Assembly (NCBI GenBank): GCA_021234535.1
Contig: CM037846.1
Location: 12,168,705 to 12,232,704 of the forward strand
Direction of reading: 5' to 3'
Length of the DNA: 64,000 bases
Source of the DNA: Stichopus chloronotus
Lineage: Eukaryota; Echinodermata; Holothuroidea; Aspidochirotida; Stichopodidae
Shown here: positions 1-64,000 of the stretch, piece by piece
How positions within the stretch are numbered: the first letter of the stretch is position 1
Layout: the number at the start of each line of letters is the position of its first letter
Position numbers and translations under genes: made by a program
Notes under the pieces: model-generated
What the model saw: the letters and a program-made list of their open reading frames with translations, nothing else
Told to the model about the DNA's origin: nothing
Database searches by the model: none

Positions 1-2994
1 TATTAACGGCGAATGCCACTTTCCAGATTACATTTTCAACAAATGTATGCATTTTACTCACTAATTCACTGTGATATATTTAGACCCTTACGGGGCCGCC
101 GATTACGGTTCACAGTATATTGTCATCCGGTTCAGCAGTATTATACGTCCACAGTCTATCTATGATCTCTTATTCTTTTTGAAGTTTTTTTTTTTACCCT
201 GGTAGAATTCTATTTTTGACCCACAATCATGAATAAGTAAGCAAACACCGACGTGTTTTCGTGATTGTATATTTAACATCCTCGGGTTGCTTTCAAGTGA
301 AGGCAAAACCACTCGCTGCACTTTCTTTTTACGTTACGTGCTGACTATATCTCTTCCGAAAGAAAAGTTGAATAATCTGCGGTTTAAACCTCATTAGAAT
401 TATTTCGTCTTCATAAGAGGAGCTATTTTCGAACCACTTAGCTAAAATTCTTCTCGGGGTAAAGCCACAGCCGTTGTTGTTTGCTTGTTGGTTTGTGTAT
501 AGTACAATATGGGATGCCAGCTGTACTTTGTAGCAAAGTGGACTGGACTGAGAAGTTGCACGTTAGATGAAAGGGTTCATCAGAGATAACGCTTTTTCTA
601 AATTTGTCACTTTCTTCTTTTTTTTTCTCTTCCCCTTATGTATGATCAAACGAGGTTTTGTTAACAGGCTATGAAACGTTCTTATGTGAAAATTTGCGAA
701 TGAAAAAAAATGTAGATCGAACGGTTTTCAGCAAACTTAATTTTTTTTCCTTGACAAATTGAAAATTAATTCATTCCACAAATGGAAGGTTAGACGAGGC
801 TTTGTCGTGTCAGGTGTACACGAAAAATAATTGTAGGCATAGAAGTACTACCACTTGCTACTGTCAAGAAATCTGTGTCATGGACTACCTGCACGTGGTG
901 AGATTGTCCCCTGAAGCAACCTGTTTGTGTTGACCAAAGTCCTTGTACTCTTTGGAACTCGTAACAGTGTTGCATGCCAGATGCTCTGATGCTTATTATA
1001 CCCTGCATTCTAAAATTGAAGAGGTATATAGGCTCTTTTTGGAGGCCTTTTCCGAAATTTGAAAAAAAAACTGAAAAGTATAACAAAGATAAGCAGAAAC
1101 ACAACAAAAAATGAAATTTGACTGAATGCAAAGTTGGAACAGATGTCAATTGAACAAACGACAGCGAATCTAAGTAATTGAGTCAATCAATAGGGCCTTC
1201 ATACTTTTATTTTTATCAAGAGAAAAGGAAAACATTATTACCAATATTTTTTATCCAAATTGAGGTAAAATGAAAAAACTCTCAGTAGTTAAGCCCGATA
1301 TGTAGCTAAAACTTTTTGATGTTTCTTTTTTTCCCTTTGCATCTTTTCTCAAGGGAATCAGATGCGCAGTTTGAGATTTCTATACCGCCATACGTATATG
1401 ATATCTGTTTCTGGCGTTTCGGTTTTATTACTTTTTCCCTTTTAGTAAAAAAAAAATAGAAATGTTATTTGATATACCGCTTTCTGGGATTATGTTCTTC
1501 CTGTAATGAATTGCCTCCCTGCAGTGGTACGCAAAGTCCATAAGTAAGGGTAAGTTTCCGTTAACCATTATTACTACATCGGCCAATTGAGATGCCTTTT
1601 AATCATTATTGATTTTACACTGATTATGAAAAAGCTCAAATTCAAGACTAACTTTCCAGCATCCCAGCCAGCGCTTTGTTTTCCTTTTTTTTTTCTATTT
1701 TCGCAACGTCCTGAGTCAGAACTTACTGTTCGTCAAGTCTCCTGATTTTGGTGATGTAATACACTAATATAGCGATCCATACGCAGTTGGTTCCGTAAAC
1801 AGATAATGGTATCAGTACGGGTTATCATAAGGCGAAAATAACAAGTCTAACAGGATAGCTGGATATCTCTCTAAGCAGTAAGAAATTATCCTTCACCCCC
1901 CCCCCTTCCCTCCATACGCCTGATCAGGGCCGAGTTTTGTCGATTCCACTTATGTAAATACATACATACATTAATTTATTTATCACACCCGACGACTGAT
2001 GTTTACATTTGTTTAGAGGTAAAAATGAAATACTACTCTCTTTTTCCCTTTAATTTTGGTATGTCCAACCCTTCATATTTTTACGATTTGTTTTTTTTTC
2101 CCCACCGATTGCTCAGACAGAATGACGGCGTGCAAATATAATTAAATAAAACTCATTTTATATAGTGGTACAAACTTCCGCGTGGTACTTCATCAAGAAA
2201 AAAATAAAAGAAGAAAAAGGAATATTAAGTACTCGCAATTCGATAACTATCCTATGTTATCCACAGCGCGATATATTAAAACTGTGTTAAAATGCTCACA
2301 CAATACTAGGAGACAGATCCTCTTATATATGGCTGCTGTTGTTGTAAATACTTTCTAAAATCTAAAAAAAAAACGTTGAAAATTTGCTGTTTAGTGAAAC
2401 TAGTGTTTTTTTTTCAATGTTTAGGCAGTTTTATAATGTTTTTGTTTTTAATTTGCGGAAATGTAATCTTCACCCTATAGAATTATCCTTTCGCCTGCTT
2501 TTGTTCTCCTTGGTGGTATTTATTACGTCATATACACCGGCGTGGCAAGAAATTGACGTATTAATTGGCACCAAATGGTCAGCATGGCTACATATGCATG
2601 GAAAATCCACTGAAAGGATAGATATTTCAAAAGCTATTATTTTCCGACTTTTCTCCGTAAGCTTTACAACTAACTACTACCAGTGGTTTGCGTCATGCAC
2701 GGAGAAATGATAACGCCATCTATACCGTGAACTATGTAATTCAAGTTCCACTTGAACTGTTGACTTCACACCTTTCCTCAGTACTATACCTACAACCTCA
2801 CCATTAGTACATTCGAAATGTGTAATGACGTGCACGTGTCAAAGAAGAGATAGCCTCGAGACAAAAATTAGTCAAAGCATGCAGCCGAGGCAGAAGTGCA
2901 CGTGATTTGCATTCTCAATACGATGGTTAATTGGACCTGACAACACCACTGCCATACATCCATCTGTGAAACTCCCTTTGCATGTAAATAATAC
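1..2994. other. Intronic or flanking DNA, nothing recognised
   Basis: AT-rich sequence with T and A runs and a C run at 1897-1907. The missing receptor exons would lie in this direction on the minus strand, but no TM5-TM7 motif was recognised by eye. The frame at 790-1149 (minus) matches no family. Confidence 0.6.
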
Positions 2995-3153
2995 CTATAT
3001 GTCTATATATTTGCCTATATATGCCTATATATATATATGCCTTTACATGCCTATATATGTGCCTTTACATATGCCTATAAATATATGCCTATATATATAT
3101 ATTTGCCTATATATATATATGCCTATATATATATATATGGCTATATATATATG

Positions 3154-3223
<70 letters not shown>

Positions 3224-3226
3224 TGC
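2995..3226. repeat. ATGCCTATATAT and TA/TAGA compound microsatellite
   Basis: Irregular units of ATGCCTATATATAT are followed by about 20 TA dinucleotides and then about nine TAGA units (3187-3222). Frames across it encode only low-complexity Tyr/Ile repeats. Confidence 0.95.
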
Positions 3227-3264
3227 TCATCGAATAGAGCTTAAAGAAAGCCCACGAGATAACA

Positions 3265-3272
3265 CGTACGGA
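3265..3272. repeat. Target-site duplication, left (hAT element at 3273)
   Basis: CGTACGGA, identical to 4041-4048. Confidence 0.9.
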
Positions 3273-4040
3273 CAGTGGCGGCGCCAGAATGTCAGACTTG
3301 GGGGGGGGGGGGCAAACTGAGTTCAGAGGAAAATGTTTTTTTTGGGGGGGCAAAGATTCCCGCCTTAGAGCCCCTGGTGGGTTCCAGGGGCAAAGCCCCG
3401 GTGGGGATGCAGGGGGCGAAGCCCCCGGAAGCTCTGAGGTTTCAGCATATCTCTGGGTGGAAAATTAAGCCCCAAGAGAGGTATATTATTTATCTTTATA
3501 TTACTTATTTTTTCGGTTGACCGTACTCCGAGGTTCCCAACTTTTTTCTTTGGGAGTACCATTTCACATTTACGCGGTACCACCGAGTACACAAACACAC
3601 GGGCACACACACATAGGCTATATACACTTCCATTCCATTCCTATGTTTAGGAAAACAACGACATTCCTGTATTTAGGAAAACAACCACCTACCCGCCCTT
3701 CCCTTATGCTGGACGGTAAACATTCCAGACAAAATTGATCTGACTAGGCTGGCCTACTGTTGAAGTGGCTACGGCATGATATGAAAACTGTCAACCTGTG
3801 TAACATAAGTTAGGCATTTATCAATCATGGTTACCCGGAAGCTGTTCCGGAAGCTGTTCGTATTCAGTCCAATGCCAATACATAGTTTTGTGATTAAATT
3901 AATTTTAGATGAGTACAAGATCTGATTGGGAAGGGTGAGAGCAACTGGGGAGGGGGCAACTGGGGGGAAGGAAACAATAAGGAGGGGCAAATTCCCCTTC
4001 ATGCCAACCCCCCCCCCCCCCACCCGTAGCGCCGCCACTG
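3273..4040. mobile_element. Non-autonomous hAT-type DNA transposon (768 bp)
   Basis: It starts CAGTGGCGGCGCCAG and ends with the reverse complement of CAGTGGCGGCGCTAC, giving 12 perfect terminal bases. It is flanked by a perfect 8-bp duplication CGTACGGA at 3265-3272 and 4041-4048. The subterminal regions are strikingly asymmetric: a run of G and GGGGG-rich hairpins on the left (3300-3440) and a C run on the right (4009-4021). Internal GC is higher than the flanks. No transposase is encoded; internal frames such as 3769-4191 minus cross the element end and are not genes. It sits in the intron downstream of receptor exon 2, or beyond the gene. Confidence 0.9.
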
Positions 4041-4048
4041 CGTACGGA
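4041..4048. repeat. Target-site duplication, right (hAT element at 3273)
   Basis: CGTACGGA, identical to 3265-3272. Confidence 0.9.
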
Positions 4049-7000
4049 TGCAAGAATAAGAGGAGTGCCTTTCCACATTTTCCACTATATACCGTACGGC
4101 TGCAAATCGAGTGAGCATGCCAAATAAATAAATAAATAAAATCTAGAAGGGGTTTTCCTTTTATGTGATTGTCACATCTGATCACTATCAATCCAGGCTT
4201 GTCACACTATCAATGATCATCTTTGGCGCGAAGAGCAGAGAAAGCAGAAAGGAAAATGACAATAAGGCGCGATATCATCAGACGGTCGCAGATCAAAATG
4301 TTTATGAAATCGCAAATTGCCGACTCACCCGTGCATGACATATTCAGGTCGAATCGATATTACTGCAATATGTTGCAGTCAAACATCCCTCTTCTTTTTT
4401 GTTTCGTTTCCGACGACAGGCAGTAGAAAATTCAAGGTGTCTCATAAACTTCTAAGTTATTCGAGCCATTTCTGCCATAAAATTCGTTTTGACAACTGGG
4501 ATCTTTCTCAGTATAAACTGCATTATCCGTCTTGAAAATTTGTAGACCTTGTCATTATTTGAGTGCGTGAAGTTAATGCCAGATAGAGAGAACCGAATGA
4601 ACACGACGAGGAATCGCAAGAGGTTTTTCGAAGGTATTTCACACAATCACGATGGCAAGAATTTGAATGATATGCATACATGTGTTGAAGATTTTATTTG
4701 ATTTGTATGCATAAAATGAAAAAAAAAAAAAAAAAAACTGACCGGAATCGGGTGATCTGTGTGACTTCACAGTTTGGTTGACTAATAGCTGCCATTGCCG
4801 TAAGCCATTACCAACCTTTGCCGTCAGTGAAAATTTATTAAATATAATGCAACCTGATAAACACCCCTAAAAAAGGGAAACAAATGGCACACGTCACAGG
4901 CCAAAGGAAAGCGGAAAAACAACAGCAATGAAATGTTTTTTTTATACAGAATCATCAAACTGAATTACAGATAAGAAATATTTTTTCAGAATATTGTGAA
5001 ATTTCGTTGTTTCAATAAGTTCCTCCTTGACAAGCAAAAATCACATATCGTAACTAGCAAGTAAGTTCTGCATACTGTAACGCTTTTTATGGCCAAATAA
5101 GCTGTCGGAATTTCAGCCTGCTGTTTCAGAGTGCAAAGCATTCACCTTTTTTTCTTATTATCAATTGCAGGTTCCCTCAAAAGAACCGGGAATGACCTCA
5201 TACCACGCTCATTGAAATCACAGTTTGCGCACAGGGATGAGAGAAAGTTATCAAAAAGAAATAAACAATTATTTCGTCTTACCCCGACGAACATCTCGGG
5301 AATAGTAAACATTATACAATGAAAAATTTTTGTGTAAGCCTTTTCTCTTTCTTTTTTGGTTTGGACTCGTTCCTTCTTCCTCATTTTGTTTTTTTTTCTT
5401 TCTTTTTGCCCTCAAGCAAAGTCGACTAAGCTGTGATTGCAATGAACCTTCTAATGCCTTACCTACACGATACAGTAACAACAATTGTAAGCAGCCGCTG
5501 CATAGATCGATCGGCATTGTGAGGCGCAGGTGCGTCCCTCCAGGGTACAAAGGAGCGAACGGAAACGAAAAATGAAGAGACAACAAACAATTTTTTAACT
5601 GCTTACATACATTTGGGTCATTGCCGCTGATTTTTTATTTTGTTTTTGTTTTCACGCTGTTGTTTTACGTTCCCTTTTGTCATCGTCTTAAATAGATTGT
5701 ATCAGTTAGCAAACATTAACTTAAATCTTTGGTAAAAGACAAGAGAAAAAAAATAGACAAAAAAGAAAGGAAGACTGATACTGAGGGGACCCATGAATGA
5801 AAATCAATCAAATATGCAAATATTGAACGGACCTAGTTATAGCTGTCTAGCTTTATAGAAAGATATATAGATAAACACTGCAAATATTGTCGATAACGTT
5901 TGCTCCCCGGACTGACGATGCAAACACTTTATAATTTAATACTTTGGTGCAGCTGAGGTTAACGGTTGCCCATGTACCGTATTCGGCATGGAACATACTA
6001 CATTATATAAAATTGAGAATATTGACGGTATCTTCGTTTCTTCTTTTGAACTGTCATTCCCTACCATCGATTATACTGTAATACGGTACACGTCTTTTTC
6101 ACTTTCATTGGTAGTTTTCAAAATAACCTGGCTTGTTAGTGTTTCTCCATCCCGGATTTCGAACAAGCCACAAAATTGTTTCCCTTTCATTGGCTCACAA
6201 GTATTTTGTCTTTATTTCAACAGAACTATAGCAAGCTCCATGTTCAGATCCTATGATACAAGTTTGGAGGTATTTTCGTTCTTCATGCAGGTTTACTGAG
6301 CTACGTGCGCTGATATATAGCTAACACTGTATAAGCAAACGTATGCATGCAGTTACCCTTTACATCTTTATATATTACTACATGCTGCGTTTGTGTGGCT
6401 TCAAACCATAAATGATAATACACACCCGAAAAAGGAGAATAAAGTTCGATCACATTAATCCTTGATATAAATCCCGCTGTTTTCAAAAGTGGTTTTACAG
6501 ACAATTAAGGGCTAGACTATAACTAGGACAAGATGCTAATTTTCACCCATTTCCAGTTTGGAACACTCCAATAAAGAAAAGAATGAGAAAGAGAGAGAGA
6601 GAGAAAACCCCAACAGTTACCGGGATATAGGACAAGAAACAAACAAAATGAAAAATTAAGGTACCACACAAGGATTAAATGAAACACTCCTTTAGCCTAA
6701 AGCTACCGTTCATGTCAAGAAAGTAAACAGTAAAGTGTGTTCATCTTTACCTAAACTAGCAGATGGTTAGACGAAGTAGATTTGTGTGACTTCATCTTAA
6801 AGCTGAGTGAAAGAGGATGGGAGGGTGGGGGGAACGGATACATGCTGCCTTATGGTAACATTGTACAAATATTCTGATGTTAACGTGGATTACTTTACGA
6901 CCAAACGAATTAGTTTCATCGATGCAGGGAGCGGTCATGGACTTTGCAAGATACCATAGAATGTTATACTGAAAGGTATCATGAACTATCTCCTATCTCT

Positions 7001-7369
7001 CCATCGAATGTATTCCATTTTGAAGGGAGGGAATTCCAATTTAAAGTGTGATTTCGGGTCGTGATTTAAAGTCAGCTTTGCATGATGAATGCCTAACATC
7101 TAATCGCTCGGGGAAGCTGGATGAACGTAAGTCAGGGCAGGATTTTGATAAGCATTGGCCATTTATGCATGAGGACGTGCCAAGGGTCCCTCAAGAATGA
7201 AAACAAAAATGATTTATGGTAATGATTTCTCAAGCGGTAAAACGGTCATACTCATGCGTATATTTGGATGATTGAAGGATAGGTGAGATATCACACTAGT
7301 TTCAGTAAGACGATGCTTAGCATTGTGAACGTTGAGAACCCGTAGAGTGATATCATTATCGATTGGTGG
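4049..7369. other. Non-coding stretch, nothing recognised
   Basis: Contains an A run near 4721-4737, a GA repeat at 6591-6604, and only short, compositionally biased frames. Confidence 0.6.
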
Positions 7370-7425
7370 TGATCGGCGATGATCGGCGATGATCGGCGGC
7401 GATCGGCGGCGATAAGCGGCGATAA
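7370..7425. repeat. GATCGGCG short tandem repeat
   Basis: GATGATCGGC and GGCGATCGGC decamers repeat about five times. The tract is locally GC-rich compared with its surroundings. Confidence 0.8.
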
Positions 7426-7492
7426 CCGGTATTCGGTCATTCGATTGATCGAAGAATACATGGACGATGGCAACGAAGTGTCACATACTCAC

Positions 7493-8060
7493 ATGAACGA
7501 CAAAAATGATTACGTCACAGATGTAATCTTTGAAAATGATTGTAGAAATACTCACAAAAAAGAGGTGATTACATACACAGAGATGTAATCTTTGAGAATG
7601 ATTGCATAATTACTTTCACAACCAAGTGGTGATTACATGTACAGAAGATGGAATCTTTGAAATGATTAAACCAATAATTACACAACTAAGATCTGATTAC
7701 ACAGGAGATATATTAAAAGCACACAACCATACGGTGATTACCCAAAAAATGTTATCTCTGAAAGTCGGGTTGTATCAATAGAGACCAAAAAGGCGTGATT
7801 ACACGAAGATTTTATGAAAATGATCGTACCAGTGCTCACGGACACAAAAAACTGTGGTTACACCGAAGATGCAATCTTTGAAAATGATTAAACCAATACA
7901 CACACAACCAAATGGGGATTACATAGGGACGTTATCTCTGAAAATCATTACTACACTAATACATCCAAGACTAAATAGTGATGACATGAAAAAGCGATTG
8001 TACCAATACTCACCCACGCCACCGAGCGGATGGGTGATTGCACGACAGAGGACTAAAGAA
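7493..8060. repeat. About 60-bp diverged minisatellite next to receptor exon 2
   Basis: About nine diverged units each begin GATTACA-like and continue with ATGTAATCTTTGAAAATGATT, then AATACTCAC, then CAACCAAATGGT variants. Units vary from about 40 to 65 bp. The array ends about 65 bp from the exon 2 donor. On the minus strand the ATACTCAC element reads GTGAGTAT, the same octamer as the real donor. Confidence 0.8.
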
Positions 8061-8125
8061 TGACGAAACAAAACATTTCAAGACGATTATTGACGAATAA
8101 AGTATCACACTTGACGTATACTCAC

Positions 8126-8261
8126 ATATCCAAATAATTACGATGATTACCGAAACCATTCGCGTTGATCTGTTTTGCATCGATTTTAGAGGACGCACAA
8201 TCGCCTGGTAGCGATCGACGCTCATAGCCGTCAAAGTCAAACAAGTCGCTTGGGCCGTCAC
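8126..8261 (-). CDS. Kisspeptin-type GPCR, second coding exon (TM3, DRY, ICL2, start of TM4)
   Basis: This 136-bp exon continues the receptor from residue 123. It starts after a pyrimidine-rich acceptor (ttttcgtctgttccag, AG at 8263-8262) and ends at the donor GTGAGTAT (GT at 8125-8124), with 45 codons plus one base, so the next intron is phase 1. It encodes the cytoplasmic half of TM3 with QATCLTLTAMSVDRY, that is D138-R139-Y140, then an intracellular loop rich in Arg and Lys and the first turns of TM4 ending in IIWI. The string QATC-LTAMSVDR is characteristic of kisspeptin receptors (GPR54 family); vertebrate members have DRW where this one has the canonical DRY. The phase-0 junction with the exon at 42692 reads MMH/VTAQATC, without gap or frameshift. 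Tandem repeats lie on both sides: a 30-40 bp repeat upstream in the intron (8503-8872) and a 60-bp repeat downstream (7493-8060). The next exon was not found, so the gene is partial in this window. Confidence 0.85.
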
Positions 8262-8502
8262 CTGGAACAGACGAAAATGCAATCAGCTAAGAGCATGCAT
8301 CATTTGAAATAAGACGAAAATTGTTTTTGAAATGGCAAATATTCCTTTATTCTGCAAACAGTCTTAAGGAATCTCTGTCCTTGATTGGGAAGATTTTGAA
8401 AGGGGGAGGGTGGGGGAAGGTGATGTATGTATGAGAATGGCTTTCAGGTGTCATTAAAAAATGTATTCTTCAAAGACAGTGAGCATAGGAACAGACTGTT
8501 AT

Positions 8503-8872
8503 CTGAGAGCATCCTTTGGTCAAATCTTAGGTCAATTGAGAGAATTCTTTTGTCAAACTTAAGTTCAGTTGAGAGATTCCCTTGGTCGGTCAAATTGTAG
8601 GTCCAACTGAGAAAATCCTTTGGTCAAACTTCACGTCAGCTGAGATCATCTTTAAATTTCTTCAAACTTTAGGTCAGCTGAGAGATTCATTTGGTCGGTC
8701 AAATTCTAGGTCAGCTGGAAAAAAATTCATTGGTCAAAATTAAGGTCAGCTGAGATCATCCTTAAATTTTATCAAACTTGAACTTAGTTGAGAGAATCCT
8801 TTAATCAACCTCAAAGGTCAGCTGGGAGAATTCCTCCGGTAACAATGAAGATCATCTGAGATAATCCCGTGG
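8503..8872. repeat. 30-40 bp minisatellite upstream of receptor exon 2
   Basis: About ten diverged units of the type GGTCAAACTTAGGTCAGCTG followed by AGAGAATCCTTT. Some units have an extra GGTC, and two share ATCATCTTTAAATTT. The array lies in intron 1, starting about 240 bp from the exon 2 acceptor. Confidence 0.85.
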
Positions 8873-9660
8873 CTGACTTTTGCTCGTTTTATTCAATTTC
8901 TATTCATAAGTTTACAGGTTGAATGTTTTGACTCCTTTGGATAAAAAACTGTTTATCAACTCATGTCAACTCTTTGTCCACTATGTCTTTGTGCTGTCTA
9001 TGTCTATTACAGCAAAGAAACCTTTTCTGGAGACCATTTCGAAATTTACCCATAATGCAATTTTGAATAATGCTTTATAAGATGTTCCTACTTACAAACT
9101 CTTGTAGTAAACCTGCATGACGAATTTCAAATATGAATATTTTTCTTATATTGCCTGAGTCGCCTCCAACTTTTCACTAAAACTCTGATATCAATTAAGT
9201 TGGCTATTTGACCAACGTGTAAAAAGTACTAGGAGGAAAGGACACTTCTATTGCAGGCCGATTTTGCAATAATTTGAATTTTCTGTGTGAGCTCTAATGA
9301 ATGCCTCAGGGGAACGCAAAAACCGGTGATATCGTCTGCCTTAATTATATACATACATAAGAAACAACATTATTTTCTTTATCACACGTGGAAAGCGTTC
9401 GTATTTATGAACAGAAGCAAAAGAATGTGCTTGAAATAAAATTGCATTTCCCAATTGAAGCTTTCAGTTCATTTGCAACGTACATTGGAAACTAATGAAA
9501 CATTCCGAAAGATTCATCCTCAAAGGGCCCTGCTTGCTGAATACGATTGCAAAAAGGAAATTGAAGCTTTCAATGAACTCTCGCCACAATTATACTTTTC
9601 ATAGAAACAGCTACTGTAATCACTCGCCTGAAGAATTTGCAGGATTACCTGGCAGAAATT

Positions 9661-13529
<3,869 letters not shown>

Positions 13530-13650
13530 TTTTTTTTTGGTTAAGGCATTAGACTTGCACTCGAGTGGTCAAGGGTTGGACTTGGAATCCACGTATAGGT
13601 ATCTATCCAAACGTACTTCTCCAGCCCCCTGCCCTCCCTCCCCCATTCCC
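13530..13650 (+). repeat. tRNA-Ser-like sequence, possible SINE head or tRNA pseudogene
   Basis: GAGTGGTCAAGGGTTGGACTT and the following GGAATCCA (13563-13593) closely follow the A-box, D-arm and anticodon arm of a class II (serine-type) tRNA. The segment just upstream, GGTTAAGGCATTAGACTTGCA (13538 onward), repeats the same pattern, so the head seems duplicated. The B box is poor (GGTATCTATCC) and no acceptor stem pairs, so this is not a functional tRNA gene. Confidence 0.35.
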
Positions 13651-15335
13651 TGCCCAGTGTATTTAAACAGGTTCTTAAAAGGGACCCGACGGCAACGGGG
13701 GACTTGGTGACAGCTTTTCCTAGTTCCAATCGAACAGAGGTAATGCTGCACGGCGCCTCAATCAGCGATTAGTTGAAAACATGCGATCTATACGGAACGA
13801 GCTTATCTTGTGTGAGAAAATAGCGTAACTGTAGGTTTTTTCTTCCTTCTAAAATTTTATTTGCAGATGTCAGACAATTTGATGGGTAAAGGGACGTCAA
13901 ACAGTTGAGAAAACAAACCGAATGGTTTGGGGGCAATGTTTGGTTACAGTATTTCCACGAGGTCTACGTGTTATCACGCTGCATAAACTTAGGCTTTGCC
14001 GTGGAATGTACGTTTGCTTTCCTTAGCCACGAGTCAATAATCAAATTTAATAAACCATCTTCATATCTTTAATCAATTAAATGAAACGAAAAGAAAGAAA
14101 AAAAAAGTGCCAGATTTTCCAGACAATGTCCCATGCACGGACGCTTCGGCAGGTACGTATCATCTGTGCCTATGTACTCAATTGCTTTTTTTTTTTTTTT
14201 ACAATAACCTAGAAGCTGGAAAATTGTACGAGTGGACTTAAATAAGTTTTGTATTTTATCGGTCACCAAATGGGGATTCTGTCGAAATTCAATGCATTGC
14301 ATATCATTACCTTTATCACTGCTATGTCGTGCTTTGCCATGCAGTTGCATGAAACACATTTTTTTTTTCGTCCGAAGCAATTTCAACGTCAGATGTCGCA
14401 AAGAGGTACTTACAGTTTTGTTAAAATACAACACAATTTCTGGTTCGAAAGCTAACCGCGATCACAGGAATGGTTGAACTCCTAGATACGGTTTCGTTAA
14501 GCAAGAGCTTACCAGTTACATTATCAATTGACCATGCTGTAGTGTGATGTGTGTGTTTCATAAGTTGCTCTAAAAAAACAAGAGAAAAAAAATACGATTT
14601 TACGATAAAATATATCTGCCATGTTGTCATTTGAAGAATAATGGCAGACGGAAAGAAGACATTGTTGGACGACAAAACAAAGTAATTCAATAAATGTGAA
14701 CCACTGTCGTATGTCTTTATATGTCACAATAGGCATAGAGAATCTCTTTATTTAAGCCCCTGTCTGGGTTTTTCAGTAAAAACTAACCGGCAGCAAGAGA
14801 TGTTGTCCCATGTTCCTTAAAACTAAGTTAGCCAGTACAACATGACTTTCAGTTTGGGACAAAAGAAGTATAAAGAAGGGTGAAAACCAATTAAAAAGGA
14901 GAAAAGAAACGTCTTGTAACGGCTACACACATTAACAGATTACAAGGACAGCTTCGCATTATTATTCAGAAAATGAAATTTCCTATTCGTGTCTCGGAGA
15001 GAAATTACTCTGAAAGATGCTAAATTGCAGAAGGAGCTTCTGAGTAGTTTAGAAGCGTCTACATCGTCCTGAAGTTCACATACCTTGTTTTTCTCAGTTT
15101 GATCTTCATTTTCTGGCGACTGAGTATATATTTCTTTGTACAAAGTCAGCTTGGGTCTTTATGGCACTGGAAAGTAACAGGGGATGAGTATCTGTTCTTG
15201 GTCCTTGTGTTGTATATCTCCATAACGTAACATTAAACACAGAAAAGGTCTCTTAGACAAAATAGGTCTGTGACAAAACCATCTGTTGGACAGCTGGAGT
15301 GGAAGAGGAGGCGCACGTGGTTCGTCTTCGCTTAA

Positions 15336-15693
15336 AGGGAAATAGGGCGTTTAGAATACACCAACATATCACACAAAAGAAAATAGCGGTAGCCATTGTT
15401 AAACCATTCAGTCTCATCAATAATCATCTACCAAACTTATATCTTCTCAAAGCCGTTATGCATGTAATGAGAATTTGATAAGTAACGGAAGATGCGTCAT
15501 TTGAATTTTGAAAAGTTTGGGTGAACAAATTATTGTTGAGTAACAAATAACTGAATTTCTATCTATGAGGAGCTTAGTTCTTGAAAAGAAGGCTACTGTC
15601 CTTCCTTATTTTGAATAATCTATCATTCTACGTCCACAAACATTGGTTTCAAAAATATGGATGTTTTCTCTAAGACAAACGCCCTATTTCCCT
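15336..15693 (+). mobile_element. TTAA-type MITE, copy A (best preserved, 358 bp)
   Basis: Terminal inverted repeats AGGGAAATAGGGCGTTT are perfect over 17 bp at both ends, and TTAA flanks each end (15332-15335, 15694-15697). The interior is non-coding and AT-rich. TTAA duplication suggests mobilisation by a piggyBac- or Kolobok-type transposase; a TA-duplicating family with slightly longer ends is an alternative reading. Copies B, C and D in this window share the interior, so this is a real family. Confidence 0.85.
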
Positions 15694-15697
15694 TTAA

Positions 15698-18624
15698 TAT
15701 TCAAATGACTGCTTCAGACAATTCAGACGATTGGTGCATACTATTCAGATGATTGTTCCACGCATGTCAAATGGGAACCTCACATTTTTAAATGACATAC
15801 CTCATGAATATCAAAAACATAAAATAACTTTACAAACTGACAACAATGTCACGTTTTTAATGACCACTTTAAGAAGCAATTGCTAGAACTGTTGCGATAC
15901 AAGAAGGAAATTCTTCAAAGAAAAGAGAGACAGACGAAAAAAAAAAAGAGTGAAGGAACAGGACGGAATGGACTAATGAACAGATGAACAAACGGATAAA
16001 CAAGCAACAATCGAAAAGCAAAGTGAACGCGATTGCTGTTTAAGACTGCATAAATTATCTGGATCTATGGGGACACGACTAATGAAGACGACATTTAGGG
16101 TATGGAAAGCTAACGTTCCCATCAATTAGCCTAACATACAATCATATCTAATACTAAGCAGGACTTGGGTGAATAGGCAGCGATTGCTGTTAGGCCAATA
16201 TCACAAGCTAAACGCAGCACTTTTTAAATCGTTCATTACCAACTTGGTTCCTGTAATGGTTACCAAAGCCCTGGTAAAACTTTATACGAGGCCGTAATGA
16301 AAGACACTTTCAAAACCAAAGAAAAAAAGAAAATCGAAGTAGTATCAAATTAGAGATTTTTTTTTATTGTTGGTGAACACAGTAATCTGTTCTCACGTTT
16401 TGTTTGGAAGTTATGGATTGTATTTCACCATTGGTACATTGCATTATGGGAAATATGTAATGTCATAGAAGTACATTGCATTATGGGAAATATTTGAAGT
16501 CATAGAAGATCAACTGAAAGTCACTTGTTAAATTTGCTGGTTATTTATTGACATGGCCATGGTTTAACACTTGTTATCTTTATTTTCTCACCATTCTCAG
16601 CTCAAATTTACAATGAATTTGATGTAAATTTTTACTGGTGTCACATTTTCACATCTATTGCGCATTTTACTTAAAAAACGAAAAGGTGTTTTGGCAATAA
16701 CTCCCGTTTATAGCGTGTGTTTTAACCACAATGTAACTGGAAATCTTTCTTTGACCTGAGTAGTCCTTCTTTAAACATCAATGTCCTGAGTTTACGGACA
16801 AGACAACGGTGCGTGGTGTGAAGTGCCTGCATTTAAGAGTATATCCTATTTCCTTTAAGAGCCCCTATGAATTGCCACCGGTTACCGTTCCGAGCTTCCC
16901 AGGCTTTCCATGCACGTACCTACCGAATACGTGAAAGAATGACATAGGAATGCAATAAGTTACGTGACAGTTACTGGCATCATTGCAGTTATAAACAATG
17001 AGAGAAAACCTACCAAAATGTCCACAAAAGACAAAAGAATGAAAATGACCAACGGTTTTGTCGATAGAACGGAAATACGTCAAGTTAATGCTCCGGTTAT
17101 AGAATGCCTGATAAACATACGTCATCCTGTTGATCTGACTACAGTGGCCCCTGGAGGTAATTTACGGTGTCGGTAAAATAAATCACACTGAATTTTTCGA
17201 TACTCCAGTCCACAAAATTTTGCAAAGCCACAAAAATAACGAGATTATCCTTAAAAGTACCCAGATGCATACCGATATTGGATTTTAAAAGCAAGAATTT
17301 AAAGTCAGTATAACATAGGGGAACTGTGAGTAATGCGCCATATTTTTCTTAAGCCAATACGAAATGGATATACCAGTAAAAAAAGGGGTGGGGTTATCAG
17401 ATATTGGTGCCCTTGAATAACTCTCTTCTAGTATACAAAAGTTTATTTGTATTATTAGATAAGATTATCACATTTTCATAAAACTCCCGCAACATTTACT
17501 GTCCTCCTATTATAAAGGATTTAATATTTAGGACATCGATGTGCTGGTGTTTCAAAACAGATACTCATCTCACCAGACAGTTATAATTCTCCCAAGGGCT
17601 TTCTTTTAGCCAGTCTCACATCTTGTCTACAACTCCACCCTCCTTGTGCAAACATAATCCTAATTCAAGTGACTCATATTCTGGTAAGCAAACGCGGACC
17701 ATGCATGTGTAGTCAAAACATTCCGTCCCTTGTGTCGGCTGGGTAATATAAGCTGTTCTGCATCTTTTGAACTTGCTGTCAGTCAAATAGGGGAACTAAT
17801 GCAGAATTTTGCTTACCCATACCCAAAGTGTAGCTTGGCCCGATGAGTGACTTAAGTCGGTCCCAGAAGTGGTACGTAGGAGTAATGCAGACGTTTATAG
17901 CAGACGTAAAGTGCAATGTTAAATTTACTGTACAGAATTCAGGATCGTTTACGCAGTCGTTGTAACAAGAGAATTAAGAGATAAGAGAGAGAGAAAAAAA
18001 AACAAACTTCAAATTCTTAAAACAATGTATACCTGACCTGGCTCTAAATTGTGACACAAGTTGAAAATAATGTCCCCTCTAGTTAAACATTTCATACTCT
18101 ACCATGCTACGGGATGCGGAGTTTACACTCAGAGGGGAAATTTTCCTGTCCGTTTCACCTTAAACATGCATGATTCCCCGGTGAAAATAATAACTGAACT
18201 AGTTTCTGACGTACACAGGGTACAGCGTCCAAAAAAGGGGGGTACCTTGAAAAATATGGTTTGAAGTCAGAGTGATCGGTGGATAGTTAAATGCAAAAAA
18301 AAAAAAAAATGTGTACAAAGCAATCTTGGGCATGACCTACAAAGCTGCCAAATATCATGTTTCCTGCGCTTACTGAAAAGATCAGTTACTCTTTCAGTGA
18401 GTGGTTTTCGCCATTGAAGGGTTATACTTTTAGTGAAAATCACAACGCTAAAGCAACCGGAAACACCACTTACGTATATGTAGGATTTCGTACTTAACAA
18501 GGCAAGTGCATGGGCGTAGTACCTAACCACCTATCCCCACCCCACCCCGCCGCCCGGTCGCCCCTTTATCGTTGTCCTAAGTTTATTACAAAGCATTGCA
18601 GGAGATTCATTTTTACATATCAAT
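15698..18624. other. Intron 1 sequence between MITE copies
   Basis: No gene recognised. Apart from the tandem duplication at 16437, only unique AT-rich sequence is seen. Confidence 0.55.
16437..16510. repeat. Local 38-bp tandem duplication
   Basis: GTACATTGCATTATGGGAAA followed by TAT..GTCATAGAAG occurs twice in direct succession, with a few changes. Confidence 0.9.
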
Positions 18625-18953
18625 GAGTGAACAAAAAAAAAAACATACTTTTAAAATCAATATTTGTGGACACAGAACGATAGATTACTCAAAATTTACT
18701 TCTTGACAAGGCCTTAGCCTTGTCAAGAAGTAAATTTCTCACAGATAGAAATTCACTTACATGTTGTTCAAAGAATAGTTTTAAAACCCTTAACTTTTCA
18801 CAATTTCCGCAATTCTTCTGCAGTGTTTTGAGGAAATGCGTAGCTATAACTGTTGATGTCTGTTGGTGTGAGTGAATAGCTTAACAACGAGACAATGATT
18901 AAAGGTTTTCTTTGTATATCATGTTGGTGTATTTTTCAACTCAATATTTCCCT
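18625..18953 (-). mobile_element. TTAA-type MITE, copy D (diverged)
   Basis: It is inverted relative to copy A and the most diverged. Shared landmarks include AAAATCAATATTTGTGGACA (as in copy C), AGATAGAAATTCA, AACAATGATTAAAG and ATGTTGGTGTAT. The right end is AATATTTCCCT followed by TTCA; the left end is replaced by an A run. It contains a 46-bp perfect palindrome (18692-18737) that other copies lack. Confidence 0.65.
18692..18737. repeat. Perfect 21-bp inverted repeat with 4-nt loop
   Basis: The arms 18692-18712 and 18717-18737 are exact reverse complements (left arm begins AAATTTACTTCTTGACAAGG) around the loop CTTA. It lies in MITE copy D at a point where copies A and C have only a partial quasi-palindrome (AAGGAAGGAC against GCCTTCTTTTC). 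Confidence 0.95.
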
Positions 18954-21900
18954 TTCAAGAGAAAATAAATTTACCTCACTTTGAGTTAGTATATACTGAT
19001 TCATGAATGGTTGTCTTTAATTGTGTGACATCATTTTTGTTGATAAATTGCGTAATTGTACAGCGAAACTTTTACTTACGCGGTACTGATTTTCAGCAAA
19101 ATCATGAAAAATTCCACGATTTTATGATTTTGTTTTTCAAAATTAAGTAGTGACGACTGCTTATTGAAGTACAAATTAAAGTAAATTAAATTCTTATATA
19201 AGCTAATATAGGTTACGATTTATTTCTTTCCAAGTTTTAAGTATCTTTTTCAGCACAGGGAGTTAATGAAGTAGAAGTGAAAGTGAAAGTGAGTTCCTTC
19301 GATGACGATATTGGTTATTTTTAGCGTCAAACAGAGCCTCGAGCTGGCTTTTGAACAGTTTCATACCAGTAAAACTGACAGAAACCGAAAGTTACCCTCT
19401 GATTTCTCTTCAAGAATCCCGTCGAGTCTCCGTCATATAAACTTACACACATTGTCGCCAACGGCAATAATAACACCAGCATGTTATGTATGTTTCAGTT
19501 ACACAAGTTATTATTACTCCTGCCACTCCACCACAGAACTTAGCAAAGCATTTTTTTCCTTTTCATATGAAATATTGAAAGGAGTGGTAAAAGAATAACA
19601 TAACTCTTTGGTTTATTGATTTTCTTTGGGTATGTACGGTAGGCGTTAAATCAGCGTTTGTTTATCGTCAGCTTTTTGGTTTATCGTGCCTTGCATTCCT
19701 ACGTCAAACGTAAGGACCTTTTGGCATGTCCAGGTGCAAACTTGCCTCGTGTTAGAAAAAAAGAAAAAACAAAAATCAGCGTCACGTTATTTATTTAGTT
19801 TTGCGTTTTGCTGGCTGCCAGCGAGAGATGGATCTCATACACGATAACGTTTACAGTCATGTTAAAGGGATATTCCGTAACATGTCGTGACATACCACCA
19901 ATTTTCCAATCAGTTTATTCCTATTACTCGCACCCATGTGTCTCTTTCGGCGTTCCAGGGGAAGTGAGGAAAGGTACTGTATCGATACGTATAATTTACG
20001 ACTGATTAACGTTGATAACGTGGTGACGTCAATTTAACGTGGTGTAGGCTCGCTGCCGGTTAGACCTACACTTTTAAGTTAATCACAATTGGTCATAGAA
20101 CACAAAATTTTGATTGACTATACGGTATGTACATGAAGAGCGTAATATGGCATTTCTAAATGGTCAGCGGTGACAAATATGATAGGATCTAGAAGAGATC
20201 AAACCTAAACGATGATACAAGGTGATTGTTCTTTAGTCATTCAAAAACTTTCTAGCATTATATCCTCCTTTAATACATCTTAACAACTGAAACCGACCAG
20301 CGACCTGGCAGTCAGTTTTCAACTCATATTACACCGCCGGTATGAGTTTCCCATAGCTATCAGTTTCGCGAATACTAATTAGAGTCACACGCATGCATAC
20401 GAGACGCCCTCAGTCGCTTGTCTAATATTTTAATTATCTAACCTGGATATGTTTCTTTGTAACTGGACTTGGACGTTTTGGGGTTAGGAGAGATCATCAC
20501 TGTAAAGGTTTTGGTTACAGAGTGACAGCTAGCCCTCTGCCAAGTTGCAAAGTTTTATCGTAGGAGAAATTCATTTCACTGGCCTGATAAATGGACTAGG
20601 GTTTCGGAAAAGACGATGGCTTAGTAACGAAATGAACAAACACAATACTTGCTTGGTAACCTCTAAAAGATGTGATATCTTTAACTTGATAATACATTGA
20701 TTTTCAACCGATCAAAACAAAAGTAACATTTGTAAAAGTTAGTCAATACTTCTGAAAATTCAGTTTTCAGATTTGTTTTTTTTTCTCAATTTCATTTTGA
20801 ATATACTACAAAAAGATGAAGGAATGTAAATGAATAACGTAATTAGTGGACGTAGTGGTCACATTGGTATCGTATGCTATAGATTTGTTTAAACACTACT
20901 TTGATGGTGTAAAGGCTGATCAACAGAAATTTCTGTTGACTCGTCCTTCTTTTGTTATTATATCGAAACGTAAAAGCATTAAACGTAATGCATTGAAACG
21001 CAATGCATTGAGCAGTAAAGAAGTGAAGACAAACGTATATGATGAAATACAGTTGTAAGTGAAAACTGAGTTTATTTTAAACACGCAAACCAAAGATAGT
21101 ACGTGACCTTCAAGGTGAAAACTGTGTTTTATTTTCCTAGTGATCACATACACGATAGCGGCCTGTTTCAAGAATGCCTATGTGTCCATTAAAATTTCTG
21201 AGACTAAACTTACTTATTAAACGACATTGTGGAAAGTCAGTGGATTTGTAACTGACTTTTAATTTCTGTACAGTGTTAGGGTAATGCCCAATTTTTAATC
21301 GTGAGTAGGTTACTATCTTGGACCTCCACTGACGATGCAACTAATCTACGAAGGTTCGTACGCTCTGCTGTACACCTTGGAAAGTCAGTACGATTAGCGA
21401 ATCTTCTACCTAACCTTTCTACATAAATACGTACACAGTGGAACGAACTGTAACTTTGCTCTCTTCTGTACTTAGAATCATGTTGTTGAGTAGGTGCTCT
21501 CGAGAAAATTCTTATGTGGAAAGTTCTAGCGGCTGACTTTTGTATATATACCCTCGTCAATTGAGAGTATTTGAAGAATACTTCCACCGATCTAAATTGT
21601 GCCTCTGTAATTTCGCCTACACGATAGAGTTAGCAGGGACAGTCATATTCATCGCCGAAGTCATCCTACAGCCTACACTTGTGTGCATTCGTATTGTTAT
21701 CATTCCCATATTCTGGGACACTGTTTGTCGATCACCTCCGTCGCCGAGACTCAAGTTACGGTTAGCCGACGGTAATCGTCAGTCGCACTCTACGCCGCTG
21801 CAGGGACTTTTGCTATCATGAAACACGTTTGTTTTATAGTTTATTTCTAATTATCTGATGTAATAAATAATGTTTTTCTTTTACAATTCTGTTTTTAATT

Positions 21901-24900
21901 TCGTTCGTGCGTTTACCTAGGACCAATATTTGCCTACTTTTCTGGGCCTTGACGTAAAACAAAGTTTGTTTGAAGAGCTCAGTTTGAGTTTTGATAGCAA
22001 ATATCAGATACGAAACTCTTCAATAATTTGCCTTCAGGGACGAGCGCTATGACCTCCGTTTTATGTCCTATCTGTTATTAGTTCCTCTTGTTGGCTTTGA
22101 AATTTATTCGTGTCGTCAAAATTTACCGGAAAGGCTCTGTTGAAATTCAAGTTCGTTTTGGAAAGTTCATCTGTAGCAAAGGGTATCTTTATAAAGGCAT
22201 AGTCTAGTTTCCGAAAGATTACATCTTGTGAAAACTACTGGAGAAATTTGACTTCACTGATTTATCAAAAAGTAAATAAAAAACCCCTTTTTGTTACGTT
22301 CATAGAGGTCACGGTATAAATGTATGTAGTAACAAATTGAAGTCTGATTAAAAGATTTTTGAGCAAGACTACAAGATACTTCGCCGTTGAGCGTCATAGT
22401 CCCTACGACTGGCCTCAGTTTTTTTGTAGCATCATAACATCATTCAGGTATATACCGAGGAAGGTCGAGTCAGAAAATTGAGTCTGTCAGCGGAGGAACC
22501 TAACGAGGTTGCACGGCTAACAAACCTGCACATGCAAATAACACATCAGGATCAAAACTGATGGTACTAGAGATAAAACCTACTTGATGGTAATTGTGAA
22601 AGATATCCTTCGATTCACGCGAAGAGAGAATCCCTCGTTGTGAGAAATATCCTTTTTATATTTCAAGGCTGTTTTAGGGCAGTCTTCTTCTAAAATAGCT
22701 ACTCGTATGCCTCCAGATTCATCTAAAGTAGATAAAGTGCCGCAAGTGTCGACAACTATACGAGATATGTTGCTTTGTAGTTTCATAGAAGTGCAATGAT
22801 GTACGCTCCGGTTATGTTTTGGGATCTCAAGTTATTAAAAATGAATGCATGCATAGTACTTCCCGTCCCCGTTACACATTCGCAATGACAATAAGAAAAG
22901 ACAATTCTGCTGTAATAAAGATAATTGTATAATAAGAACAATAATAATAATACAATTATAATTTTTTTAAACAAAAGATATTCTCCTCCTGGTCTACTAC
23001 ATTTCATGGCGACCGTCCGGGATTAAACAAAAGTCTATCAGAAGCTTTTACTGATTTGTTCTTGTATCAGATAAGAATGTTCAATTAAAGTAAACTTTCC
23101 AATATATTTAAAGATGCAAGCAAATTGATCGTTGCTCTGGACACCCCTTTACCCCTACCTTAATTGTTTTATCGCTTAGAAAGAAAAAGAAACGTAATCA
23201 AAAAGAAAAGAACTGAAAATAAATTACTCAGCAAAACGGAAACGATCACTTTTTCATACCATTTTTGTCGGACGGGACGGAATCGATGGAGCTCTTTAAT
23301 TGGTCGAGTATTTTTTTTATGCAGTTCTTGGAGGTTGAAGGATTATCTACTGACAAATTGAAGTTGACTACCACATGGCTATAAAACTACTCTACAGGAG
23401 AGTTAAAAAACAAATAAAAAACGTAGGCAAAACGGTAAGGATTTCATATTTGCTCTAGTGAAAAAAAATTGGTTAATCAATGTGAAAAGTGAAAGCATTG
23501 TGGTGTGGCAATCCGTGGATGGAGTGGGGGATGACCGACTTAGTGAAGGCGTCTGACCTAGCTCGGAAATGATGTATATACGCAATGCATCTCACGTGAC
23601 CAATACTGTTGCCAATAACTTATGACCTGTTCGGCCTGTGCATCAACGACTGAACTTTGATCAGTTGGTCGGTGACACCAGAATACATTTTTAAGTTGAC
23701 CGTCGCACAACAACAACAACAAATTAAAAAAGAAAGATAAAAGACTACGAGAGATTGTTCTAAATTTGCCAGCTTAATGTTCTATCATTATTGTCGTTAT
23801 TTTAGAGGGCTGCAAACATGCTTTTCATATAGTGAAACGAGTACGGTAGTTTCAACCAATTTTACCGACATCGTCAATATAAGTACAGCAGCCTCACAAC
23901 GACAACATGACCTGGAAACTACGAGGAAGAAACAAAATGAAACCCTCGGGTTAACTCTGAAAGTGAGGCAATGTTACAGTTGTTACACTTAAGATCAACA
24001 TGCAGTCTACGAAGGGGGTAAATGAACGCCTTGGGAGTCACGTGATCACAAATGTTATTAAAAGTACTTTTTGTCTGAGTTCAACTGTGGGAAGAAGCCA
24101 TGATTTGATTTCGACTAGCAAAAAGATATTCAAGAATAACTTTTCGTTGTTTCACATTCACAGTGCATGCACAAGAACAAAACCTGACCTTATAATTATA
24201 TTTAATTACATACAAATTGTTTGTGATGTATCTTTAGACGAATTTGATTGAACAAGATGTAATGGAGGAAGGGAACGAAAGGAAAGTGGGAACACGTGGG
24301 GGAAATCGATGCCTCCGATTGGTCGAATGTATGCAAGTTTGACTCGTGGAAGTTCCTCGAGTCAGTATTGCCTATTACACCGGTAATGTAATATTCTGTG
24401 TAATACCGGTATGGGCTACTTCAAATCTATCTTTGTCATCATCTCTCTTAATCAAATGAACTGAGAGGAATTTATCAGAAATTGTCGGCCTAATACTTCC
24501 TTGATTCAAATAGTTCGTCTGTTCTGCGCCACAGAAACTGAAGGAAGACACGACTACCACACTACATACTACCAAGTAGACGCTACATACTTTATGCTAT
24601 AATATTGCTACAGAGGCTATAGATACTCTAAGGATGTATATGTTATTCATGCTACATACACATATAATCCATATGCTAGTAGGTTACGATACACTATAAG
24701 ATACATATATGAAATATTACATGAAATCCTCTCGCGCAAATATCGTGTCTGCCCTAATACGTTCACCACATGGAACTGTGTTCTATAATAAATAAGAAAT
24801 AATAATTTTCTTTGCAATATATATATATTATATATGGATATTCATTTTTAAGAATTCTCAACTGAGTAGAAACTATGAAGTCAGCTTCTACTCATGAAAT

Positions 24901-24986
24901 ATGTATTTCTTCTTGGTCTGGGCTGGAGAACGAAAAGACAGACATGAATGTCTAGTGTCTTTCTCACGACTTCGTACCCTCTCACA
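18954..24986. other. Intron 1 sequence, nothing recognised
   Basis: Short frames only. A small duplication AATGCATTGAAACGC lies near 20987-21010, and GTGAAAACTG.GTTTATTTT recurs at about 21058 and 21115. Confidence 0.55.
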
Positions 24987-24990
24987 TTAA

Positions 24991-25332
24991 AAGGAAATAG
25001 GGCGTTTAGAATATACCAACATGGCGTACAAATACCTTTAATCGTTGTTATAAAACCATTCAGTAGCATCAATGAACAATCTGCAAAAGCTTCATCTTCT
25101 CAAAACATTATGAATTTGATAAGTAACGGAAGATGCATCATTTGAATTTTAAGAAGTTTGGGTGAACAACTTATTGTTGAGCAAAATAACTGAATTTCTA
25201 TCTGTGAGTAAGCTTATTTCTTGAAGAGAAGGCTATCCTTCCTTATTTTGAATAATCTATCATTCTATGTCCGCAAACATTGGTTTTAAAAATATGGTTG
25301 TTTTCTGTAGAGCAGACGCCTTGTATTTCCCT
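24991..25332 (+). mobile_element. TTAA-type MITE, copy B
   Basis: It has the same orientation and interior as copy A, with shared strings such as CGTTTAGAATA near the left end, GGGTGAACAA in the middle and GAATAATCTATCATTCTA towards the right. The left flank is TTAA (24987-24990); the right flank has decayed to GTAA. The left end has lost one G, and the right end reads GCCTTGTATTTCCCT. Confidence 0.8.
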
Positions 25333-25336
25333 GTAA

Positions 25337-26571
25337 GATCAACTGGGCCAAAGCGAACTGTCACCACAGTGTCAACTGATGTGGTGGATCACTTCTGGCT
25401 ATAATTCTGGCTAAAGTGAAAATACTTTCTGATAGTGATTAAACAAATTCTGGGTATCGGGTACCTCTCTTCTCAAGGCGTTACCAAATAGTCCTGGTTA
25501 TCTTTCTGTCAGTCGATCTAGTTGACGACCAATAGAAGAGGTCTTTTTTTCGTCGACAGTCATACAGAACGAGGTCTAAATTTGACCTTTGAGCACAGTG
25601 GCCCGTACTGGAAAAATTCACAAGTAAGGCTTAAGTGCCTCATTACGATTGCGACGAACAGTTTTTGAATACTAATTTGGATTCCATATCTCCAGTTTGT
25701 CTTCTATTATTTTGTCTAGTTGTTGTTTTTCAGGAAATAATGTTGATACTTGATTGTTGACTGGTTAATGGTTAATAAGGAAAGAAAGGGAACAAAGGGA
25801 TAAAAAAAAACAACTTGTTTACGATAAGTTCCCCGTTTCTTTTTCTTACTTTAATCACTTCATTACGCCAGAGAGATGTTTGCAGACTTCCGCCGGAAAA
25901 TGAAGTTGCTATTTTCAAAAAATAAATTAGTTCTAGCCGCCAGTGAAACAGAGGGGTATCATCTCCACATGGTAGATTACTAAAATTATCTTAAAAAATG
26001 CTCATTTTCGATTTGTTTGTTCGCCATTTTTTATCATTCAGCTAATCGATCAAGTTTATGCATAACCTTTACCAATGCATGGCGCGTCCGGTTTTGCGAG
26101 GGGTGGATTGACAGGTCGCTCTGTCAATTTGCAAACGACCTTTAATTCGGCTTACGTCATTGTGGAACAGTTTTGCTTCGTCTTGTCCAAGCTTTTTTCT
26201 CCCTTGTTATTGTAACAAACTACAGGTTTACGCAAAGGAAACGATTTTACCGTGTTCAGTTTTATGACCAATCGCTTAGGCTGTCAGTTTGTATTCGAGT
26301 TGAGTTATATAATGCGTTAGCAGATTATTACCGGGTCCCTAGAGGATATTACTCTTCAAGTCCAGAAAAGGCAAGAGAAGGTTAGGAAAGACAACAAAGT
26401 GGAGGTGGTCCATTAATGACAACTACTGAAACGACTTACTGGTGTTCGAATTTTACTGCCCCTGCTTTATTTGTATCCTTCCCACTCTTATTCTTCTTGG
26501 GTAATTCTGAATTTTTTTTACTTGTCTAGCTGTTTACACACACACGCACGTGTACGTATATATATGTATAT
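25337..26571. other. Intron 1 sequence, nothing recognised
   Basis: No coding signal. It ends in a CA/TA-rich stretch (26535-26571) that borders the retrozyme. Confidence 0.55.
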
Positions 26572-26909
26572 AACAAGGACGAAACAGGACTGTCTGCAGA
26601 TTGAGTTTATTTACGCCCCTTAACATGGTAGTGCTACGGTATGACCATGTTGAGTTGAGCACTCTGCATTTCAAGATGGTGCATTGCTTGTGTAGTCCCA
26701 GCTATTTTAGCTGAGACGTAATACTATCGCATTATGCATAGCACACTCTTTTGAGTTTGTGCACTCTGGTATTCACAAGCAATGTACCGTGAAAGGCAGG
26801 ATTGATGCAAGTTACGCTTGTATCAATCCTGTCATTCAGTCTTGAAATTTACTCTGAGCTGCACTGATGAGTCCCACAACAAGGACGAAACAGTACTGTC
26901 TGCAGATTG

Positions 26910-26916
<7 letters not shown>
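26572..26916 (+). mobile_element. Retrozyme-like element: one 306-nt monomer with a partial upstream ribozyme
   Basis: A partial hammerhead (26572-26612: stem II 3' strand, GAAA, stem III, cleavage site after C26594, stem I 3' strand) is repeated almost identically at 26878-26916. This sets a monomer of 306 nt from cleavage site to cleavage site (26595-26900). The monomer is non-coding and strongly self-complementary: 8-bp arms 26622-26629/26644-26651; 15-bp arms 26678-26692/26774-26788 with one G-U; CAGCT/AGCTG at 26699-26703/26709-26713; and 14-bp arms 26798-26811/26817-26830 with one G-U and a 5-nt loop. Retrozymes are small non-autonomous retroelements whose transcripts self-cleave and circularise. 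The unit is bordered on the left by gtatatata (to 26571) and on the right by a TA microsatellite from 26914, so it appears to have entered or seeded TA repeats. Tandem arrangement plus structured RNA makes chance similarity unlikely. Confidence 0.8.
26851..26912 (+). ncRNA. Type I hammerhead self-cleaving ribozyme
   Basis: All conserved core elements are present in order. CTGATGA is at 26864-26870. Stem II is GTCC/GGAC (26871-26874 with 26883-26886) closed by the 8-nt loop CACAACAA. GAAA is at 26887-26890. The very short stem III is ACAG/CTGT (26890-26893 with 26896-26899) with a 2-nt loop. The cleavage nucleotide is C26900, so predicted cleavage is between 26900 and 26901. Stem I closes as CTGCA/TGCAG (26859-26863 with 26901-26905), then an internal loop (TGAG against ATT), then ACTC/GAGT (26851-26854 with 26909-26912). 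The open type I arrangement with a minute stem III is the form known from animal retrozymes and Penelope-like elements, where dimeric RNA often helps cleavage. No core base is altered, so it is predicted active. Confidence 0.9.
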
Positions 26917-26986
<70 letters not shown>

Positions 26987-27042
26987 GTGTGTGTGTGTGT
27001 ACGCGTGTACGCGTGGGTGTGTTTGTGTGTTTGTGTGTGCGT
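26914..27042. repeat. (TA)35 then (TG)n microsatellite at the retrozyme 3' edge
   Basis: TA repeats run to 26984, then TG repeats and imperfect GTGTGTTTGTG to 27042. The array begins within the last bases of the retrozyme. Confidence 0.95.
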
Positions 27043-28457
27043 TTCTGTATTTCTTGGGACTAGTGGGAAGTTGTTGCAACGAATGTAATACGTGCTGAGC
27101 GAAACGGTTGTCATAGGCAGATGAAATAAACTGGTTGAGTTTGGTGCATACAAATAAAATATATTCATCTTTCCCCGGTGGGGAAAGATATATTCAAACA
27201 CCCAAAGGAAATATTACAAATAACACGCTGCAAACTACACGTCTAGCTTTGATTTTCCACCTGCCTATGTTTTCATACCTTACTACATGCATGTATATTC
27301 TCCTTGGTTATATGTCGTGGCATAATGGGCGGTTTTGCCATACTTTCGAGCAATCTTCTTGTTGTTTCATTAAAATAAAAAAATACTGCTTTGGGGATTG
27401 AGGGTAACATTCTTGATTTTAATCATAAAATATAGATTTAAAGCAGAAACAAGAAAAAGAGACAATTAACACAAACATGTGCGTAATTATGAGACCACAC
27501 TGAAAAAAGAAGAAAAGACAGTAATGTTTGTTCGGTTGCAATTATACACTCGTCGACCCAGTTGGATGACGACACTTAAACTTAGATGATTTGGTTCCGG
27601 TCTTTACTACTTGAACAGAAACACTTATGAGGAGGCAAGGAAGGTTGATCACATGATACGAAGACCTCACCGTCGATGTCGTAACGTCGTGCCATTCATC
27701 AAGAACAGGAATGCTTGTAAATGTAAACCCATTTATTTAAGTCGTCGACTGAGTTCAGTGATTCGACATCCGAGTAGAAATTGCAGGCAGAGACACATGC
27801 AAGGTAATAACAACGTTTCACTCCCGTGTGTTGTAGATCTTCAAAAGATTCCACAGAGATTGCAACGAAAAGTTAACGGTTCGATGGCCTTCACTGCACT
27901 TTTAGGATGAATTTCTTAACCCTTCGAACACCACACAAACTCACATACGCAAAACGACAAAAAAAAAAATAAGAAAAGAACAAGGGGGGTTATTGTAAAA
28001 AAAGTTTTAAGCAAAGCGTTGATTGTCACTTTGGTAATGATATCACACATCATAGTTTGACGCTGTATAAGCAATGTGCGGAAGTCAGACAGGAGAAGAA
28101 AAGGGTAATGTCACAGGCAAGTCTCCAGTTGGGAAATTAACTGCCGTTAAATTTGTTTGAACCCATCTAAAAAGTAAAACATAAAACTACTTAAGGAACG
28201 TCAGACAGGAACGAAATATGATCATCCGCATATTGGTTTATCGTAGACGATTACATGTAATATAAACAAGACTCACGTTATATCAGGATTTGTAAATCTA
28301 TTAATCATTAACTAATAGACTGAATGTAACGAACGCAGACCTCCAATTATTCCCGCAAACGAATAATAGACAATATGAATACCGGTAGACCAAAGAAAAC
28401 TATGGTGGATATGATTATGCCCCCGGAAAGCATGGCGTCAGTATTTGTGTATGTACA
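27043..28457. other. Intron 1 sequence, nothing recognised
   Basis: The frame at 27611-27910 (plus) is basic and Cys-containing but has no recognisable domain or splice context. Confidence 0.5.
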
Positions 28458-28571
<114 letters not shown>

Positions 28572-28658
28572 AGAATCCGCGTGTACTCCCATATACAAAA
28601 CAAACAGAAAAAAGAGAGACATCGAGAGTGTCGTTGTTGACAAGGAGAGTACGGTAAT

Positions 28659-28723
28659 ATATTGTAGAAACGAAATTTTCGATTCCCCTGGAGTCTTCAT
28701 CAGCGTATGCTGACTTACAATAT
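28659..28723 (-). ncRNA. Degenerate hammerhead-like motif in the Penelope-like 3' tail
   Basis: On the minus strand CTGATGA (28703-28697) is followed by a short imperfect hairpin GACTCC/GGAATC and then GAAA (from 28680). An outer helix ATATTGTA/TACAATAT (28723-28716 with 28666-28659) encloses the motif. Compared with a canonical hammerhead there is one extra A after CTGATGA, one mismatch in stem II, a weak stem III and a 12-nt insertion before the core. Penelope-like elements are known to carry hammerhead motifs in their terminal regions, so this is read as a relic, probably inactive. Confidence 0.45.
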
Positions 28724-28808
28724 TTACAGCAGTGTAGGACTGGAAATATGGTCCAAAAGAAATTAACAGAAAACAACAACAAAAACGACAAACATAACAA
28801 AAACAAAA

Positions 28809-29447
28809 TTACACATTAACAATAGACTTAAGGTTACTAAGCGGTCCTAAATCTCTGTTTAAACCGATAACGTTAGATTTAAGTTTGAGAATCCAGTGGA
28901 TTTCGGATTGCTGTAGAAGTCCGGGGGAATGAAAGTTGGAAGCTATCAGGGTACACCGTAAGTTGTCTATGGAATGATTGGGGAGATTAAAGTGTTAGGC
29001 CACGGGAAAGCCTGGATTATTGTCTCTAATGGATTTCTAATGATTGTTGAAACTAAAACGAAACGGAGTTCCTGTCTCTCCTACGTAAATACCCTGGGGA
29101 CAAATATTACAATGGAAAATATAAACTAAATTACTGGATTCACACGTGAGAAGGGGGGGGGGGGGTTGTAGAGAAAACTTAACGCCATTGATGAGCACCT
29201 GGGATCCTGTGGTAATGTGTTGACATATAAGACAACGAGGTTTCATGCAGCCTTTATTGCCTCCGGAACCATCATCCGTTTCTGGGGTGGGGAGCTTAGA
29301 GGAAGTGAGAAGGGATCTAAGGTTGGGCGGCTGCCGAAAAGTGAGGATGGGGGGTTCCGAGAAGAGGTCCTCGAGGAGGGTGTCATCACGAAGGCTGATG
29401 AACTCTTTCTTTAAGTTATTGGAAAGAGCGGGAATGCGGGAATTATA
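28809..29447 (-). pseudogene. Broken Penelope-like GIY-YIG endonuclease coding fragment
   Basis: About 210 codons of the C-terminal part of the polyprotein remain, with two in-frame stops (29037-29039 and 28995-28997) and no frameshift between them. In the intact part, Cys pairs precede the nuclease, and the YVGET block provides the second half of the GIY-YIG signature. The first stop falls shortly after the segment where the family has a conserved basic residue, so the catalytic domain is truncated in this copy. It has no start codon of its own; the ATG at 29448-29450 lies in the flanking repeated sequence. No function is expected from this copy. Confidence 0.8.
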
Positions 29448-29459
29448 CATAATATATAT
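29441..29459. repeat. Right copy of the 19-bp direct repeat flanking the Penelope-like insertion
   Basis: This is identical to 28458-28476. It abuts the 5'-truncation point of the element coding fragment near 29447, with a few bases of overlap that could be microhomology. Confidence 0.6.
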
Positions 29460-29462
29460 GTG

Positions 29463-29504
<42 letters not shown>
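29460..29504. repeat. TA microsatellite right of the Penelope-like element
   Basis: GTGTATG followed by about 19 TA units, ending TATAGATATG. Confidence 0.95.
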
Positions 29505-29506
<2 letters not shown>

Positions 29507-31126
29507 TATGAATAACAGGAACAGGAAATCTGATATAGTGAAAAAGTTAATGGTCTCCAAGAGAGAAATTTTTTTCAGGTTTATAATAACCAACAAAATA
29601 TGTCTACATCAACATTCGAAATTTACCGGAACATAATATTGGAACGAATTTCACTAACGATATTCAGACTGGAAACACAAGCAGGGTAAGAATGTTTGTA
29701 CATGTATGAAGTCTTCTAAGAGTTACCAAACTTAGATATCACTTAAATGTCAAGTGTAGAGTACTTTTCCAAGTTACAATAGAGATACAACAAAATACGA
29801 GATTACGAGATCTTTCCCAAGATGACGTGTAAAATGTGATACGTCGAATAACACTTTCAATGTCCGTATCATTTTCGAAACCAATTGATATTAATTTTTC
29901 TCACTTCCCCATATCTCCGTGTAAACTAAGAGCTATTACGATTTGTAACGAGGAAATTACTTGACTGCCATGAAGTGGAAGTGAGACTTGCAACGTAAAA
30001 AAAAAAACAAGAAAAATAAAAAAAAAACGCAATAGCGTAAAGATGTTGATTGATAGTAACTTACTTAATATGTAGTTTGATGGAACTTCTGTTTAGAGAC
30101 CAGATATTTTGCCACTGAGATTACAATGGAAATATAAACCTACTCCTATACGTAGCGATCTATCCTGAGTGAAAGATGTTCACGAATTTGAATAATTAAA
30201 CATATTTTGCTGGACGATTCTGTGATATCGTAGCCATGGATATGCGATTTCGGTGTCCATCCTTTTTTTTTTTACAAATCCAGATCACAGTGAAGTCATT
30301 TTGATTTTTTCTTCTCTTTAGCTAATACCCAAACACCTGGGGGTTGTAGTTCTTGAGACCCAAATATTCAACAGCTTGTTCTTACCCATTCAGTAAAAGA
30401 AAACATACAAAAATGCCGATTTTTCACTCACTTTATCCATAATTTTTGATATTGGTCTTGTTATCGTATTATTTAGTTGTTTCAAGACGTCATCTACATG
30501 AAAGATTGTGGTTTTGGGTAGCGGTGTTTTCTTGTGCATTCCGACCAAGTCGATTGGGTGCCAGAACGACCAGTGTGGCATACTGACTGAGATAATAGGT
30601 TCTTGGTTAATTACTTTTGTTTTGCAGAGCAGTTTACCCTCCGTGAAGTGAGTCTCATGGCGGATAGCTTAAGGGAAAAGTTAACATGTGAAATTATTTC
30701 AACGGTACACCAGGTCGTTGACAGCACTTTGAAATATGAAAATAAAAAATGGGAAAGAAAACAAACTAAGAACATTTTTCCTATCACGAAAGTTCTTTTT
30801 ATTGATTCAGCTAATGAAGATGAAGCAGTATACATGACCTGGCGCTTCCATTAACATGGACGATTAAAACAGGCTACATGTGATTCCACATGGGGCACAG
30901 CCAGTGATTCTTTTCATAGTTTCATTGCACGTCCAATGGTTAGCTATGCTTAATTACTTTTCATAGTTGCTATTACAAAAGTTGCTTTCAACTGAGCCAC
31001 ACTCAGTGAAGCATGTAATGCACAGGCTAGGTTTCCTAATTACGTGCACGATATGCTTTGGTGGTAAGATGACCACTTATTCTAAGAATTAGTTCGAGAG
31101 CGCCAATTCCTCAGCCTTGTTTGAGC
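29505..31126. other. Intron 1 sequence between the Penelope-like element and the hAT element
   Basis: Nothing beyond the weak candidate at 30603-30854 was recognised. Confidence 0.5.
30603..30854 (+). other. Weak candidate coding fragment, unrecognised
   Basis: A pyrimidine-rich acceptor-like sequence (tacttttgttttgcag, to 30627) is followed by an open stretch encoding an amphipathic-looking helix (LREVSLMADSLREKL) and then a Lys-rich tail. The composition is more protein-like than other frames here, and MADSLRE-type N-terminal helices occur in transposon-derived proteins. No domain is recognised and no partner exon was found, so it may be chance. Confidence 0.15.
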
Positions 31127-31134
31127 ATCCTTCT
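31127..31134. repeat. Target-site duplication, left (hAT element at 31135)
   Basis: ATCCTTCT, identical to 32000-32007. Confidence 0.9.
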
Positions 31135-31999
31135 CAGTGGCGTAGCCAGGGGGGACTGGGAGAAGAGGTCCCCCCTCACAGAAATTTTGAGGGGGCGCAA
31201 TGGATGGTGTTGAAAAAAAAAGAAGGCCAAAAAAATAAAACGAAGAGAGGAGGGAGGGATGATAAATAGACGGAGTTGGAGAGAACTGGTAGGCCTAAAC
31301 TGAGGGGATGGGGGGGGGGGGGACGGGGAAATCGTCGGACTTCACAAGTGTGATGTTTTTATGACACTGAAAACTAAGACGAAAACAGATAAACAATACA
31401 ATAGAACCAATGTGTTCATAAAGGTGTATGTGAAATCGTTGATTCGAGGTTTTGATTGGCCATACATGCGCCTGTTGTTTACACGGCGCAGAATTCGAGT
31501 GTACGGCTAGTGGACATGGACAATCCTCCTCTGTATATTTTTTCCAACCTAACGCTGAATTAAAAAGATATAAATTAATCACCCCAAAGTATTGTTTGTC
31601 AATGCATAAAGCTGTGGCCAATACGAATGAATATTCTGTCAACCCTATTGTCTTGTTATCCGCTTAGATAGTACTGACGGCACTCAGCACCCTTCAATAC
31701 TTTAAATACTTTATTTCAGGTTCATGGATGCAGGTACCAAAGAAATTTTGCGCCATGATTGGGCACCCAAGAAGGGCAGACATGATCCTTTTTCAGACGA
31801 AGGGAAGGGGTCCCCATCAGCTTAGCCCTCTTCCCATGCCTCCTTGGCCTATCTGTGAACAGACTGATTTGAAATCCTGGTTTAAGCCTTCGTAGGGAAA
31901 CACCTCTTCCCTTACACCTTCCCTCCAGGATAAGGATAAAATTGGGCCGATATGTCGATTCCCCCAAGAAAAAAAAAAGAAATGCTGGCTATGCCCCTG
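31135..31999. mobile_element. Non-autonomous hAT-type DNA transposon (865 bp)
   Basis: The terminal inverted repeats are CAGTGGCGTAGCCAG at the left and CAGGGGCATAGCCAG (reverse complement of the right end), 13 of 15 matching. The element is flanked by a perfect 8-bp target duplication ATCCTTCT at 31127-31134 and 32000-32007. An 8-bp duplication with CAGNGGCGTAGC ends is diagnostic of the hAT superfamily. Inside there is a G-rich left subterminal region and a 12-nt G run near 31309, but no transposase; open frames inside (31295-31642 minus, 31722-31967 minus) resemble nothing known. It must have been moved by a transposase supplied elsewhere. Confidence 0.9.
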
Positions 32000-32007
32000 A
32001 TCCTTCT
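32000..32007. repeat. Target-site duplication, right (hAT element at 31135)
   Basis: ATCCTTCT, identical to 31127-31134. Confidence 0.9.
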
Positions 32008-33546
32008 GGTACGAAAATCCATTGAAGAAGTACATTACATGTGCCACTGAGTAGGTTTCGTTTCGTTTTACCAGATGAAGTACGGTGCATCAGCATCGGT
32101 CAGTTTGGATCATGTCAGTCTGATTAAAGGTGATTTAGCTGTCCTATTAATATCTCATTGGACTTCACTGTATTTTTTGAAAGAAAGAACAACCGTAAAC
32201 TAAGTCTGCAGAGAATTCTCAAGTGGGGAGGTTGACGTCACATGAGGTAACTAATAGACGACCGATTACCTTTAACTCAGAGTTTAGGGCCTGGTTTATA
32301 TGCGGGTAGGCTAGTATTAGGCCTAAGCCTACCTTTTGGGTTGAATATTGCTGACCTCAGTGTATGGTCAGGGCCTCACCGATGAAAGCAATACTATGAT
32401 ACGAGTTTGTTCTTTTTCATGAAGTAATGAATCTGCCGCTGAAAAGGTAAAGGAACAATACAAACTCACAGAACAAGGTACGCAAATGTAAATAAAATTC
32501 GTATTGTTTGTAATCACGTATGAAATGTACCTGCGTATTAACAGAGGCATTTTGAGAAGCATTTTGACCGGTGTTACCCTTTGGTTTCATTCGATATTCA
32601 CATCCACTCTTAACTCTCCGTAAAATACCTGGGCCCGAAACCGGTGGGATTATTTAACATACTCGAAATTAAGAAAAAAAAAAAGATGTGAAAAAAATCT
32701 CTTCGGTCACCATGCACTACATCGGGCTGTAAATGATCTCCTTGGTTACAACGGGTTTTGTTTTTGTTTTCCCATTTGTCAATTCATTATCAGTTGCCGT
32801 CCAGGGGTGCAAACATGTAACCATACCGAGGTTCCTATAATGTATGCATTTTCTGTTAAAAGATGCAAAATTCGGTGACCCCTTTTGTTGTAAGAGAAGA
32901 CCAGACCGGCCACTCAACTAAGTGTTCGATGTCAGGTAGCTCAGTGTAATGCGTCCCTTTTAATCGGAATTTCCTCGGGTAAAATGTAAATTTACACCAT
33001 ACATTTGGTCAAAACATTCTCCTTGTGGGAAAGCGGCGGCATTTGCCTGGGCATGTTGCGATGTTCGATAGCCCGTATCCAGCGTGGGATGGCACGCGGA
33101 ATTAAAAACGTCACTTAACTAAGAAGCTCTCTGAAAGACACCTTACTTGAACGCTGCGGATGCTACGTGGGGGGGGGGGGATCTCGTTTTTTCGGACTAT
33201 TCGATTTCAAGATTAACAAAAGCCGAAACTGACTTCCATACGTTAAGGTGCAAGGGTCAAATGGTGACTTGATCAAGTCTAATAGAATTTTCTTAGTGAA
33301 GCCATGTGAAAATATTAAATGTTTTCGTTTAATAGTGCCTGACTTGATAACCTTTCAGCCTGGGTAAATTTTCAGTGCCTGCCACAGAATGGTTTTCTAG
33401 ATATGTTCCTTTCAAATTTGTTCCAAGTATTTTAATTAACATTTAAACGGTGTCTTCCATTTACTACCATGTCCATCCTTCTTTTCGTTTTTCTTTTCTT
33501 TGGTTTCACCTGACATCAGAGAATAATGATAAAAGTTTTTCGTTCA
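32008..33546. other. Intron 1 sequence, nothing recognised
   Basis: A G run lies at 33170-33180; no coding signal. Confidence 0.55.
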
Positions 33547-33897
33547 AGGAAAATAATGCGTTTGTTTGACAAAAAACAACTATATTTTTAAAATCAATAT
33601 TTATGGACATAGAATGATAGATATTTGCAATAAGGAAGGACAATTGCCTTCTTTTCAAGAAACAAGTTTCTCACACATAGAAATTCAGTTATTTGCAAAA
33701 TTGCTCAACAATAATTTGTTCACCCAGATTTTCAAAATTCAAACGATGCATCTTTCGTTTCTTATCGAATGCATGATGAAGAGATGAAGCTTTGGCAGAT
33801 GTTTATTGATGATACTGAATGATTTAACAATGATTAAAGATATTTTTCGTCGTATGCCCTGTTGGTATATTCTAAAACTCTAAATATTCCATTTCAC
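33547..33897 (-). mobile_element. TTAA-type MITE, copy C (inverted relative to A)
   Basis: The reverse complement of copy A aligns along the whole length, for example AATGATAGAT near the left, CAACAATAATTTGTTCACCCA in part, and GTTGGTATATTCTAAA near the right end. The left end AGGAAAATAATGCGTTTG and right end TATTCCATTTCAC are decayed forms of the 17-bp termini. TTAA follows at 33898-33901; the left side reads TTCA. Confidence 0.75.
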
Positions 33898-34179
33898 TTA
33901 AATTACTTACTTTACTTCACTAGACGATGCTATACTTTCATATAATGAGGAAGTAGATCCTAGTGACTTTTACATAAATTTAAATAAAGGGATAACGATT
34001 TTGAGAGGAATGTTCGTCTTATTCAAGATTGACTGAGTTAAAATCAGTTACATAATCATTACAGTCAGCCAGGATTGCGTGATTCTTTCGTTTGAATTTT
34101 GTAATCTACTCCCAAAGGTCCCTTTCAGGTGCTGTATAAATTGGCAACGTATGAGATAAGCAAGAACGTGTCAACTGCA

Positions 34180-34560
34180 TGAGCAGTTTGATCAATTATT
34201 GTGATCAATGAATGAAATCAGTATAAGCGTTCAATGTATGTAATCAGCATATCTAATAAGTATATGTGGTCAATACATACGGACATATGTATAATAAATA
34301 TATGTTACCAATATATGTGGTCATTATATGTGATCAATATATGTGATTTACTCATGTGAAAATGTATGTATGTCATAGATACATATGATCAATACATGTG
34401 AAAATTTATGTAATGACTATATGTGGTTAATACATATATGAAATGCAATAAATGTATGTTATCAATGTATGTGATCGATACATGTGCCAAAATTGTAATT
34501 AATATATGTCATCAATATATTTGATTAATAAATGTGAGTATGTAAATAATAGATGAACGC
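34180..34560. repeat. ATATGTGATCAAT-type minisatellite
   Basis: Many diverged units of about 12-20 bp with the core ATGTGATCAATATATGTGG; ATGTATG and TGATCAAT recur throughout. Confidence 0.85.
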
Positions 34561-35773
34561 ATGCCAAAGGGCTACACTGCTCGTGCGTATGCGGCCATAT
34601 CTAATATCGAGAAGAGACAATTGAAAGTGCACCCTTTGTCTGACCCCCTCCCCCATCTTGGACCAACTACTATACACCTTAGGATATTTGTATAAAGGTT
34701 AGCTAGTGGGGAAAGGTGTTTTCAGTCTCATACATTTTGAGTCCCCGGGTAATAAGTACAGTGGACTCCGCCCTCGCCCCCATCCCCCACCACTCCTGAT
34801 GACAGGAACGCTTACTAGGACAAGTTTTGCTCTTGCATACCTTTTGACCATACAGACTACTGAACTGTCTTTTTTTTTCAAGCTATGCCGAAGGTACATA
34901 GTAAGGATATGTCTACTTACTGTTGGAGCTATACAGAAAAAAAAAGAGCACAAAGAGGAGATCGAAAAAGTGGCGTCATTTTTGGAAACGAATGGACGAT
35001 ATTTGGAAATTAAATGGGTCAGCAGTTTTTTCATAGTTTTCTGTGTGACTTTTAACTTTTTTTTTTTTTCTGTGAAAGAAATTTTTGCAGGTACCTGCCA
35101 TGAACAGAGTTTTTTGCACAGCAAGTCTCAAAGACGCCTTGTGCAATGTACACTTTGACGGATCGTCCTTAACATTCCTTTTCCAAACTTTGTTATGGAA
35201 TATTACTTTACAAGAAATGTACTTCGACAAACTCGTGTCGTTTCGCTACAAGTGTACTGAGATTTGTTTTGGCTTTGGGGTAACATGAGTAAGATGTATA
35301 GCGGCATGGGAGGCAGAATGCCATAAATCACACCTTTGTACCCGGTTATGTATCCCTTCACGTATAACATTAACATTGCGGTATATCCCATGTCCATGTT
35401 GCTTGTCTTTCTTAGACCTTTACTTTTGTGGTACAAGTTTCATGATCTCCTCTCCAAGGCAACGTAAACAAGAGAGAAGGATAACATTGGTAGATGGTAA
35501 TAATATTCTGGTTTACTTTATCTTTTCTACAGTACTAATACATCACAATCATGTGGCGACCGTGATTTTTTACTGAGAATAGAGCCGTTAATCGAAATAA
35601 AATTTGTTATCTACTAACATTTCCTTTACGATACACTTTCTTCACTTTGCAATAAAACGCCATATTCTGACACCGCAAATCTGCCAGAAATCAGCCGACA
35701 CTGGTAGTTGATGACGAAACAAATTGGCAGTAATGGACCAATATTCAAAACTAAAAGTCCGGGACCAAGAATT

Positions 35774-35912
35774 GTTTCATACTAATACTGATACTGATAC
35801 TAATACTAACACTAACACTGCACACTGATACTAATACTAATATAACACTAATACTAAAATTAATACTTATTCTAATTCTAGTACTAATACTAAGTCTAAT
35901 ACTAATACTATA
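35774..35912. repeat. (TACTAA)n / (ACTGAT)n hexanucleotide repeat
   Basis: ACTAATACTGATACTAAC-type hexamers repeat with substitutions, followed at 35939-35956 by a short TA tract. Confidence 0.9.
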
Positions 35913-35978
35913 GATATATATTCTCCAGAGTCTCCAGGTATATATATATATATATACATATAATGGATTAATATAAAT

Positions 35979-36003
35979 AATTAATATTTTTAAAATATTA
36001 ATT
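35979..36003. repeat. 12-bp AT-only perfect inverted repeat
   Basis: AATTAATATTTT, one T, then AAAATATTAATT. In such AT-rich DNA this may be chance. Confidence 0.7.
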
Positions 36004-39000
36004 TTCATATTTCGACGCCCGCAATACAATATTCATGAGTATGTCTTTATACCTCCCCCTACTAGCTTGAACATGGAATGTTGTTTGGATGAAGGTTATC
36101 AATGTTTAACCTGAAGTCTCCAGGTAGACATTGATGAAAGACATTCAAGAAATTTCCCCAGTTGGAGTCAGGAAGTGCAAAAGTTAAGTAAGATGTATTT
36201 CAAAAGTACCTTACTTCCTTTAAAATGCTTCGTCAAAAAATAATTGTTCCATTTATTTTAATTTTGCTATGCAACGTGCGAATGTTACCCATTCTAAATT
36301 TATCTTATTGGCTCCGTGTTAGTGGTGGTAGATACCTGATGAATTGTACCCTAAAAGTATAGACAAGTTCACTGCACAATAAAAGAAATGTTGTATCATT
36401 TTCTTCTAACCATGCACTTTGCAAGTTTAACCGAAAGACTGATATTTAAACGTTGACATCCAACTGAAACAAAAATCACATAGAAAAGTTAATAAATCGT
36501 TTGAAAAATACGTTTTTTTCTTTGTCCCAGATTAACAATTTCACTCCATATAAAATGATACTTTGGGACATTTCCAGGTAACGGAAACGTACTTTCGTGA
36601 ACAGTTTAAGGTTATTCGGTAAAATTCAGAGGTAAAAATATTCTACTTCAGAAAACGAAGATACGATTGAATTGTTTTGATGTTAATCTGGCGAAACCAG
36701 CCCAATAAGTGGTGGTTTATTGGTAAGGTATAAAAAAAATTGAACTGCAAACCATCCTCAAAACAATGTGTTTGAAAAGCGTGAAGACTAATGCACTTTT
36801 GAAACTTCATATTGTACAATATCCCGGAAATGAAAAAAAAAGACAAAATAAAAGGAAGAAAAAAAAAAGAGTGAGACCATATATTTGATGATACATTGAA
36901 CATATCAAAGGTAATTCCTGTGACGTGCCTACTAGTGATGTCTTGTAACGGAATATTGTCGAAGGTGACGTGCAATATTTTCATCCATTGACGAGGCGGG
37001 GGTACGTTACGGAGAAGCCGCTAACGTTTGAAAAACCCTCAGAAGTTACTCCGTTCGGGAATACGAGACGTACAGCGCGATACTGTGGCATATCGGATTG
37101 TCACCTTAGTTACGAGAAGTTCATATGAATTCCCCTTCAGGATTTAGGATTTTAGGTTAATGAGCAAAAAAAAAAAGCCTTTGTTCATCGTCGTCCTCTT
37201 CATTTTTTTTTTTCATTTTTTTTTCTCATGGTTTTTGGTTTTCAATATTCTTGGAAGAAAATGGAAATGAAAGGTTAAAACAGATACAGGATAAAAGCAT
37301 CGCAGGCAGCAACAGGAGATGACTTTTCCTGACGATTTTGACGTTATTGGAAAAAAAAGAGGCAAAAACAGGCGGATGGTGCATGTCAGAACGCCTTGTA
37401 TGTTAAGTGACGAAGAACATGTTACGGTACTGACGATAGTGACGGGAAAACGACGATTTACACGCTGCAGTGGTAATTAAATAGTACGGTAATCTGCAAC
37501 CAAAATTTTGATTTCTACCAAGGTTTGATCTCTAAGGCCGCTTGGATTTATAGTAGTAATGAATGAACAGATTTATGTCAAGTCTAGGACACATACAACA
37601 GTTCTGGTGCAACCGACCCTCACACAGTGTTAGGGCACCGTTAAAAAAAATTCAGTTGGGAGAGGGGTACATGTCTAAAGGGAAAATCTTCAGATTCACT
37701 GGGGTTCGTCCATTTAACCCGATTATTGCCCGTTGTCACGACATCGGCGTTTCTCTTGAATGTTGATTCGCCGATTAGAAAGAAAAATATAGTCGAATTT
37801 AGTGGGTTCGTGTCATAACTAGGGACATTAACACAAACGAACGAACGAACTGACCGACCGACCGACTAACAAGAGAACAAACGTTTTGACGTCTAGATCC
37901 TGGAGGTATATTATTTGAATTTGAAAAGGCGTGAGAAAAGCACATAAATGAATCGATTCAGGAAAGGTAGAAAGTTCAGAGTTAAGGGGGTCATCAACAG
38001 TGGATGATTTTTTAAGCTGATTTCATCAATGTTTGCAGCTATCAGCTGTAACAACTCGATTTGTCCATGTTCGGTTTTCACTTTTTTTCTTACCCGTTGG
38101 TTGTAATGATGAAAGATGTCGATTCCAAGAAGGATGGGTACGGGAGTTGTGATGAGGGATATGGTGCATTTTGTTTTCGTGCTGTATTGCCTTGAATGGA
38201 CCTTCAACGTATACGTACACTGAAAATAGCAGTGGAAATTGACTCAAGTAACAAGGACAAAACAGAAATCCGACCAAATACTCAAGTAGTTACTCACCTA
38301 CAAACTCAAGTACATAAAAATCACAAGTTTTCTTTTTCACAAAAGTGGGACATACGTTTAAGCAACATATACATCTTGTCTCTGTTTGCCTGTCAATTGA
38401 GGAGGATGGTTTGTCCAAATGTTTGTCTAAGCATGCAGTTCCATAGTCTAAGTCAGTCTCCTTTCATCAAGTTCTTCCAGTGGGGATGCACGGCCATGGT
38501 TCATTTGGAGAGAGAGAGAGAGACTGCGTACAATTTTATGTGGGCACTTTAAAAATTTAATTGACTGGCTTGTATCCTCCGGGACAAAAAAAAAAAAAAA
38601 TTAGATAAGTATCTTAAAGCAAGATTAGAGAGATAACTTACATCACTGAAACAAGCACAATTAGCATATACACGACAGGTTGACTACAGACAATCTTGTC
38701 AAGATTGGTATTGGTAGACCCTTCACCTATAGACGGAGGACATTCGGATCATAATATGACTGAGGTCGTTTTAGTCAGATTGTGATTGTTGTTGGTCTAC
38801 CAGGCGGTATAAATTAGGTGCTTCAGTGAGTCCAGTTTGTCGTCGATTTACCGAATTACAGACGGTGACGGGGTAGGAGGGGCGATAAGATAATTTTCAA
38901 AGGACTGAGAGTTGGTCAGCCCTGTCGTAAACTCACTTGCGTGATTCAATTTTTACATTCCGACAACCTAAGGATTCGCAGTTTGGAATAATTAAAACCC

Positions 39001-42000
39001 ACCACAATTAATGAGGTTTGTGTCTATACCTACCCACAAGAAGGAGCACTGAAATGAGAAAATCGTGAACTAGAAGGTTAAAGGCGGCTACCTTGTTTTT
39101 ACCAAAGAGAGAGGACTTTCACAGAAAAGCTCTTCTCTTTGCTCACATTTGACTTCACATTACGCTCCTCAATCATCACCTGCTCAATTTACTCTGCCTT
39201 GGGAAACCTAATAGGTCATCTCAGCGGATTGTCGGCAAAGTCGATATTTTACGAGCAGATGATTCACAGTTTTTCCCCCACGGTTAGCCTCCGTGAACTA
39301 ATTACGTAAAACACAGAAGATGCGTTTTCACACCAGAGGACCTTTGGTAGTGCTGTTTTGGCCAATGGAGGACAGAGCTCGTGATCCTTACTATGGGCTT
39401 AATACAGATAGTTCCAATGCCAGTAAAAAACTGGTGATTTCCTAGGCTTTTGAAATACATATGTGATAAATGCTCAACTTTAGTTCAGGCTAAGTAAACA
39501 CAGATTCACCGACATCTCTGTATGTTGGTGACGTATATGATAACCATGTGACCTGCTACCACGTGAGGTAGCTTACAACAACAAAAATTCCTATGATGCT
39601 AATATCCAAAACATGTCACTCATTACACATATTTAAAAATTGATTAAATGTGGATGGCTGTTACCTCCAGTCTCGATCAAGTTACTTAAAAATTTTAGCA
39701 TAAATCTCCAAGCGTTGCTTTTGTTCATTCACATTGGACGTGACGTCATTTTATGTAATTGTGTCTAAAGTGAAGCCCGAAGGCCATTTCTCGGAGGATT
39801 ACAGCTAATGTCATTTTACCTCTAAGCTGATGACGTAATTTTGTTCATAGGACGACTCCAAGAGAATCAAATGCAGTTAGTACATTTGCATCACACTACT
39901 TCTTCTTGTTTTCCTCCTCCTCCAGTTTGACAACGACAGAGGTGAAATGTTTCAAATTAACTTCAAAAGGGTTTTCCAGTGAAAAAGACTGACAATTTAA
40001 TACAGTTAGGGAAGGATTTCTCTCTTTATTGGTTTAAGCCAAATTCGTTGCATGTTCTGTTTGGAAGACATGGCCTTGTAAACAACATTATATATCACAG
40101 TTTGCATTATATTACGGGGAAATCCGCTGTACCAGACAAGTAAATTAAATTTGTATGTCTTTATAATTCAGTCCGTCTTTAAAAAGCAAAGTAATCAATA
40201 CTGCCTCATTTATTGTCCGTATTTTAAGTCTAACCTAATTTTTCACCGGTGTCGAATTTCAATGTTGAATACGCCCTTGTCAAATATCAACAGACATGCA
40301 CGCGTAATTTTCCCCTGTTACATAACGTTTCACAACTTTGTGGCAACTTTAAATTTCGTTTGACCAGAGCAGGCTTTCTTCAAACAGCAATATCTTGGGT
40401 AAATAACAAGATATTGGTGTGGAGTAACTACAGTGAAGAAGACATTTCCTTTCATCTAAAGTACCCTTTACATTGACACTGGAATATTTCTTTCAGATAT
40501 TTATGGGTGGAAGTCAAATTGTAGGCCAAACGTACGTGAAACTCGTCAAGGATAAGAAGAAATCGGCATTTATCCTAAGGGGTGTCTTTGTTGTCAGTTG
40601 CGGAGGATTTTTAAGACACAGTTTCTCATATTTATATAAATAAAAAAATCAATATGTATTCTCCCATTATGGATAACGTGGATTATCATGGATACGGAGA
40701 TCAGCAATTGAGGTTTGCCCCGAAGTGAAGTATGCAATTTGAAACAAGAGCTTAACTGGAGAAACCGGACGCCTAAGAGAGTGTTTTGACATGGGTGAGA
40801 GGTGCGAACAAAGCTTCCTATGTTGAAATTCAAAACATTTCAGCACGTTAGGCTTCCATATGTCCACTCTCAATAGTCTTTATTAAAACACAAACCAAAA
40901 CAGAATAGTGTGATTCAAATTCCCCCAAGTTCCTCTGCATTTTTGCCGGGTGTGTAAAGCCAGACGTTGATTTTTTGAACGCGGCAAAGCTTCTCATTAC
41001 TCCGAGAGACCTTTAAAAGACGCAAATCAGTGCCACTTTCGCTCTTTAAAAAGACAAGTATATTGTTAAGCTTTCGTCTGACGTCATAGCAATGTGCTCT
41101 TTAATACCCTAAAAAAAAAAAAAACTTAAAAAATCTCATAATGCACCTCTTTAAAATTTTTGTCCTTATCGTGAAGCATCTGTTTCTGAAAAATGTGACA
41201 CATGATTGAAATGTTTGCGCAGCTGATCATGTAAAACTCCGAACTCGGATCTTTCTCAAAATGGAATTTTCCGAAAGAGTAAATTAAAGGCTGCTATGTT
41301 AGCAGTGACCTTGCAAAGGAACTTTATCGTATACTTTCATTTTATCCATAGTGCTATGTAAACAGCGTCAGGGAAGAACTTGGATACCCTTTCATCCGTC
41401 TTTTGGGAAGCTGATATATCATTACTATAATTCTTTCAAATGATGCTCATGTTGAACCAAGAATGGAACCTTAATAGAGTGTCACTAGCCTATCATAGTG
41501 TTCACTATTTAGTGTATTGTGTCAGTGATTGCACTTTCTGGTTACGATTTATTTCACTCGCCCATTGCTCCTATGATCGCCAGGCGTAGGTTACGAATGC
41601 ACAGTTTTTTCCTGAAAGGACAAACTATACTTCGCACGGTTTCGATTTGTGCTGGTGGGTGGGTGGAACGGAGGGGGGGGGGGGTAGGTGTGTATGTGTG
41701 TTTTATGGACTTCTCTCGAATCTTCTAAAAATCCCAGAAATGAATAATAAAGTAAATTTCGAATTTATCTTAGCAAACACAATGAAAGTCCCCCAAATGA
41801 ATACTTCAAAATTTAAGTAGATTGCCGAGGTAACTCGAGCTACCCTAAGTGCCAACCACTTATTTTTTCTAGCCTGTAACTCGATGCTCAATTAAACAAA
41901 TAGTAAATGAAACATAGCAATAGGTATACTAGCATAACGAATTATGATAAACCTTGATAACTGTATATTCTACAGATTTGTAAATCAACGTATGGTCATT

Positions 42001-42258
42001 TTTTAATCTATAAGCCTGAAACATGTGTAAGGAGAAGTGAAGGTCGACGGAAACACACTTTAAAAAGCTCAATTTACCGTTAACTTGCTTGCAATCTGTA
42101 TAATGGAAAACATGTGGCTCACGGTACTGTTGGAAGGATGGGTGGGTGGGGGGGGGGGGCTGTTGGAAGGAGTAGGGGTTGCGAGAGGGAAGGCTAATTT
42201 TTATGTGTTAACTGAAGAATATTAAAATTATGTGTTTAGGTCGTTACCAAGTTATAAT
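36004..42258. other. Intron 1 sequence, nothing recognised
   Basis: Only short frames. Tetranucleotide runs GAAC and GACC lie at 37837-37865, a G run near 41671 and a second near 42149-42159. Confidence 0.55.
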
Positions 42259-42297
42259 CACAAATTTGCATAATAAGTATGCAAATTTGTGACGTCA
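42259..42297. promoter_or_regulatory. Inverted octamer (ATGCAAAT) pair fused to a CRE
   Basis: CACAAATTTGCATA (42259-42272) and its exact complement (42278-42291) form a 14-bp hairpin with loop ATAAG. Each arm contains a perfect octamer motif (ATTTGCAT at 42264-42271; ATGCAAAT at 42279-42286). The right arm overlaps a perfect palindromic CRE, TGACGTCA, at 42290-42297. It lies in intron 1 about 400 bp downstream of exon 1. POU and CREB/ATF binding is inferred from the motifs only; the hairpin could equally be a small foldback repeat. Confidence 0.4.
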
Positions 42298-42691
42298 CGA
42301 GATTGACTTCTATGATATGTCTTACGTAAATCCTTTGTTTACTAAACCTTTCTTGCAAGGACATTTGGGAATTTTATAAACCCAGAGGGTGTTATTTTGG
42401 AAGGAAATTTTTTCTTATTTTTTCTTCAAAAATATTTATACCACTTATCAATGTGAAACTCATTGATTAAGTTTGCAGAGAATCTCCCCCCCCCGTGGCT
42501 AAAAAAGGGAAGAAAAACCTGTAACACTGCATATCCTTTTACTTCTAACCCAAGCAGTTGCTCTTTGCTTACGTCACAGCGTAAAAAAAAGACTTGAAGT
42601 ACATTCCACTCTAATATCATTTGAGAAGTTAATTTTTCATTTACATCGTTTTTGTCGTTGTTTACATGTGTTGTTATTGTTTTCTACTCAC

Positions 42692-43057
42692 GTGCATCAT
42701 AAAAAACATCAGCTTGCACATGAACTTGCCAAACATCCAGTCCTCCCAGACATAGATCGAAGCCGTCGACGGTACACAGCACAACAAGAAAGAGATATCA
42801 GTGATGGCGAGGTTGATGATGTAACTGTTGGTGGCGCTCTTCACGCGTCCATGGCCGGCCTTTAAGATGACGTAGACGACTGTGGAATTCCCCACCAGTC
42901 CGACTATCAGAACCAGCATGAGAACAGTCGGGACGGTTATCGCGGCAATTAACTTTGGGTCTACCCCCGTCGTGTCGTTGGTGTAACTGGAAGAGTAGTA
43001 CGATTCGTCTCCTGTTGATAACGAGTTTGCGATCTCTGTGGTCCTTCCGGAAGCCAT
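42692..43057 (-). CDS. Kisspeptin-type GPCR, first coding exon (N-terminus to start of TM3)
   Basis: This exon encodes the first 122 residues of a class A (rhodopsin-like) G-protein-coupled receptor, a plasma-membrane neuropeptide receptor. The extracellular N-terminus is about 35 residues and Ser/Thr/Tyr-rich, with an N-glycosylation sequon NDT at residue 27. TM1 (about 37-63) has the GLVGNS motif with Asn57. TM2 (about 77-98) has NLAITD with Asp87, then LLCCVP. The first extracellular loop carries Trp107 and the conserved disulphide Cys114 (WMFGKFMCK). The ATG has a good context (G at -3, G at +4) and is preceded by an in-frame TGA at 43070-43072, which fixes the start. The exon ends at ATGATGCAC followed by the donor GTGAGT (42691-42686), phase 0. 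NLAITDISFLLCCVP is closer to kisspeptin receptors than to galanin or allatostatin-A receptors, which remain the alternatives. A 5' untranslated exon further upstream is possible but not shown. Confidence 0.85.
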
Positions 43058-43072
43058 CGCAATCTTAAATCA

Positions 43073-43779
43073 AGATGGAAAAAAAAGGGACGAAAAGGGA
43101 GAAGAAATGAAACAAAATATGTAAAACAGATACGTAACCTGATAGCTTAAAATTGAGTCAAATTCATCGGTTATCGATATTAATTTGTTATTTGTCGATA
43201 TGAATATCATTTCCAAATCCATTGTTTCGCCTACTACTTCAGCCATTGGTATGGATAACGGACAGTGGAAACGTAATAAACGAGATTTGTAAGATTTAGC
43301 TGATTCAGAATAAAGTTTGGGGGGGGGGGGGCGGGGACTTCCTGTTCCGTATAGCGGGGGGGGGGGATGTTCGATGGGAAATTGTCATAGTTAGGAATTG
43401 TCAGGGTGGGAGTTTTCCTTTGAGAATTGTCCGGGTGAGGAATTTTTTTCCGCAAATTTTCTTCCATCGCTACTAGGTTGACCACCTAATGTTGTGTTGT
43501 TTTGGCACAAACTTGGATGTGCACAGTGTAGTGTGCGGAATCAAAGTATATGATTGATGACCGCCACCTTAAATTTCGTGAAAACATCTTAACAGTGGTG
43601 CAGACAACAGAAGCGTACGTTGGACATTTCCAGGGTCCAAGGTATGAAAATTTCCTCGAAATAGTTTAGGGTCAATAAAACCCTAAGGATAATTCTCGCA
43701 TGATTAATACGTAATACTGAAAAGTAAAGCACGAATATACGAACACTATTTGACAGGAGTTACGTAGCTGACTCGTGAA
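43073..43779 (-). promoter_or_regulatory. Presumed 5' region of the receptor gene
   Basis: The 700 bp upstream of the start codon contain two G runs (43319-43330 and 43357-43367) and no obvious TATA box at a useful distance. A pyrimidine-rich stretch ending in AG (cttgatttaag, 43064) could be the acceptor of a 5' untranslated exon. The role is inferred from position. Confidence 0.3.
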
Positions 43780-44070
43780 TAAACTCTGACTTGAAGAAAA
43801 ATGACTTGTGACTTGAATTGAGGTAAAATGACTTGTGACTTGACTTTACTTGAGGTAAATTGACTTGTGACTTGAATTGAGGTAAAATGACTTGTGACTT
43901 GAATTGAGGTAAAATGACTTGTGACTTGACTTTACTTGAGGTAAATTGACTTGGGACTTGACTTGCAATGAAATGAAGTGACTTATGACTTGACTTGCTT
44001 GAAAAAAGATGACTTACCTTGTGACTTGCTACGATGTGACGAGTGACATGTCTTGGCAAAAAGTGACTTG
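43780..44070. repeat. About 27-bp minisatellite (GACTTGTGACTTG)
   Basis: Units of TGACTTGTGACTTGAATTGAGGTAAAA alternate with the variant GACTTTACTTGAGGTAAAT. It lies about 0.7 kb upstream of the receptor start codon, so it may be near or within the promoter region. Confidence 0.9.
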
Positions 44071-44610
44071 TCAACAACTCTGAGTATGAGTATTAGCAGA
44101 AATAGTAATAACCTGTGATGGTAGTATAGGTGTACCTTGAGTCCATCAGTGTTTTGACTTGATCAATGCATTCTAAACTCCAGTGAGGCATTGGGGACGC
44201 AAAGGGATTCCAAAGTAAGCACCGCCTGCACCGTACATACTTTAAACAACCTAAGAAACAAATACTTTCCTTGTTCTTTTTCATTTTCATGGAAACATTT
44301 TACTCACAGTCAAGTTTTACAAATTTCTGCATTACGGCTAACTATTATGTTGTAAATCGTACCAAAATATTAGACAGAATGTCTTCGATGAAACTTTTAT
44401 TTCAAATTTGGAATTCAAAACCTACTTCCAAGGAATTAGTCATTTTTAGCGCAACCCAACGGTAGCAGAATGATAAAGGCACATTTATGTATACTGTATA
44501 AGTTTTAATCATGTTTGCATAAATTGTAATCATGTTGTCATTTTTTAAGATCAAAGTGTTAGATATGTGATCGACTCATGATACCCCCATGCTAATATTA
44601 TTAGTCCAAG

Positions 44611-44819
44611 AAGTAGTAGTAGCAGAGGTAGAAGTAGTAGAGGTAGTACTAGTAGTAGTAGTGGTAGTAGTAGTAGTAGTAGTAGTGGTAGTACTAGTAG
44701 TAGTAGTAGCAGTAGTAGTAGTAGCAGTAGTAGCAGTGGTAGAAGTAGTAGAGGTAGTACTAGTAGTAGTAGTGGTAGTAGTAGTAGTGGTAGTACTAGT
44801 AGTAGTAGCAGTAGTAGCA
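44611..44819. repeat. (AGT)n trinucleotide microsatellite
   Basis: About 70 AGT triplets with interspersed AGC, AGG and ACT variants, in a higher-order pattern with GGTAGTACTAGTAG. The frames encode poly-Val, poly-Leu or poly-Thr and are not genes. Confidence 0.97.
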
Positions 44820-45239
44820 TCAGTCCTCAATTTTGATGTGATAATATGGGTAGTCTTTACATCAGGGAATGAATGGAGTGGACTAGATTTGGCGGGGTCT
44901 CTTGTAATTTCTTTCTCTTCATTCCCTCTTTTATTTCCCTTCGTGCAAATTGTCTTTTCTTTCGATTTTTAGCAATTTTATTTTAAGTTTGAAAAAAAAA
45001 AAAAGCTGACTATTGGATGTTTAGCTTTAAATTTATGAGAAGTCGATTATCATCAGTTCGTTATGTGGATCTTTATCTCACATACTGGCGTCTTCGATGA
45101 ATTTTCTGCTTTTACTCGTCTGACCGCTGCGTGAATGATTTACTCCACCTCCCACATACTTATGGCACCGAACTGACGTCATTTTTACAACGGAAACAAT
45201 CGACGCTTAACTAAATTGTGACGAATGCGATGGATTTCC

Positions 45240-45740
45240 ACGGATATGACTGTACACAGGAATAGTTTGATCAAATGCGGTGGATGCAACTGTCACTATA
45301 GGATAGCGTCACCAATTCATATGAGTATTGGGGTAATGTTGATGTAACTACTCAATAATGTTATTAATTCCCATGTGCATTGTCGTCACTAGACCAGTTT
45401 CATCAATTCCTATGGGCATTGCTGTGACTAGAATAGTTCCATCATTTTTCCAAGTAAAGCCTATATTGTTTATCTGAAGAGGTTTTCACATTAGTTGTGC
45501 GTGTATGGATGTCACTAGGGACAGTTGCACCAATTCCCATGTATATTAGTCGCTGTGACGAAAACGGTGTTAAAAATTCCTACGTGCATTGCTATCGCTG
45601 GAACAGTTCCACCAGATCCTCTTGGTATTGCTGTGACTAGAATAATTATGCAGATGTCCTTGTAACGCCTACATATTGTTTATCGCAAACGATCTTAGCA
45701 ATTTGTGTGTGTATGGCTCTCACTGGATTGGTTAGGCTCC
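45240..45740. repeat. About 55-70 bp diverged minisatellite
   Basis: Recurring ACTAGAATAGTTCCATCAAT, TCCCATGTGCATTGCTGTG and a longer insert AACGCCTACATATTGTTTATC appear in several degenerate units. Confidence 0.8.
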
Positions 45741-48208
45741 TAAACCAATTCAACCTCGAACAATTTCACTTATATATTTGTGCTTCCGCTGTCACTAGGA
45801 TAGTTTCGATAATTCCCACATTTATATTGTTGTACATGAAACAGTTCTTACACAATTCCTCTGTATATCGCTGCTTTTCAAACATACTTTTAGCACCCTA
45901 AGTATGGGTATTATTTATCTCTATGGAGATTTCATCAAATCGAATGTCATTGGTTTAGGTCACCAAACATATTGCACATTCAATAATGGTTTCACTAGAT
46001 ATATCTGTCTGTGTTGTTGTTAGTAAAATCACTTGAATGGCCGATAGCCCCCAAAATGTAAACAAAAAAGCACCGACTGTTTTGCAGTTACAGTTTATTA
46101 CAGTTTTGGAGTCATACTTCTCAATCATTTACCCACAAAATGTCACACTCTTCACACATCAAACTTTTAACTATCTGTTGAATTATCTCTGTCTCCCGTT
46201 TTCGATTCCCCATATTCGCAGTTTGCCGACTCGATATGATGGCCCATACATGAAATAAAAAATCCTAAGGTATAGTATCTCCATTACAAGAATATTAAAT
46301 ATTTATATTTATGGAAAGCAAAATATTTACTTCTTCGCAACATGCAGTACGATGTTTGTAATTTCAAAACAAATCTTGTCGGTTAGTTGTCTATAGAGGA
46401 CGAGCAGTTTAATGATTTTCAGCACCCGCTCGCCCACGCCCCCCCCCCCCCGCTTCCCCCAAACTCCCTCCAACTGTATTTTATTGTGTATACCACTCAA
46501 TCGTCCATCGATATGTGTGGCGAAACAGTTTCTTCCAATCAGCGCTCCAGGAACTATCATGTTCTGGCATTGTCCAATAGGATCACGAGAAACTGACAGA
46601 TGCCGATTCAACTCGCCATGTGTCAAAGCCGGGACCTATGTCACGCTGTGAGCGCCATACTTGTGTAATTCGAAGCATCAGACTCCTTGCAGCAGGGTAA
46701 TTTGTACATAGTTACATTCATGTGAGTGATGTCACTGTATCAAATATGATCAGTACGGGAACGAATACCAAGAAGAAAACATAACTTGATGTAACGATCT
46801 AATGCCACACGAGACGAAATCAGTGTGTCATTATAGGCTTCGTGCAGTGGACCATAGATTTATATTTAGGTCTTCGAATGATCTCAACAGTGTAATGACA
46901 TGATGTACACATGGTAACCGTCTGGTTGACTGCCGGAAGAGACAATATCGATTCAATGGTTGTATCCCCTCATAAAATACAACAATTCAATACCTTTATA
47001 AATCGAAAAGATGAAAACAGGTAACATAATATTCATTTCTAAACTTAAGATCAACGTTAATCTTTAAAACCCAAATTCAAAATTCGAAAGAAGAAAAACA
47101 AATGTGCCTAACATGAACAATAATTTCAGCACTCACTCACGTGTACGTGGTGAAGACTTCACATTTTCGCCTCCTATTTACACACATCTCCAAAGTAGTG
47201 ACGATAATTTTTTCTTTTCTTTCTTTTTTTTAGCTAATTTTGTTGTCCGTACTCACAATTACTTTAAGTGCTAGTGTTTTTAAGTCAGTAAAGCAGCCCC
47301 TTAATATCTTAATAAGCTTCATTACATTTGAGTCGGTTGAGTCTTCCTTCATCCCTGTAATTATCATTTACCCGTTTTCCTCTCCTCTTGTTATGTTCTC
47401 TCTCCACCGTCTTTCTCCTTCTACCTTCCTCCTGACTTTGAAGATCTATAAGCTAGTGATATTTAAGTAGGCCAGTTCATTCTCATTTTTTTTCTTAGGA
47501 TCGGCTAAAAAGCATTCCACAGAGCCATCTGTTGCTTGGCCTCAGAAATGAAAGTGAAGGGACTATACTGTGGCTTCGAATCTTTTCCAATAGTACTTCG
47601 TTTTGGGGAAGGGAGATGTTTTTTCCCCAAGAGATTGAATCGGGACGAAAATTTTCTAACTGAATAACTCTGCAGCCTGTAGACACTTCCTGGCTTGGGG
47701 AAATGAAAAGTAGTGTTTACAGAAAATCTAGTTTCTTCTTTTCTGTCTTTCCTTCCTTTCTTTTTAGACGAGAACTCAAGACAAATCACGGAATTGGAGT
47801 AATTTTTAAGGAGACTACTGAATATTTTTCCACAAGAATTTTGGGTAGTTGCAAGGTGTGATTATCGCTCTGAAACAAGATACATGAAGGGAGTGCGAAA
47901 GGCAAGATATCAAACTTTTCGCGTTTTGAAAGTCTGAAATAAAACGGAGAGCCTTTTATGACGTTCTCTCCGTTCTGCTCCAACTCTTCGCGGTAATGTA
48001 TGTGGACTGCTATCAGCTGATCCATTGACTCGCTCGGGAAATGCAGAGAAGCATGTACATTAACTACATCTAAATAGTGCCTAATAGAAAATTATAGCCA
48101 AAATTAACACAATTCATTTAATTATACATTGACCTATTGTGCGAAACGAGAAAAATCATCGAAGCATCTGTTTTTTTTTTCTTGGTTTTTTTCTCAACTT
48201 TTCTTTTG
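45741..48208. other. Upstream flank, nothing recognised
   Basis: Short frames only; a C run lies at 46440-46450. Confidence 0.55.
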
Positions 48209-48460
48209 CCTCATAGTCACGATAGTCACCTCATAGTCATCTCATAGTTATGATAGTCACCTCAAAGTCACCTCATAGTTATGATAGTCACCTCATAGTC
48301 ACCTCATAGTCATGATAGTCACCTCATAGCCACGATAGTCACCTCATAGTCATCTCATAGTTATGATAGTCACCTCAAAGTCACCTCATAGTCACCTCAT
48401 AGTCATGATAGTCACCTCATAGTCATGATAGTCACCTCATAGTCATCTCATAGTCATGAT
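48209..48460. repeat. 20-bp minisatellite (CACCTCATAGTCATGATAGT)
   Basis: About a dozen units built from CACCTCATAGTCA and TGATAGT, combined into higher-order units with ATCTCATAG. The units are very similar, so expansion is recent. Confidence 0.95.
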
Positions 48461-50276
48461 TTATAAACACATTTTCAACAACTGATATACCTAACTCACT
48501 AGCATAATTCTTATTTCGTAGTCATCGTTTGCATCCGAGTGGTCCTATAGAGGTGATGCAAATGTTTCATTCCAATCCTAACCAAATCATCGGTTTCGCT
48601 GCTATCTTCACCTCAGATACCATCTCAGCTCAGCAACCTTTAAAAAATTCAGGGATGGTTAATGACCTGGGAAACAGCTTAAACGCAAAGAAAAATACAG
48701 AAACCGTCGTCACTGTTCATATTCAGCACCTTTCACCTTTAAAATACCGGTGTGCTTGTCTCAGTGTAACTTTCAAGTTCAGTCCACGTGAGCCAAAGGG
48801 CATCGCAGCGAATCCATATAAAACTCCAACTTTGCAATAATGTGATCGCAATATCAGTGAAGCATATACATATCTCCCTTACTGTGCCCCCCGTATAACA
48901 CTCTATATGTCAATAACTGTGCCGGTGTGAAACGCACCTGACGTGTGCAGCAACTATGTTTTTCCTGATATTTTTTTCGACCTTTATGATTGGCCAAAAG
49001 ACAGTCTTTCGGGAATGATGACTGATTGGCTGGCTAGAGCAGCTATAAGGTGAAGGTCAGTTACGTAATGTATGACATTTGGGGAAACTTACTTCATCTG
49101 TCTCTACACACTTGTCATACTCTCACCGACCGCTTCGAGTCTTCCGACTATTTTGGTTTTTAAACTGTTCAAAAAGTTTGCAGAGTTACGATGCAATCTG
49201 AGGAACTGTATAGCGCTTTGCAAAAAATGAATGTTAAATACGTTGAAACGGCACTTATTATGACAATTCCAACATATCGTAGTTATGATACGCATGTTTC
49301 GGCATATCTATTAGTGAGTTGTCTTCGAAATTCACCGCTCATAATATCTAATTTTTTATTTATCGATCCAAGCCTGTCCTTTATGAAGTGATGTAAAAGA
49401 AAAATGATTTCATGTATGATTCCTACAAAAAGCGATTAAAAAGCCATTCAAAAATGAACTTCCTGTAAATTGTATCCCCGACATCTCGTATGGCCGGTAT
49501 ACCGGTTATCGATGTGCTTTATCAGGCATTCTTGTTTATTAAAGAACTGTCCATCTGATCCGTGTGAGAGCCAGAAGGGGAGTGTTTCTGCCAACCCTTC
49601 CCGTGGGATCGTGGCTAACTATCTGTCCTTTACTTTGTCATGTCATCTCGTTTTCTTTTTCATTTTTCTATTTCTCATCGGAATCTCTTTGCTTGGATTC
49701 ATATCCATCCGCCTGACCTGTCACTCCGGGAATTTCTTAAAACGAAAAACATGCATCTCTGGGAGCTTTGTTTGGTTTAATGAAACATGAAACACTCAAA
49801 ATGTAAATTCGTTCGGAATCAATGCTCGGATAAGTTGTAAAAGATACGGTTACAAACTATTGGTCCTTCCATAGGCGTACAGCTGCTTCTATCGTTGCTC
49901 ACGTTACTAAAGGGACGTGTTGGGAATTGCTACACGCAGCATTGGAATTCTTCAAACTGACGTTTATGTTTAAAGCTATGTTTCACAATGACGATGATGA
50001 CATTTTTAGACTCAGGATATCAAAAGGTCGAGGGAAATAGGACATTCAGTAACCAAAGAAAAAGTAAAGGATGTAATTGTATGTTGGTTTAGGTATATTT
50101 TGAATGATTAACATGGCACCTTTGAAAGAAAAAGTTAGTACAAAATTTTCCAACATAAATTCAGGTCCATGATAGTGTATATCCTTAAAATACTTGTTTT
50201 ATTTATTTTATTAATTTTTTTTTGCGCTCGCGTCTTTTTGGTTTAAAGAGTGACGGCTTTGACTAAAGCTAAAATA

Positions 50277-50298
50277 ATATATATATATATATATATAT

Positions 50299-50333
<35 letters not shown>

Positions 50334-50490
50334 TATAGATGTATAGATATACAGATATAGATATAGATACTTAAAGAGAAGTCCACATGTACTCCGAGAA
50401 AATAAACGATAAATATAGATAGATATATATACAAAGATAGATATTTATAGATATAGATGTATGTATATAGACATAGATATATATATATAC
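50277..50490. repeat. TA and ATAG compound microsatellite surrounding a Penelope-like relic
   Basis: AT units (50277-50300) are followed by eight AGAT units and imperfect GATATA repeats, interrupted at 50370-50412 by the relic. Confidence 0.9.
50370..50412 (-). mobile_element. Short relic of the same Penelope-like 3' terminus
   Basis: The plus-strand string (cttaaagagaag, tccacatgtactcc, gaaaataaac) aligns with 28566-28608 (ataaagtagaa, tccgcgtgtactccc, aaaacaaac), the extreme 3' end of the fragment at 28.6 kb. It is surrounded on both sides by ATAG and TA repeats (50277-50369 and 50413-50490). With only 43 bp, homology is likely but not proven. Confidence 0.4.
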
Positions 50491-51082
50491 AGATAAGTCC
50501 TTGATAAGCATTTATGTTTCCTCTAGTATCCAGTGTATGTTCTGTAAGCATGAACTGAAATTTCCATCTATATATACCTATCCCGGCTGTATGGCAAACA
50601 AATTAAAGTCTAAAATTGCAGAGTTATAGTGTTAGAGGAGTATAGAGACTTCTATTGACACCTAAACCAATGTCTTACCTTGTAATCACTGTCTCTTATC
50701 GCAATACGACAATACAACAATGCGGCAAACATATACATCAAATACTTTTCCACTGTGAAGTCAATGGTGCATGATGTTGTTTACACATCTTCACATTTTC
50801 TTTGAAAGAAGCATCTTTCCATTTATGATTTCTTCCAATTTCTCAGACCAAGACGGTTTACTAGGCCTCTTTGCCTAATGGTCAAGTTCTTTAGAGTACA
50901 GTATAGTTGAAGCTCAACTTGCTTTCGGGTTTGTCATTGAATATTCACTTTCGTTGAGGCAAATGACAGACAAATATCTTGTGATGAGAACCGCCATAAA
51001 CAAAGCAAAAAGTATGACATTTGTTTAATATCACATGATATTTTGCGTGCATTCACCACCTCCTAAGAGAAAGATTACCCCT

Positions 51083-51085
<3 letters not shown>

Positions 51086-51129
<44 letters not shown>
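51086..51129. repeat. (TA)22 microsatellite
   Basis: 44 bp of TA. Confidence 0.97.
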
Positions 51130-51135
<6 letters not shown>

Positions 51136-54100
51136 TCTTGAGGTTGTAAGTAAGAAAGACCATTAAAGGTAATTTTCTTTTTTCGTTTTTTTTTCTCACG
51201 TTTTTTTTGTGTACGCGAACAGGCCTTTAAGCTATCTTCGTGGAAAGTAGAGCGGGAGAAGGCATGTGATAAAATCAGAAACGGGCTGACTGTGACCCAT
51301 GGGATAGAATGTTCGAATATCGTGATGTGTAATCTTATATAGCCCGTGACATATTTTGATGTTGGTGAGAGTATATTCAGCGCTAGGATTATTCTGGATT
51401 CCCTCTCGTACAGACAGAGAGAGACATGTGTGAGAGGATGAATTGTCCGAGAGGATGAAGGTGACGGATAAAGATAGGATTAGTACCTCCAGGCGACAAT
51501 AGGAGATAAATAAAATTGATTTACAAAATAATGGAGCCGAAGTCAGTAGTTCGAGAAAAAAAAAATAAAGTTAAATTTAAAATTGATGACAAACATATGT
51601 CAAAAATATCGTAAAGCGTTTTGCTTATTCCACCGTGAAGAAAACAGTTACATCTATAAAGCCACTGCCATGACTCTGTTACATCAGTCTTGCCCGATTT
51701 CAAAGAAATAAGACATTAACCTGAATCGTATGTGGTATATCGACCTACTTCGCAGAAGTGGTACATGGAAGCCTTAGCATATGCAAACTGCCTTAAAATT
51801 ACCATTTTATCATACGAATGTTCCTACTGGTGAACAGTATCGACTACTATAGGTTTGCTGTAAAAATGTGACAGGTGATTGCATTTGCAATTGCATTTCT
51901 TCTGTATGATCGCCCATAATTACCATACTTAGAAGCAAAAAAAAAAAGAAAGGGGGGGGGGGAGGGATTTAAAAAAAGATGAAAGAGAGAAACTTCTTAA
52001 TAGATAAGTTGCTACTGTCTGATATTAAAGTTTATTCAGAGAGCTGGCGAAGGTAGGTATATAGTTGCTGTACTTCGTATTTATGCCTCTGCACATGTTT
52101 AGCATATCTCTAAGCTAAAAATACAAATACGAATACATACTCACACATTGCCAACTCATTCTAGGTCATACCTTTTCAGTGATCTCTTTTATTCCTGGTA
52201 AGAGATCATATCGTCATCTGACCAGCTAACTGCCTAAGTCTGTCTCCCTCTTTTCTCCCATTTTACCACCCAAAGTCGGCCAAATGACATAAAATACACT
52301 GTTAGGCCTATCCTATATTTAAGGCAAAGATCTGTTTATGTAAGAGAACCACAAAGCCCCGATGAAGATTCACAAAGACGGTCCGCGGTATCAACACTTA
52401 CGTCAGAACCCGTCAAAATGGTGCTCTTTTGTCATTTACTTCCCATAATTGACCAGAAAACGACGAGAAGAATTTAAATCACAGAGTTTGTTTTTACAAC
52501 GGTATCAATATATTTTTTTTTCATCTTGAGAATGACGATCGTCCATTATAGCCACAATGCCGGACGTGAGGAATCTTAAAGTAAGTAGGCCTTACGCATA
52601 GGCTGTAAAGCAACGGGTTTGGATTGATCGGTAATTAGTGCCACGTGAGAGGCATGATTTGTCGGATAAATCGATATGTTAACGCCTCCCTGTGGCTTGA
52701 TTAGCCAATGTTTCATCATCACCAATCGACCTTTCAGTACCGCCAATCGTCATGTTTAGTGTGCACTCGAAACTATAAATTGTTATAAATGATCGATGGA
52801 GGGTCAAAAACTTAGTAGCCTCCAGGGGAGGGACGGGAGAGGGTCACTCTCATGCGTCAAGAGAGAAGATTACATTGGTTGGATCACGGCCTTATACCAT
52901 GACACCTTTATTGCGCCCTGAATGGACCTTACGGTCTGGCTCGCTACCCGGAGTAAGAGTCTGAGTTGCCTATGCACTACCTCTGAAATCCGGCATTCAA
53001 ATTTTGATTGAAACAAAGAAACAAAGATATAACAGAAAATGTTTTCGGTCGTTAGTCTATTATGCAAAAAAACTTCAGACACACTTTTCTTTCATTTCTT
53101 AACCTACGATTCGAATGAAGAGAGATTTAGTCCTTCAAGGACGACCTTCGTCCGTTCTTTTTTTTTATACTGTTGAGAGTAAAATTGTCTCTGCTGTTTA
53201 TAAGTACCAGTTCCTTCCTTTCTGCAGGTAAGGTGTTCTTCTAGGGCTCCTGCTATGTGGCTTCGGTTTAGTAAATGGAAATTTTTGTTATGCCTGTATA
53301 CTGGCAATACCTGTAACCGTCAAAGTGCCGTTTCTCTTCCCTTTCCCTTCTGTATACAATTCCAATTTTCTTCACTTTGTATCGATACTGCACATTTTCA
53401 TATTTCCAGCGACTTTAAAAGCAAAATAATACAAGACACATCTGTTACTCATTAGAAAAAAAAGGAAAAGAGCCTCATACGGTCGAATCGGCGGTCAAAA
53501 TATTTCAAAAGTATCACAAGTGCCCCTCAAAAAGTTAAAAAAAAATATGCTGATTACTATCTCAAGTTTCACGTTTCATGGCCTTTTGAGCATTAACTCT
53601 TCGACTTTCGTGCTAGTTGTACTTGTAAGTACGGATTTTAATACTTATCAAAACCAGGTAAAAGAAGACAAACAGAAATTCTTTCATAAACAGGTTCTTC
53701 GTATGAAACTGTAAAAAAAAAAACAAAAAAAACTTGTTTTGAGAACATGACACATGCATCATCTTAATCAAATGTGTAGACATTTTCGAAAGTGCACCAG
53801 TGCACTTCGTGTTTATATTCACAAATACATCGACCAAGCGAAAAAGCTTTTCATCTATTTTCACAAGTTAATGTGTCTGCTAGGATAGACGTCTCTACAA
53901 TCCATGTTCTCTAGTTGTTTACAGAACTTTAACTCAGCTTCTCTGCGGATGAACTATGTTAATTGATTTTCCATGTCACTTTGGCTGACAGGTAAAGTAA
54001 TCTGAAAATCTTTTTGTCTTTACGTATCGGCAGACGATAAGCCGAGTGAGTGCCATGCGTGTAATTTTTCCGTGGCACAATTAATTTCTCTTTACTATAA

Positions 54101-57100
54101 ATTGTTAATAGTTCGTCGTATGTACAATTTCATCCCATTTCATGGAATGTGAAAACTGGACAATGAATGTTATTGGATACGTCGATGCCTAGTCAATATG
54201 CCGTCCTTTCATTGCCAGCTGAAGGTTGGCTAAAACAAAGGCGGAGTTTCCGCCATCATAACAGCTTGAATCATTATAAGGGGGGAGGGGGGACGAAGGG
54301 AGGGGGAGGGGTAGAGATCATTCCTTAAGAAAAGCTAATCATTCAGAATCGTTCATTGTAGCGACAGCAAGTTGGAACAAATTCCTACGCTGCGGTAACC
54401 ACTGTATACTCATACCGTGCTTAATCAAAGCACTAAAACAGTACAAACAGTTCCTAACCTACTTCTGACACACCTAGTCCTCGCAAAATACACATAATGT
54501 TCTAAAACCATGTCTCGAGAAGACCTTTTATGTATGGCAGAACATGACGTGATATCCAAATACACCATAATGTTTAGGGTACGTTCATCTCGAGAAGGCA
54601 TAAACAGGCATGATATCAGGTGAGGATTTGCTGTCTATCAGAGACAAGGAAATTAATAAACAAGTTATTCACAGTAACAAGGACAATCAAGTAATACGAA
54701 GAGGGACATGAAAACACCATATAGACAACATTCTCCCAACTGTATGTTCAACTTATGACTCTGAATGATTCATTATAGTGATATATTAAAGGCTCTATTA
54801 TAAATCCCAATTAACCACGTCACGTGATGGCAGATACAAAAGCAAACAATGATCAGGACGAAGCAAAAGTAAAAACAAAGAAAATGAAATGTCGCGCACA
54901 ATAGGAAGCTGAAATGGAATTTACAAATGACTTGGGCATTCTGGTAGATTGTCTGGTTTAAAGAAAAACGGTTGAATAGCCTTCCGAATAGTCCTGGTAC
55001 TTCAAATAGAAACAAGCAGACACAGTTCCGTAGTATGTAGAAACACAAGTTGAAGAAAATACGAAGCTTTTAGGAATATACTTTCTTTTACTCACTCACA
55101 AGTTGCCATGTTATTGGGAAATTACATGAATCGTGACCTCACACATACGTATCCACAAGTCACTCAGTATTTGCAACCGGATGTGCCAATCGTTTCTTTA
55201 GCAAGTGGCAACACGCTGAACAACGAAGACGGGAAATTTAAAATAATATTTGGAAGTAAGTCATTACGAAAACAATATCAGTTCGGGCGTGACTGTTTGT
55301 GAATAAGTGTATGTTAATATTGCATTTTCAAACCATAAACATGATATACAATAGAGAATAGCTTTAATCATTACTAAATCATTACTAAAACAAACAACAA
55401 ACAAACAAAAAACGCCTTATTTCCCTTCCAGTTTAGGTTGAAAATGAAACACACCTATGGTTTTTAAAATTTGAAATTATACTGGTACACATTGCAGAAC
55501 TTCATAGGATAAAAGAGCATCCATCATTGAAAAATGACGGCTCCTGGTGAGACTGCCAATGGTATGTCATAAAACATGTTGGCAAAACAGCGGGTATTTG
55601 CTGAAACTCACATATTCACTTTGAAAGACGAAACGTTTTACTTTTCTATCAGTCGAGTGGTTTAATATCGGTTAATTCGATTTTCGTTTTAAGGAGGTGG
55701 AGAAAACAAATCCAAACTTAGACTCTCAGGTGACATAATTAATTAGCATTCGCATAAAGGAAGGTGCCAAACTTCGTGTTCCCTGATTGGCAGTGACAAG
55801 AACATTTCATGCAAATTGGGTGCATGAATTTTTATTTTAATGTAAAGTATTGTCTTTATGAAGCCGAGAAGGCGTTTTAAGAAGTGACAGGTGATATACT
55901 TGAAATTTCTGGACGATATCAAAATCGGACGGATAAATCTTCTCTTCTAAACTTTTCAGACCAATTTTATTTAGCATTTTATTTTGTGTTGTAAATGGTG
56001 TCATTATTTTAAGTATTTTTTTCCATCTCTTGTTTCATCAAGTCTTTACCTGACATTTTCTTTTTCTTCTGTTTTGAATTGTTCTGAAATTTTCAAAAAA
56101 ATTATGATAACATGTCGATCTAGCCAGAACGACTTCTCGAAAATTAACATCATAGAATTTAATGTTTCGATACATTGTCGGAGAGTCAACAATTGATTTT
56201 CTTCTGATGTTACTACGAACGAATTCAAACCGAGCCTCAGAGCATTTACAAGCGAAGTTGACACTTTTTTTGCATAAATTATTGTTTCTTCTTCTTCAAA
56301 ACTTAGTTTTACACTTTTTTATTTTTTGGGGGGTGTCTTTGCTCATTTCCTGAGATTTTTATTATGTTTTTTTTTGTTTTTTATAACATTTGATACGCAC
56401 CACCTATATAATCAAGTCATTTGTAACCGACTTCCCTGAGGAACATTCACGGCCACTTAGATTTATATCAACAAAAGATAAACCATACGCGAAGCGACTT
56501 GTCGTCTCTCGAGGCAACGGAGTGTCTCTGTCAAAAATCTTGTTTCTCACATTGTGGCGAAAAATCTTTCCTCCCGTAATTTTCGTTGTCACCCGGTGAT
56601 AATGGTTATCAATTTTTGAATTTAGATGGTAAGAAATATCATATCCTTCGGCGAGAGTTCTGTATATCCCGTCTAGGAATCGTTTCGCACAAAGTCAAAG
56701 CTGTGACGATTTGTTTTAACTCATTTATCCTTCTGAAAGAAGTGACTGAAGTATCAAATCGTCACACTCAGACACATTTACTGAAAAGCAATGACAAGGC
56801 ACACACATTGTATACAGTGTTACTTTGTCTTTGGTGTTAATCGATATCCGAATGTATTGGCCGGAGCTTAGGCCTAAGTGTTAACGTGTGAAAGAGTTCA
56901 AAATAATATACCTGCGAGTGGTAGTGTATGGAATGGTTCGAAAAACATACTGAGAAGGAAAGTATATATTTAGAATGACACATACAAGTAATTGATCTTG
57001 AGATAAAATGATAATGATAGCAAATTTAACCAACTTGACATATGGGAGGAAAAGGAATAATATCTGACCATGTGGCTGTTCTGTGTTACTTAACGTCAGA

Positions 57101-60100
57101 AAAGTCTAGCTCTAATCAATGTGTAAAAAGTTTTTGCTGATCAATGTTTAAATTGATTTTGATTAACAGATGTTAAACAAACAGTGCAATGTGAATAAAT
57201 TATAAACTTAATTCACCCAAACATGAGCGATATGATCGATTCGCAACGATTGCAAAACTTACCTGAAATGCGATTTCAACCTCCCCCCCCCCCCGCTGAC
57301 ATATCACATCCCTTGATGTACACCATGCGCATATGACATGACGTTACAATCGTGCTAAAATGTTCAACAGACCCTCTGTCATGCGTGACTACACATGTAT
57401 TGCCTATGGACATGATACATAATACCTCTTGCCAGTCAGCTCAAGAAAGCTTAGACATTGAATTAACACACCTGAATTATTTTACTAAAAACAATGTTTA
57501 ATTGACCATGTGGATTATCACAGCATGAGGTGATAAAACTGACCTAAGGCGATGAAAATTTGCAACAAGTTGAACCTCAGTAGAACAAAAGAAGAGTGAG
57601 GTTGAAGTGAATCCTATTTTAACGTACGAGTAACGGCATGATATTTTGCAAATGGTGCTCTCAATTCAGGAATCAACGCCATGTTGGTCAACGTTAATGA
57701 TTGTAATGCAGCCTTTTCCCCAAAAAAACAATATTATGAAAACAAACAGAAAGTCTTTCTGAAGATCTTGTGAAGATCTTAGCTGGTAATTTAACAAACA
57801 CTCTGAACGACGATTCCGGTGTTTCCATGTTGTAAATGAACAGTGACGTCACTTTATCGCAAAAAGTTGTGCGCTTAATTCCGAGATATCGAATTTCAGT
57901 TACGTTTCAGATTATTCGCTTTTTTTAAGGGTGTGCGTTGTCTGGTTACCAAATGTTCAATTCGTAACAGTACAATTACAGTAATAGCCAAGATTTACAA
58001 AAAATTTCAATTGTTTTACATTAGCAAATTTTAAAGAGAATAATTACTCACACACAAGTACAGCCTAAAACGTCTTATCAAGCAGTATCCACCGAAACGA
58101 AATGAGAGTAAAATGTTGGAAAAAACCTCAACCATGTTTGTCCTATTGGATTCTTTTCTTGTCTTCAAATTCGACACCAATGCTCCACAGGTGCGTTAGC
58201 GGTTGATCTTTTGCTACACTTAGACTACAGTCCCTGCCTTCACACTACTGCATCACTTCATTCTTCGGCTTTTTTCTTAACTTAACTCAAATCATTAAAT
58301 AACGTTGAAAAAATCCCAAACCAATGTTCCCGATGTCCCATGTTTTTGTGAATTGTGGAAAAAACGAAATTTATTACAGTTAATTACGATACTGGGTAAC
58401 AATATTTAGGTTAAATGTCTTTATAAGATCCATCCGCTACCATTAATTCAAATTGAAAGTGTAATCAAGTTACATATATACCGACAGTCAAAAAACAATT
58501 GCGATAGGCTAAATTGATCTTGGTTTTGCTAGCGGCCATTTTGTCGATATAGATACGATTTTACATTCAATTTCATCTACACGGAGAGTTATGACAGGTT
58601 TCAATAAAAGAAAGAAAAATGTAAGTTAATTAATTTAGTTTTACCGTCTTTCTTTTCATAACCAATTTCAAGATCACATCAAGCCACAACTGTCAAAAAA
58701 GTGTCACCCCCTGAATTGAAATGTATCAGCCCGGTGATTAATTAGGAAGGAAATTATATCTGGTATAAATAAAATCATCAGCACCCACGGCGAAAAGAAA
58801 ACTAAACTTAATTAAGATTAACAATGTATTTTATAACGACGTTTGCAATTCTACACGTTAGTTTTGACATGTTTTATTTTATTTTAGGGAGAATTATGAT
58901 CTCCGGATTTTCGGAACACATCACATTCCTCTAACATTTATTGCAGACCAAGTGAAAGAGACAGATATGGACATTTTTTTTTGTCAGGATTTTTGAACCA
59001 CTACAAAAAAAAAAGAAAAAATGATATGTAAAAAGGGACGGACCACAGGGAACCGCATACAACTTTCACAGGTTTCCAAAGTATGGACAAGAACATGGTG
59101 CGCGTAAAAAAAAGAAAAGAAATCAAAGTTTGAAACTTTCAGACGAGTGGAAAGCATATTCAAAACATGAAAATGTCGTACACGAAGCAGAAAACAGTAA
59201 CGCAGATAACGACTTCACATGTAAGTGCATGTTGTCCAAAATATGATACACATAGTTAGGCTACTGCTGTTTTTTCAAGATAAAGATATTTAAAATGTAT
59301 CCAGTTTCAATAAATATTGTTCTGACATGACTGACGTCAGGCCATGTTGTTATTCTGTAGACGGCAAAGGTATTCAAATGTAGTAATACAACTATCGTTG
59401 TCTCATCATACACCTGTTTTATATTTGAGTCTTCAATTCTTTTCACAACTACAAATCTCTTTAACGCTACTTGTCTGTTCTTTAGGATAATTAACCAGAG
59501 ATGCTGAGCAAAGCAAATAAAGTTTAGCCAAATATAGGCCCCTTCAGGATTTCATGTCATAATTTTCTTAATTGCACTGTTTGTAAATGTGTTTATGTGA
59601 AGATGTGAAATCATTATGACGGGTGGCAATGTATCGTTTTTTATTGTTGAAGTATTCTCTGCAATGTGGGTATCTCTCACCATCAATAAAATGGCAATAT
59701 GTTTCATTAAGTTACATTGTAACATGCGTCTTTGCATATCATCAGTATTACAATGTGTCCCTACACTATGTGGATATCAGAAAGAACACTTGCAGTCTGC
59801 TATTGATCGTAAAGATTTTGTTTACAAATGAACCTGCTGAACCACCGTCTAATTGAACCTCCAAAGAGTTGGTGGAAGGATAGCTACAACGAAAAAACAA
59901 TGCAATAAATCTGCCCAGACATAAACATGTCTCCAGAGGGGTTAAAATGCTGAATCTTTTGCCTTGCCTTTGTGTAAATGATTGGCAAGCTATTTATTAA
60001 TTGCAAAATGTACTCAGTATGTTCTCTGATATACAATAGCAGTTAGAAAAAAGAAGAAAATATTGAAACAAAGAGACTCCCCTATCGTTACAGCCTGCTG

Positions 60101-62308
60101 GGTATCATACTATTGGCCTTGTTCCTCTGTCTACGTAAGCTATACTGAACTTACTGGTGGTAATGAAATATGAGCTTCGCAAACAGTGAACAAAAGTTTG
60201 AAAAAAGGAATCTTTTTTTCAGAAACACGTGAGATTTGATTTTGATACTGTTCTCATTCCTGTAGATGAATTTTCATGTATGAAAGAACTAGAAAAAAAA
60301 AAGATAAACAAAAGTAAAAAAAAATGACTGAAATGAAAGAAAGTGAATTTCAGAAGAACAAAAGGAAAGGAGAATTAAGGAACAAAAAAAATTAAGACGA
60401 TAGCAATCCTGTTTTGGAAGAGATCATACATAAAATTGTAAAAAGAAAACACACCACGGACCAGCGATAGCCAATTCAAAATAGCAGCAGACTTTGCGGA
60501 CAATTCCAAAGACAAAGCAACGGGAATTGAGAAAAACACCAATTGAAGACCAACGGAAAGAGAGAAAACTTATTTTCGTTCAAGTGCCTTGAAATCTTTT
60601 GACATTTTATTTGGTGGGATATCAAGTATCAAAACTATACATTCTCAGTGCGATTTTACCCTCTCATGAAAAACGTGGGACCCCTGTGTGTTTAAGCGAT
60701 ATTTTGTGTAATAAATTAGGAATTGTTAGTTTCCGACTGGCGAAATATGTGACTTCACTTCTAATCTGCACTGCTAGGAAGAATGGTTGTAAACCTGTTG
60801 GTGCCTAATGAATCTGCTCTTTCGAAACTCACAATTTCTCAGATTTCAAGTTACACCGGCGTGGCGGCGAATTACGTCCTATTGCACGGGTTACTGGTGC
60901 CCCTCCCCGATGAAGATGTCCGTGGGCTATAATTTCTACGGGAAATAAGAGGGCGAACTCAGAAGTTTAGTGAGTTAAGAGGGTTACTTGTTAGGCCAGC
61001 AAATTTGGAGGCAGCAGACATGTTTAAAAGTAACTTTCTGCCTCTGTTATTGATTGTTTATCATTACTCGGGGAATTAGAACCGGTTACAGCCCTCTCTC
61101 ATCCTGTTACCTCAATTCAGATCTCCCATCGCTTTTCATTTTCCTACACCAAGGTTTTTTTCCCTCTCTCTCCACTTCTCTCTGTCTCTGTAGTTAACAC
61201 GTACTCGCTCTTACCTACTCAGAATATATGTGCCATCACCCTCTTGTTCGTCTTTCGTCCCTCAGATCTAGTTCTTTTCCTCGTTAGAGCCCAGTTTCCC
61301 ATTCATGTCGTTTGTTTTCATCGACCGTTTCATTTCACTCAAAATGATGATCTACGGGGAGACAGCTTTAAGCCCGGCAGTTCACACATCCCAACTGGAT
61401 GATTTAGTCCCCTTTGAGTAACATGTTGATGGCAGCTTTGTTTAAAAGTAGTACCGAACTCGAACGAAGCAAGAAAAAAAAAAAAAAAAGACACCCGCGC
61501 ACACACATACTCATATATACACATGGTGGAAATCCTAGTTACCATATTTCTTCGAAAGGACACACTCGGCACTCAACCTTTGGAAAGTAAGTTGTCAATG
61601 CGATGAAAAGGAAAGTAGGTTACTTTCCAAGGAAGGAAATCTCGTCCAGGATATGGCGTCGGAGAAATTCGAAGAGATCAGCGAGACAGTGAACTTTATT
61701 TATTTATCCTTCGTTTCGGAAATCGTGTTGAGGTTTGAAACCTTTCGCAGGAAAAGCAAGAAATGATGTCCAAACATTTAACACCTGCATTTCTTGTAAA
61801 GAATTCCTGCGAGGAATATGGAGAAATGTTTACACATGGAGCTACATGGTTTTTACACCACTTGCAGTTTGAAAAAAAGAAGAAATCTGGACTTCCGGAC
61901 ATAATCCCCTTACTGAAGAGTAGTTTACTACTGTAAGTATACGCATCGTGGTTAAATGGTTGCGCTCACAAAAGACACCGGCAGGAAATTCCATAAGATA
62001 AGGGTGAACTTACAAGTGTCACCCTGCAGTGTGTTAGGCAACGATTTGCAAAACACTCGATGGTCGCCAACTGTCGTTTTGATGACAAACCTAGCGGAAT
62101 CTTTTTATGTACTGAAACGTGCAATTACTCTAACTTCTGCCTCCATTCCAATAGCGCTATTGAATCTCCATACCTTCCTTGAAGGAGTACTTCGTGCTTT
62201 TCTCACAAATATGTGAAAATGCTAACATTCTAAAGGAAAGGGCTTCTGACGAGCGAAGGGTGATTTAGAGGACAAAACGTGATCAAGGGTTATCACCAGA
62301 ACATTCAT
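51130..62308. other. Upstream flank, 11 kb without a recognisable gene
   Basis: Read on both strands: short biased frames, A/T homopolymers, a G run at 51954-51961, a C run at 57283-57294 and a GA-rich stretch at 60290-60400. The frames at 55108-55302 and 61956-62216 (plus) match nothing known. Confidence 0.55.
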
Positions 62309-62517
62309 TTCTTAAGTAATTTATGCAAATTCTTCTCAAAATACCCATTGTTTTAGAGTGTACATGTAAAATTCACATTTCAGCTCAACTAAAAAGGAAC
62401 GTCGTATGGAAAAATCATCAACACAAACAATTGTTTGGTATTGCTCAACATAACCTCACTTTGTAGTAGCCATAACTTGTTTCATTACAGTCCCTCTTGT
62501 AGTTGAAGGTGAGGGGA
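62309..62517. repeat. Dispersed direct repeat, unit 1
   Basis: It matches 63054-63262 at about 70-75% by eye. The best-conserved part is CATAACCTCACTTTGTAGT, followed by TCATTACAG and CTTGTAGT-GA-GG. The spacing between units is 745 bp. Confidence 0.75.
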
Positions 62518-63053
62518 ACACTTTAACGTCGTTTGACATTTTTCGCATTTGAATAATTCAAAGAGAGAGATGTATCTTCAAACACCTCTTGAAGTATTTA
62601 CTACGTGCAAACGATAGATAAAAAGATGAGTTTCTTGACACAATGATTATGACGCTTTTGCGAACAATTTTTTTTCCAGCGATTCCTCAGCATTTACCAT
62701 GCCATTATCAAGAAAAAAAAATCAAGAACCCATCAAAAAATCACAATGCTTGTTAAATTCGAATTATTCAAAGAGCACTTGAATGCATTTCCGAGATTTC
62801 TTTACATCATCCCCAAATGCCATTTTTTGGTATTTCCTTTTTTGAACAGAAACTTCGTTATGAGGAGAATATTAATCAAGGTACGACCTTTAGGGGACGA
62901 GCTGGTGCTGATGAATCAACGCAAACAAAACTATTGCCCAAAATAACGACTTTTATGCGACCTCTGTTGCCCTGAAGTGAATGTCAGATCCAAGTTGTTT
63001 GTTTGGCGGAACGTTAATTATTCTAGCCCTGTCCTCCATTCCAACATGACATT

Positions 63054-63262
63054 GATTTCTTAATTAATTGATGGAAATTCCTTGACATATTTCCTTAAGA
63101 GGGTACATTTTCAATTCCTATCACAGCTTAACCAAAAAGAAGTGACCTATCGAAGGGATAATTATCAACACAAACGTTATTTGGTACTGCTTGACATAAC
63201 CTCACTTTGTAGTGCATATAAGTTGTTATCATTACAGGACACCTTGTAGTCGAGGGGAAGGT
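63054..63262. repeat. Dispersed direct repeat, unit 2
   Basis: Partner of 62309-62517. A second, shorter string (AAAATAACGACTTTTATGCG, 62940) also recurs at about 63313 and, weakly, at 63720, so the right end of the window seems to be a diverged tandem array. Confidence 0.7.
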
Positions 63263-64000
63263 CCACTCAAGGAGAGTTTACAACTTGTTGTAAGTTGCAT
63301 GTAGCGTCCAAAATTACCACTTTTATGAGACCTCTGTTATCTTCTATTGACTTTTACATATTTTTTTGGATCCACGTCGTTCATTTGGGAGTACCAAACT
63401 GGGTGGTACAGTGATATGAGGTTGAGTCCTCCTTTGAAAATTTTTCATTAGTTAAATGCCTTCAGATGTGATTTGGTGCAACGAAAGTGTTCTGTTATGA
63501 GGTTAATTTTCTTGTGAAAAAACTTCGTTTTCCTGGGTATGAAATCATTATGCGATTCCTTGTCCACTTTTGGGTAGGACCATGTCTCACATTCCCAACA
63601 ACCCTTGGCCTCCCCCCGGTGGATCAGATTTACTTGGGTCTTTGAGACTAGTATGGGTCGTTGGACCGATAAACTGCAATGGTCCCAATTAGTTAACTAT
63701 GAAATATGATGCTCCCTCCAAAATAATACCTTTAAATGCCGTTGCAGACAAACTGCAGTAAAGGGCCGCCTTTCTTCATGAGTCTAAGTAAAAATCATTT
63801 ACCTGAGGTGTTGTGTATTCGTTTATTCCATCGATATAAGGAAACGGATTTGTGAACTAGGTTTAGTTCAGCTGTTCTTGACGGGAAGTGTGGGGAGTGT
63901 GGGTTTTGAAAAGGAACTGAGGCTGGATGGGGACAGTTACAATAGCGTATCCCAGAACTCGTCACGCTGTCGACTAATACTGCAGCAACGTGTCACTATC

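Follow-up and report, generated by a model that had tools for sequence, protein, structure and literature searches.

A retrozyme-like element with a type I hammerhead ribozyme in a sea cucumber genome, and insertion ends consistent with reverse transcription of circular RNA at (TA)n microsatellites

Animal non-LTR retrozymes have been reported from cnidarians, molluscs, amphibians, rotifers, platyhelminths, annelids, crustaceans and insects (PMC7229834); the terms 'echinoderm', 'sea urchin' and 'sea cucumber' do not occur in the main text of that paper. Reverse transcription of the retrozyme circle has already been proposed (PMC7229834, PMC7761336), with Penelope-like elements and Terminons named as likely candidates for the partner (PMC7761336, PMC7229834). 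According to PMC7761336, animal retrozymes have no conserved motif from which the partner might be deduced, and both the route of the circles back to the chromosomes and the enzyme are left open there. A purified Penelope-like enzyme starts internally on its RNA and prefers AT-rich DNA (PMC11167929). Among the literature matches listed, a scope that stops short of subscription papers and supplements, we found neither an echinoderm retrozyme nor insertion ends such as those described below. Here we analyse an element in a 64,000-nt stretch of Stichopus chloronotus DNA (the window), which would add an echinoderm to the animals with a reported retrozyme family.

On the plus strand at 26851-26912, the window carries what is, judged by its sequence, a canonical type I hammerhead ribozyme (HHR) with a complete core. 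The assignment agrees with the original prediction and is based on a match to the Rfam model RF02275, a geometric descriptor and a check of the pairs; every core position was found. Helix I comprises an outer part ACUC/GAGU (26851-26854/26909-26912) and an inner part CUGCA/UGCAG (26859-26863/26901-26905), the core is formed by CUGAUGA (26864-26870) and GAAA (26887-26890), helix II pairs GUCC with GGAC (26871-26874/26883-26886, whole span 26871-26886), and helix III is reduced to two base pairs with a GUAC cap (26891-26892/26897-26898). Cleavage is predicted after C26900 (26900|26901). RF02275 was the best Rfam match to this site (33.5 bits, E 1.6e-6, 801 nt scanned), below the gathering score of 52, and for that reason a default Rfam scan of the whole window returned no family at gathering score. 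The covariance-model match that had been suggested as a check was thus obtained, albeit under Rfam's curated cut-off. The descriptor (core plus three helices) located a single HHR in the window, the 26851-26912 site, and no match to the HHR pattern was found among viral or bacterial/archaeal contigs. For the isolated motif the RNAfold optimum differs from the hammerhead fold (-16.5 versus -12.9 kcal/mol with the HHR enforced).

One retrozyme unit extends from predicted cut to predicted cut (26595-26900, plus strand), giving a predicted circular RNA of 306 nt with a GC content of 42.8%; we number it from the first base past the HHR cut (position 1). Its expected lack of coding capacity was borne out, the longest ATG-initiated open reading frames in the circle being 29 aa (plus) and 27 aa (minus), as was its dense folding. 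The plus strand folds at -124.1 kcal/mol (z -9.1), equalled by none of 100 shuffles, the complementary minus strand at -107.8 kcal/mol (z -7.2), and the circular minimum free energy (MFE) is -117.2 kcal/mol. The MFE structure is a branched rod (26619-26850, plus strand) made of a long stem (26668-26692 with 26774-26848) and hairpins at 26619-26654, 26695-26717 and 26795-26833. The plus strand is 16.3 kcal/mol more stable than the minus strand, a difference matched in two of 300 simulations of neutral decay. In an alignment of 33 genomic units (31 distinct), standard pairs fill 96.8% of the pair cells of rod plus HHR; both sides change in 4 of 107 pairs, a number matched by 45 of 500 shuffles, and the covariation score was matched by three of 500. 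Helix II holds two of these four both-sided changes, and the clearest paired change lies there, with C-G replaced by U-A in five units and by U-G in four. The excess stability of one strand together with the covariation is evidence for selection on the RNA, though not proof of it. The original prediction had read G-U wobbles on the plus strand as a sign of RNA constraint; the simulations lend this some weight, but with the modest covariation the support is weak, and we have dropped strand-specific G-U pairs as a proof of RNA selection.

The whole insertion in the window covers 26572-26919 on the plus strand (99.4% identity in local alignment to the repeated unit) and amounts to 1.14 laps, from unit position 284 at its 5' end to position 19 at its 3' end, although the final TATA is possibly part of the target. 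The target is a microsatellite, (TA)35.5, located by TRF at 26914-26984, where the insertion has its 3' junction. A partial upstream copy of 42 nt (26572-26613, plus strand), which retains the ribozyme's 3' half and a predicted cut at 26594|26595, forms a direct repeat with 26878-26919 at 95% identity and a spacing of exactly 306 nt, which upholds the earlier claim of a partial second copy one monomer upstream with the same cut position. Its most satisfactory interpretation is as the 5' end of an insertion made in 1.14 rounds of a circle. The window has further short tandem arrays at 3835-3859, 7519-7701, 43787-43997 and 48209-48460.

The insertion lies between two coding exons of a GPR54-like receptor, the first one found (42677-43069, minus strand; PF00001, E 6.7e-14) and the next (8030-8282, minus strand; PF00001, E 1.2e-11). 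Joined, these exons match the GPR54-like protein of Apostichopus japonicus at 76% and that of Holothuria leucospilota at 67%, the receptor's nearest named relatives being from sea cucumbers. Placement of the retrozyme in the receptor intron therefore holds as to position, but on the opposite strand; since the receptor is encoded on the minus strand, its pre-mRNA would carry the complement of the ribozyme and not the ribozyme itself.

We searched for related copies in the assembly that contains the window (267 contigs, 719 Mb). A full-unit query gave at least 57 matches (40 of 167 candidates scored), and 55 loci were examined, namely the window, 39 fetched loci and 15 new ones out of the 30 loci found with a 75-nt HHR query. 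Tandem arrays of 4.94, 2.97 and 1.80 units are present, so the tandem units anticipated by the original prediction exist, in arrays and among many copies. All 55 copies consist of laps of a single unit, and no terminal repeats separate from the unit were seen in them. The family's usual unit is 304 nt; the monomer length of 306 nt given earlier is exact for the spacing in the window but not for the family, and the difference is due to a change in HHR loop 2 that is absent from the other aligned copies. The exact HHR core pattern occurs 76 times in the genome, 56 times with the loop of the retrozyme family or that of the window and 20 times with another loop; a reversed-pattern control gave none. 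When 20 family loci were scanned with Rfam, 11 gave HHR matches with E no higher than 0.001, and the nine without any were mostly the more diverged; HHRs made up 20 of the 22 matches listed, the best scoring 40.6 bits against the cut-off of 52. That an ordinary palindromic repeat happens to contain an HHR-like motif by chance is hardly conceivable. A score under the Rfam gathering score is what such a motif might give, but the excess of exact cores over the reversed control, the predominance of HHRs among the Rfam matches listed and their recurrence in 11 of 20 related loci all speak against it, as does the descriptor, which found only 13 sites in 4,888 random windows built from the window's dinucleotide frequencies. 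With a hammerhead model match and many genomic copies including arrays, the identification of the element as animal retrozyme-like stands.

The ends of the copies follow a pattern. In 50 of the 55 loci the 3' end falls at unit position 11-19, beyond the cleavage junction, and these 50 copies therefore cross that junction. The proportion is 35 of 40 among loci found with the whole unit, while the query that yielded the 15 added loci stops at position 19, which biases them to the common 3' end. In the five exceptions the 3' end is at position 7, 42, 242, 248 or 266. TATATA directly follows the element in 26 of the first 40 loci, and the flanks of the 15 added loci are TA-rich too. The 5' ends of the 50 copies, on the other hand, vary, giving lengths between 0.27 and 4.94 laps; 23 copies fall short of 0.98 laps, 13 measure 0.98-1.06 and 14 reach 1.06 or more. 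A one-lap stop stands out, with the 5' end at position 10-17 in 11 of 50 copies (binomial P 5.7e-8 against a uniform distribution); this bin was chosen from the data, yet it is also where a circle predicts a stop, and the fullest 8-nt bin outside it holds five. The one-lap site is AT-rich, so that microhomology joining with (TA)n could add to the peak, and the aligner may extend a 5' end a few bases into the TA flank. No 5' end among the 50 copies lies within 3 nt of the HHR cut, the nearest beyond this limit being at positions 4 (L010) and 303 (L044); L027, one of the five excluded loci, starts at 306. Run-off on a linear cut monomer should leave ends at the cut, so this count of zero speaks against such a template. 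A common 3' end combined with variable 5' ends reads as the signature of target-primed reverse transcription (TPRT), most likely of a circular (or multimeric) RNA.

From the observed ribozyme sequence, dispersed family, ends, one-lap peak, TA targets and array-specific variants, we propose with considerable confidence that the element is a non-autonomous animal retrozyme whose hammerhead-cut circle is inserted by TPRT at (TA)n, probably by a Penelope-like reverse transcriptase (RT). In transcripts of copies that exceed one unit, the type I hammerhead would cut out a monomer of about 304 nt, which would then be closed to a circle, as presumed from the family, with ligation assumed to be a host function. 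An RT, most likely from a Penelope-like element, would open a (TA)n microsatellite and begin the copy at a single internal position of the circle, a UUUA about 13-16 nt beyond the cleavage/ligation junction. It would then run backwards through the junction and could stop anywhere between a quarter of a lap and five laps, with a marked peak at one lap where the RT would stop on meeting its own start. The ends of the 55 copies would thus offer a concrete and testable answer, with a single start site in the circle, insertion at (TA)n and a length limited by laps, and a genome assembly would become a read-out of the reverse transcription of circular RNA.

The same mechanism might instead act on a linear, uncut multimeric transcript. 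Unprocessed multimers would also give junction-crossing copies, tandem arrays do occur in the genome, and an Anolis Penelope element inserts RNA in vitro whether its HHR is active or not (PMC11167929). We nevertheless regard a linear template as unlikely, because it offers no reason for a stop after exactly one unit, as seen in 11 of 50 copies, and because of variants private to two arrays. In the 33-unit alignment, array L012 has one column with a base unique to that array in all four of its full units and array L013 one such column in all three, while six columns vary inside L012 and five inside L013. Shared private variants of this kind fit several laps of one template circle, though later homogenisation would look alike.

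A DNA-level origin, in which a satellite spreads by unequal exchange and by extrachromosomal DNA circles re-inserting at TA, with the HHR as a passenger, appears very improbable. It would account for arrays of up to 4.94 units, and DNA circles too can re-insert in permuted form. Such circles would, however, be expected to break at many points, whereas 36 of the 50 copies sharing the common 3' end measure less than 1.06 units, with one end fixed and the other variable. The better folding of the plus strand than of the minus strand also argues against this origin.

About 2 kb from the retrozyme, and likewise at (TA)n, lies the remnant of a Penelope-like element (28568-29440, minus strand), recognised from its homologues as a 5'-truncated C-terminal part with two in-frame stops and flanked on both sides by the 19-nt AATTATACATAATATATAT leading into (TA)n. 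At E 1e-3 or better it has 50 database homologues, with PF00078 (RT) in 20, PF01541 (GIY-YIG) in 12 and both in three; when three homologues were scanned for domains, two proved to carry RVT_1 and one GIY-YIG. This domain evidence comes from database homologues of the window fragment rather than from the genome's own copies, and a Pfam scan of the window's separate Penelope pieces gave no hit even at E 10. A search of PDB sequences with the Penelope piece returned four matches to snake-venom cysteine-rich proteins (best E 0.016), which are weak and probably spurious. In the genome at least 150 relatives of the remnant were scored (1,174 candidates), some with open frames of more than 700 aa.

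Ten distinct loci of the remnant's family were matched, of which one (L052) was too short for its 3' end to be seen. Among the nine readable loci, four end in a long (TA)n (L048, L050, L053, L058) and three in shorter or broken TA-rich runs (L049, L051, L054), while L067 and L074 do not clearly do so. Alternative Penelope 3' ends, at query positions around 832-850 and at 874-881, were noted across L048-L074 and recall the optional 'tail' described in PMC11167929. We considered whether the remnant's 3' sequence is shared with the retrozyme and dropped the idea, the visible overlap being the TA target. In the remnant's 3' region a degenerate hammerhead-like motif (28659-28723, minus strand) was read by eye, with an 8-bp outer stem ATATTGTA/TACAATAT round CTGATGA...GAAA; it matched none of the Rfam hammerheads up to E 10. 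At another locus (L076:3020-3101), a variant of the retrozyme HHR (91.5% over 71 nt) with its 3' end at (TA)n sits beside a Penelope-like frame, the remainder of the HHR-bearing unit reading N; we read this as two elements that probably share a (TA)n tract, rather than as a retrozyme-type ribozyme belonging to a Penelope element. A Penelope-like partner for retrozymes has already been proposed (PMC7229834, PMC7761336), and such an element is a candidate mobilising partner here that fits these sequence data.

The 1.14-lap copy in the window raises the question of how insertions with one complete and one partial ribozyme behave. Folding predictions, which exclude co-transcriptional folding and loop contacts, give for the uncut 348-nt RNA a best structure in which the two copies of TCTGCAGA pair with each other, with a helix I pair probability of 0.0 for either ribozyme; enforcing the ribozyme costs 9.3 kcal/mol at the downstream site and 13.4 kcal/mol at the upstream one. 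For 26572-26900, the RNA after the downstream cut, the helix I strand of the upstream site and the 5' half of the downstream ribozyme come together in the unconstrained fold, with a pairing probability of about 0.96 for four of the five inner helix I pairs and 0.67 for the fifth. In its best structure both helix III strands are paired together and CUGAUGA and GAA are free, which is in the model a hammerhead of type III topology at the upstream site. The upstream site could therefore retain enough of the 3' half for cutting there with the downstream 5' half. The 5' ribozyme half would first act as a type I hammerhead at the downstream site and would then re-pair as type III at the upstream site, with the whole rod as the loop of helix I. 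On this modelling the window copy might release one exact monomer, and a copy of 1.14 laps would, if so, still yield exactly one circle. We put forward tentatively, as a plausible though somewhat doubtful extension, that retrozymes re-enter (TA)n by TPRT of a closed RNA circle with a Penelope-type enzyme, one internal start and a tendency to stop after one lap, and that copies slightly longer than one lap stay alive through a single 5' half serving both sites.

A second hammerhead-bearing element also came to light. Eight of the 20 exact HHR cores with another loop were fetched (L108-L115), and all have the loop CAAAAA. In these a tRNA-like head is followed directly by CTGATGAGTCCCAAAAAGGACGAAAC, and helix III is almost lacking. 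We take stretches of the head to resemble an A box and a B box; ARAGORN called no tRNA in the element of L108-L115. Each of the eight is matched by a hammerhead model with E no higher than 0.001, one of them (L111) passing the Rfam type I cut-off with 36.5 bits against 34, and two (L108, L115) run at their 3' end into (TA)n. The 20 cores with another loop seem to belong to this tRNA-SINE-like element, which recalls the SINE-like Sm-alpha of schistosomes (PMC2770079). For the retrozyme itself, no intact tRNA-derived head was found, as a search of the window for tRNA genes gave none.

Compared with described systems, the retrozyme appears on sequence grounds to be a new member of the animal non-LTR retrozymes, with an unusually clear insertion anatomy. 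Like those described by Cervera and de la Pena (2020; PMC7229834) it has a type I HHR and many copies, a unit within about 170-400 nt arranged in full or partial tandem, a GC content below 45-50%, no coding capacity and strong self-pairing; its fixed 3' end at (TA)n and its one-lap peak are not among the features that we found described there. The HHR repeats of newt and axolotl likewise have a weak helix III whose cap is palindromic (GUAC in the present element) and, compared by description, have units of 330-350 nt against 304-306 nt (PMC7229834). With plant LTR retrozymes it has in common the nature of a non-autonomous, HHR-bearing retroelement, circular RNA being established for theirs and only predicted here (PMC7761336). 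The plant elements have type III HHRs, units of 600-1000 bp, LTRs, a PBS and a PPT (PMC7761336), unlike the type I HHR and 304-306-nt unit found here, where terminal repeats were not seen. Penelope-like elements with a minimal HHR resemble it in an internal start of reverse transcription, AT-rich targets and partial tandems, and in an HHR near the unit boundary (PMC11167929). They are, however, autonomous and encode an RT/GIY-YIG protein (PMC11167929), whereas the retrozyme has no coding capacity, and its HHR, with a helix III of two base pairs, is fuller than their minimal one.
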